A DNA stretch of 64,000 bases, from contig CAMVNQ010000018.1 in the NCBI GenBank assembly GCA_947168885.1, forward strand, positions 1 to 64,000, given 5' to 3'. Below the pieces are notes generated by a model that worked only from the letters and a program-made list of their open reading frames with translations, made no database searches and was not told the DNA's origin. Each line of letters begins with the position of its first letter. Within the stretch, counting starts at the first letter, position 1. This stretch comes from an uncultured Clostridia bacterium (GTDB lineage: Bacteria; Bacillota; Clostridia; Oscillospirales; Ruminococcaceae). The translations under genes were made by a program, and so were the position numbers. This document shows, piece by piece, positions 1 through 64,000 of the stretch.

Positions 1-690
1 ATGTCGCAGGAACAGATAGAAGCTATGCTTGCGGGAGCTTCACAGCCCGAACCCGCTCCGGCAGAAGAACCCACGGGCGGAAAACTGTCGCAGGAACAGA
101 TTGAGGCAATGCTTGCGGGTGCTTCGCAGTCCGAACCCGAGCCCGAACCCGCTCCGGCGGAAGAACCCACTGGCGGCAAACTTTCGCAGGAACAGATAGA
201 AGCTATGTTAGCCGGAGCTTCACAGTCCGAACCCGAGCCCGAACCCGCTCCGGCAGAAGAACCCACGGGCGGCAAACTTTCGCAGGAGCAGATAGAAGCT
301 ATGTTAGCCGGAGCTTCACAGTCCGAACCCGAGCCCGAACCCGCTCCGGCAGAAGAACCCACGGGCGGCAAACTGTCGCAAGAGCAGATAGAAGCTATGC
401 TTGCGGGAGCTTCACAGCCCGAACCCGAACCCGCTCCGGCGGAAGAACCCACTGGCGGAAAGCTTTCGCAGGAACAGATTGAAGCTATGCTTGCGGGTGA
501 AGAAGAAGCCGGGTCTGAATCAGGCGACGAAACGCTCTCGCAAGAACAGATCGAGGCTATGCTTGCAGGAGAAGCAGAAGCCGAACCCGAACCGCCTGCA
601 CAGACACCCACACCTGTGCCTGTACCCGCGTTCACAGGCGGCAAGATGTCTCAGGCACAAATAGAAGCACTGCTTGCCGATGATGATGAT
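1..690 (+). repeat. Tandem coding repeat, 8 units of about 72-111 bp
   Basis: Units begin at 1, 85, 181, 277, 373, 463, 535 and 646. Units 2, 3 and 4 are each 96 bp and encode the same 32 residues with only synonymous differences, which suggests recent copy-number change by unequal recombination. Units 6 to 8 have diverged in their spacers but keep the 11-residue motif, which argues that the motif is selected. Confidence 0.9.
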
Positions 691-1455
691 GAACCGCAGG
701 AAGAGAGCCCGGCGGCTCCGGCAGAACAGGAAAGCACCGAAACTCCTGCGGCAGAAAGCGAAGCTTCGGAAGCCAGCGAAGAAGCACCTCCTGCCAAAAC
801 GAAGAAGAAAAAAGAACCTTCTGAAAAGAAAAAGGCATCCGGCAAAAAGAAAAAGGCTGACGGCGAAACCGAAGAAGCTAAATCGGGAAGCGATGACAGT
901 TCATCCGAAAAGTCCAATATCAAGGTTAAGATACTTGGTGTAGTGAAGACTTTAGCGCCATTTATCGGTGTTATCGCAGCATTTGCTGCCGGATTCACTG
1001 CGTGCCTTTTCATAAATACCGACATCATGAAGTCTGACGGTGAAAAGCTTGCGATAAAATCGGCGAATGCATACAACTCAAGTCTTCCGCTCAACAGCGA
1101 ACTCTGCATATATAACGCCTACGTCCGCAACAGCACGGCAGCTGATGAATGTATGCTATACACATTCACCGAATACATGGGCACCCGCACTACTAAGATC
1201 TGCAGAGTGGTCATCGAGAAAGACGATCCGGACACTATTAATCTCTACTACATTATCGATCCGGAAAGCCCGACATACCTCGCCATGAAAACGAGCGATG
1301 ATCCGAGCGAACGTATCCGTGCAAGCATACTGCGCAATTACTCCGATCTGACTGAAGCGGCAGACAAGGATATTCGCTCCGGCTCGGAGGAATGGACAAG
1401 GATAGACTGCTCCAAGATAAACGCAAATATAACTTCCGAGCAGAGCAACCACTGA
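1..1455 (+). CDS. Membrane protein with eight FliM-like SQEQIEAMLAG repeats
   Basis: Single-pass membrane protein of unknown function, 484 residues as visible. The first 230 residues hold eight copies of SQEQIEAMLAG (the last is SQAQIEALLAD), with units starting at residues 1, 29, 61, 93, 125, 155, 179 and 216, separated by Pro/Glu/Ala spacers of about 12-25 residues. A Ser/Glu stretch and a Lys-rich block (about 262-295) follow, then one hydrophobic segment (about 318-338) and a 145-residue C-terminal domain I do not recognise. The Lys block before the helix suggests that the repeats are cytoplasmic and the C-terminal domain is outside. The motif resembles LSQxEIDALL, the N-terminal CheY-binding segment of FliM and FliY, but no flagellar gene is in the window. 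The frame is open at base 1, and repeat 1 could be an internal copy, so the real start may lie upstream. Confidence 0.75.
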   Translation: MSQEQIEAMLAGASQPEPAPAEEPTGGKLSQEQIEAMLAGASQSEPEPEPAPAEEPTGGKLSQEQIEAMLAGASQSEPEPEPAPAEEPTGGKLSQEQIEAMLAGASQSEPEPEPAPAEEPTGGKLSQEQIEAMLAGASQPEPEPAPAEEPTGGKLSQEQIEAMLAGEEEAGSESGDETLSQEQIEAMLAGEAEAEPEPPAQTPTPVPVPAFTGGKMSQAQIEALLADDDDEPQEESPAAPAEQESTETPAAESEASEASEEAPPAKTKKKKEPSEKKKASGKKKKADGETEEAKSGSDDSSSEKSNIKVKILGVVKTLAPFIGVIAAFAAGFTACLFINTDIMKSDGEKLAIKSANAYNSSLPLNSELCIYNAYVRNSTAADECMLYTFTEYMGTRTTKICRVVIEKDDPDTINLYYIIDPESPTYLAMKTSDDPSERIRASILRNYSDLTEAADKDIRSGSEEWTRIDCSKINANITSEQSNH

Positions 1456-1633
1456 ACGTACAGCATATTGTCCGAAATAATCAGCCCAAAGGTGTGCGCT
1501 GCCAAGAAAGAGAATTATCATAACTCTTCTATTCCGCTTTCTGCGATGCAAAATACTTCATAAGTTGTAGATAATAGTAAAAAAACGAATATTTTTCTCT
1601 TAAATATTGTATAATAATGCGTTTTTTTCTGTA

Positions 1634-1662
1634 TTGCTTTTTTGGATTATTTGCGATATAAT
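1634..1662 (+). promoter_or_regulatory. Sigma-A type promoter of amino acid ABC operon
   Basis: TTGCTT at 1634-1639 and a perfect TATAAT at 1657-1662 are separated by 17 bp, about 70 bp upstream of the binding-protein gene. A second TATAAT lies nearby at about 1609 but has no clear -35 box. The surrounding 1456-1731 is AT-rich and holds no gene. Confidence 0.65.
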
Positions 1663-1731
1663 ATTAAAGTATAGAGATTTCCCTGATCTTATATGGTAAT
1701 AAAGAAAAACAGAACAGAAAGGAACAACAAA

Positions 1732-2511
1732 ATGAGAAAAACAGCTTTTGTCGCAGGTCTTCTGACCGCAGTCTTCTGTATCTCCGCGTGTGGAACCAGT
1801 GTTCCAAAGAACACAGTCAACAGCCTTGATGATCTCAAGGGCAAGACTGTAGGCGTACAGCTTGGCACAACAGGAGATATTTTTGCCGGAGACATAGAAA
1901 ACGCCACTATTGAAAAGTACAACAAAGGCGCAGACGCTATACAGGCACTCAAGCAGGCAAAGATCGACGCCGTAATGATCGATATGGAGACTGCAAAGGC
2001 TTTTGTAAGCAAGAACCCTGATCTTAAGATACTTGACGAACCTTTTGCACAGGAAGAATATGCTATATCTTATGCAAAGGGAAACGATGATCTTGGCAAG
2101 AAGATAGATGAGGCTCTTACAGCTTTGAAATCTGAAGGCGTTCTCGACAACATCGTTACCCACTGGATAGGTGATGCGGCAGATCACGTTTCTTTCACTC
2201 CCGACAGCTCTATAACGAGAAACGGAACAATTACAATGGCTACAAATCCCGAATTCCCGCCCTATGAGAGCATGGAAGGCGGTAAAGTCGTTGGTATCGA
2301 CGTTGATATGATGAACGCTGTATGTGACAAGCTCGGTATGGAGCTGAAGATCGAGAGTATGGAATTCGATTCGATAATCACAGCGGTCACCACCGGCAAG
2401 GCAGATGTAGGTGTCGCAGGTATGTCCGTTACAGAAGACAGACTCAAGAATGTTAACTTCACACAGGGCTATGCAACATCGACACAGGCTATTGTTGTAA
2501 GAACGTCATAA
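1732..2511 (+). CDS. Amino acid ABC transporter binding lipoprotein, circularly permuted
   Basis: Extracellular solute-binding protein (SBP_bac_3 family) that should deliver a polar amino acid to the permease and ATPase encoded next. 259 residues; lipoprotein signal with lipobox Cys20. The start is placed at 1732, after AAAGGA at 1718-1723, rather than at an upstream in-frame ATG. The domain order is swapped. Normally the lobe-1 segment (ATNPEFPPYE, later GMSVTEDR) comes first and the lobe-2 segment (SLDDLKGKTVGVQLGTTGD) second. Here the lobe-2 segment and the terminal helices are at residues 28-150, and the lobe-1 segment is at 166-259. The ligand-binding features of both halves are kept (Arg237 in TEDR, Asp84 in MIDME), so a functional permutant is likely. 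The cut falls at the hinge between lobes. Confidence 0.85.
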   Translation: MRKTAFVAGLLTAVFCISACGTSVPKNTVNSLDDLKGKTVGVQLGTTGDIFAGDIENATIEKYNKGADAIQALKQAKIDAVMIDMETAKAFVSKNPDLKILDEPFAQEEYAISYAKGNDDLGKKIDEALTALKSEGVLDNIVTHWIGDAADHVSFTPDSSITRNGTITMATNPEFPPYESMEGGKVVGIDVDMMNAVCDKLGMELKIESMEFDSIITAVTTGKADVGVAGMSVTEDRLKNVNFTQGYATSTQAIVVRTS

Positions 2512-2532
2512 TAACCGAATTCTATAAAACAA

Positions 2533-2569
2533 TTTGCATTACCCCCGCCGCCGGCGGGGGTAATGCAAA
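2533..2569 (+). promoter_or_regulatory. Perfect 17-bp intergenic hairpin
   Basis: Inverted repeat with arms TTTGCATTACCCCCGCC and GGCGGGGGTAATGCAAA around a 3-nt loop, between the binding-protein and permease genes. It is followed by AAAATAAACG rather than a U-tract, so it is more likely a transcript-stabilising or partial attenuation stem that keeps binding-protein mRNA in excess than a full terminator. Confidence 0.6.
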
Positions 2570-2598
2570 AATAAACGCTTTTTCCGGAGGAAAAACAA

Positions 2599-3291
2599 TT
2601 GGACGAATTTGCTCAGAAGCTTTATGACACATTCATATTGGACGACAGGTGGAAATACCTCACAAACGGACTCTGTACGACACTTATTATAACGGTTTTC
2701 GCTGTTATGATCGGAATGCTGCTCGGTTTTCTTGTCGCGATAGTCCGCGCAACACATGACAAGACAGGAAAGCTTAAGATACTCAACTTCATATCAAAAA
2801 TATACCTCACCGTTATAAGAGGTACGCCGGTTATGGTGCAGCTTCTTATCATCTACTACATCATCTTCGCTTCGGTGCGCATAGACAAGACCTTTGTCGG
2901 CATCCTCGCGTTCGGCATAAACTCGGGCGCCTATGTTGCGGAGATCGTCCGCTCCGGTATAATGTCCATTGATCAGGGTCAGTTTGAGGCAGGCGCGAGT
3001 CTCGGTCTGAACTATCCCAAGACTATGCTGTTCATCATACTGCCGCAGGCGTTCAAGAACATACTGCCTGCACTTGCCAACGAGTGCATCGTGCTGCTCA
3101 AGGAAACATCGGTAGCCGGATATATCGCCCTCGAAGACCTCACCAAGGGCGGCGACATCATACGAAGCGTCACTTATGAAGCATTCCTTCCGCTTATTGC
3201 GGTCGCGCTCATATACCTGATCATAGTTGTGGGACTGAGCTCGCTCGTCGGGAAGCTTGAAAGGAGGCTGAAAAAGAGTGATAGAGGTTAA
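2599..3291 (+). CDS. Amino acid ABC transporter permease
   Basis: Membrane permease of the HisM/GlnP family, 230 residues, which forms the channel of the polar amino acid importer. The only start near a ribosome site is TTG at 2599, 8 nt after GGAGG (2586-2590); the protein then begins [10 protein letters not shown]. Hydrophobic segments occur at about 28-50, 70-95 and 195-215. The EAA loop that contacts the ATPase is visible as [20 protein letters not shown] (about residues 131-150). The gene overlaps the ATPase gene by 14 nt, so translation is probably coupled. Confidence 0.9.
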
Positions 3292-4003
3292 GGATCTCAG
3301 AAAATCGTTCGGCGACCTGGAAATACTCAAAGGCGTGACCATAAACATCGAAAAAGGTGAAAAAGTCGTGGTTATAGGTCAGTCAGGCTCCGGAAAGAGT
3401 ACGTTCTTACGCTGTCTCAACCGTCTTGAAAAGCCCAGCGGCGGCTCAATAATGTTCGAGGGTACAGATCTTATCGCGGCTACGGACAAACAGCTCTACA
3501 AAGTGCGCGAGAAGATGGGTATGGTGTTCCAGCACTTCAACCTCTTCCCTCACCTTACGATACGAAAAAATCTCACGATAGCGCCCGTAAAGCTCAGGGT
3601 AATGTCAAAGGAAGAAGCCGATGAACGCGCGGAGATAATGCTGAAAAAGGTAGGTCTTGCCGACAAGGCGGAAAGCTACCCGAATATGTTATCCGGCGGT
3701 CAGAAGCAGCGTATAGCGATAGCAAGGGCTCTTGTGATGAACCCGGACGTGATGCTCTTCGATGAGCCGACATCGGCTCTTGACCCGGAAATGGTCGGTG
3801 AAGTTCTTGAGCTTATGAAACAGCTTGCCGAAGAGGGTATGACGATGATCGTCGTTACGCACGAAATGGGATTTGCAAAGGAAGTCGCATCGCGCGTAGT
3901 GTTTATGGACGGCGGTGTCATAGCCGAGGAAAATGACCCGCAGACGTTTTTCAGCAATCCCGAAAGCCCGCGTCTCAGAGCGTTTTTATCAAAGGTACTT
4001 TAA
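3278..4003 (+). CDS. Amino acid ABC transporter ATP-binding protein
   Basis: GlnQ/HisP-type ATPase, 241 residues, driving the importer above. Walker [10 protein letters not shown] (about residues 38-46), signature LSGGQKQR, Walker [10 protein letters not shown] and the switch His in VTHEMG are all present. The start is GTG at 3278 with AAGGAGG at 3261-3267; it overlaps the end of the permease gene. It is the last gene of the operon and is followed by a good terminator. Confidence 0.93.
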
Positions 4004-4005
4004 TG

Positions 4006-4042
4006 TTATCCCCGCAGCACGCGGGGATAATTGCTTTTATTT
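4006..4042 (+). terminator. Rho-independent terminator of ABC operon
   Basis: A 10-bp stem TTATCCCCGC / GCGGGGATAA with loop AGCAC starts 3 nt after the ATPase stop codon and is followed by TTGCTTTTATTTC. Confidence 0.8.
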
Positions 4043-4069
4043 CATAATACATTCAGGAGAAAAGTATTT

Positions 4070-4975
4070 ATGTCCAAAAAAGTTCGCGGAAGCATCATGC
4101 TTCTTCTGACCGCGATTATATGGGGTCTCGCGTTCGTCGCACAGAGCGACGGAATGAACTACGTCGGACCGTTCACCTACAACGCGAGCCGAACGCTTCT
4201 CGGCGGAGTCGTGCTCATACCTGTCATAGCGCTTTTCCGTCTCAAACCGCAGAAAAACAAGGCTGATGCACCGGAAAAAGCTCCGCTTAAAACGACAGTG
4301 ATCGGCGGTATAGTCTGCGGCGCGGTATTCTTCATAGCCTCTACCCTTCAGCAGATCGGAATAACGATGACAACGGCAGGAAAAGCGGGATTCGTCACCG
4401 CGCTATACATCGTTATTGTACCGATAATCGGCGTAATAATCTACCGCAAAACGACGCTGAAAATATGGATATGCTGCGCAATAGCGATAGCGGGATTCTA
4501 CTTTCTCTGCATATCCAGTGACTTCAGCGTTTCGGCAGGCGACCTGCTCGTTCTTGCCTGCGCGTTTTTCTTTGCGGTGCACATCATGGTCATAGACCAG
4601 TTCAATGCCAAAAACACCGACGGAATGCTCATGTCCTGCATCCAGTTCTTCACCGCGGGCATTATGATGCTCGCCTGTATGTTCATCTTCGAGAAGCCCG
4701 ATATAAACGCGATCTTCGCGGCGTGGCTCCCGATAATCTACGGCGGCGTGATGTCCTGCGGGGTTGCCTACACGCTCCAGATACTCGGTCAGCGTCACAC
4801 CGAGCCCACTGTCGCAACTCTTCTTATGAGCCTTGAATCCGTTTTCGCTGCACTTTCGGGCTGGCTGCTCCTCGGCGAGAGCCTTAGCGTCAAGGAGATC
4901 TGTGGCTGCGCCCTCGTGTTTATAGCCGTCGTTCTTGCGCAGATAGATTTCAGGCACAGAACATCTGACGCTTAA
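4070..4975 (+). CDS. EamA/DMT family transporter
   Basis: Predicted inner-membrane metabolite exporter of the drug/metabolite superfamily, 301 residues with about ten hydrophobic helices. The two EamA halves are recognisable, with GLAFVAQSDGMNYVGPFTYN near the N-terminus and SLESVFAALSGWLLLGESL near the C-terminus, the latter being the typical second-repeat signature. The start at 4070 follows AGGAG at 4055-4059; an upstream TTG in frame lies inside the preceding terminator and is rejected. The substrate cannot be read from sequence. Confidence 0.88.
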   Translation: MSKKVRGSIMLLLTAIIWGLAFVAQSDGMNYVGPFTYNASRTLLGGVVLIPVIALFRLKPQKNKADAPEKAPLKTTVIGGIVCGAVFFIASTLQQIGITMTTAGKAGFVTALYIVIVPIIGVIIYRKTTLKIWICCAIAIAGFYFLCISSDFSVSAGDLLVLACAFFFAVHIMVIDQFNAKNTDGMLMSCIQFFTAGIMMLACMFIFEKPDINAIFAAWLPIIYGGVMSCGVAYTLQILGQRHTEPTVATLLMSLESVFAALSGWLLLGESLSVKEICGCALVFIAVVLAQIDFRHRTSDA

Positions 4976-4992
4976 TGCGTCAGATGTCTTTA
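4961..4992 (+). terminator. Terminator overlapping the EamA stop codon
   Basis: Stem ACATCTGACGC / GCGTCAGATGT of 11 bp with loop TTAAT; the loop contains the stop codon TAA at 4973-4975. A short CTTT follows, so termination strength is uncertain. Confidence 0.5.
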
Positions 4993-5027
4993 CAGACGGT
5001 ATTGGGGCTTCGCGCCCCAAACCCGCG

Positions 5028-5100
5028 CCAGCGTGGTCTGTCGGTCAGCCCCTCTGTCACCTTCGGTGACACCTCCCCGCTGACGGGGAGATCACGCTGG
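5028..5100. repeat. Dispersed palindromic repeat (CAGCCCC unit)
   Basis: A 73-bp unit bounded by CCAGCGTG and CACGCTGG, with inner hairpins (GTCACCTTCGGTGAC and CTCCCCGC/CGGGGAG). A related copy sits at 42346-42420, sharing GGTCTGTCGGTCAGCCCC and ACACCTCCCCGCTG. A separate small hairpin with arms TTGGGGC/GCCCCAA lies just before it at 5002-5020. Repeats of this form are common between genes in gut Clostridia; no coding role is seen. Confidence 0.7.
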
Positions 5101-5118
5101 ACCCGATAACATTATCAG

Positions 5119-5152
5119 CCAAAAATCCCCCTGTCGCTGTGACAGGGGGATT
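5119..5152 (-). terminator. Terminator of galactokinase gene
   Basis: On the minus strand, stem AATCCCCCTGTC / GACAGGGGGATT with loop ACAGC followed by TTT, 16 nt beyond the galK stop codon. Confidence 0.75.
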
Positions 5153-5167
5153 ACCCTATATGTTACG

Positions 5168-6445
5168 TTACACCACCTGCGTACCGCCGGCGCCTCTGAT
5201 GCGCAGCTTCTTGCAGCTTCCCTCACCGAAGAGCGAGTCCATGCTCTCACGGTACTTGTCCGCAAGCTCGTTGGGCACAAACGCCTGTATAGTTCCGGCA
5301 AATCCGCCGCCGTGTACGCGGCAGGCTCCCGCGCCGTGGAGCGTAAGTTCACTCACCGCGAGCGCGAGCGTGATCCCCTGTGAATGCGGATCTTTCGTAG
5401 AATAAAGGTTTTGCAGCCACATCGCCGACGATCTTCCGGATTTCTTGACAATATCGAGGAAATGCGCCATAGCGCCGCTCTCTATCGCCTTTGCCGCTAT
5501 AACAGCCCGTTTGTTCTCTAAGAAGAAATGTCCTGCGCGGAGCAGAGCACGATCGCTGCACGTTTTACGGAGCTCGGGGAGTTTCGCGTAAAACTCGTTC
5601 TCGTCGCAGGCGCGCAGATATTCCTTGCCGAGCTGCTTCGCTACGCTTAACATCTCAGAAGGAACTGCCGAATAGTCATCCGACAGATCGGCGTGACTTC
5701 CCTTTGTATCGGTGATGAACAGCGAATAGCCGTATTTGTCAAGATCACAGCCTGCGGCAGTCACCTTCGGTGCGCCGGTATCAGCGAAATCCATGAATAC
5801 CGCGCTTCCGACCGAGCACACCGTCTGATCCATAAGTCCGCTCTTTTTCCCGAAGAACACATTCTCTGCATACTGGCCTATCTTCGCTATCTCAATAGCT
5901 CCGACTTTTCCGGAATTGTATCTGCGGTCTATTATCGTTCCGATAAGCACCTCGAATGCCGCAGATGACGAAAGTCCGCTCCCGCTAAGCACATCGGATG
6001 TGGTGTAAGCATCAAAACCGCCGTTTGCATAGCCGAGCTTTTTAAACCCCGCCGCCACACCGCGTATGAGTGAGTCCGATGTTCCTTTTTCGCTTTCCGC
6101 GGGCGCAAGGCTTGAAATATCAACATTGTTGGGTTCGTGACCTTCGGAACGAATGCGTATTATGTTGCTGTCGTTAAACGAAACTATTCCGATAACGTCG
6201 AGATCAACTGCCGCCGCAAGAACACATCCGTGCTGATGATCGGTATGGTTGCCGCAGATCTCGGTCCTTCCCGGTGCAGAAAACACACTTACTTCACCGT
6301 CATCGGGAAAGAATTCCGAGAATTTATCGCACGCGGAAAGATAACGCTTTTTCTGTGCTTCGACCGCGCCTTCGCCGTAAAGTTCCTTCAGCTTTGTATC
6401 GAGATCCCCCGATGTTATTTTCGCCTTTAATTCGCTAATATTCAT
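5168..6445 (-). CDS. galK: Galactokinase
   Basis: GHMP-family sugar kinase that phosphorylates galactose to galactose-1-phosphate, the entry step of the Leloir pathway; cytoplasmic, 425 residues. The family signature is GRTEICGNHTDH at residues 60-70, the ATP loop DVLSGSGLSSSAAF at 151-164, the catalytic Asp is 206 in GLMDQ, and the C-terminal motif is CRVHGGGFAGTI. The start ATG follows AAAGGAA. The gene begins 62 nt after the end of the polyphosphate kinase gene with no terminator between, so the two may be co-transcribed. No galT or galE is in the window. Confidence 0.93.
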   Translation of the reverse strand: MNISELKAKITSGDLDTKLKELYGEGAVEAQKKRYLSACDKFSEFFPDDGEVSVFSAPGRTEICGNHTDHQHGCVLAAAVDLDVIGIVSFNDSNIIRIRSEGHEPNNVDISSLAPAESEKGTSDSLIRGVAAGFKKLGYANGGFDAYTTSDVLSGSGLSSSAAFEVLIGTIIDRRYNSGKVGAIEIAKIGQYAENVFFGKKSGLMDQTVCSVGSAVFMDFADTGAPKVTAAGCDLDKYGYSLFITDTKGSHADLSDDYSAVPSEMLSVAKQLGKEYLRACDENEFYAKLPELRKTCSDRALLRAGHFFLENKRAVIAAKAIESGAMAHFLDIVKKSGRSSAMWLQNLYSTKDPHSQGITLALAVSELTLHGAGACRVHGGGFAGTIQAFVPNELADKYRESMDSLFGEGSCKKLRIRGAGGTQVV

Positions 6446-6507
6446 ACTTGTTCCTTTCAGATGTTTCGTTTTTTTGACTGTCCGCAGTCATTCCGGCACT
6501 TTTCGCT

Positions 6508-8010
6508 TCACAGACCGAGCCTTTCCTCAAGCCTGTCGCATATAGTTTTCAGTGCCTTTATACGCGCGTATTTCTTATCGTTGCCCTCAACGACCGTCCA
6601 CGGCGCAAAATCAGTAGATGTGAGCTTTACCATGCGGTCGACCGCTTTCTCATACTCGTCCCATTTCTCACGGTTGCGCCAGTCCTCATCAGTTATCTTC
6701 CACTGCTTAGACGGAGTATTCTCACGCTCCTTGAAACGGCGGTACTGTTCGTCCTTGTCTATGTTTATCCAGAACTTGATTACTACCGCGCCCCAGTCCG
6801 TGAGCCAGCGCTCAAACTCATTCATCTCCTGATATGCCATATCCGCCCGCTCTTTCGGTGTGAAGCCCTCGATAGGCTCTACCATCACACGTCCGTACCA
6901 TGTGCGGTCAAAAATAGTGAAGTGACCGTCATTTTCAAGACGTGTCCAGAAGCGCCAGAGGTAGTGTCTTGCGAGCTCTGACGGCTCGGGAGCGGCAATA
7001 GGCTTCACCTCATATCCGCGCGGGTCGAGCGATGATGCTACGCGCTTGATGTTACCGCCTTTTCCGCCGGCATCCCAGCCCTCATAAGCAATAACGACCG
7101 GAATCTTGCGCTGATAGCATATATTCTGGAGTTCGAACAGGCGGCTCTGATATTTTTTGAGCTTCGCGCGGTACTGCTCCTCGGTAAGCTCCTTGTTCAT
7201 GTTTATTGCAGCAAGCTTCTTTGTCTTGACCATATCGAACTTCGGCGGAGTATATTTCGTAAGAGGAAAATCATTCGGCATTATATACGGCTTTCCGCTT
7301 GCCTTAGCTTCACACGCTCCCTCTATTGCTTCCGTCACGATTCGCATTATCTCATACTGTGCGGTGAAGCGGTCATTGGCGGGTATGATATGCCACGGCG
7401 CAGCTTCGGTGTTGGTAGCTTCAAGCGTCTTTTCATAGCGCTTCAGTATCTTGTCGTAATTCTTATTGTTAACGAAATCGTGCTCATCAACACGCCAGCG
7501 CGTGAATTCATCCGAAGCAAGCTTTTCAAGGCGCTTCTTCTGCTCCTTCTGGGTAATATGCAGAAACAGCTTTATGATAAGATAACCGTCGTCGTGAAGC
7601 TGACGCTCGAACGTATTTACATCGGCGATACGGCGCTTGTACTCGTCCTTGTCGATGCTGCCGTGCATATATGATTTTACATTATCACTGAACCAGCTTC
7701 CGTCGAGGATAAGGAATTCACCCTGCTTCGGCAGTTTCATCCAGTAACGGTGCATCCACGGTTTACGCTTTTCAAGCTCATTGGGTATGCGTATCGGCTC
7801 TACGTTATAGAAACGAGGATCCATATACTTGATGAGTTTTGCGATCTGCGAGCCCTTCCCTGCCGCTGCCCAGCCGTCTATCGTTATAATCACCGGTATC
7901 TTTGCCGCTTTTGCCGCATTGGCGAGATCTATGAGCTTTTCCCGCATCTGCACGAGCTCTTCTTCCGCTCCTTCTCTGCGGAGCTTTTCCTGTTTTGTCG
8001 CTTCAAGCAT
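6508..8010 (-). CDS. Tandem-domain polyphosphate kinase 2 / polyP:AMP phosphotransferase
   Basis: Cytoplasmic polyphosphate-dependent nucleotide kinase with two fused PPK2 domains, 500 residues. Domain 1 has Walker A GWAAAGKGS at 46-54 and Asp103 in ILDGSWF; domain 2 has GWDAGGKGG at 311-319 and IFDRTWYGR. Two-domain PPK2 proteins of this size are known as polyphosphate:AMP phosphotransferases (class II), which make ADP from AMP and polyphosphate; one domain often lacks activity, but both loops look intact here. The ATG is preceded by AAGGGGG. The gene has a strong promoter just upstream. Confidence 0.88.
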   Translation of the reverse strand: MLEATKQEKLRREGAEEELVQMREKLIDLANAAKAAKIPVIITIDGWAAAGKGSQIAKLIKYMDPRFYNVEPIRIPNELEKRKPWMHRYWMKLPKQGEFLILDGSWFSDNVKSYMHGSIDKDEYKRRIADVNTFERQLHDDGYLIIKLFLHITQKEQKKRLEKLASDEFTRWRVDEHDFVNNKNYDKILKRYEKTLEATNTEAAPWHIIPANDRFTAQYEIMRIVTEAIEGACEAKASGKPYIMPNDFPLTKYTPPKFDMVKTKKLAAINMNKELTEEQYRAKLKKYQSRLFELQNICYQRKIPVVIAYEGWDAGGKGGNIKRVASSLDPRGYEVKPIAAPEPSELARHYLWRFWTRLENDGHFTIFDRTWYGRVMVEPIEGFTPKERADMAYQEMNEFERWLTDWGAVVIKFWINIDKDEQYRRFKERENTPSKQWKITDEDWRNREKWDEYEKAVDRMVKLTSTDFAPWTVVEGNDKKYARIKALKTICDRLEERLGL

Positions 8011-8066
8011 ATAAATGCCCCCTTTACTGATTACAGGCGACGGTCACATTGCCGCCATTTATTAAC

Positions 8067-8095
8067 ATTATACACCGTTTTTTATGCATTGTCAA
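8067..8095 (-). promoter_or_regulatory. Consensus promoter for ppk2 (minus)
   Basis: Read on the minus strand, TTGACA (8090-8095) and TATAAT (8067-8072) with a 17-bp spacer, a perfect consensus, 57 bp upstream of the ppk2 start. Confidence 0.8.
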
Positions 8096-8135
8096 CATTT
8101 TTTCGACAATAAGCTATGCTCCGGTGACATATTTA

Positions 8136-8164
8136 TTTACATCAAACCTTATATATGATATAAT
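8136..8164 (+). promoter_or_regulatory. Promoter of S41 peptidase gene
   Basis: TTTACA at 8136-8141, 17-bp spacer, TATAAT at 8159-8164, giving a 56-nt leader to the start at 8220. It is divergent from the ppk2 promoter, with about 40 bp between the two -35 boxes. Confidence 0.7.
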
Positions 8165-8219
8165 TTTGATGTATATTTCCACATATCGGAATAATAAATG
8201 TAATTTGTCCGGAGTTATT

Positions 8220-9686
8220 ATGCAAAAATTCATTCTTATCGCAATAATCCTTCTCTGCCTTGTTACTATCAGTCTTTTCCCGCTCGACCTGTTCGTGCTG
8301 AGTGTACCGGAATGGGTGATATACACTCTACTTGGTGTTATCGCCGCGCTTACTGTAATGATCTTCAAAGTACACAAGAAAAAAGCGCCGAAGATCACCG
8401 CCGTAATCCTTACCGTCATTACGGCCGCCTCAGCTGTACTTGGTATTTACATCGATCCTTACTTCAACAGCATCACTTTACGCAGCGCGCCGAGAACTCT
8501 GCCCTACGACACGGTCATACCGGCGGATAAGGCAATAGAAGATCTCAAATATGTGATCCATTATTTCATGAAGGACCACCCCGTAAAAAAGGTAGGCCAC
8601 GGTGAGCATACCTACGTACTTAAGATCGCCGATGATGTCGAAAGCAAGATAGAGCAGGCGGGAAGCGTTACCGTAAACGAGCTTTGCGCGTATATCGAGA
8701 CTGCGCTGTCACAGCTCGGAGACGCACACACCACTGCTTATACGAGATTTAACAAGCCGCTCTTCCTGAAGCATTACGCAAAATGGCAGACAGGAAGCTG
8801 GAAGATAAAGGCGATAAACGGCTTCACGATAAAAGACCTTCTCAGAGAGAAGAAAGACCTGTTCAGCTTCGAAGCGGAAAGCTGGGAGCTCGAACAGCTG
8901 AAATCCGAGCTTGTAAAGTTACAGGGGCTCGATTATCTCGGCATCTCCGTACAGGACGGAGTAACCTACACCTATGAGAACGATGAGGGCGAAATCCAGG
9001 AGGAGACCTACTACCCCGAGGATTTCGTAACATACGAAAAATACTATGAGCTCAACCCCGAAAGTCCCAACGAGAACGAAGAGCCGTTCGTAAGCTTTAC
9101 TATCGACGAGGAAAAGAGTCTCGCTGTATTCACACTCAAAGAATGCATCTATAACGACGAGTACGTTAACACCGTTCGAGATATGTTCACACAGGTAAAG
9201 GAAAAAAACATACAAAATATCGCGGTCGATCTGCGCGGCAATGGCGGCGGAAACGACCATACCGCCGTCGAGTTCATCCGCTATCTTGATACCGACGGAT
9301 ATAAATACGCGTCAGAGACCATGCTTCTCGGCTTTTTCATGACAGAGCGCTCAAACAACTATGCCGTGAACGAGCGATACTCCGACCTTACATTTTCCGG
9401 CAACTTGTATATTCTCACATCGTCCGGTTCTTTCAGCTCGGCTATGCTCTTCCCGCAGTACATAAAAGACAACGGGCTCGGTACGCTCATAGGTGAGCCG
9501 CCCGGAAACGACCCGAACGGCTACGGCGAGATAGCCACATTCAGAACGCCGAACGCAGGCATCTTTTTCAGCATATCCACAAAGCGCTTTTATCGTGCAG
9601 ACCAGAACTGCACCGACAAATACGTTATGCCGGATATTGACTGTGAAGCGAACAGCGCACTCGATGTGCTGTATGATATGTTATAA
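8220..9686 (+). CDS. S41 family peptidase, membrane anchored
   Basis: Serine protease related to C-terminal processing peptidases, 488 residues, probably acting outside the membrane. Two hydrophobic segments at about 2-45 are followed by a third near 60-75, then a large extracytoplasmic domain. The S41 core is seen as VDLRGNGGGNDHTA (about 340-353) and the nucleophile region TSSGSFSSAMLF (about 401-412), with the substrate-pocket loop GEPPGNDPNGYGE after it. No PDZ domain is evident. The start at 8220 follows CCGGAG at 8209-8214; an upstream in-frame ATG at 8049 is before the promoter and is rejected. Confidence 0.85.
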   Translation: MQKFILIAIILLCLVTISLFPLDLFVLSVPEWVIYTLLGVIAALTVMIFKVHKKKAPKITAVILTVITAASAVLGIYIDPYFNSITLRSAPRTLPYDTVIPADKAIEDLKYVIHYFMKDHPVKKVGHGEHTYVLKIADDVESKIEQAGSVTVNELCAYIETALSQLGDAHTTAYTRFNKPLFLKHYAKWQTGSWKIKAINGFTIKDLLREKKDLFSFEAESWELEQLKSELVKLQGLDYLGISVQDGVTYTYENDEGEIQEETYYPEDFVTYEKYYELNPESPNENEEPFVSFTIDEEKSLAVFTLKECIYNDEYVNTVRDMFTQVKEKNIQNIAVDLRGNGGGNDHTAVEFIRYLDTDGYKYASETMLLGFFMTERSNNYAVNERYSDLTFSGNLYILTSSGSFSSAMLFPQYIKDNGLGTLIGEPPGNDPNGYGEIATFRTPNAGIFFSISTKRFYRADQNCTDKYVMPDIDCEANSALDVLYDML

Positions 9687-10284
9687 ATTGCCAAACACCG
9701 TCATCGTAGTATCCCGCCGCGCGAGCGACTGCTTTGCAGGAGCGGGTCGGAGCGAAAACGGCTTCCTTCAGGTTAGACGTTTTCGCCAAACGAGACTAAC
9801 GAAGGCGGGAACCAATCCCGTCAATTAAACTACGGCGCAATCGTAAAGCCCATCGAAGTGACAATCGCCGAAGCGAGCGCCCGAGTGGAAAGCGTATGTA
9901 CTCTCCACTTATCTTGCTGCGGTTACCCTACGTACTGCGAGAATGTGTGATGACACGCGCGAAGCTGATACATCGGCACTTTCCCGCTTAACATATCCCC
10001 GCGAGTTTTCAAAGAGCTCGCTGCACAAATCTCGTCTGATCTCAGTGAGTGCTTTATTCGCAAATTACTCCAAAAGTACAATGTACCAGTCGAGCTTCTT
10101 TGATCACGAGCGGGTACGGATTCTTTGCTTACTTTCTGTGCCTACGGACAGAAAGTAAGTCGCCACCGCCGCCGCAAAATGACGACAGCTGATCTGCATT
10201 CGCCGCGGGGCGAAAACGAACCTGCACTCCGCGGGACAAAAATACATCAATTCTCCGCACCCAATACCGATTTGTGAGGTTATT
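9687..10284. other. 598-bp gene-free stretch with inverted repeats
   Basis: No convincing gene on either strand; the longest open frames (71-77 codons) have no ribosome site and no family resemblance. It holds several inverted repeats: GCGAAAACG (9752-9760) with CGTTTTCGC (9778-9786), and CTTACTTTCTGT (10128-10139) with ACAGAAAGTAAG (10148-10159). It may be a degraded mobile element or a structured RNA; nothing here decides. The last bases carry the GAGG site of the next gene. Confidence 0.5.
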
Positions 10285-11526
10285 ATGAAAACAAACGAAA
10301 AATACGATGTTATAGTTATCGGCGCCGGCGCGGCAGGAATGTTCGCCGCGATAACCGCCGCACAGTACGGCGCAAAAACCGCCGTTATCGAGCGTAACCC
10401 GAAAGTCGGCAGAAAGCTCGCAATCACCGGCAAAGGACGCTGCAACGTGACAAATGACTGCGACGCACAAACGGTCATGAAAAATCTTCCCAAAAACCCG
10501 AAATTCATGTTCAGCGCACTGTCCGAGCTCCCGCCCGCAGAGATAATGGCTTTTTTCGAGCGAGAAGGCGTGCCGCTGAAAACCGAACGCGGCAACCGTG
10601 TGTTCCCCGTTTCCGACAAGGCTTATGACATCGTTGACGCTCTTTACAATAAAATGAAAAAACTCGGCGTTACACTCATTACCGACCGCGTAACAGACAT
10701 CGAGACCGAAAACGGTGCAGTCACCGGTATCACCGCCGAACACGGCACTTTCACAGCACCAAAAGTGATACTTGCCACAGGCGGGCTTTCATACCCTGTG
10801 ACCGGTTCGACCGGTGACGGTTACCGAATCGCGAAATCCCTCGGTCACACCGTAACAGCGATAAAACCTTCCCTCGTACCGCTTGAAACACGCGGCGGGT
10901 GCGCAGAAATGATGGGTCTCAGCTTAAAAAATGTAACACTCACCATACATGAAAGCGGACGAAAAAAGCCCGTGTTCAGCGAAATGGGCGAGATGCTGTT
11001 CACACACTTCGGCATATCCGGTCCGCTCGTACTTAGCGCAAGCTCGGTAATGGGCGAGATAACAGAAGGAAAATACACCGCATACATCGACTTCAAACCC
11101 GCACTCGACCGCGAGACACTTGATGCGAGGATAATGCGCGATTTCGACGAGCGAAAGAATATACAGCTCGCAAACGCGCTTCGCAAACTGCTTCCTGAAG
11201 CTGTGATACCGGCAGTTCTGAAAAACGCGGGTATCGACGGAACGAAGCAGTGCAACTCTGTCACACGGGCGGAGCGGACAGCACTCGCCGGAACAGTAAA
11301 GGCTCTGCCGCTTGAGATCACCTCGTACCGCCCGATAGACGAAGCTATAATCACGGACGGCGGCATATCCGTCAAGGAGATAGACCCGAAAACTATGCAG
11401 TCCAAACTTATCAGCGGTCTTTATTTTGCCGGCGAGATCATAGATGTCACCGGCTTCACCGGGGGCTTCAATCTTACCGTTGCATTCGCAACAGGATATT
11501 CTTCTGGAAAAAGCATTCAGCTATAA
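10285..11526 (+). CDS. BaiN/HI0933-family FAD-dependent oxidoreductase
   Basis: Flavoprotein of the YhiN/BaiN (HI0933-like) family, 413 residues, cytoplasmic. The dinucleotide-binding motif is GAGAAGMFAAITAAQYGA at about 12-29, followed by the family signature GRKLAITGKGRCNVTN at 50-65; the C-terminal FAD motif is YFAGEIIDVTGFTGGFN. Substrates of most members are unknown; some act on bile acid intermediates, but that cannot be inferred here. GTGAGG lies just before the ATG. It ends 24 nt before the DHH gene, so the two may be co-transcribed. Confidence 0.88.
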   Translation: MKTNEKYDVIVIGAGAAGMFAAITAAQYGAKTAVIERNPKVGRKLAITGKGRCNVTNDCDAQTVMKNLPKNPKFMFSALSELPPAEIMAFFEREGVPLKTERGNRVFPVSDKAYDIVDALYNKMKKLGVTLITDRVTDIETENGAVTGITAEHGTFTAPKVILATGGLSYPVTGSTGDGYRIAKSLGHTVTAIKPSLVPLETRGGCAEMMGLSLKNVTLTIHESGRKKPVFSEMGEMLFTHFGISGPLVLSASSVMGEITEGKYTAYIDFKPALDRETLDARIMRDFDERKNIQLANALRKLLPEAVIPAVLKNAGIDGTKQCNSVTRAERTALAGTVKALPLEITSYRPIDEAIITDGGISVKEIDPKTMQSKLISGLYFAGEIIDVTGFTGGFNLTVAFATGYSSGKSIQL

Positions 11527-11550
11527 CACATATCAGACGGAGGTAAACAA

Positions 11551-13029
11551 ATGAAGCTCAGCGAACTTACGGCATATAAGGACATTGCTGTCCAGTGCCA
11601 CAACTTTCCGGACGCTGACACTATCGCCTGCGGTTACGCAGTCTATAAATATCTTCTGTTTCACGGTATAAACGCAAAACTGTTCTATTCGGGGCCGAAA
11701 AAGATCACCAAAGCGAATATGCTCATAATGATAAAAGAACTCGATATCCCTGTGGAGTACATCACCGAGCTCGATCACACACCTGAACTTCTCGTAACGG
11801 TGGACTGCACTTACGGCGAGAGCAACGTGCAGCACTTCGACGCAAAGAATATCGCCGTTATCGACCACCACATCTGCAAGCGTGAGATGCCACCGATGAA
11901 CGAAGTAAGGAGCAACTACGGAAGCTGTTCGACAATTATATACAAGATGCTTCTCGACGAGGGATTCGACATCGCCGGTGATATAAAGCTCTCAACAGCG
12001 CTGTATTACGGTCTCTACACCGACACCAACAGTTTTTCCGAAATCAGCCACGCGGCGGATAAGGATCTCCGTGACTTCGCAAAGTTTGACCCTTCGCTTA
12101 TTACAATACTCAAAAACTCGGTACTTTCCTGCGAGGAAATGGGCATTGCCGCGGAAGCGCTCAACGGATGCGTTTATCTTAATGACATAGGCACAGCCAT
12201 AGTTGAGGCAAAACCCTGCGACCCGAATATCCTCGGTTTTATCTCCGACCTGCTGTTACAGGTCGATACCGTGAGCGACTGCGTTGTTTTCTGCCGCACA
12301 GGTTTCGGCTATAAGCTCTCGGTAAGGAGCTGCACCAATCAGATAAATGCGAGCGAGTTCGTGAAATACATCACAGAAAACATCGGAAACGGCGGCGGAC
12401 ACGCTGACAAGGCGGGCGGTATGATAACCGACAGTTCTTCCGGCATCCCCGTTCCCGAGCTTATACGCCAGAAAATAATCTCTTATTTCGAGGACACCGA
12501 TATTTACCATGCAGCGGACGACAACCATATCACCGGAATGTCGCCTTACATCAAGCTAAGCGTAACTATCGGCTACATACCTTCACTTGAGATCGTCCCC
12601 GAGGGCACGGAGATACTTATCCGTATGCTTGAGGCGGACACAACGCTAAGAGCTTCTTCCGATACATACCTTATGGTCGGGATCTCCGGCGAAGTATATC
12701 CGATAAACAAGAATGTGTTTGAGCAGAAATATGTACCCTGCGATGAACTTCCCGATATGGATCAGGAATACCCACCGGCTGTCATCGACAGCATCAACAA
12801 CATCAGAATACCGCTTGCGGACAGGATAAAGGGGTGCACGGCAGCGGGGGGCGCAAAGATACTCGCAAAGCAGCTCACACGATACACTAAGGTGTTCACG
12901 CTCTGGGATCCCGAACACTATCTTTACGGCCGTCCGGGAGATTATCTCGCTATGAGCGCAAACGACAGCAAGGACATCTATATCGTCCGCAGAAATATTT
13001 TTGAAAAAACATATATGCCGGCAGAATAA
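11551..13029 (+). CDS. DHH phosphoesterase with duplicated C-terminal PGDY-like domain
   Basis: DHH/DHHA1 phosphoesterase, 492 residues, relative of NrnA/GdpP-type enzymes that cleave pAp, nanoRNA or linear dinucleotides. Metal-binding motifs are CHNFPDADT (16-24), VDCTYGES (84-91), the DHH triad at 105-107 and YTDTNSF; the DHHA1 motif GGGHADKAGG is at 281-290. Usual family length is about 320. The extra 170 residues contain two related units, SGEVYPINKNVFEQKYVP (about 378-395) and PGDYLAMSANDSKDIYIV followed by FEKTYMP near the end. They resemble short phage proteins with a PGD(W/Y)...EFYP...IFE.TY signature. GGAGG precedes the ATG. The RyR-domain gene follows after 15 nt. Confidence 0.82.
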   Translation: MKLSELTAYKDIAVQCHNFPDADTIACGYAVYKYLLFHGINAKLFYSGPKKITKANMLIMIKELDIPVEYITELDHTPELLVTVDCTYGESNVQHFDAKNIAVIDHHICKREMPPMNEVRSNYGSCSTIIYKMLLDEGFDIAGDIKLSTALYYGLYTDTNSFSEISHAADKDLRDFAKFDPSLITILKNSVLSCEEMGIAAEALNGCVYLNDIGTAIVEAKPCDPNILGFISDLLLQVDTVSDCVVFCRTGFGYKLSVRSCTNQINASEFVKYITENIGNGGGHADKAGGMITDSSSGIPVPELIRQKIISYFEDTDIYHAADDNHITGMSPYIKLSVTIGYIPSLEIVPEGTEILIRMLEADTTLRASSDTYLMVGISGEVYPINKNVFEQKYVPCDELPDMDQEYPPAVIDSINNIRIPLADRIKGCTAAGGAKILAKQLTRYTKVFTLWDPEHYLYGRPGDYLAMSANDSKDIYIVRRNIFEKTYMPAE

Positions 13030-13044
13030 CAGGAGAAAATTAAT

Positions 13045-13329
13045 ATGTATATACCTGAGCCAAAAGACACATCGGATATAATCCTTGATGACGAACTTCT
13101 TGCTCTGACAGAGGTGATCGCCGAAAACGTTCACGAGATGTGGGCAAAGAAACGCATCTCAGAGGGCTGGAAGTACGGCAAAGAGCGCAGCGATGCGAAC
13201 AAGACCACTCCCTGCCTCGTGCCGTATGACGAGCTTGATGAGATCGAAAAAGAATACGACCGGAGCACCGCTCTTGAGACGATAAAACTCGTGATCTCGC
13301 TCGGTTACAGCATCGAAAAGAAGAAATAA
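13045..13329 (+). CDS. RyR-domain protein
   Basis: Small cytoplasmic protein of 94 residues that is almost entirely one RyR domain (the repeat first described in ryanodine receptors). Diagnostic features are GWKYGKERSD (41-50), PCLVPYDELDEIEKEYDR (56-73) and ALETIKLVISLGY (76-88). Bacterial stand-alone RyR domains are sparsely characterised and have been proposed to work in nucleotide-linked signalling. The gene has an AGGAG site and sits 15 nt after the DHH phosphoesterase gene, so the pair should be translated together; that pairing is the main clue to its job. Confidence 0.85.
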   Translation: MYIPEPKDTSDIILDDELLALTEVIAENVHEMWAKKRISEGWKYGKERSDANKTTPCLVPYDELDEIEKEYDRSTALETIKLVISLGYSIEKKK

Positions 13330-13342
13330 CGGAGGAATAAAA

Positions 13343-15919
13343 ATGAAGAAAAAACTTATCGCGCTTTTCGCAGTGATCACGGCGGCTCTTATCTGTACAG
13401 TTACCGCTTCCGCAGCAGGAAGCACGGATAAGACGGTAAGCTTCGACACAAAGACTGCCACACTCACTCTCAAGGCGGGAAATGTGAAGAAAGCCGATGT
13501 TCAGGCATACAGAAAAAAAGACGTAAAGCACGTTACCGCCGAAAAGGGAGCAGTTCTTCCCGAGGACTGCGAGAAGATGTTTGAGAAGTTCAGGGCGGAG
13601 GATATTGACATTTCCCGTGCCGATACATCAAAAGTAACAAGCATGAGAGGTATGTTCATGGACTGCGCCGGTCTGAAGTCCGTTGATCTGTCCGGAATAA
13701 ACACTTCCGGAGTTACGAATATGAGCAGTATGTTCCGGCGCTGCGAACTTCTGAAAACCATAGATCTTTCTTCGTTCGATACGTCCGGACTTATCAGCGC
13801 GGACTATATGTTCGGCGAGTGCACAGAGCTGAAAACGATCGATCTCACGGGATTCAGCACAGAAAGCATAGAATACTGGGATCACATGTTCGGCGGCTGT
13901 GCTTCTCTTGAAACGATATACGTTTCCGACAAGTGGACGGGTGTCAAGGAAAGCTATGTTACAACATGGCTCCTCGAAGAAATATTCGACGGCTGCACCT
14001 CGATAAAGGGCGGAAACGGTACGACATACGACAAAGACGCGAAAGATGACAAGATTTACGCACGCATAGACAAAACCGGCGAGCCCGGTTATCTTACATA
14101 CAAAGCAGCTGATAATGACGCGGGAAAAGTTGATACAGCGCTGGGCATTTCGTATGAAGAACTCAGCTCGGATATGGTAAAGCTGTACTGGAACAAGGTC
14201 GAGGGTGCCGACAGCTACGATCTTTGCACCGCTTGGGGCGCGGTCAGCTACGGAAAATACGAATCGCTGACATTATACAATGAAGCTTCGCTCACGAAGA
14301 ACGAATGCATTATAAGCGGTTTTAAGCCGTCGACCCAATACACGGTATGTGTAAGACCACGCGCAAAGGACAGCAAAAAAACGTTCGACGATATGTATCT
14401 CAAAATTATAATGCCGAGCGCGGATTACGGCCCGGGAAACGATGTTAAGGCTCCCTCGCGGGTATCGTACAAGCTCGTGAACCACGACAAGGCGGCTCTC
14501 AAATGGGGGGCAATAAAAGGCGCGGACGGATACAAGCTTTACAGACAGGTTATACCCGAGGAAGGAAAAATAGTCTCGTTCAGCACGTTCGAAGAAACGG
14601 CGACACTCACAAAGACGCAGTACTCTCTCACGAAACTTTCCGCCAATACAAAGTACACCTACGCTGTGACCGCGTTCGTAAAGTCCGGCAATAACATCGT
14701 CGAGAGCGCACCCTGCACGGTAACGTTCACAACGCCGTATAAGTGGTACTATCAGAAAGGCGCGGTGCTGTATAACAGCGACGGGACGGTTGCAGAGAAC
14801 GACCGCGAGAATGTGTACAGATGTCATTACGACGGAAGCGGTCTGAGGAAGTTCAACTACTTCAAGTATATCCCGGAAGAATGGCGTTCGGAGGGTGCTA
14901 CCGAAAAGTCGTACAAGGTCGATGATGTTCAGCAGTACGGCGGATACATCTACTTCTACCTCACGAACCTTGATGAGTTCATTGATGATGTCGGTTACAG
15001 CCATGAGACCTACCGCATCAAGAGCGGCAGCACGAAGTTCGAGAAAGTCTATACGAGCGGCACACCGGACAGAAAGCTCGTTCTCGACGACGGAAACTCG
15101 TATCTCGGATATGACAGCGGCAAAGAAAACGGCGAGCTTATATATCTCACAGACGCAAAAGTCCAGAAAACGGTCGTTGATAAGAACGGAAATTTCCGCG
15201 GCATTCCGCTGTTCAGCGAGAAAGGCTGGTACATAAGCAATTTTGCGAAGGATCTCGAGTATCTCTACTTCTTCACCACGCCGTACCGCATCGACGAAAA
15301 CGAAAAATTCGATGAGGAGGATTATGAGCCGAGCAAGTACGCGAAACTATGGAGAATAAGTCTCGACGAGCCGGAAGATCTAACCTACGACAAATACGGC
15401 TATCTGAAAATGCCCGACACGAAAACCATTCCCGAGTGCATCGGCAAGATAAGCTTCCCGTACTTATCGGGAAATAATGCAGAAAAATACAGCTATACAG
15501 ACGACATACATCTTGTGGGCTGTAAGGACGGTTATCTGTACTATTGCGTAAGCGAGCGGAAAACGGTCGAGGACGGGATAAACGAAGTGCTTTACCGTAT
15601 ATCTACGGAGAAAAAGAACGCCAAGCCCGAAAAGCTTGCAAAGCTCGACATTGACAGCGCATGCTTCGATATACAGATAGACGGCAATTATATCTACATT
15701 ACCACAGAGAGAGGCGGATGGCGTATAAAGCTCGGAGGAGAGAAATTCACGCTCAAACAGACATTTTCCATAAATGCGGACGAAGATGAAGACAGCGGTC
15801 AGTTCACTGCTGTTATCGAAAACGGCTATATCTACTTCCGGAGCGGCGAGACATACTACCGCGTAAAACTCAACGGAAAGAAACTTACAAGCAGCCAAAA
15901 GCCGTTTGCATGGAGATAA
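13343..15919 (+). CDS. Secreted BspA-like / FN3 surface protein
   Basis: Exported protein of 858 residues with a cleavable signal peptide (MKKKLIALFAVITAALICTV, predicted cut near ASA at about 22-25). Residues about 80-200 are BspA-type DUF285 repeats, each with a MF..C..L..IDLS.FDTS pattern (MRGMFMDCAGLKSVDLSGIN and three further units). Two fibronectin type III domains follow (about 260-360 and 367-467), then a 390-residue C-terminal region rich in Y/K/D with DUF5050-like beta repeats. No sortase signal or membrane anchor is seen. Likely role is adhesion or matrix contact, which is inference. GGAGG precedes the ATG. It is 13 nt after the RyR gene, and a lipoprotein gene follows after 13 nt. 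Confidence 0.8.
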   Translation: MKKKLIALFAVITAALICTVTASAAGSTDKTVSFDTKTATLTLKAGNVKKADVQAYRKKDVKHVTAEKGAVLPEDCEKMFEKFRAEDIDISRADTSKVTSMRGMFMDCAGLKSVDLSGINTSGVTNMSSMFRRCELLKTIDLSSFDTSGLISADYMFGECTELKTIDLTGFSTESIEYWDHMFGGCASLETIYVSDKWTGVKESYVTTWLLEEIFDGCTSIKGGNGTTYDKDAKDDKIYARIDKTGEPGYLTYKAADNDAGKVDTALGISYEELSSDMVKLYWNKVEGADSYDLCTAWGAVSYGKYESLTLYNEASLTKNECIISGFKPSTQYTVCVRPRAKDSKKTFDDMYLKIIMPSADYGPGNDVKAPSRVSYKLVNHDKAALKWGAIKGADGYKLYRQVIPEEGKIVSFSTFEETATLTKTQYSLTKLSANTKYTYAVTAFVKSGNNIVESAPCTVTFTTPYKWYYQKGAVLYNSDGTVAENDRENVYRCHYDGSGLRKFNYFKYIPEEWRSEGATEKSYKVDDVQQYGGYIYFYLTNLDEFIDDVGYSHETYRIKSGSTKFEKVYTSGTPDRKLVLDDGNSYLGYDSGKENGELIYLTDAKVQKTVVDKNGNFRGIPLFSEKGWYISNFAKDLEYLYFFTTPYRIDENEKFDEEDYEPSKYAKLWRISLDEPEDLTYDKYGYLKMPDTKTIPECIGKISFPYLSGNNAEKYSYTDDIHLVGCKDGYLYYCVSERKTVEDGINEVLYRISTEKKNAKPEKLAKLDIDSACFDIQIDGNYIYITTERGGWRIKLGGEKFTLKQTFSINADEDEDSGQFTAVIENGYIYFRSGETYYRVKLNGKKLTSSQKPFAWR

Positions 15920-15932
15920 ACAGGAGATAAAT

Positions 15933-17360
15933 ATGAAGATCACTACCAGAAACACATTAGCGGTATTTATCGCGTGCGCTGCATTGCTCGCGGCGGCGGG
16001 CTGTGCGCAGAACGCACCTGCGGCAAACACCACGTCCGCTGCAACAACGACGGCAGCCGAAACGACGAAGGCTCCGGAGACCACCACCGCAGCTCCGGAG
16101 ACAACAACCGACGCAGCAACGACAACACCCGAAGAAGAAACGACCGAGCCGGAGCCCGAAGTTACCGAAGTTCCCACATACGAACCGGTATATGACTCCG
16201 ATCAGGCCAAACACCCGTTCATGCTCGGTGTGTGGATTGCAAAGGACGAGCACCTGGAAAACGGAGAGCTTCAGACCTACGACGAAAGTTATTACTGCTT
16301 CCGCGAGGGCGGCACCGGCACAGTTCTTTCACAGTCTATGGGGATTGGGCTTGGGTTCGGCTATGAGCAGTACCCTGACGAAGCACTAAAATGCAAGTTT
16401 GAACTGGGTGCCGCTGACAACTTCAGAGACATGGAGATAACGTCGATCAACGGCGACGACGAATATACGGTAAAGTGGACGGACAACGGTATAATCGAAA
16501 CATGGAAATACCTCGGTCCTGCCGAAGATTTCGTATTTTACAGCAACCTATCGCTCGCAGAAATGGCGAAATACTATTACGGTATCTTCATAGACGGTAC
16601 CGTTCCTTTAGAAGCGACCGCAAGCCCTCGTCCCGACGGGCTTATCAGTATAAAGCTCTATAATCCAGATGTGTCGCTCGACGGAAGCGAATGGCTCACA
16701 TGGTTCTACATCGACAGATACACAGGAAAAGGTCACGATATGGACGGCAATCCGATCGACCTCACGCAGTTCGCGGGAAGCTGGCCCGATATGCCCTACC
16801 CCGACAGCTTCTCTTCCATGCCTGCTATACCGGAGCTCGCCACTCTCCGCGAGAGCGGCGATATGCTCGGATTCTGGTACATAGGCTATGTTTATCCGCA
16901 GATGAACGATTATTATGGGAACTGGGACGCATACCGCGAAATATACAACAGAACCGGCATGGACGCAAAAGTACCATATCTGTGCAGCTTCCCGTCAGAC
17001 AGTTTCGTTTCCACCGAGGGCGGACAGGAGCTCTATCTGCTTCTCCCAGCAGACATTCACGGCGGTATCACCGTTACGAAGCTTGAATACGATGAGACCA
17101 CCGGTGAGCAGAAGGAAGGCGAAGAGCTGTACAGAGCTGATGACAACCTGCGTCCCGTGCTTCTCAAATGCAATCAGAGCGAGATAATGCCCGATGTCCT
17201 TGTTAGAGTTACCGACAGTAATGGACAGCTGCTTGAATGGAGCCCGTGCATCAGCGGGGAAAACGGAAAGGTAGTTACCGGACAAGCGACACACTCACTT
17301 CATGACTTTACCGATTATGAGCACCTTATGCATCCCGACAATATGCCGGCGGTAGGTTGA
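15933..17360 (+). CDS. Lipoprotein with Thr/Pro/Glu-rich stalk
   Basis: Surface lipoprotein of 475 residues, function not recognised. The signal ends in a lipobox LLAAAGC (Cys24 or so), followed by a low-complexity Thr/Ala/Pro/Glu stalk up to about residue 85. The rest (about 95-475) is a globular region starting HPFMLGVWIAKDEHLENG, with many aromatic residues and no motif I can name. The start at 15933 follows AGGAG; an ATG 27 nt upstream overlaps the preceding gene and has no site. It is the last gene before a bidirectional terminator. Confidence 0.8.
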   Translation: MKITTRNTLAVFIACAALLAAAGCAQNAPAANTTSAATTTAAETTKAPETTTAAPETTTDAATTTPEEETTEPEPEVTEVPTYEPVYDSDQAKHPFMLGVWIAKDEHLENGELQTYDESYYCFREGGTGTVLSQSMGIGLGFGYEQYPDEALKCKFELGAADNFRDMEITSINGDDEYTVKWTDNGIIETWKYLGPAEDFVFYSNLSLAEMAKYYYGIFIDGTVPLEATASPRPDGLISIKLYNPDVSLDGSEWLTWFYIDRYTGKGHDMDGNPIDLTQFAGSWPDMPYPDSFSSMPAIPELATLRESGDMLGFWYIGYVYPQMNDYYGNWDAYREIYNRTGMDAKVPYLCSFPSDSFVSTEGGQELYLLLPADIHGGITVTKLEYDETTGEQKEGEELYRADDNLRPVLLKCNQSEIMPDVLVRVTDSNGQLLEWSPCISGENGKVVTGQATHSLHDFTDYEHLMHPDNMPAVG

Positions 17361-17392
17361 TGCGGCAAACGCGTTTACCTGCCTGAATAACG

Positions 17393-17440
17393 AAAAAACA
17401 GTATCTCCCCCGCTTTAAGCGAAGGGAGATACTGTTTTTT
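17393..17440. terminator. Bidirectional terminator between convergent genes
   Basis: Arms AAAAAACAGTATCTCCC (17393-17409) and GGGAGATACTGTTTTTT (17424-17440) form a 17-bp stem with T-runs in both directions. It serves the lipoprotein gene on plus and the FGGY kinase gene on minus. Confidence 0.88.
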
Positions 17441-17449
17441 TATGCAATA

Positions 17450-19027
17450 TCACACATTTGCAAGTTTTTTCTCTGCTTCGAGACCCGCGCTGTATCGTTC
17501 CATATACTTTGCAAATCCGTCAACACCGCTTTGCACCGGCTTTGCCGTGCGTTTCTCCATTCCGACGAAAACGGAAGTATCGAGCCATTCGGGAAGTGTC
17601 TTTCCATTTCCGCAGATCATGAATGCCGCAAGAAGAGCCATTCCCCACGAGCCGCCTTCACCTGCGGTCTTCATCGTAGAAACAGGGGTGTTCAGAGCGT
17701 CCGCAAGGTACTGCTGTGCAACACCCTCGACCTTGAACAAACCGCCGTGACCGGTGAACTGCTCTGCTGTGACCTTCTCCTTGCCGAACAGAATGTCCAT
17801 TCCGGAGCGAAGCGCCGCTACCGAAGCATAAAGCTCTGCACGGAAGAAATTTGCAAGGTTAATGTTACCGTCCGGCTGGCGGAAGTACATAGGTCTGCCG
17901 CTCTGAATACCTGTCACAGGTTCACCGGAAAGGTAGTTGTAAGCGACTACACCGCCGCAGTCCGCGTCGCCTTTCAGGGTATTCTCATATAGCATCTTAT
18001 AGAGATCCCCCTTGTCGACAGGATGACCGGAAAGCTTCGCGAACTCGTCGAACAGCTTTATCCACGCATCGAGCTCGGAACAGCAGTTGTTGCAGTGCAC
18101 CATAGCCACGGGCGCACCGTCGGGCGTGGTTACTATGTCTATCTCGGGATAAACGCCGGAGAGCGGCTTTTCGAGCACGAGCATCGAGAATACCGATGTT
18201 CCCGCAGAAACATTTCCAGTCTTCGGGAGCACTGCGTTCGTAGCAGCCATACCAGTTCCCGCGTCGCCTTCGGGCGGGCAAACGGGGATACCTGATTTCA
18301 GGTCTCCTGAAGGGTCAAGGAACTTCGCGCCCGCTTCGGTGAGCGCACCCGCATTCTCACCCGCAGAGAGGACTTCTGGAAGAAGCGCGTGTATATCCTG
18401 CTTAAACCCGTGAGACGCGGCAGCCCCGCCAAACTTCGCGAGCATGGCTTCATCGTAGTTACCGCCGCTTATCGGGAACATACCGGACGCGTCACCAACA
18501 CCGAGAACGCGCTTTCCGGTAAGGAGGTAATGCACATATCCCGCAAGCGTGTTGATATATGCTATCTCAGAAAGATGCGGCTCGCCGTTCAGTATCGCCT
18601 GATACAGATGAGAGATGCTCCAGCGCTGTGGAATATTGAACCCGAGAAGCTTGGTGAGCTCCGTCGCGGCAGCCTCGGTAGTCGTGTTTCGCCATGTACG
18701 GAACGGTACGAGCAGCTTGTCACTGCTGTCGAACGCCATGTAACCGTGCATCATCGCAGAAATACCGACTGCACCGAATTTTTCGAGCTTTATACCGTAC
18801 TTCTCCGAAACGTCCTTCTTCAGATCGGCATAGCAAGCCTGCACACCGCCGTGAATGTCGTCGAGCGAGTAAGTCCAGTAACCGTTTTCAAGCCTGTTTT
18901 CCCAGCCGAACGAGCCGCCCGCTATCGGTGCGAACGTGTTGTCGATGAGGGTTGCCTTGATCCTCGTTGAACCGAGCTCTATACCAAGATATGTTGTTCC
19001 GTTAGCTATTTTATCCTTTATCGTCAT
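17450..19027 (-). CDS. FGGY-family carbohydrate kinase
   Basis: Cytoplasmic sugar kinase of the FGGY family, 525 residues. The N-terminal phosphate loop is GIELGSTRIKATLID (about 15-29) and the C-terminal half has GNVSAGTSVFSM and FTGHGGLFKVEGVAQQ. It resembles xylulokinase/L-ribulokinase, but substrate is not decided by sequence. It starts 52 nt after the GH51 arabinofuranosidase gene, so phosphorylation of a pentulose derived from arabinose is the most likely role (inference). GAAAGGTGA precedes the ATG. Confidence 0.85.
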   Translation of the reverse strand: MTIKDKIANGTTYLGIELGSTRIKATLIDNTFAPIAGGSFGWENRLENGYWTYSLDDIHGGVQACYADLKKDVSEKYGIKLEKFGAVGISAMMHGYMAFDSSDKLLVPFRTWRNTTTEAAATELTKLLGFNIPQRWSISHLYQAILNGEPHLSEIAYINTLAGYVHYLLTGKRVLGVGDASGMFPISGGNYDEAMLAKFGGAAASHGFKQDIHALLPEVLSAGENAGALTEAGAKFLDPSGDLKSGIPVCPPEGDAGTGMAATNAVLPKTGNVSAGTSVFSMLVLEKPLSGVYPEIDIVTTPDGAPVAMVHCNNCCSELDAWIKLFDEFAKLSGHPVDKGDLYKMLYENTLKGDADCGGVVAYNYLSGEPVTGIQSGRPMYFRQPDGNINLANFFRAELYASVAALRSGMDILFGKEKVTAEQFTGHGGLFKVEGVAQQYLADALNTPVSTMKTAGEGGSWGMALLAAFMICGNGKTLPEWLDTSVFVGMEKRTAKPVQSGVDGFAKYMERYSAGLEAEKKLANV

Positions 19028-19079
19028 ATTATCACCTTTCTTTTTCGGTCGTTTCTGTTTTCGTCGGCATTATTTTCCT

Positions 19080-20543
19080 TCAGGAAAGAACTATGCTGAC
19101 TACCGAGCACTTCGGAAGTGTGAACTTTACGCCACCGTGGATTATCTCGGCGTTATGCTCTGCGGGCTTTAACTTTTCAGGAGAATCGAAGTCGTTGAAC
19201 GAACGCACATCCCCTGTAAGTATGAGAGACTCCGCCTTTGTCGGAGCAGCGCCCACGATCGAGCACTTGATCTCGAAATCTTCATCGAGAGAGGCGTTCG
19301 CATAGGTAAGCGTTATCTTACCGTCCTTGTCCATAGAAGCGGACTGATAAACAGCGGGGATCCCGTTCGTTTCTGTCTTTTCCGTGAAGCTGTACAGAAG
19401 CTCGGAATCCTGATGTGTCTTGAACATATCGAAAACGTGATATGTCGGGGTCTTTACAAGCTTGTCACCCTCGGTCATAAGGAGACACTGAAGGACATTG
19501 ACCGCCTGAGCTATGTTCGCCATGCATACAACGTCGGAATGTTCGTTGAAGATATTTAAGCTTACAGCTGCGACGATAGCGTCACGCATGGTATTCTGCT
19601 GGAACAGGAAGCCGGGATTCGTTCCCTCTTCGACATCGAACCAACAGCCCCACTCATCCACCGAGATCTTCATATCCTTGTTGTATCTGCGGATTATCGC
19701 GTTGTACTTCTCAATAACCTCACCGATGTACTGCGCGTTCCTTATCGTATTATAGTATTCCTCGTCCGTGAATTTTGTGGCACTTCCCTTGTTGAAGAAA
19801 TCGCCGGACGGGATCGTGTAGTAGTGCAGAGAGACTGCCTTAGCGTGGCTGTCGCCGACAATGCTCATTATCTTATCAAGCTCGTTGTAGTTGTCGCCAT
19901 TGGGTCCGCTTACGATCTTGAACAGCTCATTGCCGCTGAAATTGCGGCAGTATGTCTGGTACTGACGGTAAAGGTCTGCGTAATATTCGGGGCGCATATT
20001 TCCGCCGCAGCCCCAGTTTTCGTTGCCGACACCGAGGTATTTGAGCTTCCACGGCTTTTCCCTGCCGTTCTTGCGGCGAAGATCGGCCATAGGTGAAACG
20101 CCGTCGAAAGTTATGTATTCGATCCAGTCCGCAAGCTCTTCAACAGTGCCGCTTCCGACATTTCCGGCGAGATACGGCTCACAGCCTATCTTCTCACACA
20201 TATTGAAGAATTCGTTCGTTCCGAAGGAATTGTCCTCGGTGACACCGCCCCAGTGAGTATTCACCATTTTCTTGCGCGTGGATTTCTCACCTATACCGTC
20301 GCGCCAGTGATACTCGTCGGCAAAGCAGCCGCCCGGCCAGCGGAGCACAGGCATCCTCACCTGTCTGAATGCTTCGATGACATCATTTCTGACTCCGTCG
20401 GTATTCGGTATAGACGAGTTCTCGCCGACGAATATACCGTCATAGATGCATCTTCCGAGATGCTCGGAAAAATGACCGTAGATCTCACGGTTGATGTGTG
20501 ACTTCTTGTCGAGTGCGTTTACCGCAGCAGATAGTGTTTTCAT
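19080..20543 (-). CDS. GH51 alpha-L-arabinofuranosidase
   Basis: Intracellular glycoside hydrolase family 51, 487 residues, releasing terminal L-arabinose from arabino-oligosaccharides. Family marks are [20 protein letters not shown] (19-38) and [20 protein letters not shown] (66-85). The acid/base Glu is 175 in GNENWG, and the nucleophile Glu is 297 in SVDEWG. No signal peptide, so the substrate must be imported. The start at 20543 follows GGAGGG with 5-6 nt spacing; an in-frame ATG 48 nt upstream lies within the promoter and is rejected. Confidence 0.93.
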
Positions 20544-20579
20544 AAATACCCTCCTTGAACAATAAAAGTTGTCTGTACT

Positions 20580-20608
20580 ATTATACCACACTTGCAGACA
20601 AAAAACAA
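20580..20608 (-). promoter_or_regulatory. Promoter of arabinoside operon
   Basis: Minus strand: TTGTTT (20603-20608), 17-bp spacer, TATAAT (20580-20585), 36 bp upstream of the GH51 start. Confidence 0.7.
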
Positions 20609-20744
20609 TACATATTTTTTAAAATTCCGGACAGAAAAAGGCGGAAGACCCGCTTATACAGCAAGTTTTCCGCCTGTTGTTCGTTATTTTACGATATTTG
20701 TATGGTTCTTTACGGTCATCATCATTTTTGTTCTGAAACAACGA

Positions 20745-21422
20745 TCACCTCAGGAAACGCTTTATCTGCTCGTCAGAAGCGGCAGGGAGATTTTTACGCA
20801 GATGCGCAAAAATCAGCTCATACGACTCCTCCGGCTCACGGCGATAGACATTATCGGTGAAATCAGCACCCATAAACTTCTCCGGTGTGGAATACTCGGC
20901 AACGCCCCAGCCGTAGCGATTTCCGTTCTTATCGTGCATATACACGAAATCACTTATTATGACATAGCACTGGGACTGAAGCCGCGTTATCGCACTGTCA
21001 AAACCCTTTACACCGTCCTTACGGTAATCCCCGAGCTTTTTGAGAGTCTTGGATATGACCGGTGCGTTTTCGTCCAGCAGATCATACAGCACTTTATCGG
21101 AATGTCTGGCAAGCCCGTCGTCATACCTCGCGTCGAAGTCGTATCCGTCACGGCGATAGTTTGCGAAATCCGGGAACCACTCGCGGCTGATGTACGCCGC
21201 CTTGTTACCAAAGAATTTACCGTATGCACACCCTGTTTCGCGAATGACCGGACCTTTCCATTCCCATGCATCCCACCTGCCGCTGTCGGCGGTCCACCAG
21301 CATTCGGAAGAAATATTCTCCTCTATTGAGAAGCCTTCTATGTCATTAGCAAAGAACGGGATGAATCCGTACTTTTTTATTGCTTTTACAAGATCGTTTC
21401 TGCTCTTTATCATAAGTTTCAT
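20745..21422 (-). CDS. AlkZ-related conserved protein
   Basis: Cytoplasmic protein of 225 residues. I recognise it with moderate confidence as an AlkZ-related (YcaQ-like DNA glycosylase relative) family common in Clostridia, from SSECWWTADSG, WEWKGPVIRETGCAYGKFF, SREWFPDFANYRRDGYDFDA and YGWGVAEYSTPEKF. Whether it is an enzyme is unknown. It follows the adenylate cyclase gene after 9 nt, so it is probably co-transcribed with it. The ribosome site is weak (AAAG), and a second ATG three codons in is an alternative start. Confidence 0.6.
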   Translation of the reverse strand: MKLMIKSRNDLVKAIKKYGFIPFFANDIEGFSIEENISSECWWTADSGRWDAWEWKGPVIRETGCAYGKFFGNKAAYISREWFPDFANYRRDGYDFDARYDDGLARHSDKVLYDLLDENAPVISKTLKKLGDYRKDGVKGFDSAITRLQSQCYVIISDFVYMHDKNGNRYGWGVAEYSTPEKFMGADFTDNVYRREPEESYELIFAHLRKNLPAASDEQIKRFLR

Positions 21423-21431
21423 TTCTTTAGG

Positions 21432-24287
21432 TCACTTTCTCACAAATCTGAATACATTCGCTTTATCCTCTTCGCTCATGTTCGCTATATAATCACAGTA
21501 CATATCGACAACAGGGTCAGATTTACCGGATCTTTGTATCTCCTTAAGTATGCTCACAGCCTCTTCCCTGCGGCCGAGATGGAACAGCCGCACAGCTTCC
21601 CTGAAATCTTCCTTGTTTGCCGTGCGTCTTTCACGCTCATCGTCACCAAGACAGTCGAGTATCTCATAAAGCGCGGTTACATCGTTGACGCCCGCGACCT
21701 GCACCATGCCGATGTAGCGCTTGTTGAGCGAATCCGGGTCTTTCATACGGTCTATTGTATCCTTGGAAATAATCATCGCGGTATGATATATCTTGGTAAG
21801 AGATTCAAGGCGTGAACTAAGGTTGACGGTATCGGATATGACAGTACCGGAAAGGCGTTCTTCTTCCCCTACGATACCTATTCTTGCTATACCGGTATGT
21901 ATCCCGACACCTATGTTTATGTCGCGCACATTGAGACGCTCTGCGACAGACGGGTCGAGCACGACATCATGGTAGATCCTGATACCGGCCTGTACTGCGT
22001 CATCGGGAGACTCGAACAGAGCCATTACCGCGTCACCGATGTACTTATCGACAAATCCGCCGTGTTCGCGTATCACGGGTCCGGCGATACCGAAAATCAC
22101 ATTTACAAAATCGAAATTCTCCTTTGCCGTCATCATCTCTGAATTTATCGAGAACGAACGTATATCGCAGAACAGAACGGAGAACTCCTTGCTTTCCGCG
22201 TCTCCGAGCGCGAGATCAGTTATACTGTCCTTTCCGAGAAGCTCACGGAACTTCTCCGGAACAAACTTGTAATAGAAATGCTCGTTCTTATCCTTCTCGT
22301 CAAATATGGTCTCAAGATTCTCCGCCATGTAATTGAACTGGCGGCAGATCTCGCCAAGTTCATCATGGGAATTGTTGTCTATTCTTACGGAAAGATCACC
22401 GTCGGCTATCCTTACTACGGTCTTGGTCGCTTTCCTTATTCTGAGAGATATTACCACGGAGATCGCCGAAATAATCAACAGAAGAATGATCATATACGGC
22501 GCAATGTTATTCATAAGTGTCTGAATGGTATATTCCTGCACAGTGCTGAGATACCAATCGTCGGTTACCGCCACAACATAGGCTACGGTTTCAAAATCAC
22601 TGTCAACCACCGGAGTTACAGAGATCATCTTACCGATGCTGGAGTAGAACGACAGGATATTACCGGGAGCCTTATTGAGAGGATAATATGCGAAGGTGCT
22701 TATAGACGAAACGGGATCTGTTAAATTGTCCTCAACGATTTCCATATCAAAAGCATAGTCCACTTGAGTGAACGGCCGGCTTATCCTCCGCGAATCGAGC
22801 ATTATCAGCATTCTGCCGTTATCATCGGGGATACATAACCGCAGATCATACAGTGCATTCCACATACCTCTGTTATAACTCAGCGCCCGGTTCAGTTCAT
22901 AACGGGTGAAGTAATAATCCTCGTCACTCCACTCATCGGATGAGATCAGCTCTTTAAGTTTCTCACCATCGAAAAGCATTGAGGAAATATCACTTATCGC
23001 GGAAACACTGTCGCTCTGATGCATAATGTAGATATCAAGTATGCTTTTGCCCGCCTCACGGCAGATTATAACAGAGATCACCAACATAACAGGGACTGTT
23101 ACAAGAAGCTGCTTCATCAGCAGGCTTTTTTTCACTGTGATGATAAACACTATAAACATAACGGCGCCTATCCCAATCAGTATGACCGCGATAAAAGGCA
23201 GGTTGCTTATGAAAGCGTTCTTGAACGGCATTTCAAAAGAACGGTCAAACTTTCTCAATCCGTTATCGTCATAAACAGCAGTCATACTGCCGAGATTAAG
23301 ATAGATCTTATCGCCGGCCGGTATTATCTTATCTATCATAAATCCTTCATAAAAAGGCTGATCGGGGTGTACAATTTCACCTTCATAAAGCGCGTAGATG
23401 TCAGCAACAGGCTGTAATCCGCCATTTTCAAGGCGGTACAGAATATTGCTCCTGAAGCCGGCAGAAACATATATGATACCGTTATGTTCCGCAGCGCCGG
23501 TTATATAGTCGCCGTTTTCAGCGTTGCCGATGCCGGACGTGCAGCGGTAAAGCGGCTCCTCTCCCCTGCTTCCGTCGGCACCGACACGATAAACGCATCC
23601 GTCGCTCATTACTACGAGAAAATCATCTTCAAGCGCAAATACGCTTACCGCGAAAGTACCGTCATCGGGAATCCACTCGCCGGTCATACGCCGTTCTCCG
23701 CCGTTGGAATCTACACTGTAGAATTTCACCCCGAACATATCCGGACGCGCGAAACGTATGACACCGTTCTTTTCCGCGAACGCGCAGAGTCTCGGTTCCT
23801 TGGTCGGCGGATCAGGATCTTCTCCGTAATCCATACTGTTGAGCAGCATCACCGAGTGTCCGCCCGGAAGGATCTCAACAATACCCTCAACATCTATAGC
23901 CGACATATTATCCGACCACTGGACACAATGAAGCCACACCTTCCCGTTCTCCCCGGTCAGGACATCGAACCGGGAAAGCGTACCGCAGATGTCTCCGAGA
24001 ACATCGCGATCTATCATATATTCTGCCTTGCCAGTCGTCATATCAACAAGACCGATATAGCCGTCGTTATTGTTGAGTGTTTCATTTATAGCGATCATTC
24101 CGTTCTCAGAAATGTCCATATATTTAATTCTACCGGGGTCTAAGCGCGAACCCACAAATAAGCCGTCAGACGTTTTATATCTGAATATATCAGTAAGTCC
24201 GGCGACAACAAGGGCTATGATACCCAGTGAGATAAATGAAATGAAAAAATATGGTTTACTGAAAACAGAAAGAAGTTTTTTCCACAT
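21432..24287 (-). CDS. Membrane adenylate cyclase with double extracellular sensor
   Basis: Class III nucleotidyl cyclase, 951 residues. Order: TM at about 12-32; an extracellular region of about 330 residues with beta-propeller-like strands; TM cluster at about 365-410; a second extracytoplasmic domain of about 190 residues; TM at about 600-622; HAMP (about 622-675); cyclase domain (about 695-880); C-terminal helical tail with a TPR-like stretch. The metal Asp residues are 708 (FCDIRSF) and 752 (KYIGDA). The Lys in VDKYIGD and Asp in SDTVNLSSRLE fit adenine specificity, so cAMP is the expected product. GGAGG lies 11 nt before the ATG. The signal sensed is unknown. Confidence 0.88.
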   Translation of the reverse strand: MWKKLLSVFSKPYFFISFISLGIIALVVAGLTDIFRYKTSDGLFVGSRLDPGRIKYMDISENGMIAINETLNNNDGYIGLVDMTTGKAEYMIDRDVLGDICGTLSRFDVLTGENGKVWLHCVQWSDNMSAIDVEGIVEILPGGHSVMLLNSMDYGEDPDPPTKEPRLCAFAEKNGVIRFARPDMFGVKFYSVDSNGGERRMTGEWIPDDGTFAVSVFALEDDFLVVMSDGCVYRVGADGSRGEEPLYRCTSGIGNAENGDYITGAAEHNGIIYVSAGFRSNILYRLENGGLQPVADIYALYEGEIVHPDQPFYEGFMIDKIIPAGDKIYLNLGSMTAVYDDNGLRKFDRSFEMPFKNAFISNLPFIAVILIGIGAVMFIVFIITVKKSLLMKQLLVTVPVMLVISVIICREAGKSILDIYIMHQSDSVSAISDISSMLFDGEKLKELISSDEWSDEDYYFTRYELNRALSYNRGMWNALYDLRLCIPDDNGRMLIMLDSRRISRPFTQVDYAFDMEIVEDNLTDPVSSISTFAYYPLNKAPGNILSFYSSIGKMISVTPVVDSDFETVAYVVAVTDDWYLSTVQEYTIQTLMNNIAPYMIILLLIISAISVVISLRIRKATKTVVRIADGDLSVRIDNNSHDELGEICRQFNYMAENLETIFDEKDKNEHFYYKFVPEKFRELLGKDSITDLALGDAESKEFSVLFCDIRSFSINSEMMTAKENFDFVNVIFGIAGPVIREHGGFVDKYIGDAVMALFESPDDAVQAGIRIYHDVVLDPSVAERLNVRDINIGVGIHTGIARIGIVGEEERLSGTVISDTVNLSSRLESLTKIYHTAMIISKDTIDRMKDPDSLNKRYIGMVQVAGVNDVTALYEILDCLGDDERERRTANKEDFREAVRLFHLGRREEAVSILKEIQRSGKSDPVVDMYCDYIANMSEEDKANVFRFVRK

Positions 24288-24351
24288 ATCGGCGTGATCC
24301 TCCGTGTGACAGTCCTTTCCCGCTGAACTTAAACCGGCGGGTATTACTGAT

Positions 24352-24380
24352 ATTATATACTATAACCAAAGAAATGTCAA
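24352..24380 (-). promoter_or_regulatory. Consensus promoter of adenylate cyclase gene
   Basis: Minus strand: TTGACA (24375-24380), 17-bp spacer, TATAAT (24352-24357), 65 bp upstream of the cyclase start. Confidence 0.8.
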
Positions 24381-24392
24381 CGGCCGGACGCT

Positions 24393-24557
24393 TTAAGGGT
24401 ATCTCTAAAAACCGCTTTGAAAAGAGAAAATGAGATAATTGTGCCGAGAGCAGGGAGAGACTCCGAAAGCGTGCTGACGCACGGTGAGGAGGCTTGACGC
24501 AGCTATCGGCGCAAGTAGCTCTTTTTCTCTCAAATGGGTTTTTAGAGGTTTCCTTAA
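24393..24557. repeat. MITE-like element, copy A
   Basis: A 165-bp element with imperfect terminal inverted repeats: left end starts AAGGGTATCTCTAAAAACC, and the right end, read in reverse, starts AAGGAAACCTCTAAAAACC. The ends are flanked by TTAA. About 35 bp of each end match copy B at 42271-42558. The interior carries TTGACGCAG, seen also in the other elements. No coding capacity, so movement would need a transposase elsewhere. Confidence 0.75.
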
Positions 24558-24630
24558 GTTTTTCCCCGCATTGCATTCCAAAATTGATCTGTCAGCACAG
24601 CAAGAACGCAATTTATGGTCAGTTTATCTG

Positions 24631-24659
24631 TTTACAAAACTGCATAAAAATGGTATAAT
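24631..24659 (+). promoter_or_regulatory. Promoter of secreted protein gene
   Basis: TTTACA at 24631-24636, 17-bp spacer, TATAAT at 24654-24659, 47 bp upstream of the start at 24707. Confidence 0.7.
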
Positions 24660-24706
24660 AAAAAATAGATTCCGCAGACTTTATAAATGAAAGTGAGGAA
24701 ATAATA

Positions 24707-27286
24707 ATGAAAAAGCATATTTCGATGTTTGCGGCTGCCGCGATAATACTCGCTGCACTGCCGACATTTGCAGTTTCCGCTTCGGCAGCCGACATTCCCG
24801 TGTCGGTGTCATCGGCAGTGAAAACGTCATACACTGCAAGCACAACAATAATCGGTAAAAACGTGAAACTCAGCGGCTATAACGCTTCAGACAGCGTTAT
24901 ACGGGACTTCACAAAAATTGTGAACGCCGCCGCACTCGGTAAGATAATACTTCCCGCAGATGTATCCGAGCTTCAAACAGTATATTCTGTAAACGGCAGC
25001 AGCGACAACGGCAATTTCTCTGTTTCCCGTATAAAAGGAAAGTATTTTGATTTTTTCTCGATCAACGGCAATTACTATCCGATAAACAGTGCTCTTGACA
25101 GGATATGCAAAAAGATCATCGGAACAAGTGGAGCCGTAAGCTCATACAGCGATATCCCGGATCGTATGCTAACATATACATATAAATGCTCAGAGCCCAA
25201 GTCCGACAGCGATTATATCAAAGCCTCACGCTCACTTGTAGGTCAATGGCTCGATTCGCTTAAAAAGGAGACCGGCGAATACAAACTCGGCTCATATACT
25301 TTCAACAACAAATCTCTTCCGACCGAGAACAATATCGTGCGCGGTGTCGGAATAATAAGCGGCGGACGCGAGTTCTGCTGTACTGTTGGATTTGATGTAA
25401 AGGGAATTACCAAGGAAAGTGTTTTCTCACAGCCGGAAAATTCGGGTTACAACAAATTCTATAACTATTACAGCGGTCCCCTCGTTGTCGTAAGATGCCG
25501 CTGGGAAAACGGAGTATGCCGCATACTCGGTTACGGAAGCGGCGGCAGCGGTCTTACATCGGGTCTGGACGGGATCCGCGCAAAGAATAACGCTTATGAT
25601 ACGCTTTTCGATTTCTACCGCGACACAAAGCAGGTAGAAAAGCTTAACAATGCGTGTACGTACAATTATTACGGAATAGATCTCATTTCCGCAAAATCTC
25701 CCGTTTATATGGCAGACGGAAGAATAGGCTTTGTCGCGATATATCCGAGATACAGTGCAAAGACCGGCAATGACGGGATAAAGGCCACTGTTTACGACAA
25801 CGCTTACTTCGATGAAGGATACAACTGCACCTACAGTTCTCCGGTGGATTACATAGACGATGATGGTGCACAGAACGAAAACTTTCACGAGAAATTCAGC
25901 CTTGTGTTCGATGACTACAACGGAGACGGATGCGCTGATTTCGCACTGAAACAGTCCGCCAAAAACGAGACAGCCGACGGTGCGAAGTATGAGGTGCGCT
26001 GTATGTCGAACGACCTCACCCCGCGCTCGGATCGTTTCGATTTCTTTATGGCGGGACGGCATGAAGAGTCAATAAGATTACAGCACACCGACAGCGGAAG
26101 ATATGTTTACTGGTCAAAGGGAACCGACGGAAAGCTCGTTGCGAGTGTTCCCGTTGACGATTTCCGTATGTATTCTGAAAGATACTATCTTCCCGCGGCA
26201 TATCGTTGGTACGACGACGAAAAGAGCATTTACTGCTTCTTCTGGAATAACACCGCAAAGGACGTAAAGGTCGGCGGAAAGTATCACATAGAGTACAGCA
26301 AGAACGGCGAGTGGGTAAGCGTATCAAATGACAAAACGCTTGCGAACACGACTGCAAAGGCGTATCGCGACACCACACTTAAATTCGACATTTCCGACAT
26401 AAAGCGTAATTACGGCGAATATCGTATCGTGATGAAGGTCGCTGGCAAGACGGTTTACGGCGGATTTTACATCAGTGGCAGAGGCGCATCGATCTCCGTT
26501 AATGCCGCAGAAAAAACAATTCCCGCAGGTTCGGGAAATCTTGAATTTACAGTGAAGAATAGCGGCACGGAGCCTGTGCGCCTTGCTTCGGCATACATTG
26601 CAAAGAATGGTAAAAAGATCTCCGACGTAACTGTTGACAGCGAGCTGATGCTTGCAGGCGGCGAAAAGCGTATTACCACAGAGCTCGACAGAACACTTGC
26701 ACCGGGTAAATACACGATAAATATTCCATACGGGAAAAAGACCGCGACGATGAGTTTCACCGTCAAAAAGGTAAACAATGATGCGCTGACATTCTTCGGC
26801 GGGAAATGCACAGCGAAGCTCACAGGCGGCAAACTTGTCATATCTGTGAAAAACAACAAATACACAAAAGAAACGTTCACGCTGACGCCTTACGACACCG
26901 GTTATCCGGAAGTGTTCATGAACAACAAATGGTCAAGAACAGGCTGGATGCTGACATCGGCAGGAAGTACGCTTGACATTCCATACGGAAAAACAGGCAC
27001 TTACACATTTGTCGACGAATACAGCGAGCAGTACAATAAGATAATGGAAGACCCCAAAATGCTCGCCCAGGCAAAGCAGTTTTACAATGATTTCATAGCA
27101 GAATTAAAAAAAGGAAACAGCAAGTCATTTAATATATCCGAAAAGGAATATGAGAAATACAAGAACATGACATTTGATGAATTTATCAAACTTCTGTTCT
27201 TTGGCGACACTGAAACCACCGAACCGCCGAAAGGCTCTCTTTACAGACTAAAGCTCAACGGGGAGTATGTCTATTTTGTAATGTAG
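24707..27286 (+). CDS. Large secreted protein with Ig-like domains
   Basis: Exported protein of 859 residues, function not recognised. The signal peptide is at about 1-27 (cut near ASAA). A 500-residue N-terminal part includes an FG-GAP/dockerin-like calcium loop DDYNGDGCADF (about 403-413). Residues about 490-590 look like a Clostridia Ig-like domain (YHIEYSKNGEWVSVS then FDISDIKRNYGEYRIVMKV). A CARDB-like segment (about 600-690, KKISDVTVDSELMLAGGEKR) and a second Ig-like unit (about 700-780) follow. No anchor motif is seen. GTGAGG precedes the ATG, which has its own promoter. Confidence 0.75.
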   Translation: MKKHISMFAAAAIILAALPTFAVSASAADIPVSVSSAVKTSYTASTTIIGKNVKLSGYNASDSVIRDFTKIVNAAALGKIILPADVSELQTVYSVNGSSDNGNFSVSRIKGKYFDFFSINGNYYPINSALDRICKKIIGTSGAVSSYSDIPDRMLTYTYKCSEPKSDSDYIKASRSLVGQWLDSLKKETGEYKLGSYTFNNKSLPTENNIVRGVGIISGGREFCCTVGFDVKGITKESVFSQPENSGYNKFYNYYSGPLVVVRCRWENGVCRILGYGSGGSGLTSGLDGIRAKNNAYDTLFDFYRDTKQVEKLNNACTYNYYGIDLISAKSPVYMADGRIGFVAIYPRYSAKTGNDGIKATVYDNAYFDEGYNCTYSSPVDYIDDDGAQNENFHEKFSLVFDDYNGDGCADFALKQSAKNETADGAKYEVRCMSNDLTPRSDRFDFFMAGRHEESIRLQHTDSGRYVYWSKGTDGKLVASVPVDDFRMYSERYYLPAAYRWYDDEKSIYCFFWNNTAKDVKVGGKYHIEYSKNGEWVSVSNDKTLANTTAKAYRDTTLKFDISDIKRNYGEYRIVMKVAGKTVYGGFYISGRGASISVNAAEKTIPAGSGNLEFTVKNSGTEPVRLASAYIAKNGKKISDVTVDSELMLAGGEKRITTELDRTLAPGKYTINIPYGKKTATMSFTVKKVNNDALTFFGGKCTAKLTGGKLVISVKNNKYTKETFTLTPYDTGYPEVFMNNKWSRTGWMLTSAGSTLDIPYGKTGTYTFVDEYSEQYNKIMEDPKMLAQAKQFYNDFIAELKKGNSKSFNISEKEYEKYKNMTFDEFIKLLFFGDTETTEPPKGSLYRLKLNGEYVYFVM

Positions 27287-27590
27287 CGAATCACTATTTT
27301 CTGAGTTCGCCGCAAAGAAACCTGGTACGAGCATACCTCTTCCAATGCTGTGGCATTCCTGCTGCTTTCCGGTGCAGTACATGATCAAGTGCGGCAACGG
27401 CTGCTTAGATCCTGAATTGTATTAAGAAAAGACCGTCAGAACGTATGGCTTTATGCACCAAAAACAACAAAAAATTTCCTGTAATATAGAAAAAGCAGCG
27501 TGACATAATACTCTTGCGGGCACAACAGCGTGTCTGCAAATGAGTAAAACAGTACCGGATCATTCCGGTGTATCATTGGAGGAAAACAAA
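27287..27590. other. 304-bp gene-free leader region of the spore protein gene
   Basis: No gene seen. The first part contains small hairpins: GGTA/TACC at 27324-27337 and AATGC/GCATT around 27344-27357. The part from about 27440 is AT-rich and leads into the spore protein gene. A weak sporulation-type promoter may lie at 27481-27510. Confidence 0.4.
27481..27510 (+). promoter_or_regulatory. Possible forespore (sigma-G-like) promoter
   Basis: CATAATA at 27504-27510 fits the sigma-G -10 form CATNNTA. About 17-18 bp upstream is GTAATA, a poor match to the -35 form. Expected for a spore protein gene, but the -35 is not convincing. Confidence 0.3.
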
Positions 27591-27770
27591 ATGGCAAGCA
27601 ACAGAAAGAATACTAACTTAAACAACATCAAGATGCAGGCTGCCAACGAAGTAGGCGTGCCGCTTAAGGATAACGGTTACAATGGCGATCTTACTTCCAG
27701 ACAGGCAGGTTCTGTAGGCGGTCAGATGGTCAAGAAAATGATCGAAAGCTATCAGAACTCCGCTAAGTAA
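27591..27770 (+). CDS. Alpha/beta-type small acid-soluble spore protein
   Basis: DNA-binding protein of dormant spores, 59 residues, which coats and protects chromosomal DNA. The family core is visible as NNIKMQAANEVGVPL and GDLTSRQAGSVGGQMVKKMI; the first block contains the usual germination-protease region (NEVGV in place of SEIGV/NEFGV). The start at 27591 follows TTGGAGG with good spacing; an in-frame ATG 51 nt upstream is unlikely because family members begin just before the core. Its presence indicates that the organism forms spores. Confidence 0.93.
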   Translation: MASNRKNTNLNNIKMQAANEVGVPLKDNGYNGDLTSRQAGSVGGQMVKKMIESYQNSAK

Positions 27771-27787
27771 AAGCACAACAAGCAAAA

Positions 27788-27816
27788 GGGCAGCCTTCGC
27801 TGCCCTTCTTCTGTTT
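27788..27816 (+). terminator. Terminator of spore protein gene
   Basis: GGGCAGC / GCTGCCC with loop CTTC, followed by TTCTTCTGTTT. It also lies just past the end of the convergent ABC permease gene, with AAAA on that side, so it may act both ways. Confidence 0.8.
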
Positions 27817-27820
27817 CAGC

Positions 27821-28516
27821 TTATGTTTCAAGTCCCTTACGCTTGTACGCGACTGTAAAAAGGATCACTGCAAGCACGAAATTTACTGCGATAACGATAA
27901 GGCTCTCAGCCTGTATCCCGGAATCGCCTATGCCGTTGATGAGTTCACTTATCTGCTGGGAATACGTCACCTGCGCTACCGACTTTATCGTGTCGTTGAA
28001 CATAGACAGCATCGGAAGAAATGCGAACAACATCATCACCGGAACGGATATTGATGTAGCGGTCATCTGGTTACGGCTGAAAATACCGATCACGGCACCG
28101 GTAAGCTCCGAGAGTATTATCCCCGCAGACATAGCAGCGATGAAGCGGACGAGTTCTGTACCGCTGTAACCGCCGACAACAGCGAACACTGCCATTCCTG
28201 CCGAGCACATCACGAACACATACGAACCGACACCGACAAGATATTCGGCGGGCTTCACATTGCTCATCAGAAGCACCCGAAGAGTGTTCTTTTCCTTTTC
28301 CTCCGCTATGATAGCGGACATACAGGTGAGCGGTGCCATTCCCACGAACATCACGGCGAAAAGTTTCACGAAGAAGTGTTCCGGCATATCCTCTATCTTT
28401 ACAACGTTCTCAAAAATGACAACAAGCAACGGGAACATAAGAAATTGAATGAGTACCATTTTGTTTTTAAGAGTGTCTCTTATCTGTTTTTTAAAAATGA
28501 CAGCTATGTTTTTCAT
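27821..28516 (-). CDS. ABC-2 type permease
   Basis: Exporter permease of 231 residues with six hydrophobic helices and no large soluble domain. It carries the ABC-2 style segment IIAEEKEKNTLRVLLMSNVK (about 66-85) between helices 2 and 3. It overlaps the upstream ATPase gene by 4 nt, so translation is coupled. Last gene of the LytTR-DUF3021-ATPase-permease operon. Substrate unknown; such sets often export peptides or confer resistance. Confidence 0.88.
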   Translation of the reverse strand: MKNIAVIFKKQIRDTLKNKMVLIQFLMFPLLVVIFENVVKIEDMPEHFFVKLFAVMFVGMAPLTCMSAIIAEEKEKNTLRVLLMSNVKPAEYLVGVGSYVFVMCSAGMAVFAVVGGYSGTELVRFIAAMSAGIILSELTGAVIGIFSRNQMTATSISVPVMMLFAFLPMLSMFNDTIKSVAQVTYSQQISELINGIGDSGIQAESLIVIAVNFVLAVILFTVAYKRKGLET

Positions 28517-29364
28517 GCCGAAAGCTCCTTTCCCGTAATCTCCATAAATACCGTTTCAAGGTCCGGCTCGGTAGTATGTATGGTTTCCGCTCTGCCGCTG
28601 ATAATAAGCTCCGAGAGCATATCGGCAGCGTCTTTGTCATGCGGAATCTCGATATCATTGCCGTCCGTGAGATGTATCCTGAGCCTGCGCTGATGATCGT
28701 ATCTGCGGCATATCTCGCACGGTCTGCCATATTCGACGATCCTGCCCTCGCTGAGCAGGGCTATGTTGTCACAAAGCTTTTCGGCTTCCGTCATGGTATG
28801 GGTCGTGAGGAAGACTGTCTTGCCGCGCTGCTTCTCCGCAAGTATCATCCTGTGTATCTCTTCTGCGGAAACGGGGTCAAGCCCGCTCGTCGGCTCGTCG
28901 AGGAACAGCACATCGGGGTCGGACATAAAAGCTCTCGCGAGTTTGAGCCGCACGGTCATTCCTTTTGAAAGCTTCCCGGCAGGAGTTTTTGCAGCTTCCT
29001 CAAGTCCGACCTTTCTGAGCGCATTCATTATCTCCGCTTTTCCTACGCCGTATATTCCGGCAATGATCTTAAGGTTGTCATAGCAGCTGAGCCGCTCGTA
29101 AACGCCGAAATTATCCATTGTTATACCGAACCTTTTTCTGTCATCGCCGGACAGCTTACGGCTGTCATTCCCGTTGATCGCCGCTGTGCCGCTGTCCTGC
29201 GCGATCTGTCCGGTCAGTATCTTTATAAGCGTGGTCTTGCCCGCTCCGGAAGGTCCGAGAAGCCCGAATATCTCACCTTTCTGTATATCAAGGTCTATCC
29301 CGTTAAGAACGGTCCTGGCTCCGAATGACTTGCAGATCTCGGTCGCAGTTATTGATCTATTCAT
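28513..29364 (-). CDS. ABC transporter ATP-binding protein
   Basis: ATPase of 283 residues that powers the permease above. Walker A GPSGAGKTT (about 37-45), signature LSKGMTVRLKLARA (about 134-147), Walker B VLFLDEPTSGLDP and the switch His in TTHTMTEA are intact. CcmA/NatA-like C-terminus. The gene begins 1 nt after the DUF3021 gene and has AGGAGG before its ATG. Confidence 0.92.
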   Translation of the reverse strand: MNRSITATEICKSFGARTVLNGIDLDIQKGEIFGLLGPSGAGKTTLIKILTGQIAQDSGTAAINGNDSRKLSGDDRKRFGITMDNFGVYERLSCYDNLKIIAGIYGVGKAEIMNALRKVGLEEAAKTPAGKLSKGMTVRLKLARAFMSDPDVLFLDEPTSGLDPVSAEEIHRMILAEKQRGKTVFLTTHTMTEAEKLCDNIALLSEGRIVEYGRPCEICRRYDHQRRLRIHLTDGNDIEIPHDKDAADMLSELIISGRAETIHTTEPDLETVFMEITGKELSA

Positions 29365-29365
29365 A

Positions 29366-29836
29366 TCAGTTTTCCTCCTTTATGCGCTTCAAAGCTTCTT
29401 CAAGCCGCCGGTTCTCATGACGCTCCGACGCGGTCGAAACGATGACACTCACGGTGCAGCTCACCGCAAAGCAGATCACGAACATAACCCAGGCGAGCGG
29501 ATCGTTTGCCGGGAACCAGCCGAAAACCATCACAAATCCTATTATTACCGCAAAAACACTTGTGAACATTGCCGTTATCCTCGCCGGAAGCGGCATATTC
29601 TTTATCAGCATATCTGTCATGAACACAATGCGAAGTATTATCACAAGCGACACCGCAAAAAGAAACTGTAAGCTCGTCGCGACACTTACTCCCGCACCGG
29701 CAAGGCTGAATATGGTCGAATAATCTTCCGCTGATTTTCCGAACAGAATGCAGAAAATGTTCAGCAGCACCGTAGTTATGCCGTATATCATGAACACCTG
29801 TGAAAGAAATCTGAATACTGTGAATCTTTTATCCAT
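29366..29836 (-). CDS. DUF3021 family membrane protein
   Basis: Small membrane protein of 156 residues with four hydrophobic helices and a charged C-terminal tail (ASERHENRRLEEALKRIKEE), typical of DUF3021. Members almost always sit beside a LytTR regulator and, as here, probably hold or inhibit it at the membrane. It begins 1 nt after the LytTR gene, and the ABC ATPase gene follows after 1 nt. Confidence 0.82.
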   Translation of the reverse strand: MDKRFTVFRFLSQVFMIYGITTVLLNIFCILFGKSAEDYSTIFSLAGAGVSVATSLQFLFAVSLVIILRIVFMTDMLIKNMPLPARITAMFTSVFAVIIGFVMVFGWFPANDPLAWVMFVICFAVSCTVSVIVSTASERHENRRLEEALKRIKEEN

Positions 29837-29837
29837 T

Positions 29838-30278
29838 TTACTTTACCCCCAGTCGTTTTTTCAAATCTTCGGCGTACTGCCGTGAAACTATCATCTGCTC
29901 GCCGTTTTCAAGCGTCAGCCGGAGTTTCCTGTCAAGCTCCGCTTTAATAGAACGGATATACCTCAGCTGAACAAGGCAGGACTTGCTGATCCGCAGGAAT
30001 CCGCTCCCGCACAATCGTTCTTCCGTTTCATAGAGCCTTAGTTTAGTTTCGTAACACTCGCTTTCGGTATATACAAAAGTCTTCCGGTCAACGGCTTCGA
30101 TATAAACTATCTTTGCAATATCCAGAATGAAGGATTCGTCACCCTTTGTGACCGCCATCTGACTGTCCATAATGCGCAGAGCCGCAATTATGCTCTCCGT
30201 TTCGGGAGTAAGCGCCGCACAGTTCACCGTGATCTCGGTATCCTTTACCGACGGGTCTATGTTTATTGAGATCTTCAC
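29838..30278 (-). CDS. LytTR DNA-binding regulator without receiver
   Basis: Transcription regulator of 146 residues. The first 45 residues are a small beta-alpha module in place of a receiver, and residues about 50-145 are LytTR: IVYIEAVDRKTFVYTESECY, RLCGSGFLRISKSCLVQLRY and LTLENGEQMIVSRQYA. The start is GTG at 30278 with AGAGGGG upstream. First gene of an operon with DUF3021 and an ABC exporter; this organisation is a known membrane-controlled LytTR system, and self-regulation through the repeats upstream is likely. Confidence 0.88.
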   Translation of the reverse strand: MKISINIDPSVKDTEITVNCAALTPETESIIAALRIMDSQMAVTKGDESFILDIAKIVYIEAVDRKTFVYTESECYETKLRLYETEERLCGSGFLRISKSCLVQLRYIRSIKAELDRKLRLTLENGEQMIVSRQYAEDLKKRLGVK

Positions 30279-30299
30279 TGTATCACCCCTCTGTATGTT

Positions 30300-30328
30300 A
30301 TATTATCACAAGCCGAAGCCGATTTCAA
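30300..30328 (-). promoter_or_regulatory. Promoter of LytTR operon
   Basis: Minus strand: TTGAAA (30323-30328), 17-bp spacer, TAATAT (30300-30305), 22 bp from the GTG start. The -10 is weaker than others in the window, as expected for an activated promoter. Confidence 0.5.
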
Positions 30329-30330
30329 GT

Positions 30331-30367
30331 ACCCGACGCGCAAGTTGCCCGAAACCCGACATAAGTT
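30331..30367 (-). promoter_or_regulatory. Putative LytTR operator, direct repeats
   Basis: On the minus strand, AACTTATGTCGGGT and AACTTGCGCGTCGGGT form imperfect direct repeats, with the AACTT boxes 21 bp apart (two helical turns), immediately upstream of the -35 box. LytTR proteins commonly bind such paired direct repeats. Confidence 0.5.
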
Positions 30368-30396
30368 TCCGTTTTGTAAAATTTTGCTGTATAGTG

Positions 30397-30425
30397 TTGA
30401 AATTTAACATAATTTATGGTATAAT
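30397..30425 (+). promoter_or_regulatory. Promoter of diguanylate cyclase gene
   Basis: TTGAAA (30397-30402), 17-bp spacer ending ATGG, TATAAT (30420-30425), 38 bp upstream of the start at 30463. Confidence 0.75.
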
Positions 30426-30462
30426 TATTATATATATCCTTGCAAAGGGGTGTTTATGACCG

Positions 30463-31818
30463 ATGAAGCATAAAATAGATACGACATCAAAATATATGGC
30501 ACTTCTGGTGCTGATACTTTTCATAGTGAACACTATGCTTGGCATTCTTCTTACCTACCAGTCCGCATCGACTATGAAATCACAGATAAACGACAGAATG
30601 CTTGACATAACCAATACCGCGGCATCAATGCTTGACGGTGACACGCTGCGTGACCTGACCCCAAACGACAAAGGCGATCCGGGGTACGAAGCGATAATCC
30701 GCACACTTCGTGAATTCAGCCAGAATATCGAGCTTGAATACATATACTGCATCAAAGACGAGGGAAACAAGCAGTTCACATTCGGTATTGACCCGACAGC
30801 GCTCGACCCTGCCGAATTCGGAACACCTGTCGAATTTACCGATGCTCTGTACAGCGCAAGCAAGGGTATGCCTGCGGTGGACGATTCACCTTATACTGAC
30901 GCATGGGGCGAGTTCTACAGCGCGTACAGCCCGGTGTTCGACTCTATGGGAAGAGTCGCAGGTATTGTTGCGGTGGATTTCAGCAAATCATGGTACGATG
31001 AAAAGATTTCCCCGATGATATGGACGACGATAATATCCGTTGTATCTTCCCTGCTGGTCGCGATGGCGATCGTTATAACCCTCACAAGCCGTAACCGCCA
31101 GCGTATCCGCATGGTCAACAGCCAGCTCAACGAGCTCGCCGATAACTTCGACAAGCTCATGCGCGAAGTAGAGAATATGTCCGGCGTGAACATTTCCGGC
31201 GAAAATATGCATCATTCCGCGGTTCAGAGTGAAGGCGACGACGATATAGAATCAATACGCATGAAGATACTCTCGCTCCACGACGAACTTTATTTCCAGA
31301 TAGCAAGTGTAAAGGAGCAGGCGTATCTTGACGGTATGACCGGTGTGCGCAACAAGGCATCATATCTCAACACCGAAAAACACATCAACGATATGATAAA
31401 GGAAGGAAACGCGTCGTTCGCGGTGATCGTATTTGATATGAACGGACTCAAGAGCATCAACGACGATTTCGGTCACGAATACGGCGATATGGCGATAATT
31501 GATGCCACGAACGTTCTTTCAAAGGTATATGACAAAGGCAGCATATTCCGTATCGGCGGCGACGAATTCATCGTCATACTTAATACCGTTTCCGAAGCTG
31601 AAGTACAGAACAGCATCTCACGTCTTGATTACTGCATTGCAGCTGATAACGTAAACGAAAAGCCCTATAAGAAACCCCTGAGTATGTCAATGGGCTATGC
31701 AATATATGATCACGATAAGGACAAGGAGTACAGGGAGGTATTCCACCGTGCGGACCAGCAGATGTATGAGGACAAGGCGTCATATTACGAGAAGCACGGC
31801 GACCGCCGCAGAAGATAA
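30463..31818 (+). CDS. Membrane diguanylate cyclase with Cache-like sensor
   Basis: GGDEF protein of 451 residues that should make cyclic di-GMP. TM at about 12-32, extracellular Cache-like domain of about 150 residues, TM at about 185-207, a coiled linker, then GGDEF (about 285-440). The active site is RIGGDEF at 363-369, intact. The RxxD inhibitory site expected just upstream is absent (YDKGSIF occupies it), so product feedback may be lost. Strong promoter upstream; the hybrid kinase-like gene follows after 17 nt. An out-of-frame ATG seven bases upstream is closer to the AAAGGGG site, making the start slightly uncertain. Confidence 0.9.
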   Translation: MKHKIDTTSKYMALLVLILFIVNTMLGILLTYQSASTMKSQINDRMLDITNTAASMLDGDTLRDLTPNDKGDPGYEAIIRTLREFSQNIELEYIYCIKDEGNKQFTFGIDPTALDPAEFGTPVEFTDALYSASKGMPAVDDSPYTDAWGEFYSAYSPVFDSMGRVAGIVAVDFSKSWYDEKISPMIWTTIISVVSSLLVAMAIVITLTSRNRQRIRMVNSQLNELADNFDKLMREVENMSGVNISGENMHHSAVQSEGDDDIESIRMKILSLHDELYFQIASVKEQAYLDGMTGVRNKASYLNTEKHINDMIKEGNASFAVIVFDMNGLKSINDDFGHEYGDMAIIDATNVLSKVYDKGSIFRIGGDEFIVILNTVSEAEVQNSISRLDYCIAADNVNEKPYKKPLSMSMGYAIYDHDKDKEYREVFHRADQQMYEDKASYYEKHGDRRRR

Positions 31819-31835
31819 GTCCGGAGGATAAAACC

Positions 31836-34802
31836 ATGAGCGGAAGGACAGGAAAACAAAAAGCACTTATCATAAGATACATCATCGGCACACTGCTCGT
31901 GACGGTGTTCTTCGTCAGCATCATATTCATTTTCTACACGAAGCTCTACGAAGAGAAGCGCACAAGCATGATAAAGGACGGAAAAATGTCGGCAATGCAG
32001 GCGGCAGAGCTGCTCGAAAAGTATCTGAGCACCAGCATAGATTCCATTAAACTCTCTGCTTACGCACTTGACGAGATGATAAAGGAAAACAAACCGGACA
32101 GCGAGATACAGGATTACCTTATCCGCCAGTCCACTGCCATAAAGACAGCCGTAGATGAAAACTCGACCGGCATATACGGCTATATAAACGGCAGATTTGT
32201 AAGCGGTACGGGTTGGACCCCACCCGAAGGCTTTGAGCCGACCAAGCGTCCATGGTATATCAAGCCGATGTCATCTCCCGGAGAAATTACCATACTTGAC
32301 CCATATCTTGACATCCAGACCGGAAATGTCATGCTTGCTCTCGGAAAGACGCTTTGCGACGGAGTAAGCGTAGTTTCCGTCGATGTCTCTCTCGAACGGA
32401 TACAGGTAATAACCGAGAATGCTGCATTGCTTGAAAACGCCGATACGGCGATGATACTCAACGAAAACGGTATCGTTATCGCGCATTCCGACAAAGGCGA
32501 GATAGGCAAGGATTACAGCAGCTCCGATGATACGATAAGTTCTTACGTATATACAGAGATCCGCAGAAGCGACGCTAATTATATGGAGGTAAACTTCAAC
32601 AATAAGCACTACATAGTTTATACCGCCGACTTACAGAATCACTGGCACAGCGTTTCGGTAATGGATGCTACCGCCGAGCTCAGTCAGCTTGATCTGCTGT
32701 TTGTTTTTACCGCAGCAGCAACTTTCCTTATCATAGTCATAATACTTGCAATAATGCTCAACTCCGTGAAACGCCGTATCATCTCCGATCAGCTGAACGC
32801 ACAGCTGACCTCCCTGTCGGATATATATATAGCACTGCACGAGATAAACTTCCTGACAGACACGTTCAGCACTATTCATACGTCGAACAGCGAAGCTGCC
32901 GCTATGATCGGGAAACTCAGCAAGAATCCGCAGGAGATCATCCGGAACATAATGACGAAGTTCTCCGATCCCTCTACGAGACATACCATACTCGATTTTG
33001 TGGACTTCACCAAGATAAACCACCGGCTCAGATACAGCAATACTATAACCGTCGAATACATGAATCAGGACAGAAAATGGCGCAGAGCACGTTTTCTGGT
33101 ATCCGAGAGAGTTTCAAGCGGCAAGATCGCACGCTCCATGTTTCTTGTTGAGGATATAGACACCGAAAAGCGCGAACGTGACGAGACCCTTGAAGCCGTA
33201 AGACTTATGAACGAGCAGATCTCATCGGTTGCAAACATCTACTTTGCCATGCATGATATCGACCTTAAGAACAATACGCTCGACGAGATAAAAACAAAGG
33301 TCCAGCACGTCACCGACCTTATCGGCGGAAGGACAGAGAACGCACAGGAGATAATGTACGCCGTAATGGATCAGATGGCGCATGAAAGCTCGAAGGCTGC
33401 AATACGTGAGTTCATCGACCTCTCCACGCTCAACGAACGCCTTAGAAACACCAACACGATAACCGAGGAATTCCTGAGCACCAAAGAGATCTGGAGCCGC
33501 GCAAGATTTATCGTTTCGGAGCGCGCTCCTGACGGCACGATAGAACACGTTCTCTGGCTCGTCGAAGGAATAGATAAGGAGAAACGCAGAAGAGACAGGC
33601 TCATGAACCTTTCGGAGCACGCAGTCGCCGCGAATGAGGCAAAGACCACATTCCTGTCAAATGTGTCGCATAACATCCGTACACTTATCCACTCCATACT
33701 CGGAATGAACGAACTTGTACTGCGTGAGTCCGACAAGAACAAGATACAGACCTATTCGGAGCATATACGCAACTCGGGCACAACTCTGCTCGGTCTCGTC
33801 AACGATATACTCGATATTTCCGCGATAGAATCCGGAAAAACGAAAATGGTAACGTCCGACTATGACCTGTCCGGTACAATAAGCGAGCTCGTGAACATTG
33901 TACAGACAGATACCGACAGCAGAGGCATAGGTTTCGCGCTCGATATCGACAGCAAAACACCGAAGATGCTGCACGGCGATGAGACACATCTGAATCAGGT
34001 GCTTATGAACCTGCTCAACAACGCAGTCAATTCGACAGAAGACGGTGTCGTGACGCTCGGCGTGCATTATCACGACATTCCCGAAAACAATGAAAGCATA
34101 ATGCTCGATGTAACGATAAAGTGCTCCGGAACAAGTCTGTCACCCGACATCATAAAGCAGCCGGGCAATAATGAAGACAGCGCCTACGATATGCAGAGCC
34201 TTTCCGTAAACGTTGCCGAAGGCTTTTTGAAAATGATGGGAAGCTCGCTTAAGACAGAGATCGAAAACGGTACCGGTCTGGTATTGTCATTCAGCATTGA
34301 GCAGAAAGTCGTAAGCCGTGAGCCTATCGGCGACTTCGAAGAATCGTACAAAAATGCTATCAAAAAGCGCAGCGCTTACCGCAGAAAATTCAGAGCACCA
34401 AAAGCTTCTATTCTCGCTGCGGATGATATACCCGTAAACCTTATGCTTCTCTCGAAGCTTCTCGAAAGCTCTGAGATAAGCACCGATACCGCTCTCAGCG
34501 GCAGTGACGCGATAAAGCTCGCGAAAAAGAAGAAGTACGACATTATAATACTTGACCATATCATGCCGGAAAAGAACGGTGTCGAAACGCTCCGCGAAAT
34601 ACGCCGCGACAAGAATTCGCCGAACTGTCTCACACCTGCGGTATGCCTTACCGCCAACGTGGTCTCCAGCGCAAGGGAGCAGTACATCGGTGAGGGTTTC
34701 GACGATTATCTGTCCAAACCTCTCGACACCGAGCACCTTGACGAAGTGCTTTTAAAGTACCTTCCGGAGGAAAAAGTCGAACGGCTTTCTCCGGATAAGT
34801 GA
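31836..34802 (+). CDS. Hybrid sensor kinase-like protein with degenerate ATPase domain
   Basis: 988-residue membrane signalling protein. Order: TM (about 12-34); extracellular dCache-like domain (about 40-285); TM (about 287-310); two tandem PAS-like units (about 325-450 and 465-590) that share a TNTIT-(V/E)E...W.RARF(L/I)VSER pattern; HisKA-like helices; HATPase-like region; receiver (about 855-975). The phospho-acceptor His is present (H612, in SHNIRTLIHSIL), but the usual RTP is RTL. The N box is kept, while the G1 motif DxGxG is missing (KCSGTSLSP), so ATP use is doubtful. The receiver is complete: Asp907 in LDHIMP, the ADD pair, LTAN and SKPL. GGAGG precedes the ATG. Confidence 0.88.
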   Translation: MSGRTGKQKALIIRYIIGTLLVTVFFVSIIFIFYTKLYEEKRTSMIKDGKMSAMQAAELLEKYLSTSIDSIKLSAYALDEMIKENKPDSEIQDYLIRQSTAIKTAVDENSTGIYGYINGRFVSGTGWTPPEGFEPTKRPWYIKPMSSPGEITILDPYLDIQTGNVMLALGKTLCDGVSVVSVDVSLERIQVITENAALLENADTAMILNENGIVIAHSDKGEIGKDYSSSDDTISSYVYTEIRRSDANYMEVNFNNKHYIVYTADLQNHWHSVSVMDATAELSQLDLLFVFTAAATFLIIVIILAIMLNSVKRRIISDQLNAQLTSLSDIYIALHEINFLTDTFSTIHTSNSEAAAMIGKLSKNPQEIIRNIMTKFSDPSTRHTILDFVDFTKINHRLRYSNTITVEYMNQDRKWRRARFLVSERVSSGKIARSMFLVEDIDTEKRERDETLEAVRLMNEQISSVANIYFAMHDIDLKNNTLDEIKTKVQHVTDLIGGRTENAQEIMYAVMDQMAHESSKAAIREFIDLSTLNERLRNTNTITEEFLSTKEIWSRARFIVSERAPDGTIEHVLWLVEGIDKEKRRRDRLMNLSEHAVAANEAKTTFLSNVSHNIRTLIHSILGMNELVLRESDKNKIQTYSEHIRNSGTTLLGLVNDILDISAIESGKTKMVTSDYDLSGTISELVNIVQTDTDSRGIGFALDIDSKTPKMLHGDETHLNQVLMNLLNNAVNSTEDGVVTLGVHYHDIPENNESIMLDVTIKCSGTSLSPDIIKQPGNNEDSAYDMQSLSVNVAEGFLKMMGSSLKTEIENGTGLVLSFSIEQKVVSREPIGDFEESYKNAIKKRSAYRRKFRAPKASILAADDIPVNLMLLSKLLESSEISTDTALSGSDAIKLAKKKKYDIIILDHIMPEKNGVETLREIRRDKNSPNCLTPAVCLTANVVSSAREQYIGEGFDDYLSKPLDTEHLDEVLLKYLPEEKVERLSPDK

Positions 34803-34818
34803 TAGAATAGTCTCCATA

Positions 34819-34857
34819 CAGCCTTTTCCCTGCCCGCGGCAGAGGAAAGGCTGTTAG
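34819..34857 (+). terminator. Probable terminator after hybrid kinase gene
   Basis: CAGCCTTT...GGAAAGGCTG arms surround an inner CTGCC/GGCAG hairpin, followed by TTAGTAT. There is no strong U-tract. Confidence 0.45.
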
Positions 34858-34890
34858 TATCGGCATTGTAAAGGCGGTGAGAAAAAAGCT

Positions 34891-35895
34891 GTGAAAAAAA
34901 CCGGATATGCCGTTCTGACGGCACTGATATTGATACTCGCCTGCTCCTGCGGTACAGCGGAAGCATCGCGCGACTTTTTTGCCATGGATACGATAGTTTC
35001 GGTAAAAGCTTACGGAAGTCACAGCGAAGAAGCCGTGAACTCCGCCGCGAACCGGATAAATGAACTTGAGCACCTTTTCTCCGTGACCGACAGCAGCAGC
35101 GATATAGCTTTGCTGAACTCGTCAGGCTCCGCGAAAGTCTCGGACGATACGGCGCAGGTCATTTTCGCGGCTCTTGAACTTTGCGGCAAAACAGACGGCG
35201 CCCTTGACATAACAATATACCCGGTTCTGCGCGAATGGGGATTTACAACAGCGGAAAATCATGTTCCTTCTGACGCTGAATTAGCCGCTGCGCTCGCAAA
35301 AACCGGCTATGAGCGCGTCACGCTCAATGAAAACACTGTCACGCTTCCCGAAGGGTATATGCTCGACCTCGGCTCCTGTGCAAAAGGTTATGCGGGAAGT
35401 GAGATGATTGCCGGAATATCGGAGTTCGGCATAACGTCGGCACTCGTGAACCTCGGCGGGAATGTGCAGGCGCTCGGCGCGAAGCCGGACGGCTCTGACT
35501 GGACAGTCGGTATAGCCGACCCGTTCGCACCCGAAAATCTTCTCGGGACCATTGGTGTGCGTGATAAGGCGGTAATTACTTCCGGCGGGTATCAGCGGTA
35601 TTTCACCGACGACAGCGGGAATGTCTATATCCACATTCTTGACCCGAAGTCCGGTCGGCCGGCGGACAGCGGACTTGCAAGCGTCACGGTCATAGGCGAT
35701 GACGGTCTGATGTGCGACGCGCTCTCGACAGCTCTGTTTGTTATGGGAAAAGAACGTGCGGTCGGATATTGGCACGAAAACGGCGGCTTTGATATGATAC
35801 TTGTGACAAACGACCGCAGAATATTCATAACAGAAGGCATTTCGGAGAAATATACGGACAGATCGGGACTTCCGGCGGAGATAATATATGAATAA
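34891..35895 (+). CDS. apbE: ApbE-type FAD:protein FMN transferase lipoprotein
   Basis: Exported flavin transferase of 334 residues that attaches FMN to Thr in membrane redox proteins. Lipoprotein signal with lipobox LILACSC (Cys20 or so). ApbE marks are DTIVSVKAYG near the start, DLGSCAKGYA (about 157-166), ALVNLGGNVQALG, and the Mg site ITSGGYQRYF and LDPKSGRPA...CDALSTALFVMG. The start is GTG at 34891. The Gx transporter gene overlaps its end by 8 nt, a familiar pairing in Clostridia. Confidence 0.92.
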   Translation: MKKTGYAVLTALILILACSCGTAEASRDFFAMDTIVSVKAYGSHSEEAVNSAANRINELEHLFSVTDSSSDIALLNSSGSAKVSDDTAQVIFAALELCGKTDGALDITIYPVLREWGFTTAENHVPSDAELAAALAKTGYERVTLNENTVTLPEGYMLDLGSCAKGYAGSEMIAGISEFGITSALVNLGGNVQALGAKPDGSDWTVGIADPFAPENLLGTIGVRDKAVITSGGYQRYFTDDSGNVYIHILDPKSGRPADSGLASVTVIGDDGLMCDALSTALFVMGKERAVGYWHENGGFDMILVTNDRRIFITEGISEKYTDRSGLPAEIIYE

Positions 35896-36403
35896 CGGGA
35901 AAATGACTGCAAAACGTCTCGCGGAGCTCGCCCTGCTGACGGCCGCGGCGCTCATCATATTCATAGTCGAGCTTCAGATACCGCCGCTGACTGAGATACC
36001 CGGTATCAAGCCAGGACTCGCGAACATAATCACGGTTTACTGTGTTTACCGCTATAAACCGTGGGAAACGGCTCTTGTCGTCACGGCAAGAGTGATACTC
36101 GGTGCTGTGTTCGCTGCCGGCTTCATGACAATAATTTTCAGCGCTGCAGGAGCTCTGCTCTGTCTTCTCGGAATGATACCGGTATCCCGGCTTTTCCCGA
36201 AGCTTCCCGTCTGGGCGTGCAGTATTATCGGCGCTGTTCTCCACAACACGGGACAGACTGCGGCAGCGGTGATATGTCTCGGTTCGTTCGCGGTGTTGGG
36301 ATACTTCCCTTTCCTGCTGCTCGGAGGTATAATCTCCGGAACATTCACGGGTCTTTGTGCACAGTTCGTCATAAGCAGGATAAAGAACGGTAAAGGCGGC
36401 TGA
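35888..36403 (+). CDS. Gx transporter family membrane protein
   Basis: Integral membrane protein of 171 residues with about five helices, in the Gx transporter / Hpre_diP_synt_I family. Seen in TAKRLAELALLTAAALI at the start, PGIKPGLANIITVYCVYRY (about 38-56) and LHNTGQTAAA near 118-127. It was once annotated as heptaprenyl diphosphate synthase component I; a membrane transport role is now preferred. It overlaps apbE by 8 nt, so a role in the flavin/redox system or its precursor is plausible. Confidence 0.8.
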   Translation: MNNGKMTAKRLAELALLTAAALIIFIVELQIPPLTEIPGIKPGLANIITVYCVYRYKPWETALVVTARVILGAVFAAGFMTIIFSAAGALLCLLGMIPVSRLFPKLPVWACSIIGAVLHNTGQTAAAVICLGSFAVLGYFPFLLLGGIISGTFTGLCAQFVISRIKNGKGG

Positions 36404-36422
36404 TCGTATCAGCACATATATA

Positions 36423-36451
36423 TTGACTTATCGGTCGGGAAATGGTATAAT
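36423..36451 (+). promoter_or_regulatory. Promoter of propeller kinase gene
   Basis: TTGACT (36423-36428), 17-bp spacer ending ATGG, TATAAT (36446-36451), 35 bp before the start at 36486. Confidence 0.78.
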
Positions 36452-36485
36452 AGTTTGATAAGCAAATCTTTACGGAGGATCGGCT

Positions 36486-39400
36486 ATGAGTATGAAAAGC
36501 TGCTTAAAAGCGGTGGTTTCCGCTGCGGCATCCCTGATAATATCCGTAACATCGCTAACGTCCGTCACAGCTTACGCATCCGGCAGCAACAGCACCGTCG
36601 GTGAAGTCAGCGGCGGAGGCTACGCAGTCACCGGACAGCTCAGCGCGGCAGGTCATGCCTCAAGGCTGTATAACGCAACCAACGGACTTCCGACCTCTGA
36701 CGCGAACACTATTCTTGCCACAAGCGACGGATATATCTGGATAGGCGGTTACAGCGGTCTTATACGTTATGACGGCTCAACCTTCGAGCGTCAGGATTCT
36801 TCCGGCGGTCTCACAAACGCGAAGGTGCTCTTTGAAGACAGCAAGAAGCGTCTCTGGGTAGGTACAAACGACAATGGCGTTGTCATCGTAGATAAAACGA
36901 AGTACACCCATTTCACCTATAAGGACGGGCTTCCGTCATCGACAATTCGCGCTTTCGCCGAGAGCTCCGACGGTACGGTGTTCATAGGTCTAACGAATGG
37001 TGTTTCGTATGTTGACACGGATATGAACCTCCATAACCTCAACGACCCACAGCTAAGCAGCGAGTACATAATACAGATGGTCTCCGACGCTTCCGGAACG
37101 ATATACGGAAACACCCGTAACGGCGACATTTTCTGCATCGAAGGAAACAGAGTCACCGCGTTTTATGACAGCGAACATCTCGGTATCGGAAAAGTCACGG
37201 CTCTGTTCGCCGACCCGAAGTCTGCGGGAGCTCTGTACATCGGAACCGATTCAGACAAGCTCTTCTACGGGAGCGTTTCGGACAACTTCTCCGGACTACG
37301 CAGCATAGACATCGCCCCGTCAGGCAATGTGTGCTGCATAGGCTTTGCGAGCGGACGTATATGGGTAGTGTCGAACAATATGATCGGCTACCTTGACGAA
37401 GAAGAGAAATTCCGCCTGCTTGAGGACATACCGCTCAACAGCATGATCGAGACCATGACAGAAGATTATCAGGGCAACGTCTGGTTCTCGTCATCAAGAC
37501 AAGGCGTTATGAAGATAGTCATGAGCAACTTCCGGGATCTTACGGAGGAAGCTCACCTTAAAGAAGAAGTCGTGAACAGCACGCATATGTACAACGGACT
37601 TCTCTACATAGGAACGGACAAGGGACTCCAGATAATCGACGCTTCCTGCCGCCACACAGAGACAGAGCTCACAAGATACATAGGCGACACAAGAATAAGA
37701 TGCATCCAGTCTGACAACAATGGTGATCTATGGATCTCTACCTATACCAACGGTCTCGGTCTTGTGCGATACACTAAAGACGGCAGAATTATCAGCTATA
37801 ACGAGGACAACGGGTTCGTCAACAACGGCACGCGCTGCTCGGTAATAGCTGCTGACGGCTCGCTGCTCGAATGTACAAACGGCGGACTTGTGATAATAAA
37901 GGACGGCGAGATACAAAGAACTGTCGGTGCAGATTCGGGCATCAGCAACACCGTGTTCCTTACCGCAGCCGAGGACAAAGACGGGAAGATCTACATCGGT
38001 ACCGACGGCGGCGGAATATATATAATCGACGGCAGCAAGGTCTCAAAGATAGGGCGCGACGACGGACTGACAAGCGACGTTATACTGCGTATAAAGCGCG
38101 ATGACAAACGAGGCGTGTTCTGGATAGTGACCTCGAACTCCATCGAATATATGAAAGACGGTGTTATAACCCACGTCCGGAACTTCCCTTATACCAATAA
38201 CTATGACATCTATTTCGACGAGCACGATAACGCATGGATCCTGTCTTCATACGGAATTTACTGCGTAAGCGCACAGGAACTTATAGCGAACGGCGCCATA
38301 GATTATCGTCTGTACAACACCGTTGACGGGCTTCCGAGCGTTCCGACAGGCAACGCCACAAGCTTTATGGACGATAACGGCGACCTTTATATTGCAGGAC
38401 GCTCAGGAGTAAGCAAGGTAAACATAAACAACTTCTTCAATCACAGCGGCGATATAAAGCTCGACGTAAGGTCGATATACTGCAACGAAGAAGAGATAAA
38501 GCCGGACACTGACGGCAAATTCGTTATCCCCGCGAAAAAAGGACGTATTCAGATACGCATCTCGGTGCTCAACTATAACCTCTCCGACCCGAAACTCCGC
38601 ATCTACCTTGACGGAGCGAACGACACGGGTATCACTATGACCCAGAGCGAGCTTTCCGCACTCGAATATACCGACCTCCCCTACGGAGACTATACTCTTC
38701 ACGTCCAGCTCATCGACAACTCAAGCCACAGCGTTTATCAGGAAGAAACGTTCATGCTCAAAAAGCTTCCGGAATTCTTTGAGCTCATCGGTGTCAGGAT
38801 AGCACTCATCGTTATAGGAATGGCGCTCGTCGGATTTATAGTATGGCGCATAATGAAGGGAACGATAATCAGCCGTCAGTATGAGCAGATACGCGTGGCA
38901 AAAGAAGAAGCCGAGCGTGCAAATACCGCGAAGTCACGTTTCCTCGCAAATATGTCCCACGAGATACGCACACCTATAAACACCATTATGGGTATGGACG
39001 AGATGATACTTCGTGAGGATCCGTCCGGTGTTCCTAAATCGTATTTCATGTCGGTTGTGAACTATGCTATGGATATAAGGAACGCATCAGAGTCGCTCCT
39101 TAGTCTTGTGAATGACGTTCTTGACCTCTCAAAGATTGAGTCGGGGAAAATGAACCTCGTCGAGCAGGAATATGACACCGACTCACTGCTTCGCGCGGTA
39201 ATTACGATGATACGCGTAAGAAGCGACCAGAAAGGGCTCACATTCGACGTTGACATAGACAAAGGCCTCCCGAAAAAAATGTACGGAGATATGGGAAAGA
39301 TCAAACAGATCGTACTCAATCTCCTTACAAATGCGGTCAAATACACAGAGAAAGGCGGCTTCACGCTGAAAGCCACGCTTATCGGAAGAGACGGCGACAA

Positions 39401-40736
39401 CTGCCGGCTTCGTATATCCGTAAAAGACACAGGTATCGGTGTAAAACCCGAAGATATGGACAAGCTTTTCTCCGCGTTCGAGCGTCTTGAAGAAGAACGC
39501 AACAGCGCTATACAAGGCACCGGCCTCGGACTTGATATATCGCGCCAGTTCGCAGAGCTGATGCACGGTGAACTTAAATGCGAGAGCGTTTACGGCGAAG
39601 GCTCGGAGTTCATTCTCACAGTTCCGCAGCGCATAGTCGATGAAACCGGAATAGGAGAGTTCACGGAACACGAAGAGCCGCTTATGAACGGACCCTATGT
39701 GCCGCAGTTCTGTGCTCCGGATGCGGAAATACTCGTCGTTGACGACAATCCGATGAACCTTATGGTAATAAAAGGGCTGCTAAAAGCGACAAAGATGAAG
39801 ATAACCACCGCGGACAGCGGCGAAGAATGTCTCGAAAAGCTCGGAGAGCAGAGCTTCCATATCGTCCTGCTCGACCACATGATGCCGGGTATGGACGGAC
39901 TTGAAACAGTCGCGCGCATACGTGAGACGATGCCCGATCTCCCCGTATTCGCGCTGACAGCAAACGCTGCGGCAGGCGGTGAGGCATTCTACACATCGAA
40001 AGGATTTGACGGCTACCTCGAAAAGCCGATAAACAGCACCGTTCTCGAAAAGGCTATAATGAAATATCTGCCGGAAGAGCTTATACAGACAGCCACCTTT
40101 GCAGACGCGCAGGAGGGCGCGGCCGGGCTACCCGAAGATATGCTGTGGCTCAACGAAACGGACGGGATTGACGTTCCCGACGGCATAAAGAACAGCGGCG
40201 GCGTAGATTCGTTCATCTTCTCGCTTGACCTCTTTCTTGACACGATAGACGATAATTCCGCTGTCATAAAAAAGGCGTATGACGAGGGAGATATACGTCT
40301 GTACACCGTAAAGGTACACGCGCTGAAAACTTCTGCAAGGATAATCGGTGCTGCGGAGCTCTCGAAGCTCGCGCTCTCACTCGAAGATGCGGGAAAAGCA
40401 GAAAACAGGGAATTCATCGACGAGCACACCGACGAGCTGCTTACGATGTACGCCGGCTATAAAGAAAAGCTTGCCAGACTGCGTAAGGAAGTATCGGATG
40501 AAAGCGCAAAGCAGCCTGTTTCCGTGGAAGAACTGAACGAAATGTATGAAGCTCTTAACGAGCTTGTACCGCAGATGGATTACGACGGTGTTGAAATGGT
40601 CATAGAGCAGCTCGACGGATATAAACTGCCCGAAAAGGATGCCGAGCTGTTCGCAGAGTTTAAAATGAGCTTCAGAAAAGTTGACTGGGACGCTATGGAA
40701 GAGATGATCAAAAAGCTGTCCTCTGAAAGGAGTTAA
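36486..40736 (+). CDS. Beta-propeller hybrid histidine kinase with receiver and HPt
   Basis: 1416-residue phosphorelay protein. Signal peptide (about 1-31); about fourteen Reg_prop propeller repeats (patterns like GYIWIGGYSGLIRYDG, RLWVGTNDNGV, IYIGTDGGGIYIID); a Y_Y_Y domain (about 660-760); TM (about 771-793); HisKA with H825 in NMSHEIRTPINTI; HATPase with NAVKYT, DTGIG (about 981) and GTGLGL; receiver with Asp1130 in LDHMMP; and an HPt domain with H1278 in VHALKTSARIIGA. All catalytic motifs are intact. This resembles the hybrid two-component systems that sense polysaccharide fragments in Bacteroidetes, but without an AraC output domain. GGAGG precedes the ATG. Confidence 0.92.
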   Translation: MSMKSCLKAVVSAAASLIISVTSLTSVTAYASGSNSTVGEVSGGGYAVTGQLSAAGHASRLYNATNGLPTSDANTILATSDGYIWIGGYSGLIRYDGSTFERQDSSGGLTNAKVLFEDSKKRLWVGTNDNGVVIVDKTKYTHFTYKDGLPSSTIRAFAESSDGTVFIGLTNGVSYVDTDMNLHNLNDPQLSSEYIIQMVSDASGTIYGNTRNGDIFCIEGNRVTAFYDSEHLGIGKVTALFADPKSAGALYIGTDSDKLFYGSVSDNFSGLRSIDIAPSGNVCCIGFASGRIWVVSNNMIGYLDEEEKFRLLEDIPLNSMIETMTEDYQGNVWFSSSRQGVMKIVMSNFRDLTEEAHLKEEVVNSTHMYNGLLYIGTDKGLQIIDASCRHTETELTRYIGDTRIRCIQSDNNGDLWISTYTNGLGLVRYTKDGRIISYNEDNGFVNNGTRCSVIAADGSLLECTNGGLVIIKDGEIQRTVGADSGISNTVFLTAAEDKDGKIYIGTDGGGIYIIDGSKVSKIGRDDGLTSDVILRIKRDDKRGVFWIVTSNSIEYMKDGVITHVRNFPYTNNYDIYFDEHDNAWILSSYGIYCVSAQELIANGAIDYRLYNTVDGLPSVPTGNATSFMDDNGDLYIAGRSGVSKVNINNFFNHSGDIKLDVRSIYCNEEEIKPDTDGKFVIPAKKGRIQIRISVLNYNLSDPKLRIYLDGANDTGITMTQSELSALEYTDLPYGDYTLHVQLIDNSSHSVYQEETFMLKKLPEFFELIGVRIALIVIGMALVGFIVWRIMKGTIISRQYEQIRVAKEEAERANTAKSRFLANMSHEIRTPINTIMGMDEMILREDPSGVPKSYFMSVVNYAMDIRNASESLLSLVNDVLDLSKIESGKMNLVEQEYDTDSLLRAVITMIRVRSDQKGLTFDVDIDKGLPKKMYGDMGKIKQIVLNLLTNAVKYTEKGGFTLKATLIGRDGDNCRLRISVKDTGIGVKPEDMDKLFSAFERLEEERNSAIQGTGLGLDISRQFAELMHGELKCESVYGEGSEFILTVPQRIVDETGIGEFTEHEEPLMNGPYVPQFCAPDAEILVVDDNPMNLMVIKGLLKATKMKITTADSGEECLEKLGEQSFHIVLLDHMMPGMDGLETVARIRETMPDLPVFALTANAAAGGEAFYTSKGFDGYLEKPINSTVLEKAIMKYLPEELIQTATFADAQEGAAGLPEDMLWLNETDGIDVPDGIKNSGGVDSFIFSLDLFLDTIDDNSAVIKKAYDEGDIRLYTVKVHALKTSARIIGAAELSKLALSLEDAGKAENREFIDEHTDELLTMYAGYKEKLARLRKEVSDESAKQPVSVEELNEMYEALNELVPQMDYDGVEMVIEQLDGYKLPEKDAELFAEFKMSFRKVDWDAMEEMIKKLSSERS

Positions 40737-40741
40737 TGATA

Positions 40742-41506
40742 ATGGATACAGAACGTATTTTGATGATCGGCGGAAAAGAGACTGTGCTTCTTAAGATCTT
40801 CATGAAGAAAATAACAGATTCCGGCATAGATACTGGATTTTCTCTCCAGAGCGTTGATGCGGTAAACGCGATGTGGCCGGGCACAACGCTCGTTACGCTG
40901 TATCTTGAGACCGGATTGCTTCCGTCGCGCGATGTAATACGATTTCTAATCGACAAGCTCACCGACGAGAACAAGCACATGATCATCATAGGCGACGCAC
41001 CCGATATTGCAAAGGTCGCCTCACAGATACCGGAAAAGCTCATATACAAAACTTTCACGCGTCCGCTTGACAACGAAGGATACATAAATACAGCAAAGGA
41101 ACTGTTCACGAAGAAAGCGTCCGGAGAGTTCAAGAAAAGCATACTCATCGTTGACGACGATCCGTCCTACTTAAGCCTTGTCCGTGAATGGCTCAAGGAC
41201 ACCTACAAGATCTCGGTCGTAACGTCAGGTATTCAGGCAATAAAGTGGCTTGGCAAGAACAAAGCCGACCTTATCCTGCTAGACTATGAGATGCCGGTGA
41301 CAAGCGGACCGCAGGTCTTTGAAATGCTCCGCAGCGACGAAGACACTAAGGATATACCTATCATTTTCCTCACCGGAAAAAGCGACAAGAACAGCGTTCT
41401 GTCCGTTGTGGCGCTTAAACCTGACGGATATTTCCTCAAAAACGTGGAAAAGACCGAGCTTCTCGATAAACTCGATAAGTTCTTCAAACTTTCGGGCCAG
41501 AAGTAA
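40742..41506 (+). CDS. Response regulator with pseudo-receiver plus receiver
   Basis: 254-residue protein with two receiver-like folds and no DNA-binding domain. The N-terminal half (1-125) has the fold pattern but lacks the acidic pair and phospho-acceptor Asp. The C-terminal half (about 132-254) is complete: ILIVDDDPSY, ILLDYEMP, FLTGKS and the Lys of YFLKNV. It begins just after the hybrid kinase stop. GGAG at 40729-40732 is 9 nt from the ATG at 40742 but only 3 nt from an ATG overlapping the stop codon, so 40742 is chosen. Likely the phospho-acceptor for the HPt domain of the upstream gene. Confidence 0.82.
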   Translation: MDTERILMIGGKETVLLKIFMKKITDSGIDTGFSLQSVDAVNAMWPGTTLVTLYLETGLLPSRDVIRFLIDKLTDENKHMIIIGDAPDIAKVASQIPEKLIYKTFTRPLDNEGYINTAKELFTKKASGEFKKSILIVDDDPSYLSLVREWLKDTYKISVVTSGIQAIKWLGKNKADLILLDYEMPVTSGPQVFEMLRSDEDTKDIPIIFLTGKSDKNSVLSVVALKPDGYFLKNVEKTELLDKLDKFFKLSGQK

Positions 41507-41546
41507 TTAAAACCGCGTTTAACGAGAATAGTGCCGGAGGTGCAGT

Positions 41547-42230
41547 GTGAGCATAACAAACGAGATACAGCGCAGGATACTCGGTCTGCGCGACGAGAAG
41601 TACGCGGCATTCAGCGCGAAACTGATACCGAATATCGAACCGGAGCGTATAGTCGGTGTACGCTCTCCGGAGCTCAAAAAGCTTGCCGCAGAATATAAGA
41701 ATACAGATATGAGCAGTTTTCTTGCTGCTCTACCCCACCGATACATCGAGGAAAGCTACATCCACGCCCAGCTTATCAACCGTATGAAGGATTTCGATGA
41801 ATGTATAGCCGCAGTCGAGCAGTTCCTTCCGTTCGTAGATAACTGGGAGACCTGCGATGCGCTTGCCCCGAAAGCTCTCACAAAGAACCGCACGGAGCTC
41901 ATAAATCGGATAAAAAAGTGGCACAAGTCCGGAGCGACATACACAATACGCTTCGGTACAGGCTGTCTGATGCGTTTTTTCCTCGGTGCGGATTTTGACG
42001 TGAAGTACGCGGAAATGGCGGCAAAGCTTCGTTCAGACGAGTATTACGTCAATATGATGACTGCGTGGTATTTCGCAACAGCTCTCGCAAAGAATTATGA
42101 CGAGGTGCTTCCGTTCATAGAGCTTAGAAAGCTTGACGACTGGACACACAATAAAGCTATACAGAAAGCAACCGAGAGCTATCGCATCACTGCTGAACAG
42201 AAAGCCTATCTGCGGACACTGAAAGCATAA
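41547..42230 (+). CDS. AlkD-like DNA alkylation repair protein
   Basis: HEAT-repeat protein of 227 residues in the AlkD family, which removes alkylated bases from DNA. Family signs are ERIVGVRSPELKKLAAEYK near residues 33-51, the active region FVDNWETCDALAPKAL (about 94-109, Trp and Asp expected to contact the lesion) and WYFATALAKNYDEVLPFIE (about 173-191). The start is GTG at 41547 with CCGGAGG at 41534-41540. Single gene with its own terminator. Confidence 0.86.
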   Translation: MSITNEIQRRILGLRDEKYAAFSAKLIPNIEPERIVGVRSPELKKLAAEYKNTDMSSFLAALPHRYIEESYIHAQLINRMKDFDECIAAVEQFLPFVDNWETCDALAPKALTKNRTELINRIKKWHKSGATYTIRFGTGCLMRFFLGADFDVKYAEMAAKLRSDEYYVNMMTAWYFATALAKNYDEVLPFIELRKLDDWTHNKAIQKATESYRITAEQKAYLRTLKA

Positions 42231-42233
42231 ATA

Positions 42234-42272
42234 ACTGCCCCGTACAATGATGTACAGGGCAGTTCGTTTTTT
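42234..42272 (+). terminator. Terminator of AlkD-like gene
   Basis: ACTGCCC and GGGCAGT arms, extended by GTAC/GTAC around AATGAT, followed by TCGTTTTTT. The T-run abuts the repeat element. Confidence 0.88.
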
Positions 42273-42558
42273 AGGGTACCTCTAAAAACCGCTTTGAAAA
42301 GAGAAAATGAGATAGCTGCGTCGGATACAAGGAAAGCCGACGAAGCCGGGCTGGTCTGTCGGTCAGCCCCTCTGTCTCGCAAGCTCGACACCTCCCCGCT
42401 GCCGGGGAGACCACGCCCGGTTAGGAGGTTTGACGCAGTAGACGGTCACGGCAGGAAGCCGTGGTATTGCCGCCAAAAGCGCGCAGGACGCGCGCATACA
42501 AAGCGGCATAAAGTGGATAGCTCTTTTTCTCTCAAATTGGGTTTTTAGAGGTTCCCTT
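42271..42558. repeat. MITE-like element, copy B, with nested repeat
   Basis: A 288-bp element whose ends match copy A at 24393-24557: left TTAGGGTACCTCTAAAAACC and right GGGTTTTTAGAGGTTCCC. It is longer because the interior contains the CAGCCCC palindromic unit and additional GC-rich palindromes. Its right edge touches the stop codon of the Na/Pi gene. Confidence 0.75.
42346..42420. repeat. CAGCCCC palindromic unit nested in MITE copy B
   Basis: Bounded by CCGGGC and GCCCGG, and sharing GGTCTGTCGGTCAGCCCC and ACACCTCCCCGCTG with the unit at 5028-5100. Its inner hairpin differs (CTCGCAAGCTCG rather than CACCTTCGGTG). Confidence 0.65.
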
Positions 42559-44342
42559 TATGTTTCAGCAGCAACGACGTTCTTGCTTATCTTTTCTAGT
42601 GAGTACTTGTTCTTATAATACTCGTAACACTTCTCGTATTCCTTCGTGACCTCGCTCTTGAGGTGGTTGATGTACTCGTGCATATCGAAGCTGTCGTGTG
42701 CTATCTCTATCATACAGACCGCGATATTCGAGCAGTGATCGGAGATGCGCTCAAGGTTGGTAAGCAGGTCGGAAAGCACGAATCCCATTTCTATCGTACA
42801 TTCCTGCTTGCGAAGTCTTTCGATGTGCGCAGACTTGATCTGGACTTTGAGCCAGTCCACGACCTGTTCAAGCGGCTCGACACTGACAGCGGTCTTAAGG
42901 TCGTTGTTCTCGAACGCGGTTATCGACATATCAAGTATCTCGGTTACCGCTGCTATCATGACTTTGATTTCTTTTATCGCTTCATCAGAGAATTTGAGTT
43001 CCTTGTCGTTTATCTCCTCGGCGGATTCAACGATATTGACCGCATGGTCGGAAAGCCGTTCAAAGTCACCTATCATGTGCAGCAGCTTTGATACTTCGTG
43101 GCTGTCGGCTTCAGATGTATTCTGATTGCTTACCTTGACGAGATAGGTTCCGAGGCTGTCCTCATACATATCGACGGACTCTTCAAGGTCACGTATCTTC
43201 TGCGCGGTCTTTTCGTTGTAGTCAAAAAGCACTCCGAACGACATTTCAAGCGATCTCTGCGCCTCATGCGCCATTTTCACCGCTACTGTACGCGCTCTTC
43301 CGATAGCTATTGACGGAGTGGAGAGCAGACGGTCGTCGAGCAGAGCAAACTCGCCCTTGTCCGAGCCTTCGCGGATAACAGCGCACGCAAGCTTTTCAAG
43401 CAGCCTGTTGAACGGCGCGAGTGTTACAATAGTGAGTATGTTGAACGCCGAGTGGCAGATCGCTATGCCGAGCGGCGTCACCGCTTCATTCGATATAGCA
43501 GGCTTCACTATCGCATTGAGTATGGAGTATATCGTAAGCCAGACGAGCGTACCGATCGTGTTGAAGCTTAAATGTATGAACGCCGCGCGCTTAGCATTCT
43601 TGTTCGCGCCGAGCGACGAAATCATAGCTGTTACACAGGTACCTATATTCTGACCCATAATTATAGGTATCGCACTTGCATAGGTCAGCGACCCGTTGAG
43701 CGAGATTGCCTGTAAAATACCGACGGACGCAGCAGAGGACTGGATTATCGCGGTTATCACCGCACCGGCAAGAACGCCGAGCAGCGGGTTCGAGAACATA
43801 CCCATTATCTGTGCGAACTCCGGAACGTCTTTAAGCCCGGAAACCGCCTCTGTTATAGCCTGCATACCATACATAAGGAACGCAAGACCGAAGAGTATAG
43901 TCGCGGTATCGGCTTTTTTCGAATCCTTCTTGAAAATGAGCAGGATTATTATTGCCGCAAAAGCGATGAGCGGCGTGAAAGTGCGGGGATTTAAGAACTG
44001 CACCCAGACAGCGTCGCTCTCGACACCGATAAGCGACATTATCCACGACGTGACGGATGTACCGAGGTTTGCACCCATTATGATGCCGATAGCTTGTCCG
44101 AGCGTGAGAATGCCCGAGTTAACGAAGCCTACGACCATAACCGTGGTCGTAGCGGACGACTGTATCACGGCGGTGATGATAACGCCGAGCAGAAATCCTT
44201 TGAATTTGGTCGATGTTGCGGCAGCGAGCAATGTTTTGAGTTTGCCGCCCGCCTTCTTTTCGAGACCCTGACCCATGAGCTTTACACCGTAAAGCAACAG
44301 TGCCAGACCTCCGAGCAATGAAAACGTGTTGAAAATATCCAT
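42558..44342 (-). CDS. Na/Pi cotransporter with PhoU-like domain
   Basis: Sodium/phosphate symporter of the NptA/YjbB type, 594 residues. The membrane part (about 1-310) has two inverted PNaS repeats, each with a QSSA motif: VIQSSATTTVMVVGFVNSG (about 59-77) and IIQSSAASVGILQAIS (about 195-210). Residues about 340-560 form two PhoU-like three-helix bundles. It imports or exports phosphate. GGTGAG precedes the ATG, which has a strong promoter. Confidence 0.92.
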   Translation of the reverse strand: MDIFNTFSLLGGLALLLYGVKLMGQGLEKKAGGKLKTLLAAATSTKFKGFLLGVIITAVIQSSATTTVMVVGFVNSGILTLGQAIGIIMGANLGTSVTSWIMSLIGVESDAVWVQFLNPRTFTPLIAFAAIIILLIFKKDSKKADTATILFGLAFLMYGMQAITEAVSGLKDVPEFAQIMGMFSNPLLGVLAGAVITAIIQSSAASVGILQAISLNGSLTYASAIPIIMGQNIGTCVTAMISSLGANKNAKRAAFIHLSFNTIGTLVWLTIYSILNAIVKPAISNEAVTPLGIAICHSAFNILTIVTLAPFNRLLEKLACAVIREGSDKGEFALLDDRLLSTPSIAIGRARTVAVKMAHEAQRSLEMSFGVLFDYNEKTAQKIRDLEESVDMYEDSLGTYLVKVSNQNTSEADSHEVSKLLHMIGDFERLSDHAVNIVESAEEINDKELKFSDEAIKEIKVMIAAVTEILDMSITAFENNDLKTAVSVEPLEQVVDWLKVQIKSAHIERLRKQECTIEMGFVLSDLLTNLERISDHCSNIAVCMIEIAHDSFDMHEYINHLKSEVTKEYEKCYEYYKNKYSLEKISKNVVAAET

Positions 44343-44417
44343 GATCTCACCACAAAACTTTTTTACAGGCTCTTTCCCTGCATTTTTTCATAACTTATCT
44401 TCTATTCGTACACTATA

Positions 44418-44446
44418 ATTATAGACCGTTTTTATGATAATTTCAA
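44418..44446 (-). promoter_or_regulatory. Promoter of Na/Pi cotransporter gene
   Basis: Minus strand: TTGAAA (44441-44446), 17-bp spacer, TATAAT (44418-44423), about 75 bp upstream of the start. Confidence 0.72.
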
Positions 44447-44524
44447 GTGTATTTGATGTTAGTTTTCAAATTCGGCGCTTTTCATAACCTTATCCCCGCA
44501 GTTCGAAAATATCCGTGCATTTTA

Positions 44525-44567
44525 GACAATCAAACAAGCGTACACATTCTTACAGAATATGTACGCT
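44525..44567 (-). terminator. Terminator of zapA-like / U32 operon
   Basis: Minus strand: AAGCGTACA ... TGTACGCTT with an inner ATTCT/AGAAT extension, followed by GTTTGATTGTCT. Confidence 0.7.
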
Positions 44568-44578
44568 TTCGCTTCTTC

Positions 44579-45808
44579 TTATATTTTTATAAAGCTTTCA
44601 TCAAGCTCCGCGAGTATCCTTCGTCTTATCTCATTGACCGATGCTGCCGAGAGCATAAGCCCATCCCCGACCGTTACATCACAGACGCCGATCTCGTATA
44701 TAGTACCGCCTGTCTTTCTGAGCCGCACTACTATCTCATCCGCCGTGATCGGCCGGTTCAGAGCCTTTTCCGGTACAATGTCCGTAACGAGATCGAATGA
44801 CACGTTTTCTGAGCTCACTTTAGCTGTGACCGGCTTACCTTCCGTGACAACAAGCTTAATATCTGCTATATGACGCTTGTACGGCTTGTCGTACAGACGT
44901 TTCAGAGCCGAAAGCGCACCGTCCGCCGCAATAACGTCATCTTTCGTTCGCACACCCTGCATATCCGAAAGAGTACCGTCGAAGTAAGACTGTGTGAAAC
45001 CGCTTCGAGAGAACACCGCACGCAGCGTGTCCGTATCAGGCTTCTTTCCGGAAAGCACATCACGGCAGGCTGTCACTGCGGCGGCGACGTACTCGGGACG
45101 CTTCATCCGCCCCTCGATCTTCGCCGAGGTAACACCGATCCTGTCGAGCTCGGGCAGCCGTTCTATCACCGAAAGGTCTTTGAGAGACAAGACGCTGTGT
45201 CTGTCCCCGCAGGTAAAATCGAGCCGGCACGGTTGGGCACAGAGCCCACGATTGCCGCTCCTGCCGCCGTACATCGCACTCATAAGGCACTGACCGCTCA
45301 CACAGACACAAAGAGCACCGTGAACGAACACTTCGGTCTCGATGTCAACATTCTCAACGACGCGCCTGATCTCTTCAAGCGACATCTCCCGCGCGAGAAC
45401 TACACGGCTGAAGCCGTTTTTACGCGCAAATTCGGCTCCCGCGGCGGAAGTCACTGTCATCTGCGTCGATGCGTGCAGACGAAGCGACGGAGCAGCACGG
45501 TGAATAACCCTTGCGGCACCAGGATCCTGCACAATAACGCCGTCAACGCCTGAACCGGCTATCATGGAGGCTGTATCGGCAAGTTTTTCAAGCTCGTCGT
45601 CAAAAACGAGAGTATTGATTGTCACATAAACCTTCACGCCCGAGATATGGCATTCACGAACGGCGTTGTAAAGCTGTTCGTCGGTGAAGTTTTTGGCGTT
45701 TCGTCGCGCGGAAAACGCGGAAGCACCGAGATAAACGGCATCTGCCCCGCAATTGAGAGCGGCGGGAAGGGAGTCCTCACCGCCGCATGGTGCAAGTATT
45801 TCGATCAT
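44579..45808 (-). CDS. Peptidase U32 family protein
   Basis: U32-family protein of 409 residues, related to YhbU/PrtC and RlhA. Many relatives are now linked to RNA hydroxylation or ubiquinone synthesis rather than proteolysis, so the peptidase name is historical. Motifs are ILAPCGGEDSLPAALNCGAD at the start and the Cys-rich FVHGALCVCVSGQCLMSAMY (about 163-182) and GNRGLCAQPCR, which supply the usual Fe-S or metal ligands. It lacks the DUF3656 extension found in longer members. It overlaps the upstream zapA-like gene by 4 nt. Confidence 0.88.
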   Translation of the reverse strand: MIEILAPCGGEDSLPAALNCGADAVYLGASAFSARRNAKNFTDEQLYNAVRECHISGVKVYVTINTLVFDDELEKLADTASMIAGSGVDGVIVQDPGAARVIHRAAPSLRLHASTQMTVTSAAGAEFARKNGFSRVVLAREMSLEEIRRVVENVDIETEVFVHGALCVCVSGQCLMSAMYGGRSGNRGLCAQPCRLDFTCGDRHSVLSLKDLSVIERLPELDRIGVTSAKIEGRMKRPEYVAAAVTACRDVLSGKKPDTDTLRAVFSRSGFTQSYFDGTLSDMQGVRTKDDVIAADGALSALKRLYDKPYKRHIADIKLVVTEGKPVTAKVSSENVSFDLVTDIVPEKALNRPITADEIVVRLRKTGGTIYEIGVCDVTVGDGLMLSAASVNEIRRRILAELDESFIKI

Positions 45809-46947
45809 ACGATCTTATCGGGATTGCCCGACGCGCCGGCATTAGCCTCTGATTCCGCGTCAAACGTGGTCTGTATGTACTTTCCGCTGAGTTTTTCCTC
45901 ACTTCTCATATTAAGTATGCCTTTAAGACGCTCGACCTGCTGCTGGAGCTCGATGATCTCTTCTTCTTTCTTGGCAATACTCAGGCCGTAGGAATTTTCG
46001 TAGTTCTTGAGGATATTGCGGAGCTTGTCGTTTTCATCCTCTTTCTCATCGACTTTGTGACGTATCGACTGCTCTGTCTCCGCGAGAAGCCCTCTGAGCT
46101 TATCTATCTCGCTGCTCCTGCTTTCAAGCTGCTTTATAGTCTTTTCGTACTCGGCTATCTTTCTTGCGGCCTCGTTTTCATCCGTTACCGCTTTCTGCGC
46201 AGCTTTAAGCTTTTCTATCTCTTCATTTGCGATAGCAAGCTCGATCTCAAGGTCTTCCTTCTCGCTTTTCAGCTTCTTTACAGCTTCTTCGTTGACAGAA
46301 ACAGAACCGTCGGCATCAACGGCAATGGAGTTTATCTCCATTTTCGTGATCTTTCCGTTAAGCTCGGCTATCTGCTTGTTTGCAGCCTCAAGCCTGTCGC
46401 GGGAAACTTCGAGTTCGTTGCGAAGAGCCTCGTTTGCCGCCACTTCGGTGAACTTCTCTGTATTGAGCCGCGCGATTATCTTATTTGCGGAAGCGAGCGC
46501 GGATTTCGTATCGTTGAGAGCGTGAGAGCTCTCGTTGTAAGCACCGGCGATCTGCTCCTGCTTCTCGGTTATCTCACTGAGTCTTGCGGCGAGTTCATCG
46601 GCTTTTGCCTTCAGCTCGGCGTTTTCCTTTGTTATCGAGCCTTCCTTATCGTTATGTTCGGAGATCTGCTCCGTAAGTGTATCTATACGTTCTTCAAGGA
46701 CTTCTATCTTGCCGTTGAGCTCCTCGATAAGTGCCTGATCCGCTTCGCTCCTGCGTTCGCTGAGCGAATCGCCCATAAGCAGCAGCGCCGCGTATGCCGT
46801 AACCTCGGCTTCGCTTACATTACCCATTTTTGTGGAAAGATAGTTTATCTGTTCCTCGAACCTTTTGGCGAAATTAAGCACCTCGGCAGAATTGTCTGTC
46901 TTTAAGTAGTAACCTCTTCCATTGACGTGAACCTTGAGCTTATCCAT
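45805..46947 (-). CDS. ZapA-like cell division protein with long coiled coil
   Basis: 380 residues. The first 75 residues match ZapA (LKVHVNGRGYYLKTDNSAEV, later YLSTKMGNVSEAEVTAYAAL), which bundles FtsZ filaments. Residues about 75-370 are a continuous, Glu/Lys/Leu-rich coiled coil, whereas normal ZapA is about 90-110 residues. The start at 46947 follows AGGAAAG; a longer in-frame start upstream is less likely because ZapA begins at MDKLKVHV. It is followed by the U32 gene with a 4-nt overlap, a pairing seen in many Clostridia. Confidence 0.8.
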   Translation of the reverse strand: MDKLKVHVNGRGYYLKTDNSAEVLNFAKRFEEQINYLSTKMGNVSEAEVTAYAALLLMGDSLSERRSEADQALIEELNGKIEVLEERIDTLTEQISEHNDKEGSITKENAELKAKADELAARLSEITEKQEQIAGAYNESSHALNDTKSALASANKIIARLNTEKFTEVAANEALRNELEVSRDRLEAANKQIAELNGKITKMEINSIAVDADGSVSVNEEAVKKLKSEKEDLEIELAIANEEIEKLKAAQKAVTDENEAARKIAEYEKTIKQLESRSSEIDKLRGLLAETEQSIRHKVDEKEDENDKLRNILKNYENSYGLSIAKKEEEIIELQQQVERLKGILNMRSEEKLSGKYIQTTFDAESEANAGASGNPDKIV

Positions 46948-47086
46948 AATATCGGGCCTTTCCTGTGTTTTTGCAGTCCGGCACGGGCTTATGCCCGCGG
47001 ACACTATTATACAAATACATTATACTACATAATTGCAAAAAAGAAAAGGGGTTTTACAAATTTTTTTGTTATTTTTAAAAAATTTA

Positions 47087-47115
47087 TTGAAAAATCCAGA
47101 GAAATATAGTATAAT
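47087..47115 (+). promoter_or_regulatory. Promoter of thioesterase operon
   Basis: TTGAAA (47087-47092), 17-bp spacer, TATAAT (47110-47115). The start codon at 47247 is about 130 bp downstream, so there is a long 5' leader with small inverted repeats but no riboswitch I recognise. The 46948-47246 gap holds no gene. Confidence 0.7.
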
Positions 47116-47246
47116 TAAATGTAATATTGCGATGCTGACTTATAAATAGGAATTTGACGCAGCAACATTCAGGTTTGTCATTTTTGACCCATTGTCAAGG
47201 AAGACACCTGTTTGTGCATTGGTATAGCATTAAAAGGAGATCAACT

Positions 47247-47639
47247 ATGCTTGAAACAGGGATAAAAGGAAAAATGACCGAGACGGTCACCGAAGAAAAG
47301 ACCGCTGCCGCTTTAGGAAGCGGAACCCTTCGGGTATATGCCACGCCCGCTATGATCGCACTTATGGAAAACACCGCGCTGAATTCGGTGGCGGATAAGC
47401 TCGACGACGGAATGACCACCGTCGGCACGAAGCTCGACATAGTACATACCTCGGCTTCCCCCGTCGGGAGCACGATAACCTGCGAAAGCGAGCTCGTTGA
47501 GATAGACCGCCGCAGGCTTGTGTTCAGCGTCACGGCTTATGACAACGCAGGCGAGATCGGCAAAGGCACCCACGAGCGTTTTATCGTGGACAGCGTAAAA
47601 TTCTCTGAGAAAACCGCCGCAAAACTGGAACAACAATGA
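47247..47639 (+). CDS. FlK-like hot-dog thioesterase
   Basis: Thioesterase of 130 residues with the hot-dog fold, resembling fluoroacetyl-CoA thioesterase-type proteins. Segments are LRVYATPAMIALMENTALNS (about 29-48, with the catalytic Glu in ALMENTA) and GTKLDIVHTSASPVGSTITC (about 60-79, with His in IVHTSASP). The natural acyl-CoA is unknown. The start at 47247 follows AAAGGAGA at 47233-47240; a longer in-frame start overlaps no ribosome site. Its stop lies just ahead of the hydrolase gene. Confidence 0.85.
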   Translation: MLETGIKGKMTETVTEEKTAAALGSGTLRVYATPAMIALMENTALNSVADKLDDGMTTVGTKLDIVHTSASPVGSTITCESELVEIDRRRLVFSVTAYDNAGEIGKGTHERFIVDSVKFSEKTAAKLEQQ

Positions 47640-47653
47640 AAGGATACAGCGAA

Positions 47654-48463
47654 ATGAACATCAAAACGTTTTATCTGAACAACGAAAAGACCGTGATAAT
47701 GAAAGCCTATATGCTCGATCAGGTGGAAAGTATAGAATGGTGCAGGAAACGCCCCGCTATACTGATCCTCCCCGGCGGCGGATATGAATACTGCTCAGAG
47801 CGCGAGGCAGAACCCGTGGCTATGCGCTATCTTGCCGAAGGCTACAACGCTTTCATTCTATACTATACCTGCAATGCTAAATACCCTGCGGCATTCCGCG
47901 ACGCGGCTTATGCGCTGTATAAAATAAGGCTGCGCGCGGACGAATTCGGCATTGACCGCAACAAGATCGCCGTCTGGGGAGCAAGCGCAGGCGGACATCT
48001 CGCCGGCTGTCTCGCGACGATGTGGAACGACTCGTATATTCTTGATACACTCGGCTGCGAGGGCGCGGACATACGCCCCGATGCTGCAGTGCTCTGCTAC
48101 CCCGTAATAAGCGGCATAACCAACCCGCACAAGGGCTCGTTCGACGTGCTTCTTGGAAAGGACGCTACACACAGCGCGCTTTCGAGGATCTCGCTCGAAA
48201 ACCGCGTTACCCCGAAAACTCCGCCGATCTTTCTCTGGTGCACCGCTAACGACGACTGCGTACCCGCCCACAACAGTCTTGTAATGGCAAAGGCTTGTGT
48301 CTCGAACAAGGTGCCGGTCGAGTTTCATATGTTTGACGAGGGGCCTCACGGACTATCGACCTGTGACAAGGTAACAGGCTGGAACGAGTATTTCTACCGC
48401 GACAGCTGCAAGACATGGATAGACCTGTCGATAAAGTTCCTTGCAAAGTATATGAACGTGTGA
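47654..48463 (+). CDS. Alpha/beta hydrolase (carbohydrate esterase-like)
   Basis: Serine hydrolase of 269 residues, cytoplasmic, of the acetyl-esterase/BD-FAE-like group. It has an oxyanion loop LPGGGYEYCS, the nucleophile elbow GASAGGH (about 107-113) and the catalytic His near the end in DEGPHGLS. The start at 47654 follows AAAGGA at 47639-47644; an ATG at 47636 would overlap the thioesterase stop and has a poorer site. The substrate is probably an acetylated sugar or small ester (inference). Confidence 0.85.
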   Translation: MNIKTFYLNNEKTVIMKAYMLDQVESIEWCRKRPAILILPGGGYEYCSEREAEPVAMRYLAEGYNAFILYYTCNAKYPAAFRDAAYALYKIRLRADEFGIDRNKIAVWGASAGGHLAGCLATMWNDSYILDTLGCEGADIRPDAAVLCYPVISGITNPHKGSFDVLLGKDATHSALSRISLENRVTPKTPPIFLWCTANDDCVPAHNSLVMAKACVSNKVPVEFHMFDEGPHGLSTCDKVTGWNEYFYRDSCKTWIDLSIKFLAKYMNV

Positions 48464-48467
48464 CGAT

Positions 48468-48998
48468 ATGGACGTTCTTGATATTATCTACTCCCGCCGC
48501 AGCTATCGCGGTGAATATGAGCCGACACCTGTACCGAGGAAAGACCTCCTGAAAATAATGCAGGCAGGGCTCGCTGCACCGTCGGGCTGCAACAAGCAGA
48601 CAACAAGCATTATAGCTGTTGACGATGCCGGAGTTCTCACGAAGATAAAAAGCGTCTTTGATCCGCCGGTCGCTGCAACAGCTCCCGCGGCGATATGTGT
48701 TCTGACGCAGAGGATAAACGCGTACCGCGACCGCTGCTACGCAGTGCAGGATTACTCGGCAGCTATCGAAAATATGCTGCTCGCGATCGAAGCGCTCGGC
48801 TACCGGAGCTGCTGGTACGAGGGACATATCACCGACACGGACAACATCGGCGGGAAAATGGCAGAGATTCTCGGCGTTCCCGACGGATATGAGCTCGTAT
48901 GCTTTCTTCCCGTCGGAAAGGCGGTTTCTGAGCCGTCAATACCGAAAAAGAAGGATTTTGAGGAACGCGCATGGTTCAACGGGTTCCATAAAATATAA
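48468..48998 (+). CDS. Nitroreductase family protein
   Basis: FMN-dependent reductase of 176 residues. FMN-binding signature IYSRRSYRGEYEPTPVPRKD (about 6-25) and AAPSGCNKQTTSIIAV follow the nitroreductase pattern, as do AIEALGYRSCWYEGH and LPVGKAVSEPSIPKK near the C-terminus. It starts 4 nt after the hydrolase gene, so it is likely in one operon with it. Substrate unknown. Confidence 0.85.
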   Translation: MDVLDIIYSRRSYRGEYEPTPVPRKDLLKIMQAGLAAPSGCNKQTTSIIAVDDAGVLTKIKSVFDPPVAATAPAAICVLTQRINAYRDRCYAVQDYSAAIENMLLAIEALGYRSCWYEGHITDTDNIGGKMAEILGVPDGYELVCFLPVGKAVSEPSIPKKKDFEERAWFNGFHKI

Positions 48999-49035
48999 TA
49001 AATTATTCAGTCAGCAAAAGAAAGGATAATCAGTC

Positions 49036-50307
49036 ATGGCAAAAAAAGTACCGTTCATCACCAAAGAAAAGGCAGAGGAGATCAGAAAAGAGATCCCGAC
49101 ACCGTTCCACATCTACGACGAAAAAGGTATAAGAGCAACAGCGCGTGCCCTCAACGACGCTTTCGCGTGGAACAAGGGCTTCAAGGAGTATTTCGCAGTT
49201 AAGGCTACCCCGAACCCGTTCGTTATGAAGATACTTATGGAGGAGGGCTGCGGTTTCGATTGTGCATCGCTCACCGAGCTCATGCTTTCTGATAAGGTCG
49301 GTGCAAAGGGGCACGACATCATGTTCAGCTCGAACGAGACACCCGACTGTGACTACGAGCTCGCTTACAAGCTCGGCGCGATCATCAACCTCGACGATTT
49401 CACACATATTGAGGTACTTGACAAGCTTACGGGAATCCCCGAGACCATATGCTGCCGCTACAACCCCGGCGGAGAATTCAAGACAAGCGAGACCGGCAAC
49501 GTAATGGATACGCCGAAGGACGCTAAGTACGGCTTCACACACGACCAGCTCATCGAAGGCTACAAGATACTCCGTGACAAGGGCGCGAAGGTATTCGGTA
49601 TGCATTCCTTCCTTGCGAGCAATACGCTAACCAACGACTACTACCCCGTTCTCGCCGGCATTCTGTTCAGAACGGCTGTCGAGATCAAGGAAAAGACCGG
49701 CGTGAAGATAAGCTTCATAGACCTTTCCGGCGGTGTCGGTATTGCATACAGACCCGAACAGACAGCAAATGACATAAAGATCATCGGCGAAGGCGTAAGA
49801 AAAGCTTATGAAGAGATACTCGTTCCTGCGGGAATGGGTGATGTAAAACTCTGCACCGAGCTCGGACGTTTCATGCTCGCTCCGAACGGAATACTTATCA
49901 CAACGGCTATCCGCGAAAAGCACATCTATAAGGAATACATCGGTGTCGATGCGTGTGCCGCAAACCTCATGCGCCCCGCTATCTACGGTGCTTACCATCA
50001 TGTCACCGTACTTGGCAAGGAAGACGCGCCCCATGATCACGTTTACGATATTGTCGGCGGTCTCTGCGAGAACTGCGATAAATTTGCCAAGGACAGGGAA
50101 CTCCCGAAGATAGACATGGGCGACATTCTCGCTATACACGATGCCGGCGCTCACGGTTTCTCAATGGGCTACAACTACAACGGCAAGCTGCGCTCGGCAG
50201 AAGTGCTTCTCAAAGAAGACGGAAGCTTCAAGCTCATACGCCGCGCCGAGACACCGAAGGACTACTTTGCGACCTTCGATTTCAGCGAATACAGCTTCAA
50301 GGACTGA
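49036..50307 (+). CDS. lysA: Diaminopimelate decarboxylase
   Basis: PLP enzyme of fold type III, 423 residues, making lysine from meso-diaminopimelate. The PLP Lys is in YFAVKATPNPFV (about 54-65), followed by GFDCASLTELML; further motifs are IDLSGGVGIAYRP (the glycine loop, about 231-243) and CTELGRFMLAP (about 275-285). The C-terminal motif HDAGAHGFSMGYNYNGK completes the active site. AAAGGA precedes the ATG. It is preceded by the nitroreductase gene (37 nt), and the Nudix gene starts 4 nt after its stop. Confidence 0.92.
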   Translation: MAKKVPFITKEKAEEIRKEIPTPFHIYDEKGIRATARALNDAFAWNKGFKEYFAVKATPNPFVMKILMEEGCGFDCASLTELMLSDKVGAKGHDIMFSSNETPDCDYELAYKLGAIINLDDFTHIEVLDKLTGIPETICCRYNPGGEFKTSETGNVMDTPKDAKYGFTHDQLIEGYKILRDKGAKVFGMHSFLASNTLTNDYYPVLAGILFRTAVEIKEKTGVKISFIDLSGGVGIAYRPEQTANDIKIIGEGVRKAYEEILVPAGMGDVKLCTELGRFMLAPNGILITTAIREKHIYKEYIGVDACAANLMRPAIYGAYHHVTVLGKEDAPHDHVYDIVGGLCENCDKFAKDRELPKIDMGDILAIHDAGAHGFSMGYNYNGKLRSAEVLLKEDGSFKLIRRAETPKDYFATFDFSEYSFKD

Positions 50308-50311
50308 TACG

Positions 50312-50821
50312 ATGACGTTTGAATACTGCCCGAAATGTGGTGAAAAGCTGTTCCCTAAGCAGATCGGTGACGAGGGCGATGTTCCGTTCTGCGAAAAATG
50401 CAGCCGCCCGTTCTTCCCGTTCAGCTACCCGTGCGTGATATGCCTTTGTATCGCAGAAAACGACGAGATACTGCTCATAAAGCAGAGTTACGGCATTATA
50501 CGGTATGTATGCGTCGCGGGCTACATAAAATCCGGCGAAAGCGCGGAAGAGTGCGCAAAACGTGAAATAGCCGAGGAAACCGGGCTTGAACTGCTCGGAA
50601 CACGGTTTCTGTACAGTAAATACTACGAAAAGCACGACAATCTCATGCTCGCTTTCGCGGTCAGGGTTCGCAAGGGAGAACTTAAACTTTCGGGCGAGCT
50701 GAGCGAAGCTGCGTGGTTCACCCCGGACGAAGCGTATGAAGCGCTGTTCGACGGCGCTTACGGACGGGATATGATAAACGAGATAAGACGGCTCGAAAAG
50801 GAGGGGCTTCTCGGGATATGA
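50312..50821 (+). CDS. Nudix hydrolase with zinc ribbon
   Basis: 169 residues; a zinc ribbon (YCPKCGEKLF, then FCEKCSRPFFP) precedes a Nudix domain with the full box GYIKSGESAEECAKREIAEE then TGLEL. The combination is like NudC (NADH pyrophosphatase / RNA decapping), but without its N-terminal domain. The start at 50312 is 4 nt beyond lysA; a longer in-frame start overlapping lysA is rejected as the zinc ribbon begins immediately after this ATG. Overlaps trmB by 4 nt. Confidence 0.87.
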   Translation: MTFEYCPKCGEKLFPKQIGDEGDVPFCEKCSRPFFPFSYPCVICLCIAENDEILLIKQSYGIIRYVCVAGYIKSGESAEECAKREIAEETGLELLGTRFLYSKYYEKHDNLMLAFAVRVRKGELKLSGELSEAAWFTPDEAYEALFDGAYGRDMINEIRRLEKEGLLGI

Positions 50822-51483
50822 GAATGAGAAAGAAAAAGCACCTCGACGAGCGTCTCGCAGCGTGCGCTTCGGTAAACCTCGGCTGGCTGCCTGATGCGGT
50901 GCATAACGACGGGAATGCAGACAGAACAAGCTCTGCGGAGATATTCGGGAACGATAATCCGCTCCGCCTTGAGATTGGCTGCGGCAAAGGGAAATTTGCA
51001 AATACCATAGCCGGACGGCACCCGGACATAAATTTTATAGCCGTAGAGCAGACCCCTAACGTAATAGTCTCGGCTATGGAGCAGACCATAGAGCAAAAGC
51101 TCGGAAATCTTCGTTATTTCATGGGGAACGCGGAATATCTTCCGAAAGTCTTACCCGCGGACTGCATAGAATGCATTTATCTTAATTTCAGCTGTCCGTT
51201 TCCGAAAACGAAGTACGCCAAGCATCGTCTCACAAGCGAGCGGTTCCTACCGATATACAGAGAGCTTCTGATAAACGGCGGCGTGATACTGCAAAAGACC
51301 GACAACCGCGATTTTTTCGACTATTCTCTGGAAAGTCTGAAAAAAGGCGGATTCGAGCTCCGGTATGTCACCCGTGACCTGCATAACAGCGAAGTCAAAG
51401 GGAATATTATTACGGAATACGAACAGCGTTTCCTCTCACAGGGACTTCCGATATACTATCTCGAAGCTGTAAACAGGAAATAG
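50818..51483 (+). CDS. trmB: tRNA (guanine-N7)-methyltransferase
   Basis: SAM-dependent methyltransferase of 221 residues that modifies G46 in tRNA. SAM loop LEIGCGKGKFANTIAGRHPD (about 44-63), IAVEQTPNVI (usually GxE or GIE) and the conserved YLNFSCPFPKTKYAKHRLTS (about 121-140), which is the PW(P/K)K-type motif in altered form (CPFPK). Start overlaps the Nudix stop. Last gene of the lysA-Nudix-trmB set. Confidence 0.9.
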   Translation: MRMRKKKHLDERLAACASVNLGWLPDAVHNDGNADRTSSAEIFGNDNPLRLEIGCGKGKFANTIAGRHPDINFIAVEQTPNVIVSAMEQTIEQKLGNLRYFMGNAEYLPKVLPADCIECIYLNFSCPFPKTKYAKHRLTSERFLPIYRELLINGGVILQKTDNRDFFDYSLESLKKGGFELRYVTRDLHNSEVKGNIITEYEQRFLSQGLPIYYLEAVNRK

Positions 51484-51572
51484 CTGTGTTGCCCCGCAGG
51501 AAGCATTAAATTAACTAATAATGCCTTTCCGCCCGCAAAACCAAGTTTTTGGTAAAATTTGCATAGAAACAC

Positions 51573-51601
51573 TTTACAAATCAAAAAAAATATTGTATAA
51601 T
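51573..51601 (+). promoter_or_regulatory. Promoter of YtxH-like gene
   Basis: TTTACA (51573-51578), 17-bp spacer, TATAAT (51596-51601), 43 bp upstream of the start at 51644. Confidence 0.72.
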
Positions 51602-51643
51602 AGTATCAGCAAAAAAAATGATCATTTGAAAGGAATGATAAAC

Positions 51644-52285
51644 ATGGGTAAAATATCCGCAATCATTGGTATCGCAGCTCTCGCAGGCGTAGGCTTCTAT
51701 GTGGGCAAGAAGCTCATCGAAAAGCGCAACGCCGAGGAAGAAGAACGCGCTCAGCACGTTTATGAGGACGATTCCGACGTATTCGTCGAGGAAAGACACT
51801 CGACACCCAAGGAAAAGCTCCAGAGAGCTTCCCTCTTCGCTGTCGGCGCTATCAGAACAGGTGCCGAGAAGTTCAAAGAGGGCATCGATGACATCATCTA
51901 CAAGGATATGGTATCGAAGGGCGAAGAAACCGTTGCAAAGGGCAAAGAGACAGCTATCGAGACCAAGGACAAGGCTGTTAATTTTGCTAAGACCACCGGT
52001 GAAAACATCAAGACCGGCATCGACAGCATCAAAAACAAGGTGACCGGCAAGGCAGAAGAAGTTGCTGATGAGACCGGCGCTTCCGAGCTTGCAGAAGCTA
52101 TCGAGAAGGACGTTGACGAACTTACCGATAAGGCGATAGATATGGCTGAAGAGATCAAGAACTCTCCCGAGCCTGTCGTTGAGCAGATACAGGAAGCTGC
52201 CGACGATATCGACAGCGTTTCGATGAGCGATGAGGCTTCCGATTCTGTTGAAACATTCGATTTCAGCAATCCCGAACAGCTCTGA
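51644..52285 (+). CDS. YtxH/LEA-like membrane-anchored helical protein
   Basis: 213 residues. An N-terminal hydrophobic helix (about 3-20, AIIGIAALAGVGFYVGKKL) is followed by a highly charged helical region of about 190 residues, with KETAIETKDKAVNFAKTTGE and ENIKTGIDSIKNKVTGKAEE forming LEA/apolipoprotein-like amphipathic repeats. Resembles general stress proteins of the YtxH/DUF883 type. The start at 51644 follows GAAAGGAA. It has its own promoter and terminator. Confidence 0.72.
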   Translation: MGKISAIIGIAALAGVGFYVGKKLIEKRNAEEEERAQHVYEDDSDVFVEERHSTPKEKLQRASLFAVGAIRTGAEKFKEGIDDIIYKDMVSKGEETVAKGKETAIETKDKAVNFAKTTGENIKTGIDSIKNKVTGKAEEVADETGASELAEAIEKDVDELTDKAIDMAEEIKNSPEPVVEQIQEAADDIDSVSMSDEASDSVETFDFSNPEQL

Positions 52286-52295
52286 TAAGATCACG

Positions 52296-52326
52296 AAAAA
52301 GGCAGTCGCATTGTGACTGCCTTTTT
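52296..52326 (+). terminator. Terminator of YtxH-like gene
   Basis: AAAAAGGCAGTC and GACTGCCTTTTT form a 12-bp stem around a 7-nt loop, followed by GTATATT; the right arm supplies the T-run. Confidence 0.88.
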
Positions 52327-52458
52327 GTATATTATATTTTAAGGTGAAACCTGATATTATTATTAAAATAATATAGTGAAGGTAGGAATAAAAGATCTGA
52401 TACCATTTGCTTGTTTATAGTATAGATAAATTTGAATTTATTTAAAGGATGTGATTTT

Positions 52459-53844
52459 ATGCCTATTCTCGCATCATTTGCTGTTCCTCACCCGCCGCTC
52501 ATCGTACCGGCAGTCGGACGCGGAGGAGAAGCAGCAATAATAAAGACCACCCGCGCTTATGAACGCGCAGCTGACATCATCGCGGAGCTAAAGCCTGACA
52601 CTATCATAATTTCAAGCCCTCATTCCCTTATGTACGCGGACTATTTTCACATCTCACCGCGCGAAAACGCTCACGGCTCATTCGCGAATTTCGGAGCACC
52701 GCAGGAGCGTTTCGACGAGAAGTATGATACCCGGCTTGTGAAAGCAATATGTGAGATCGCAGATAAAACCGGTTTTTCCGCCGGAACGCTCGGTGAAAAA
52801 GACCCGACTCTCGATCACGGAACTCTTGTGCCGCTTTACTTCATCCGTCAGAAATACAACGGCGGAAAGATCGTCCGCGTCGGACTCTCAGGACTGCCGC
52901 TCGACGATCATTACCGACTGGGTATGATAATAAAGGAAGCCGTTGAAGAGACAGGAACACGCGCTGTGTTCGTTGCAAGCGGCGATCTTTCGCACAAGAT
53001 GCGCGCCGAAGGTCCATACGGCTTTGCACCAGAAGGTTCGGAGTACGATGAGCGTATTATGCATACACTTGGTACAGCACAGTTCGATGAGCTTTTCGGC
53101 TATGACGAAACATTCTGCGAAAAGGCTGCCGAATGCGGGCACAGGTCTTTCGTGATCATGGCGGGAGCTCTTGACGGGATCTCCGTCAAAGCCGAAGCTC
53201 TTTCACATGAAGGTATTACCGGCGTAGGCTACGGCGTGTGCACATTCATACCGGACGGTGAGGACAGTGAACGTCACTTTCTTGACAAATATATGAGCGG
53301 ACTGCAGCAGAAGCTTTCCGATAGGTCGGAAAACTCGGACGATTATGTAAAGCTCGCGCGCAGATCGCTTGAAAGCTATATTCTGTACGGAAAACGAATC
53401 GATGTACCCGACGGACTGCCGGAGGAAATGCTTAAAACGCAGGCGGGAGCTTTCGTGTCGATACATAAGCAGGGTCAGCTCCGAGGCTGCATAGGGACAA
53501 TACTTCCGACCCGTGACAACGTTGCGGAAGAGATCATCGAAAACGCGATAAGCGCTTCGACCCGCGACCCGCGCTTTGACCCGATAACTGCGGACGAGCT
53601 TCCGCTGCTCGAGATAAACGTTGATGTTCTCGGTGAGCCGGAGGATATACCGTCGGCAGATATGCTCGATGTCAAGCGCTACGGAGTGATCGTCACAAAC
53701 GGGTACAGGAGGGGGCTTCTGCTTCCCGACCTCGACGGTGTGGACACGGTCGAAGATCAGATCGACATAGTTCGCCGAAAAGCGGGTATTCCGGCAGGAG
53801 AACCGCTGAAACTCCAGCGCTTTGAAGTTATACGGCATTTTTGA
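52459..53844 (+). CDS. AmmeMemoRadiSam protein: MEMO1-AMMECR1 fusion
   Basis: 461 residues joining the two non-radical-SAM components of the AmmeMemoRadiSam system. Residues 1-265 are MEMO1-like, with metal-site candidates in VPHPPLIVP (about 8-16), [19 protein letters not shown] and GDLSHK. Residues about 285-461 are AMMECR1, with [19 protein letters not shown] (about 344-362) and [12 protein letters not shown]. The radical SAM partner follows 8 nt later. The system's product is unknown to me; members are widely conserved. The start at 52459 follows AAAGGATG. Confidence 0.9.
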
Positions 53845-53852
53845 GGTGCGGC

Positions 53853-54689
53853 ATGGCTGTTTGTAATGTTTGTTTCCGTCACTGTGACATTCCCGAAGGA
53901 AAGACCGGCTTCTGCGGTGCGAGGAAGTGCCGCGGCGGTATAGTCGAAGCTGCGAATTACGGCAGGATAACGTCACTCGCGCTCGACCCGATAGAAAAGA
54001 AACCGCTCGCCCGCTTTCACAGCGGCTCGCTCGTGCTGTCCGTCGGAAGCTATGGCTGTAATCTTCGCTGTCCGTTCTGCCAGAATTCAGATATTTCGTG
54101 GTCGGAACACGCAATGAAGTTTGCCGACAGAGCCGAGGCGATCACTCCGGAGGAGCTTGCTGCGGCTGCGCACAGATACCGCACACAAGGGAATATCGGG
54201 CTTGCGTTCACCTATAACGAGCCTCTTATCGGATATGAGTTCGTTCGCGACACGGCAAAGCTCGTCCGCGTGAACGGAATGATGAATGTTCTCGTTACAA
54301 ACGGGACAGCGGAGCTTGAAGTGCTTGACGAGCTGCTTCCTTATATTGATGCAATGAACATAGACCTCAAAGGCTTCACCGACCGCTATTACAACAAAAT
54401 TCTCGGCGGCGACAGGGCTATGGTGATGCGCTTTATCGAACGCGCGGCGGGAAACTGCCACATTGAGCTTACAACGCTGATAATACCCGACGAGAATGAC
54501 AGCGAGGACGAGATGCGTGAATTGAGCAGCTGGGTAGCGTCGCTCTCGCCGGAGATACCGCTCCATATCTCGCGATTCTTTCCGCGGTTTCACATGACTG
54601 ACAGGAACGCGACGGACGTGTCGCTCATTTATCGGCTCGCCGATGTGGCACGGGAAAAGCTGAAATACGTTTATACAGGGAATTGTTAG
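53853..54689 (+). CDS. AmmeMemoRadiSam system radical SAM enzyme
   Basis: 278 residues, radical SAM protein related to pyruvate formate-lyase activases. The 4Fe-4S motif is GCNLRCPFCQNS (about 68-79, CxxxCxxC). An N-terminal four-Cys segment (CNVCFRHCDIPEGKTGFCGA) is typical of this branch. Further signs are GLAFTYNEPLIGYEF and the PFLA-like IDLKGF (about 171-176). The ATG at 53853 is chosen; a TTG at 53841, overlapping the stop of the preceding gene, would add four residues but lacks a ribosome site. Confidence 0.9.
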   Translation: MAVCNVCFRHCDIPEGKTGFCGARKCRGGIVEAANYGRITSLALDPIEKKPLARFHSGSLVLSVGSYGCNLRCPFCQNSDISWSEHAMKFADRAEAITPEELAAAAHRYRTQGNIGLAFTYNEPLIGYEFVRDTAKLVRVNGMMNVLVTNGTAELEVLDELLPYIDAMNIDLKGFTDRYYNKILGGDRAMVMRFIERAAGNCHIELTTLIIPDENDSEDEMRELSSWVASLSPEIPLHISRFFPRFHMTDRNATDVSLIYRLADVAREKLKYVYTGNC

Positions 54690-54782
54690 CCGGTCTGTCG
54701 GTTCCCGACAGACGTCCTCGCGGACAGCGGCAGGGCTAACGCCGCCCTGCACCGGCGCCGGCGTGACGCCGGACTCAAAAGA
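54690..54782. other. GC-rich inverted repeats after radical SAM gene
   Basis: GTCTGTCGG/CCGACAGAC, GGCAGGGC/GCCCTGC and CCGGCG-type palindromes follow the stop codon. The first resembles the GGTCTGTCGG start of the CAGCCCC units at 5028 and 42346. No U-tract, so it is not a clear terminator. Confidence 0.5.
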
Positions 54783-54951
54783 TATAGGCTATACCGCACA
54801 AAGAGCGTGCGGAGATTGCGCAGTTAGATTTTTCGTCAGATTGGCTAAATTTGACGCAGGCTTGCTGACGCAAGTCAAGGAAAATTTGGTCAAGATGACG
54901 GAATAATATGCAAGCAAGATGCGTGCGTCTATTTGTGCGGTATTGCCTATA
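54783..54951. repeat. MITE-like element, second family
   Basis: 169 bp with near-perfect 20-bp terminal inverted repeats: left TATAGGCTATACCGCACAAA, and the right end reversed TATAGGCAATACCGCACAAA (one mismatch). Complementarity continues imperfectly to about 30 bp (CGTGCG against CGCACG). The interior has a nested palindrome around TTTGACGCAG. It has no coding capacity. Confidence 0.8.
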
Positions 54952-54984
54952 ACAAAAGCGTCTCTTCTTCTCGAAGGGACGCTT
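54951..54984 (-). terminator. Terminator of GntR-ABC operon
   Basis: Minus strand: AAGCGTC / GACGCTT arms around a 15-nt loop, followed by TTGTT. It lies a few bases past the stop codon of the last permease gene. Confidence 0.65.
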
Positions 54985-54989
54985 CCGTT

Positions 54990-56831
54990 TTATTGTCTGA
55001 AAATATCGTTCTGTGAAAGTCCGTACTTTTCAAGTAATGCGAGCGTGTTATTGTAGAACGGGAATATCTGCTTCCAGACGGTCGTGCTGCCGGTCTTATC
55101 GGAATTACGACTGCCATACCAATAATTACAGCTTATCAGTATACTCCTGCCGCTTTGCGGGTCAATATTCTTCGCCTGCTCGAACGTAACAGCGGAGCAG
55201 TCTGCATTAAACGCGTCAACGAACTCTTTCATCGGTATGTTTTCCGCGCACTTTTCATTCTTATAGTCGTATCGGCGAATGACGGTAACGGTGTCTTCGG
55301 GGATAATATCGTCTTCATCAAACCGCAGTAAACCCTGCGTTCCCTTGTTCATATCAAACGCGCGTTCGAGGAACTCGTCCGAAACGCGGTAGTATCGTGT
55401 GATATTCTCACCGTTTCTGAGCTTATAGGTCACGTCGAGCATTCCGCTGCCCGCGCTGTTCTTCGATATTATATCGCGGTGAAGCTCGGTTATCATATCG
55501 GGCTCGACCTTATCATATCCGTCGCCACGGAAAAACGGCGAGCAGTCGGAATAATACCATACATCACCGACACGGACATCGAGGTTCGCGGTCAGTATCT
55601 CGCTTACATCGGGAACATAGCCGGCTGCGCCGAAGCCCTGTGTAAACGCAGAAAGGAACGTCACAAGCGCGCTTCCTACAATGAATGGTGCGAACAGTAT
55701 GAAGCGCTTTTTCCGTTGCCTTTCGCCCTTGCTCCCGCCGAACTCGAACGCACAGAAGAAGCCGAACGCTGCCACAAGCCAGAGTACAATGTCAACGGCG
55801 ATCATGCCTGCGACCGTCGAAGCCGAAATGTCCTGCCACAGATAGTTATTTTCGTTCATGCTAACGACCACTTCCGCAGCTATGGTCATGGTCGCGGCGA
55901 GAACTGCCGCTGCGGCAAAGACATGGCGTGCATATCTGAACACATAAGCGCTTCCGGTGCGTTCGTGGCGACGGCGTTTCACGAGGAAGTAAGCCGCAGC
56001 GACGAATACTGCGCAGTAAAGCAGGAACAGCAGCATTTGCGGTATTTCTACCGCGCCGCCGGACTTCGTGCCGAATATGCCCTGAACAAAGAACTTGACC
56101 AGCAGCCCGAGCGGCGTGAACCAACCTACCCTTCCGAGCATCTCATCGACAAGCCCCTCGGTGAGTCCGAGGCCGAATCTGAACGAAAGAACGCCTGCCC
56201 CAAAAGTTATCGCGGGAACAGCAAGATTCATAACGAGCGTGGTTATCACCGCAGTCCTTGTACGCCCGCAGACCGCGACGATGAGCGTCGTCGTGCAGTA
56301 AAACAACACGCACATCATAAGCCCGTAGATCATCATACGCCCGATGACAACGCAAACCCAGTCCACGGTCGGTTCTCCGTAGTTTCCGCCTATGATCGCC
56401 GAGCCGACGAGTGCCGCTATTATGTGTGGGACAAGATACGCCGTAAGCCCCGCAAAAAAGTTGCCAAAGAAGCGTGCCGCGGGAGTTACCGGCGCGGACA
56501 TCTCCATATCCGCGCGGGGCTTTTTTTGCAGGTACCCGAAGCACTTCATCAGTATCGGTATCCCCATAACGAACAGTGCCACAAGCGCGAAAAGCCCAAT
56601 TACCGCCATGAACATCGTGGTCGATGCCTTATCGTTTAGCTCTCTGTCGAGCTGTAAAAATTCGGGCGTGCTAAGATCGAGTCCGGAGAGCCGCGATTTC
56701 TCACGGAAAGCGTAAGCTTTCGAGTAATCAGCGAAGGCGATACCGAACAGCGGGTAGGAGGCGAACGAAAAGAGGCATACTGCGACGATATGCACTTTGA
56801 GCGTTTTCAGCTTATACAGATAATATTTCAT
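54990..56831 (-). CDS. Large ABC exporter permease 2
   Basis: Membrane protein of 613 residues. About ten hydrophobic helices occupy 1-400; the rest is a soluble C-terminal region of about 200 residues. It is a paralogue of the neighbouring 759-residue permease: compare RADMEMSAPVTPAARFFGNF (about 112-131) with the equivalent DMDMSLPISTDTRFAGSVIS. This DM.MS.P....R motif suggests an ABC-2-type exporter half. It begins 19 nt after the first permease gene; AAAGGAG precedes the ATG. Substrate unknown. Confidence 0.8.
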   Translation of the reverse strand: MKYYLYKLKTLKVHIVAVCLFSFASYPLFGIAFADYSKAYAFREKSRLSGLDLSTPEFLQLDRELNDKASTTMFMAVIGLFALVALFVMGIPILMKCFGYLQKKPRADMEMSAPVTPAARFFGNFFAGLTAYLVPHIIAALVGSAIIGGNYGEPTVDWVCVVIGRMMIYGLMMCVLFYCTTTLIVAVCGRTRTAVITTLVMNLAVPAITFGAGVLSFRFGLGLTEGLVDEMLGRVGWFTPLGLLVKFFVQGIFGTKSGGAVEIPQMLLFLLYCAVFVAAAYFLVKRRRHERTGSAYVFRYARHVFAAAAVLAATMTIAAEVVVSMNENNYLWQDISASTVAGMIAVDIVLWLVAAFGFFCAFEFGGSKGERQRKKRFILFAPFIVGSALVTFLSAFTQGFGAAGYVPDVSEILTANLDVRVGDVWYYSDCSPFFRGDGYDKVEPDMITELHRDIISKNSAGSGMLDVTYKLRNGENITRYYRVSDEFLERAFDMNKGTQGLLRFDEDDIIPEDTVTVIRRYDYKNEKCAENIPMKEFVDAFNADCSAVTFEQAKNIDPQSGRSILISCNYWYGSRNSDKTGSTTVWKQIFPFYNNTLALLEKYGLSQNDIFRQ

Positions 56832-56850
56832 CTTTCAGTCTCCTTTCCCG

Positions 56851-59130
56851 TCAGTATTCTTCGCCGAGATATTTCGCGAGGTCCTCGGCGCTCACGGCGG
56901 GGGCGTTCGCGTAAACCTCCACCGCTGTGTCACAGTTATGCTCTGTCACATAATACTGTTCTGCGTTTCCTGTGCCGGTCAGATAGGTGATACTCCCGTC
57001 ATATTCGCTGATGTGTTCGCTTACGGGCACGATGATGTAGATATCCCTGCTGTTTTCGTAAACGGTGTTGACCGACGAGAGCTTTAGCAGCTCCTTCGCC
57101 TGCTCCTCGGTAAGCTCGCGGTATTCGACCGGCTCATACCGCAAATCTGTATAACCGTGATCGTCCGTGCTGTATTCCGCTTTCCGCGCCGAAGTGAAGC
57201 TGCCGTAGCTCGTAGCCTTATACATATAGTATTTCACGACTCCGGCGTTCATGTTCCCGAACGGGTCGCAGTTATACTCACGCATAAGAGCGAGCGTCTC
57301 GTCGAACGACGACCATACCTTTATCCAGTAGCTCTCATCTCCAACCACGATCAGAGTATTTACACAATCAACTCTGTCGCGCACGAACAGGTCTTCATAA
57401 GTTGCCTTCGCGGCATCGCGTTTCAGAGCCGCGACGAACTTCTCATACGGTATGCCTGTATCTGCCGTATCATAAACGGAAATCGAGACGTATCTGTCCT
57501 TTGCTGTGTCAGGGATATTATTATACTCCGAGGCGAAAGCACCGCTCCCGAACCAGAGCTGCAATAAGTCTTTCGAGTATGACGCGGGGAGATAGTAAGT
57601 GCGTGAGACCTGTCCGCCCGATATCATTTCATAGTTCACATTGAAAGAACAGAAATATTCATAATCCAAGCCTACCCTGTCCGCGTATGAAAACAGCGCG
57701 CTGTCATCGGGACGCTCCGTGACTATACGATGGTGGAAGTCGCTTATCATCTTTACCGCGTCCTCGCTTCTTAGTCTCGCGTAATTATTGCGCAGCCCGG
57801 GTACAGAGCAGTTCACATCTACGCTCACGACATCGGACACTTCGGGGACGTAGCCCGCTGCACCGAAGCCGTCGCTCTTCATGAATCCGAAGCACACGAG
57901 GAACGAAAGCGCCGCCGATACCGCGAAACGACCGACTGCAAGACCGAGCTTCTTCGGCTTTTTGAGCTTTTCACGGCTTACAAGCTCGATCACAACAAAG
58001 ATGATGAGATTAACCACTATCCATGTGGTAATGAGCACGGCGTCAGGTATATTCAGGAACCGATAAATAAGTCCCGCGATACCATAGACGGAATCCTCTG
58101 TTCTGCTGCTTGTAAGAAGCGGTAAATATACTGCCGACGCGGACGCAAGCATTATCAGAAACTCTGTCGCGTAACGTCCGGGCTTATACACGAAAGCACT
58201 TCCGGCACGCTCTTCACGTCTGTGCTTTATCATAAAGTACGCCGCCGTGCAGTAAACCGCCGACCACATCAGTCCGCGAAGCCACCAAAGATCATGGAAT
58301 ATTCCGGCGTACTGTGACGGATAAAACGTGTTCGCTGACAGTATCATACCTATCGGCGTAGCGTCCCAGAGCGGTCCGTACATCATTTCGCCCGGGTTCA
58401 CGCCATAGCAGCTAACACCGGAGATAACGCCGAGGAAGAATGTCGTGAACGGAACTCCGAGCAGGAAGACGAAAGGAACAATGTTCGCCGTGAGCTTTCT
58501 TCCGCAGAACGATATTATCATGAGCGAGAAGAAATACTGCATAGCGTTCGCGGCAAGCACATAGCCGATATTATTGCGGAAAAACTCGATGATGTTCCCG
58601 ATATCCGAGGAATTGACATCGTTTGCAGAGAGCTGTCTGTACTGCTCGGCAAAGCCGTCCGCAGGCAGGAGCAACAGAAGCGACAGCAGCACCGCTATGA
58701 GCTGCGGCAGAAAATAGGTACCGAAGCCGGAGATAACACTGCCGGCAAAGCGGGTATCCGTGCTTATCGGAAGCGACATATCCATATCGGTGTATTTCTT
58801 GTTCCACAGATAACGGAAACTCTCCTTCGCTGTGAAAAGTCCCTGCAAGAACAGCACGAACAGCAGCACGAAGCCCGCTATCGCCAGTAATCCCGCTATC
58901 GTGTTCAATGTTATGACTCGCGCTTCAAGGTCGGCGTGTGTCTCATCCGGACGCATACCGATACGGCGTTCAAGATCGGCGTAAGCGTTGATATCGACCG
59001 CCGCCGCAAGAAGCGGGAACGAAAACAACGACATCAGACACAGCGCGATAAAGCGGCTCTTCATCTGCGAGAGCCGGTAGTACATAAAGGTTCGCAGACC
59101 GGTGTTACTTGTCGAGAGCGGAGCTGTCAT
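56851..59130 (-). CDS. Large ABC exporter permease 1
   Basis: Membrane protein of 759 residues. The start ATG at 59130 follows GGAGGGA with 7-nt spacing and overlaps the ATPase gene by 26 nt; an upstream in-frame start lies deep in the ATPase gene and is rejected. N-terminal helices (about 20-420) carry the DMDMSLPISTDTRFAGSV motif shared with permease 2; the C-terminal 300 residues are soluble, predicted outside. It should pair with permease 2 and the ATPase. Confidence 0.82.
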   Translation of the reverse strand: MTAPLSTSNTGLRTFMYYRLSQMKSRFIALCLMSLFSFPLLAAAVDINAYADLERRIGMRPDETHADLEARVITLNTIAGLLAIAGFVLLFVLFLQGLFTAKESFRYLWNKKYTDMDMSLPISTDTRFAGSVISGFGTYFLPQLIAVLLSLLLLLPADGFAEQYRQLSANDVNSSDIGNIIEFFRNNIGYVLAANAMQYFFSLMIISFCGRKLTANIVPFVFLLGVPFTTFFLGVISGVSCYGVNPGEMMYGPLWDATPIGMILSANTFYPSQYAGIFHDLWWLRGLMWSAVYCTAAYFMIKHRREERAGSAFVYKPGRYATEFLIMLASASAVYLPLLTSSRTEDSVYGIAGLIYRFLNIPDAVLITTWIVVNLIIFVVIELVSREKLKKPKKLGLAVGRFAVSAALSFLVCFGFMKSDGFGAAGYVPEVSDVVSVDVNCSVPGLRNNYARLRSEDAVKMISDFHHRIVTERPDDSALFSYADRVGLDYEYFCSFNVNYEMISGGQVSRTYYLPASYSKDLLQLWFGSGAFASEYNNIPDTAKDRYVSISVYDTADTGIPYEKFVAALKRDAAKATYEDLFVRDRVDCVNTLIVVGDESYWIKVWSSFDETLALMREYNCDPFGNMNAGVVKYYMYKATSYGSFTSARKAEYSTDDHGYTDLRYEPVEYRELTEEQAKELLKLSSVNTVYENSRDIYIIVPVSEHISEYDGSITYLTGTGNAEQYYVTEHNCDTAVEVYANAPAVSAEDLAKYLGEEY

Positions 59131-60004
59131 AGCCGAGTCCCTCCATTTCGTACACAAAAATCTCTTCAAGCGTGAGCCGTATCTCATCGTACATCTTAGG
59201 CGAATGCTTTTCTACCGCAGCGCGGATCTTCTCGCTGCCTCCCTTCGCGATGATGTACGTTATACTTCCTGTCTTTTCGATATGAAGCACGTCTATCTCC
59301 GGTAGATCTTCCGCGGTAACTTCCCTGTCGAACGCGGTCTGAACCTTTATGATGTCGCCCTTCACGTTGTCGAGCTCGCGGTCGAACACGAGCTTTCCGC
59401 AGTGCAGCAGACCCACGCGGTCGCAGAATTCGTCTATCTCATTCAGATTGTGCGACGAAAAGACTATCGTCATATCCCTGTCCATCATAGCGTCTATCAT
59501 CATCTTCTTTACCATAAGGCGCATTGTCGGATCAAGACCGTCGAGAGCCTCGTCAAGGAGCAGATACTTCGGTCTGCACGCGATACCGCAGATAACGACC
59601 GCCTGACGCTTCATACCTTTCGAGAACTCGTGAAGCTTCTTGTCGAGCGGAAGTCCGACCGCACCGACGAGCTTTTCAAAGAGCGCCTTGTCGAAACTCC
59701 TGTAGAACAGTGCGTAGTAATTTCTCATCGCGCCGAGGGTCATATCAGAGAACTGGATAGTCTCGTCACTGATATAGAACACCTTTTCCTTTATCTTTAT
59801 GTTGTCGTAAACGTCCTCGTCGTCAATTCTCACCGAGCCGGAGACGGGGCGGTAGATCCCCGCGAGCATACGCAGGATAGTCGATTTTCCGGCGCCGTTG
59901 GAGCCGAGCAGCCCGTAGCAGCTTCCTTCCGGAATATCGACAGATATGCAGTCCACAGCATTTACGTCATCAAATCTCATTACACAGTCTTTTATTTCTA
60001 TCAT
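59105..60004 (-). CDS. ABC exporter ATP-binding protein
   Basis: ATPase of 299 residues. Walker A LLGSNGAGKST (about 34-44), signature FSKGMKRQAVV (variant of LSGGQ), Walker B YLLLDEALDGLDP and switch His in FSSHNLNE are visible. YtrB-like. GGGAGG precedes the ATG. It sits 14 nt after gntR in the operon and overlaps the first permease gene. Confidence 0.92.
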   Translation of the reverse strand: MIEIKDCVMRFDDVNAVDCISVDIPEGSCYGLLGSNGAGKSTILRMLAGIYRPVSGSVRIDDEDVYDNIKIKEKVFYISDETIQFSDMTLGAMRNYYALFYRSFDKALFEKLVGAVGLPLDKKLHEFSKGMKRQAVVICGIACRPKYLLLDEALDGLDPTMRLMVKKMMIDAMMDRDMTIVFSSHNLNEIDEFCDRVGLLHCGKLVFDRELDNVKGDIIKVQTAFDREVTAEDLPEIDVLHIEKTGSITYIIAKGGSEKIRAAVEKHSPKMYDEIRLTLEEIFVYEMEGLGYDSSALDK

Positions 60005-60018
60005 TGTCTTATCCTCCC

Positions 60019-60381
60019 TTATTTCGCCCAGACGCTTTCAAGAAGCTGTACTGCACCGTCCTTCGTCATTCCCGCATTCTTTGCGGAGATCATTCCGTTT
60101 TTCAGTTCCTCGGTCACCTTTTTCATCATAGCGTCGGCGGCAGAGCCGTTTTCCGACACATAGCTTCCCTTTGCCGGAACGGAATATATGAAGCCGTCCT
60201 GTTCAAGCCGGTTGTACGCCCTCTGAACGGTATTCGGGTTTATGCCGAGCGACTTTGCAGTCTCTCTCACCGTCGGAAGCCGTTCCCCTGCCTCAAGAAT
60301 GCCGGACGAGATAAGTGCCGCTATCTTCTCGCAGAGCTGTTCGTAAATAGGTTGTTTTCCTTCAAGTCTTATATCAAACAA
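60019..60381 (-). CDS. GntR/YtrA-family repressor
   Basis: 120-residue regulator: an N-terminal winged helix (about 8-74, with QPIYEQLCEKIAALISSGIL and TVRETAKSLGINPNTVQRAY) and a short C-terminal dimerisation tail, as in YtrA-type proteins that control ABC operons. I place the start at TTG 60381, which has GGGGGG 6 nt upstream and gives a YtrA-sized protein starting MFDIRLEG; a start further upstream would cross the promoter. First gene of the operon. Two palindromes in its promoter are the likely operators. Confidence 0.85.
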   Translation of the reverse strand: MFDIRLEGKQPIYEQLCEKIAALISSGILEAGERLPTVRETAKSLGINPNTVQRAYNRLEQDGFIYSVPAKGSYVSENGSAADAMMKKVTEELKNGMISAKNAGMTKDGAVQLLESVWAK

Positions 60382-60465
60382 AGATATCCCCCCGATCTGC
60401 GCTCTAACGTTATTCCTCCGCAATATGCGAAGGAATAACAAGAGCTTGCTCGTACCAAGCACTAA

Positions 60466-60488
60466 CTGTATTAATTCAATTAGTACAG
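60466..60488 (-). promoter_or_regulatory. GntR operator O2 (downstream of -10)
   Basis: Palindrome CTGTACTAAT...ATTAATACAG on the minus strand (one mismatch per arm of ten), lying at about +5 to +27 relative to the -10 box. Same core CTGTACTA as operator O1. Confidence 0.68.
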
Positions 60489-60492
60489 ATGT

Positions 60493-60521
60493 ATTATAGC
60501 ACAAAACTGTACTAATGTCAA
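60493..60521 (-). promoter_or_regulatory. Consensus promoter of GntR-ABC operon
   Basis: Minus strand: TTGACA (60516-60521), exactly 17 bp, TATAAT (60493-60498). Perfect consensus at both boxes, so it should be strong unless repressed. Confidence 0.85.
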
Positions 60522-60530
60522 TAGTACAGT
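60506..60530 (-). promoter_or_regulatory. GntR operator O1 (overlaps -35)
   Basis: Perfect palindrome ACTGTACTA-7 nt-TAGTACAGT, with the -35 box TTGACA inside the 7-nt centre. Repressor binding here would block polymerase directly. Confidence 0.72.
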
Positions 60531-60598
60531 TTAAAAATTTTTGTATTTTAAATAAGATGAGCGGGATGCGCATTCTGCTGCTTTCCCGCTCTCATGTA

Positions 60599-61807
60599 TC
60601 ATTTTCGTGATTCCTTGTTTTTCCGCTTATCCTCATACATTCTGCTGTCCGCAGTCTCTATGCTGTTCTGAAGACTTGCAGAGTCCTCCGCCATTGAGCA
60701 GCCGAATGATACCATCAGCGGTTTGTTCTTTATGCTGAACGAACCGACATTCTTTCTGAGGACATTCATGAACCTGCGCAGCTCAGCATCGGAGGAATCA
60801 GGTATCAGAGCTATGAACTCGTCACCGCCTGTACGGAATATGCGGCACTTATCAGGAAGCGTGCTCATCATCAGAGTCGCCGCCATTCTTATATACTCGT
60901 CACCGATCATGTGACCATAGGTATCATTGATGTATTTAAGCCGGTCACAATCGGCGGAGATTATCCCAACCGGAAAGCTCTCGTCACTCATGCTCTCAAC
61001 GTATTCATCAAAGCAGCTGCGGTTGTATGCACCGGTCATCGAATCGCGTATCGAGCGCTCTTTAAGCTCACGGCGCATAAGTTCCTGCTCTGTGACATCG
61101 TTGATAAGCGCTATAATACCCCTTACCCTTCCGTCGGCAAAGAACAGCGGTTCCTTTATGACCTGAAGAAACTCCTGCTCATCGTCGTTTTCCTCTATTA
61201 TATAAGATGTACCGACACCGGATTTTATGAGCGCCCGGTCGGATTCCATAGCTTTTCTCGCGTTATCCTTGTCCTTGCGTATATCAATATCAGTTTTGTG
61301 TTTTATTGTCCAGTTGGGGTCGCCATGCGTATCGAGGTGATGCCAGGTCTGAGACGAAAAGACATATCTTCCGAGTGAGTCCTTGAGGTATATGTTGGCG
61401 GGGAGTACTTTGAGCATACGCGAAAATTCGGAGAACGACACCGAGCTTATAAGCCTTTCGGCATTATGTACACGATTAATAAATATATCCGGATTTATCG
61501 GAAAAGCAAGACAATCTACCACCGCTCCGCCGAGAAATTTAACATCGTCCTGTACATTGTCCTTGTCCGTGATTATCAGAATAGCCGTAGAGTAGATGTA
61601 GTTGTTGTTCTCATTGACTGCATCTATAAGCTTACGCACATTTCTTCTCTTTGACGGACGTTCTATAAGTATAATGCTTACATCCGCGCCGTTACGAAGC
61701 ATTTCAAGCGCTTTGTCCGCAGAACTGACCGGAACAACATTATCCGTGAGCTTTTTTATATCCGCGATGCATCTCGTGCTGTCGCTGATGACCAATATAC
61801 TGCTCAT
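60599..61807 (-). CDS. Pseudo-receiver-PAS-GGDEF diguanylate cyclase
   Basis: Cytoplasmic protein of 402 residues. The N-terminal 115 residues have a receiver fold but lack its chemistry: the phospho-acceptor Asp is Glu (IILIERPS), the acidic pair is ISDS, and the switch Lys is missing (CLAFPIN). A PAS domain spans about 130-240 (VLPANIYLKDSLGRYVF and IIALINDVTEQEL). GGDEF is at about 250-395, with TGGDEF intact, so cyclic di-GMP synthesis is expected. The start at 61807 follows GAGGAAA. Single gene. Confidence 0.88.
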   Translation of the reverse strand: MSSILVISDSTRCIADIKKLTDNVVPVSSADKALEMLRNGADVSIILIERPSKRRNVRKLIDAVNENNNYIYSTAILIITDKDNVQDDVKFLGGAVVDCLAFPINPDIFINRVHNAERLISSVSFSEFSRMLKVLPANIYLKDSLGRYVFSSQTWHHLDTHGDPNWTIKHKTDIDIRKDKDNARKAMESDRALIKSGVGTSYIIEENDDEQEFLQVIKEPLFFADGRVRGIIALINDVTEQELMRRELKERSIRDSMTGAYNRSCFDEYVESMSDESFPVGIISADCDRLKYINDTYGHMIGDEYIRMAATLMMSTLPDKCRIFRTGGDEFIALIPDSSDAELRRFMNVLRKNVGSFSIKNKPLMVSFGCSMAEDSASLQNSIETADSRMYEDKRKNKESRK

Positions 61808-62015
61808 ACAACATTTCCTCTTTTTCAGACACAAAATGACATAATACTGTACCTGACTAAATACAGTTTTTGTTTATTATATCACTGTCGTCGGGTACTG
61901 TCAAGACTTTTTTGTGCAATTTACACACAGCAAAGCTGAATCAGTCTACCGTGCGTCATATCTGCGTTTCTTATACCGTTCGTATATAAATTATCAAAAA
62001 AATTTAAAAATTTTA

Positions 62016-62044
62016 TACACAAATGTCTGTTTTTATGATATAAT
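62016..62044 (+). promoter_or_regulatory. Promoter of STAS-MATE genes
   Basis: TACACA (62016-62021, 4 of 6 match), 17-bp spacer, perfect TATAAT (62039-62044). A 5' leader hairpin ACACGGA/TCCGTGT follows at 62058-62078. Confidence 0.6.
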
Positions 62045-62115
62045 AAGTGAAGGTACAACACGGATAATTGTTCCGTGTCCACCAAAGAATAATCTGATCT
62101 GAAAGGAAAAATACT

Positions 62116-62412
62116 ATGAACATCAAAAAGACTCAGAACGGAAACAAGCTTACGGTCGCTCTTGAAGGAAGACTCGATACAGTATCGTCTCCCGAACTCG
62201 AAGCAGACCTCAAGGGCTCTCTTGACGGTATAACAGATCTCGAATTTGACATCTCTGCGCTTGAATACATATCTTCGGCAGGACTTCGTGTTCTTCTGTC
62301 AACACAGAAGATAATGAACAAGCAGGGCGATATGTGCATTACCGGTGCAAACGAAGCTATAATGGAGATCTTCGACGTTACAGGATTTGTTGATATCCTG
62401 AACATAAAATAA
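62116..62412 (+). CDS. STAS-domain anti-sigma factor antagonist
   Basis: 98-residue single STAS domain of the SpoIIAA/RsbV type. The phosphorylatable Ser region is FDISALEYISSAGLRVLLST (about 43-62); Ser54 or Ser55 is the expected target. N-terminal strand GNKLTVALEGRLDTVSSPEL is typical. RsbV-like proteins are phosphorylated by an RsbW-like kinase; here the next gene encodes an ATPase domain of that family, with overlapping stop and start codons (TAATG). AAAGGAAA precedes the ATG. Confidence 0.92.
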   Translation: MNIKKTQNGNKLTVALEGRLDTVSSPELEADLKGSLDGITDLEFDISALEYISSAGLRVLLSTQKIMNKQGDMCITGANEAIMEIFDVTGFVDILNIK

Positions 62413-64000
62413 TGGATTCAGGCTTAAAACAAGATAACAGACTGTTGAAAAAGGGCTATTTCAAGACCCTTTTTCCTGTTATGTTCTCTGTTCTCGGAGC
62501 AACTATAAACGCGGTCATAGACGGCATACTTGTTTCACAGAAGCTCGGCAGGACCGCGCTTGCCGCAGTGAACCTCAGTATGCCGGTCTATTTTGTGTTG
62601 TGTACGATCGGCGCGCTCATAGCGGGCGGAGCCGCTGTCTGCTCCGCGAGAAAAGCGGGCCAGGACAATATGAAGTCCTCACAGGACTATTTCCAGGACG
62701 CTCTTCTCCTTTCTACTGTCATTTCTGTCATTGTTACCGCCTGCGGCATAATATTCTGCCGCAGCATAGCAGGCTTGCTTTCCGGCGGCGACCTTACAGA
62801 GCAGGTCTATGAATACTGCCTTATAACATTTATAGGCACTGCGCCTGCAATAATGATCTATATTCCCATAAATTATCTGCAGCTTGAGGGCAAGAACCAT
62901 TCAATATCCATAAGCGTTATACTCATGATCGCAACGGATATAATTCTTGACCTTCTGTTTATTTATGTTCTCAATATGGGGCTTGGCGGAGCTTCCGCAG
63001 CAAGTGTCGTTTCATCATTGGTGACCTGTATTTACGGTTTCATCGCCCTACAGTACAAAGAAACAAATTATCATCTCGGATTCACCAAACCGAGCAGGAA
63101 AAGGCTGCGCAAGCTGCTGAAATACGGTTCACCGCTCGCCCTCACAAACCTATTTGACGCAGTTAAGCTTTTTATGATCAACACCATAGTTATCATAGCG
63201 GCAGGTGAAAGCGGTGCGGTCGTATGGGCAGTATTAAACACGCTTTCAGAGCTGTCACTCATGATCGTAACAGGCGTTTCCCGCGCAGGTGCGCCTATGA
63301 TAAGCACCTGCCATACCGCCAAGGAGAACAGCCGCATACGCATACTCACCGCGCTCGAAGTCCGGACGGGTATGATACTTTCGGCTATTTTCGCTCTCGC
63401 CATTGCGCTTCTTAACAGACCGATAGGCGTAATTTTCAGCGTCAGCGAAGATCTTCTTCTTCCCCTGATATGCCTTGGCATAAGCGTTATTATCTCGACG
63501 ATATGCTGCGTCTGGGAGCGCCACTTCAACTCGATCGGTCTTATCGTCTGTGCCAATATCTCGTCTTTCGCAAGAAACTGTATGCTCCCTATAGCGGCAG
63601 CAGTCTTCCTGATGGTATCCGGCGCACCGATCTGGCTATTTCTTCCTTTATCGGCAGCAGGCTCCGCAGCGGTAATAGCTCTTTTGACATTCATAGAATA
63701 TTTGTACCACCAAAAGACATCTTATCCGCTTTCCAGAGTTCTTCTTCTCGACGATCACCTCGAACGCGAAAACAAAGTGCTCGATTTCTCGATAACCGCA
63801 GAAATGACAGAAGTATGTGACGCTTCTGATAAGATAAAGGCATTCTGCTCCGCGAACAACATGGACAGCAAAGCGACGATGAAGCTCGGACTTGCTATCG
63901 AAGAGCTCCTTAACGTTATAATCCTTAAGACTCCCGGATTAAAGAGTCTTGACCTAAGGGCATTTGCACTCGACGGAAACACCGGTCTGCGGATACACTA
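62412..64000 (+). CDS. MATE transporter fused to RsbW-like ATPase domain (partial)
   Basis: Reading frame is open from the ATG at 62412 to the last base; at least 529 residues, C-terminus outside the window. Residues 1-450 form about twelve hydrophobic helices of the MATE family (LFPVMFSVLGATINAVIDGI near 20-39, ISISVILMIATDIILDLLF near 166-184). After a short linker the cytoplasmic end (about 457-529) begins like the RsbW/SpoIIAB HATPase family: LDFSITAEMTEVCDASDKIK and KLGLAIEELLNVII, where EEL and the Asn form the N box. The ATP-lid motifs would be beyond the window. The start overlaps the STAS stop, so translation is coupled. Unlike typical MATE exporters, this one appears built to signal to the STAS protein; that is inference. 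Confidence 0.85.
   Translation, partial: MDSGLKQDNRLLKKGYFKTLFPVMFSVLGATINAVIDGILVSQKLGRTALAAVNLSMPVYFVLCTIGALIAGGAAVCSARKAGQDNMKSSQDYFQDALLLSTVISVIVTACGIIFCRSIAGLLSGGDLTEQVYEYCLITFIGTAPAIMIYIPINYLQLEGKNHSISISVILMIATDIILDLLFIYVLNMGLGGASAASVVSSLVTCIYGFIALQYKETNYHLGFTKPSRKRLRKLLKYGSPLALTNLFDAVKLFMINTIVIIAAGESGAVVWAVLNTLSELSLMIVTGVSRAGAPMISTCHTAKENSRIRILTALEVRTGMILSAIFALAIALLNRPIGVIFSVSEDLLLPLICLGISVIISTICCVWERHFNSIGLIVCANISSFARNCMLPIAAAVFLMVSGAPIWLFLPLSAAGSAAVIALLTFIEYLYHQKTSYPLSRVLLLDDHLERENKVLDFSITAEMTEVCDASDKIKAFCSANNMDSKATMKLGLAIEELLNVIILKTPGLKSLDLRAFALDGNTGLRIH

Follow-up and report, generated by a model that had tools for sequence, protein, structure and literature searches.

A MATE-family protein with a predicted SpoIIAB/RsbW-fold tail in a candidate partner-switching operon of a Clostridia bacterium

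Partner switching is known mainly as a form of sigma-factor control. The anti-sigma kinases SpoIIAB and RsbW (structures 1L0O, 1TH8 and 6M37) share their fold, according to structure prediction, with the C-terminal tail of the MATE transporter described here. Unlike them, the tail lacks the catalytic Asn and Asp, is fused to a transporter and is encoded on a contig (C18) without a sigma-factor match. The operon also departs from SigB/SigF-type partner switches in containing no sigma factor gene. The SiaABCD system of Pseudomonas aeruginosa is likewise encoded as one network with an output other than a sigma factor: SiaC binds and activates the diguanylate cyclase SiaD (PMC8457831). There, SiaC binds the SiaD stalk, whereas a transporter would be the output here, by way of a SpoIIAB-fold tail. 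SLC26/SulP transporters are also linked to a domain of partner-switching type, but there it is the STAS part that is fused (PMC8256260), while here the kinase-fold part is fused and the STAS protein is separate. With other MATE exporters (PF01554, TIGR00797), the protein has the membrane domain in common, to which a C-terminal switch domain and a partner-switching operon are added. The ligase of the operon belongs to the GH3 family, as does OlsH, the GH3-like lyso-ornithine lipid synthetase of planctomycetes; the OlsH paper refers to N-acyl amino acids in gut Clostridia and names five Firmicutes GH3 homologues (PMC12493201).

The window analysed here is a 64,000-nucleotide stretch (C18:1-64000) of a 3.78 Mb genome in 32 contigs, from a bacterium with relatives among gut and rumen Clostridia. 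A sequence-only reading of it had not recognised the architecture as a characterised one. Among the matches listed in the literature search, no title or abstract treats MATE-HATPase fusions or this operon, which agrees with that view. The fusion is not unique, however, and forms one branch of a larger MATE-HATPase family.

Gene content of the operon

The STAS reading frame and the open MATE frame reported in the sequence-only reading were both present (sequence, Pfam), and the TAATG stop/start junction between them was confirmed in the sequence. Continuing past position 64,000 in a longer stretch (L009, C18:60000-72000), the MATE frame stops at C18:64196. The features of the locus are as follows.

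60599..61834, minus strand: divergent GGDEF gene (Pfam GGDEF, 93.4 bits), a neighbour of the operon
62016..62044 (L009 2017-2045), plus strand: promoter-like site, TACACA, 17-base spacer and TATAAT, with TG preceding the second hexamer (10 of 12 positions matching in a consensus scan)
62116..62412, plus strand: STAS protein, 98 aa, RsbV/SpoIIAA-like, serine motif SSAGLR with S53 and S54 (Pfam STAS, 55 bits)
62410..62414, plus strand: TAATG overlap of the STAS and MATE genes (sequence)
62412..64000, on to C18:64196, plus strand: MATE-pseudoHATPase gene, 594 aa (MatE, 60.5 bits; full-length orthologues)
62412..63701, plus strand: MATE membrane domain, residues 1-430 (Pfam MatE, two stretches)
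63732..64000, to about C18:64142, plus strand: predicted SpoIIAB/RsbW-fold pseudokinase domain, residues 441-577 (hhalign, AlphaFold, VIA-align)
63900..63917, plus strand: degenerate N-box, E497 E498 L L N501 V502, with V502 at the RsbW Asn position (hhalign register, 32 orthologues)
C18:64177-65808, downstream of the MATE gene: GH3 ligase (Pfam)
C18:65769-67493, downstream of the GH3 gene: SpoIIE phosphatase with a HAMP-like part below cut-off (Pfam)
C18:67490-67897, downstream of the SpoIIE gene: HATPase_c_2 protein, 135 aa, RsbW-like kinase (Pfam)
C18:67904-67938, directly after the kinase gene: terminator-like stem of 15 pairs (consensus match only)

The gene order is thus STAS, MATE-pseudoSpoIIAB, GH3 ligase, SpoIIE phosphatase and RsbW-like kinase. 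The promoter-like site upstream of the STAS gene is a consensus match only and weak by itself, with 14 such sites against 10.2 (sd 3.1) in shuffled sequence. Beyond the terminator-like stem lie a response-regulator/GGDEF/HD gene (Pfam) and then a histidine-kinase-like gene (by eye); the PAS-like part of the divergent GGDEF gene is below cut-off (PAS_4, 18.4 bits against 23.1). The STAS protein scored 67.8 bits with the NCBIfam profile ant_ant_sig (cut-off 53.45), and SSAGLR is kept in 23 of the 27 plus-strand STAS frames found in 33 orthologous loci. We take S54 to be the phosphorylated serine, as in SpoIIAA. The operon thereby co-encodes the gene set of partner switching: a STAS protein with its serine motif, a SpoIIE-type phosphatase and a HATPase_c_2 kinase. 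The phosphatase scored 73 bits with the SiaA profile, under its cut-off of 700 (NCBIfam).

The ligase has the N, middle and C domains of GH3 (175.5, 77.8 and 28.3 bits; Pfam cut-offs 23.6) and no STAS or HATPase domain in Pfam. It carries TSGTTG, YVCSE and YRIGD, presumably the GH3 motifs, and variants of these were read by eye in the alignment of 27 other full-length GH3 proteins; the exact patterns, which are too strict, matched 8, 24 and 7 of the 28. Assignment of the ligase to OlsH (NF052613), its only NCBIfam match, was rejected at 74.6 bits against a cut-off of 620.

The genome holds 18 STAS and 33 Sigma70_r2 matches. None of the latter lies in the operon or elsewhere on C18. Eight HATPase_c_2 matches in the genome exceed the cut-off, and a sigma match lies within 1 kb of only one of them, that on contig C4; a STAS gene adjoins it as well, an arrangement like SpoIIA/SigF.

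Fold and catalytic state of the transporter tail

Pfam-A searches with the 594-aa protein returned MatE only, besides one chance-level match. The MatE repeats were found in two stretches above the curated cut-off (60.5 bits against 24.9), as the sequence-only reading had anticipated, whereas the kinase family it had named, PF13581, gave no match at E up to 1. With NCBIfam profiles, the membrane domain reached 101 bits for TIGR00797, under the cut-off of 147.4, and the protein was also below the FepA cut-off. The nature of the tail was instead revealed by profile and structure comparisons. In hhalign, its roughly 137 C-terminal residues could be aligned with the RsbW-like kinases that these operons encode (probability 94.4, E 9.2e-8), but not with the STAS control (0.6). 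An AlphaFold model of the tail of one orthologue (L081, 149 residues, from a 30-sequence alignment, A2, without L069, L082 and L093) had a pLDDT of 87.2 and a pTM of 0.81. In VIA-align, the structures ranking highest against this model were SpoIIAB (1L0O and 1TH8, both 14.5) and RsbW (6M37, 14.5), followed by UsfX (8IH8, 14.2) and Rv1364c (3KE6, 12.7), and then by LvrC of Leptospira (11.5), SiaB (6KKO, 10.4) and histidine kinases (7.8 or less). Since SpoIIAB and RsbW rank above the histidine kinases, the tail is of the switch-kinase type, and its predicted structure is that of the SpoIIAB/RsbW fold. Searched as a profile against the sequences of solved structures, the tail gave one chance-level match (E 0.29). 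The proposed fusion of a MATE protein to an RsbW/SpoIIAB-type domain, adjoining a STAS gene, was therefore right.

The kinase activity attributed to that domain is another matter. All 32 aligned orthologues (L082, whose frame is broken, was left out) keep the Glu pair E497/E498. At position 502, four residues after E498 and corresponding to the RsbW Asn, all 32 have Val or Leu. The Asn of EELLN, previously taken as the N-box Asn, is N501, which sits one residue early in the hhalign register and is present in 8 of the 32. At position 530, corresponding to the Asp of the G1 box, all 32 have Tyr, Cys or Ile; some have an Asp at 531, one residue later, and a gap in the hhalign alignment leaves the exact partner of the Asp ambiguous. 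The tail is nonetheless more conserved than the membrane part, with a mean pairwise identity of 49.3% against 44.5% among 31 orthologues and a higher value in 369 of 465 pairs (L069, cut by a contig end, was used for the motif columns and left out of this comparison). Such loss of catalytic residues in a domain better conserved than its membrane partner is what one would expect if a pseudokinase had been retained for binding. Judged by its sequence, the tail lacks the residues that switch kinases need and is probably not a kinase, though the HATPase fold might still bind a nucleotide without the usual residues.

Conservation of the operon and the wider fusion family

Orthologues were found in 4 of 59 other genomes in a search of relatives, at 33-62% identity, and a wider scan of genome contigs yielded 35 loci, including those of the isolates V9D3004 and AC2028. 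Gene order was compared in 33 loci, with the window locus, L071 and L082 among them and without L100-L102, which are partial or plain MATE. Where enough sequence was available, the MATE gene was followed by GH3 in 29 of 30 loci, by SpoIIE in 22 of 23 and by the kinase in 17 of 23, and preceded by STAS in 20 of 28, so that the STAS/MATE unit put forward in the sequence-only reading is conserved. Among these 20 loci (one of which, L091, is counted on a weak 32-residue STAS match), the one-base overlap recurs in four, window locus included; the STAS gene overlaps the MATE gene or ends within 21 bases of its start in 12, and seven have room for one extra gene between the two, which is ATPgrasp_ST in L075, the one tested. 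STAS was not found upstream in the other 8 of 28 loci, nor the kinase in 6 of 23. Four loci (L068, L085, L086 and L094) had neither within the set limits, with a STAS domain 1.7 kb upstream, just beyond the limit, in L086, and no GH3 or downstream phosphatase in L068. Phosphatase and kinase form a single protein in L079, L082, L088 and L093. The kinase motifs E..N, D.G and GGLG are intact in all 20 HATPase frames found in the orthologous loci, and the three phosphatase motifs are kept in 26, 26 and 18 of 26. Across a small set of 16 operons (one near-duplicate dropped), a comparison of low power, evolutionary distances of STAS correlated with those of the kinase (0.72) more strongly than with those of the tail.

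Full-length MATE-HATPase fusions at 16-26% identity were found in other genomes, and in a scan of 246 class-level genomes that scored at most five candidates in each, at least 17, with the own genome among them, had a match running through the tail. The window protein is, by sequence, one branch of this larger family. We compared the neighbours of 39 MATE-HATPase loci outside the orthologous set, after excluding L011, whose tail is not HATPase-like, with those of 24 plain MATE loci; both sets are top-scoring rows rather than random samples. A STAS, SpoIIE or HATPase gene lay within 6 kb in 24 of the 39 and in 1 of the 24 (Fisher p 3e-6): STAS in 12 against 1, SpoIIE in 18 against 0 and HATPase in 10 against 0, counts that may miss neighbours in short stretches such as L055, L056 and L066. 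In L107, the same five genes are reordered (STAS, GH3, MATE-HATPase, SpoIIE, HATPase), and the tail is again degenerate. Elsewhere, the tail keeps both the N and the D (L053, L103, L110, L112 and also L012), and the family may, from these motifs, include active kinases. We rejected the rule that a tail is degenerate wherever the kinase has a gene of its own, because in L053, L103, L110 and L112 a HATPase gene (motifs read for L053 only) adjoins a MATE gene whose tail looks intact.

Direction and target of the switch

As the operon has its own motif-intact kinase and the tail has lost its motifs, the likelier direction of the signal is from phosphatase to STAS to MATE, with the transporter as output, rather than from MATE to a kinase, as input. 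Our preferred reading, held tentatively and at a little short of even chances, is a sigma-free partner-switching operon governing how a small molecule, perhaps of the acyl-amino-acid type, is made and exported, with STAS docking on the MATE tail. By analogy with SpoIIA, Rsb and SiaABCD, the operon kinase would phosphorylate the STAS serine, resetting the protein, and the phosphatase, once activated, would strip the phosphate. Unphosphorylated STAS would then dock on the SpoIIAB-fold tail, itself unable to phosphorylate it, and the docked STAS would change transport or gate the exporter, whose cargo would be the GH3 product; an acyl-amino acid is a guess from the family. What the present data provide for this reading are gene order and its conservation, the tail fold, the loss of catalytic residues, the STAS serine, and the motifs of the kinase together with the first two of the phosphatase. 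Several observations count against it: no fusion was found around GH3 in four other genomes, some orthologous loci show no STAS or kinase gene, intact-looking tails occur beside a HATPase gene in relatives, and STAS distances follow the kinase more closely than the tail.

In the model of the sequence-only reading, the tail is an active kinase whose activity on STAS is set by the ligand or transport state of the membrane domain. It draws on the SpoIIAB-like fold, on the invariance of E497/E498 and on the relatives L053, L012 and L103 that keep N and D, but the loss of the N-box Asn and G1 Asp positions in every orthologue, the missing PF13581 match and the separate kinase with intact motifs make it probably wrong. 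We consider it very unlikely here: the 32-orthologue columns lead us mostly to reject it for the window protein, and not for relatives with intact motifs, which it may still fit. A sensor role for the transporter, in which the pseudokinase tail would hold STAS according to cargo load and so inform a distant sigma factor or enzyme of the cargo level, seems equally improbable to us. A tail without catalytic residues does keep a fold that binds STAS proteins in solved complexes, and the 18 STAS and 33 sigma matches of the genome leave trans targets possible; against this, C18 has no sigma match, and the HATPase_c_2 match on C4 is the only one with a sigma match close by.

The remaining alternative, unlikely in our view though to be taken seriously, is that the switch acts mainly on GH3 or another trans target, the MATE protein being a co-expressed exporter whose tail serves as a sink or anchor that sets free STAS. 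It gains from genomes in which GH3 occurs without the fusion. A search of 197 genomes of the order detected GH3 (E no higher than 1e-15) in five: the own genome and four others, around whose GH3 hits no MATE-HATPase was found. Two of the four, G407 and G359 of the same family, have STAS, GH3 and SpoIIE-HATPase together within 17-kb stretches (L150 and L151); the other two, G358 and G463 (L152 and L153), have GH3 without switch genes. The switch can therefore serve GH3 or something else; it does not always act through MATE, and may control GH3 or another target in addition to the transporter or in its place. STAS is also fused to phosphotransferases or AMP-ligases elsewhere. On the other side, the GH3 protein has no STAS or HATPase domain in Pfam, while the MATE protein has a switch-kinase tail that is better conserved than its membrane part. 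The switch and GH3 genes of L150 and L151 adjoin a protein of some 2400 aa whose start looks, by eye, like a signal sequence. A second GH3-like gene of the own genome (C11:69394-70899; L154 8395-9900) has no switch genes in its 17-kb stretch, and its neighbours look, by eye, like B12-binding or radical-SAM enzymes.

Returning to docking of STAS on the transporter, several branches of the Clostridia fusion family appear to have turned the switch-kinase fold into a receiver carried by an exporter. The operon encodes such a tail together with a switch kinase, its phosphatase, their target protein and a GH3-type synthetase, and this company suggests that protein phosphorylation may switch export on and off. 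If so, a sensor phosphatase would be linked directly to metabolite secretion in gut and rumen bacteria, through operon members that can now be named. A broader version, possible although we lean against it, is that degenerate SpoIIAB-fold domains are a general receiver module by which transporters such as MATE exporters and enzymes such as AMP-ligases are plugged into partner switching. STAS, once released by a sensor phosphatase, would directly gate how secreted metabolites are made and exported, with no sigma factor. The GH3 operon would then be a phospho-gated make-and-export unit and the MATE protein a transporter gated by partner switching, of which there is no example among the literature matches listed. 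Two AMP-binding ligases on contig C6 of the same genome support the idea of switch domains plugged into effectors. One (C6:52239-54248; L159 6240-8249), which immediately follows genes for a STAS and a STAS-phosphotransferase protein, has a HATPase_c_2-like C-terminal domain without the N-box Asn (PF13581, 19.5 bits; cut-off 27.4); the other (L158 6706-8646) is fused to a STAS domain and adjoins genes for a SpoIIE phosphatase and an RsbW-like kinase.

The MATE fusions adjoin enzymes of small-molecule metabolism, namely GH3 ligases, NRPS, phosphotransferases and ATP-grasp proteins. NRPS genes lie beside several loci outside the orthologous set (e.g. L061, L062 and L114-L116), one of which, L111, has both NRPS and switch genes. 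The enzymes vary by locus and include phosphotransferase-STAS, formyltransferase, GNAT, LPG-synthase-like, ATP-grasp and FGGY kinase proteins. STAS is fused to an APH-type phosphotransferase in L051, L053, L058, L059, L091, L092, L103 and L106, and in L053 and L103 this fusion includes a HATPase domain too. In L052 and L055, STAS and MATE-HATPase genes lie beside large genes that resemble, by eye, parts of contractile-injection systems or phage tails.
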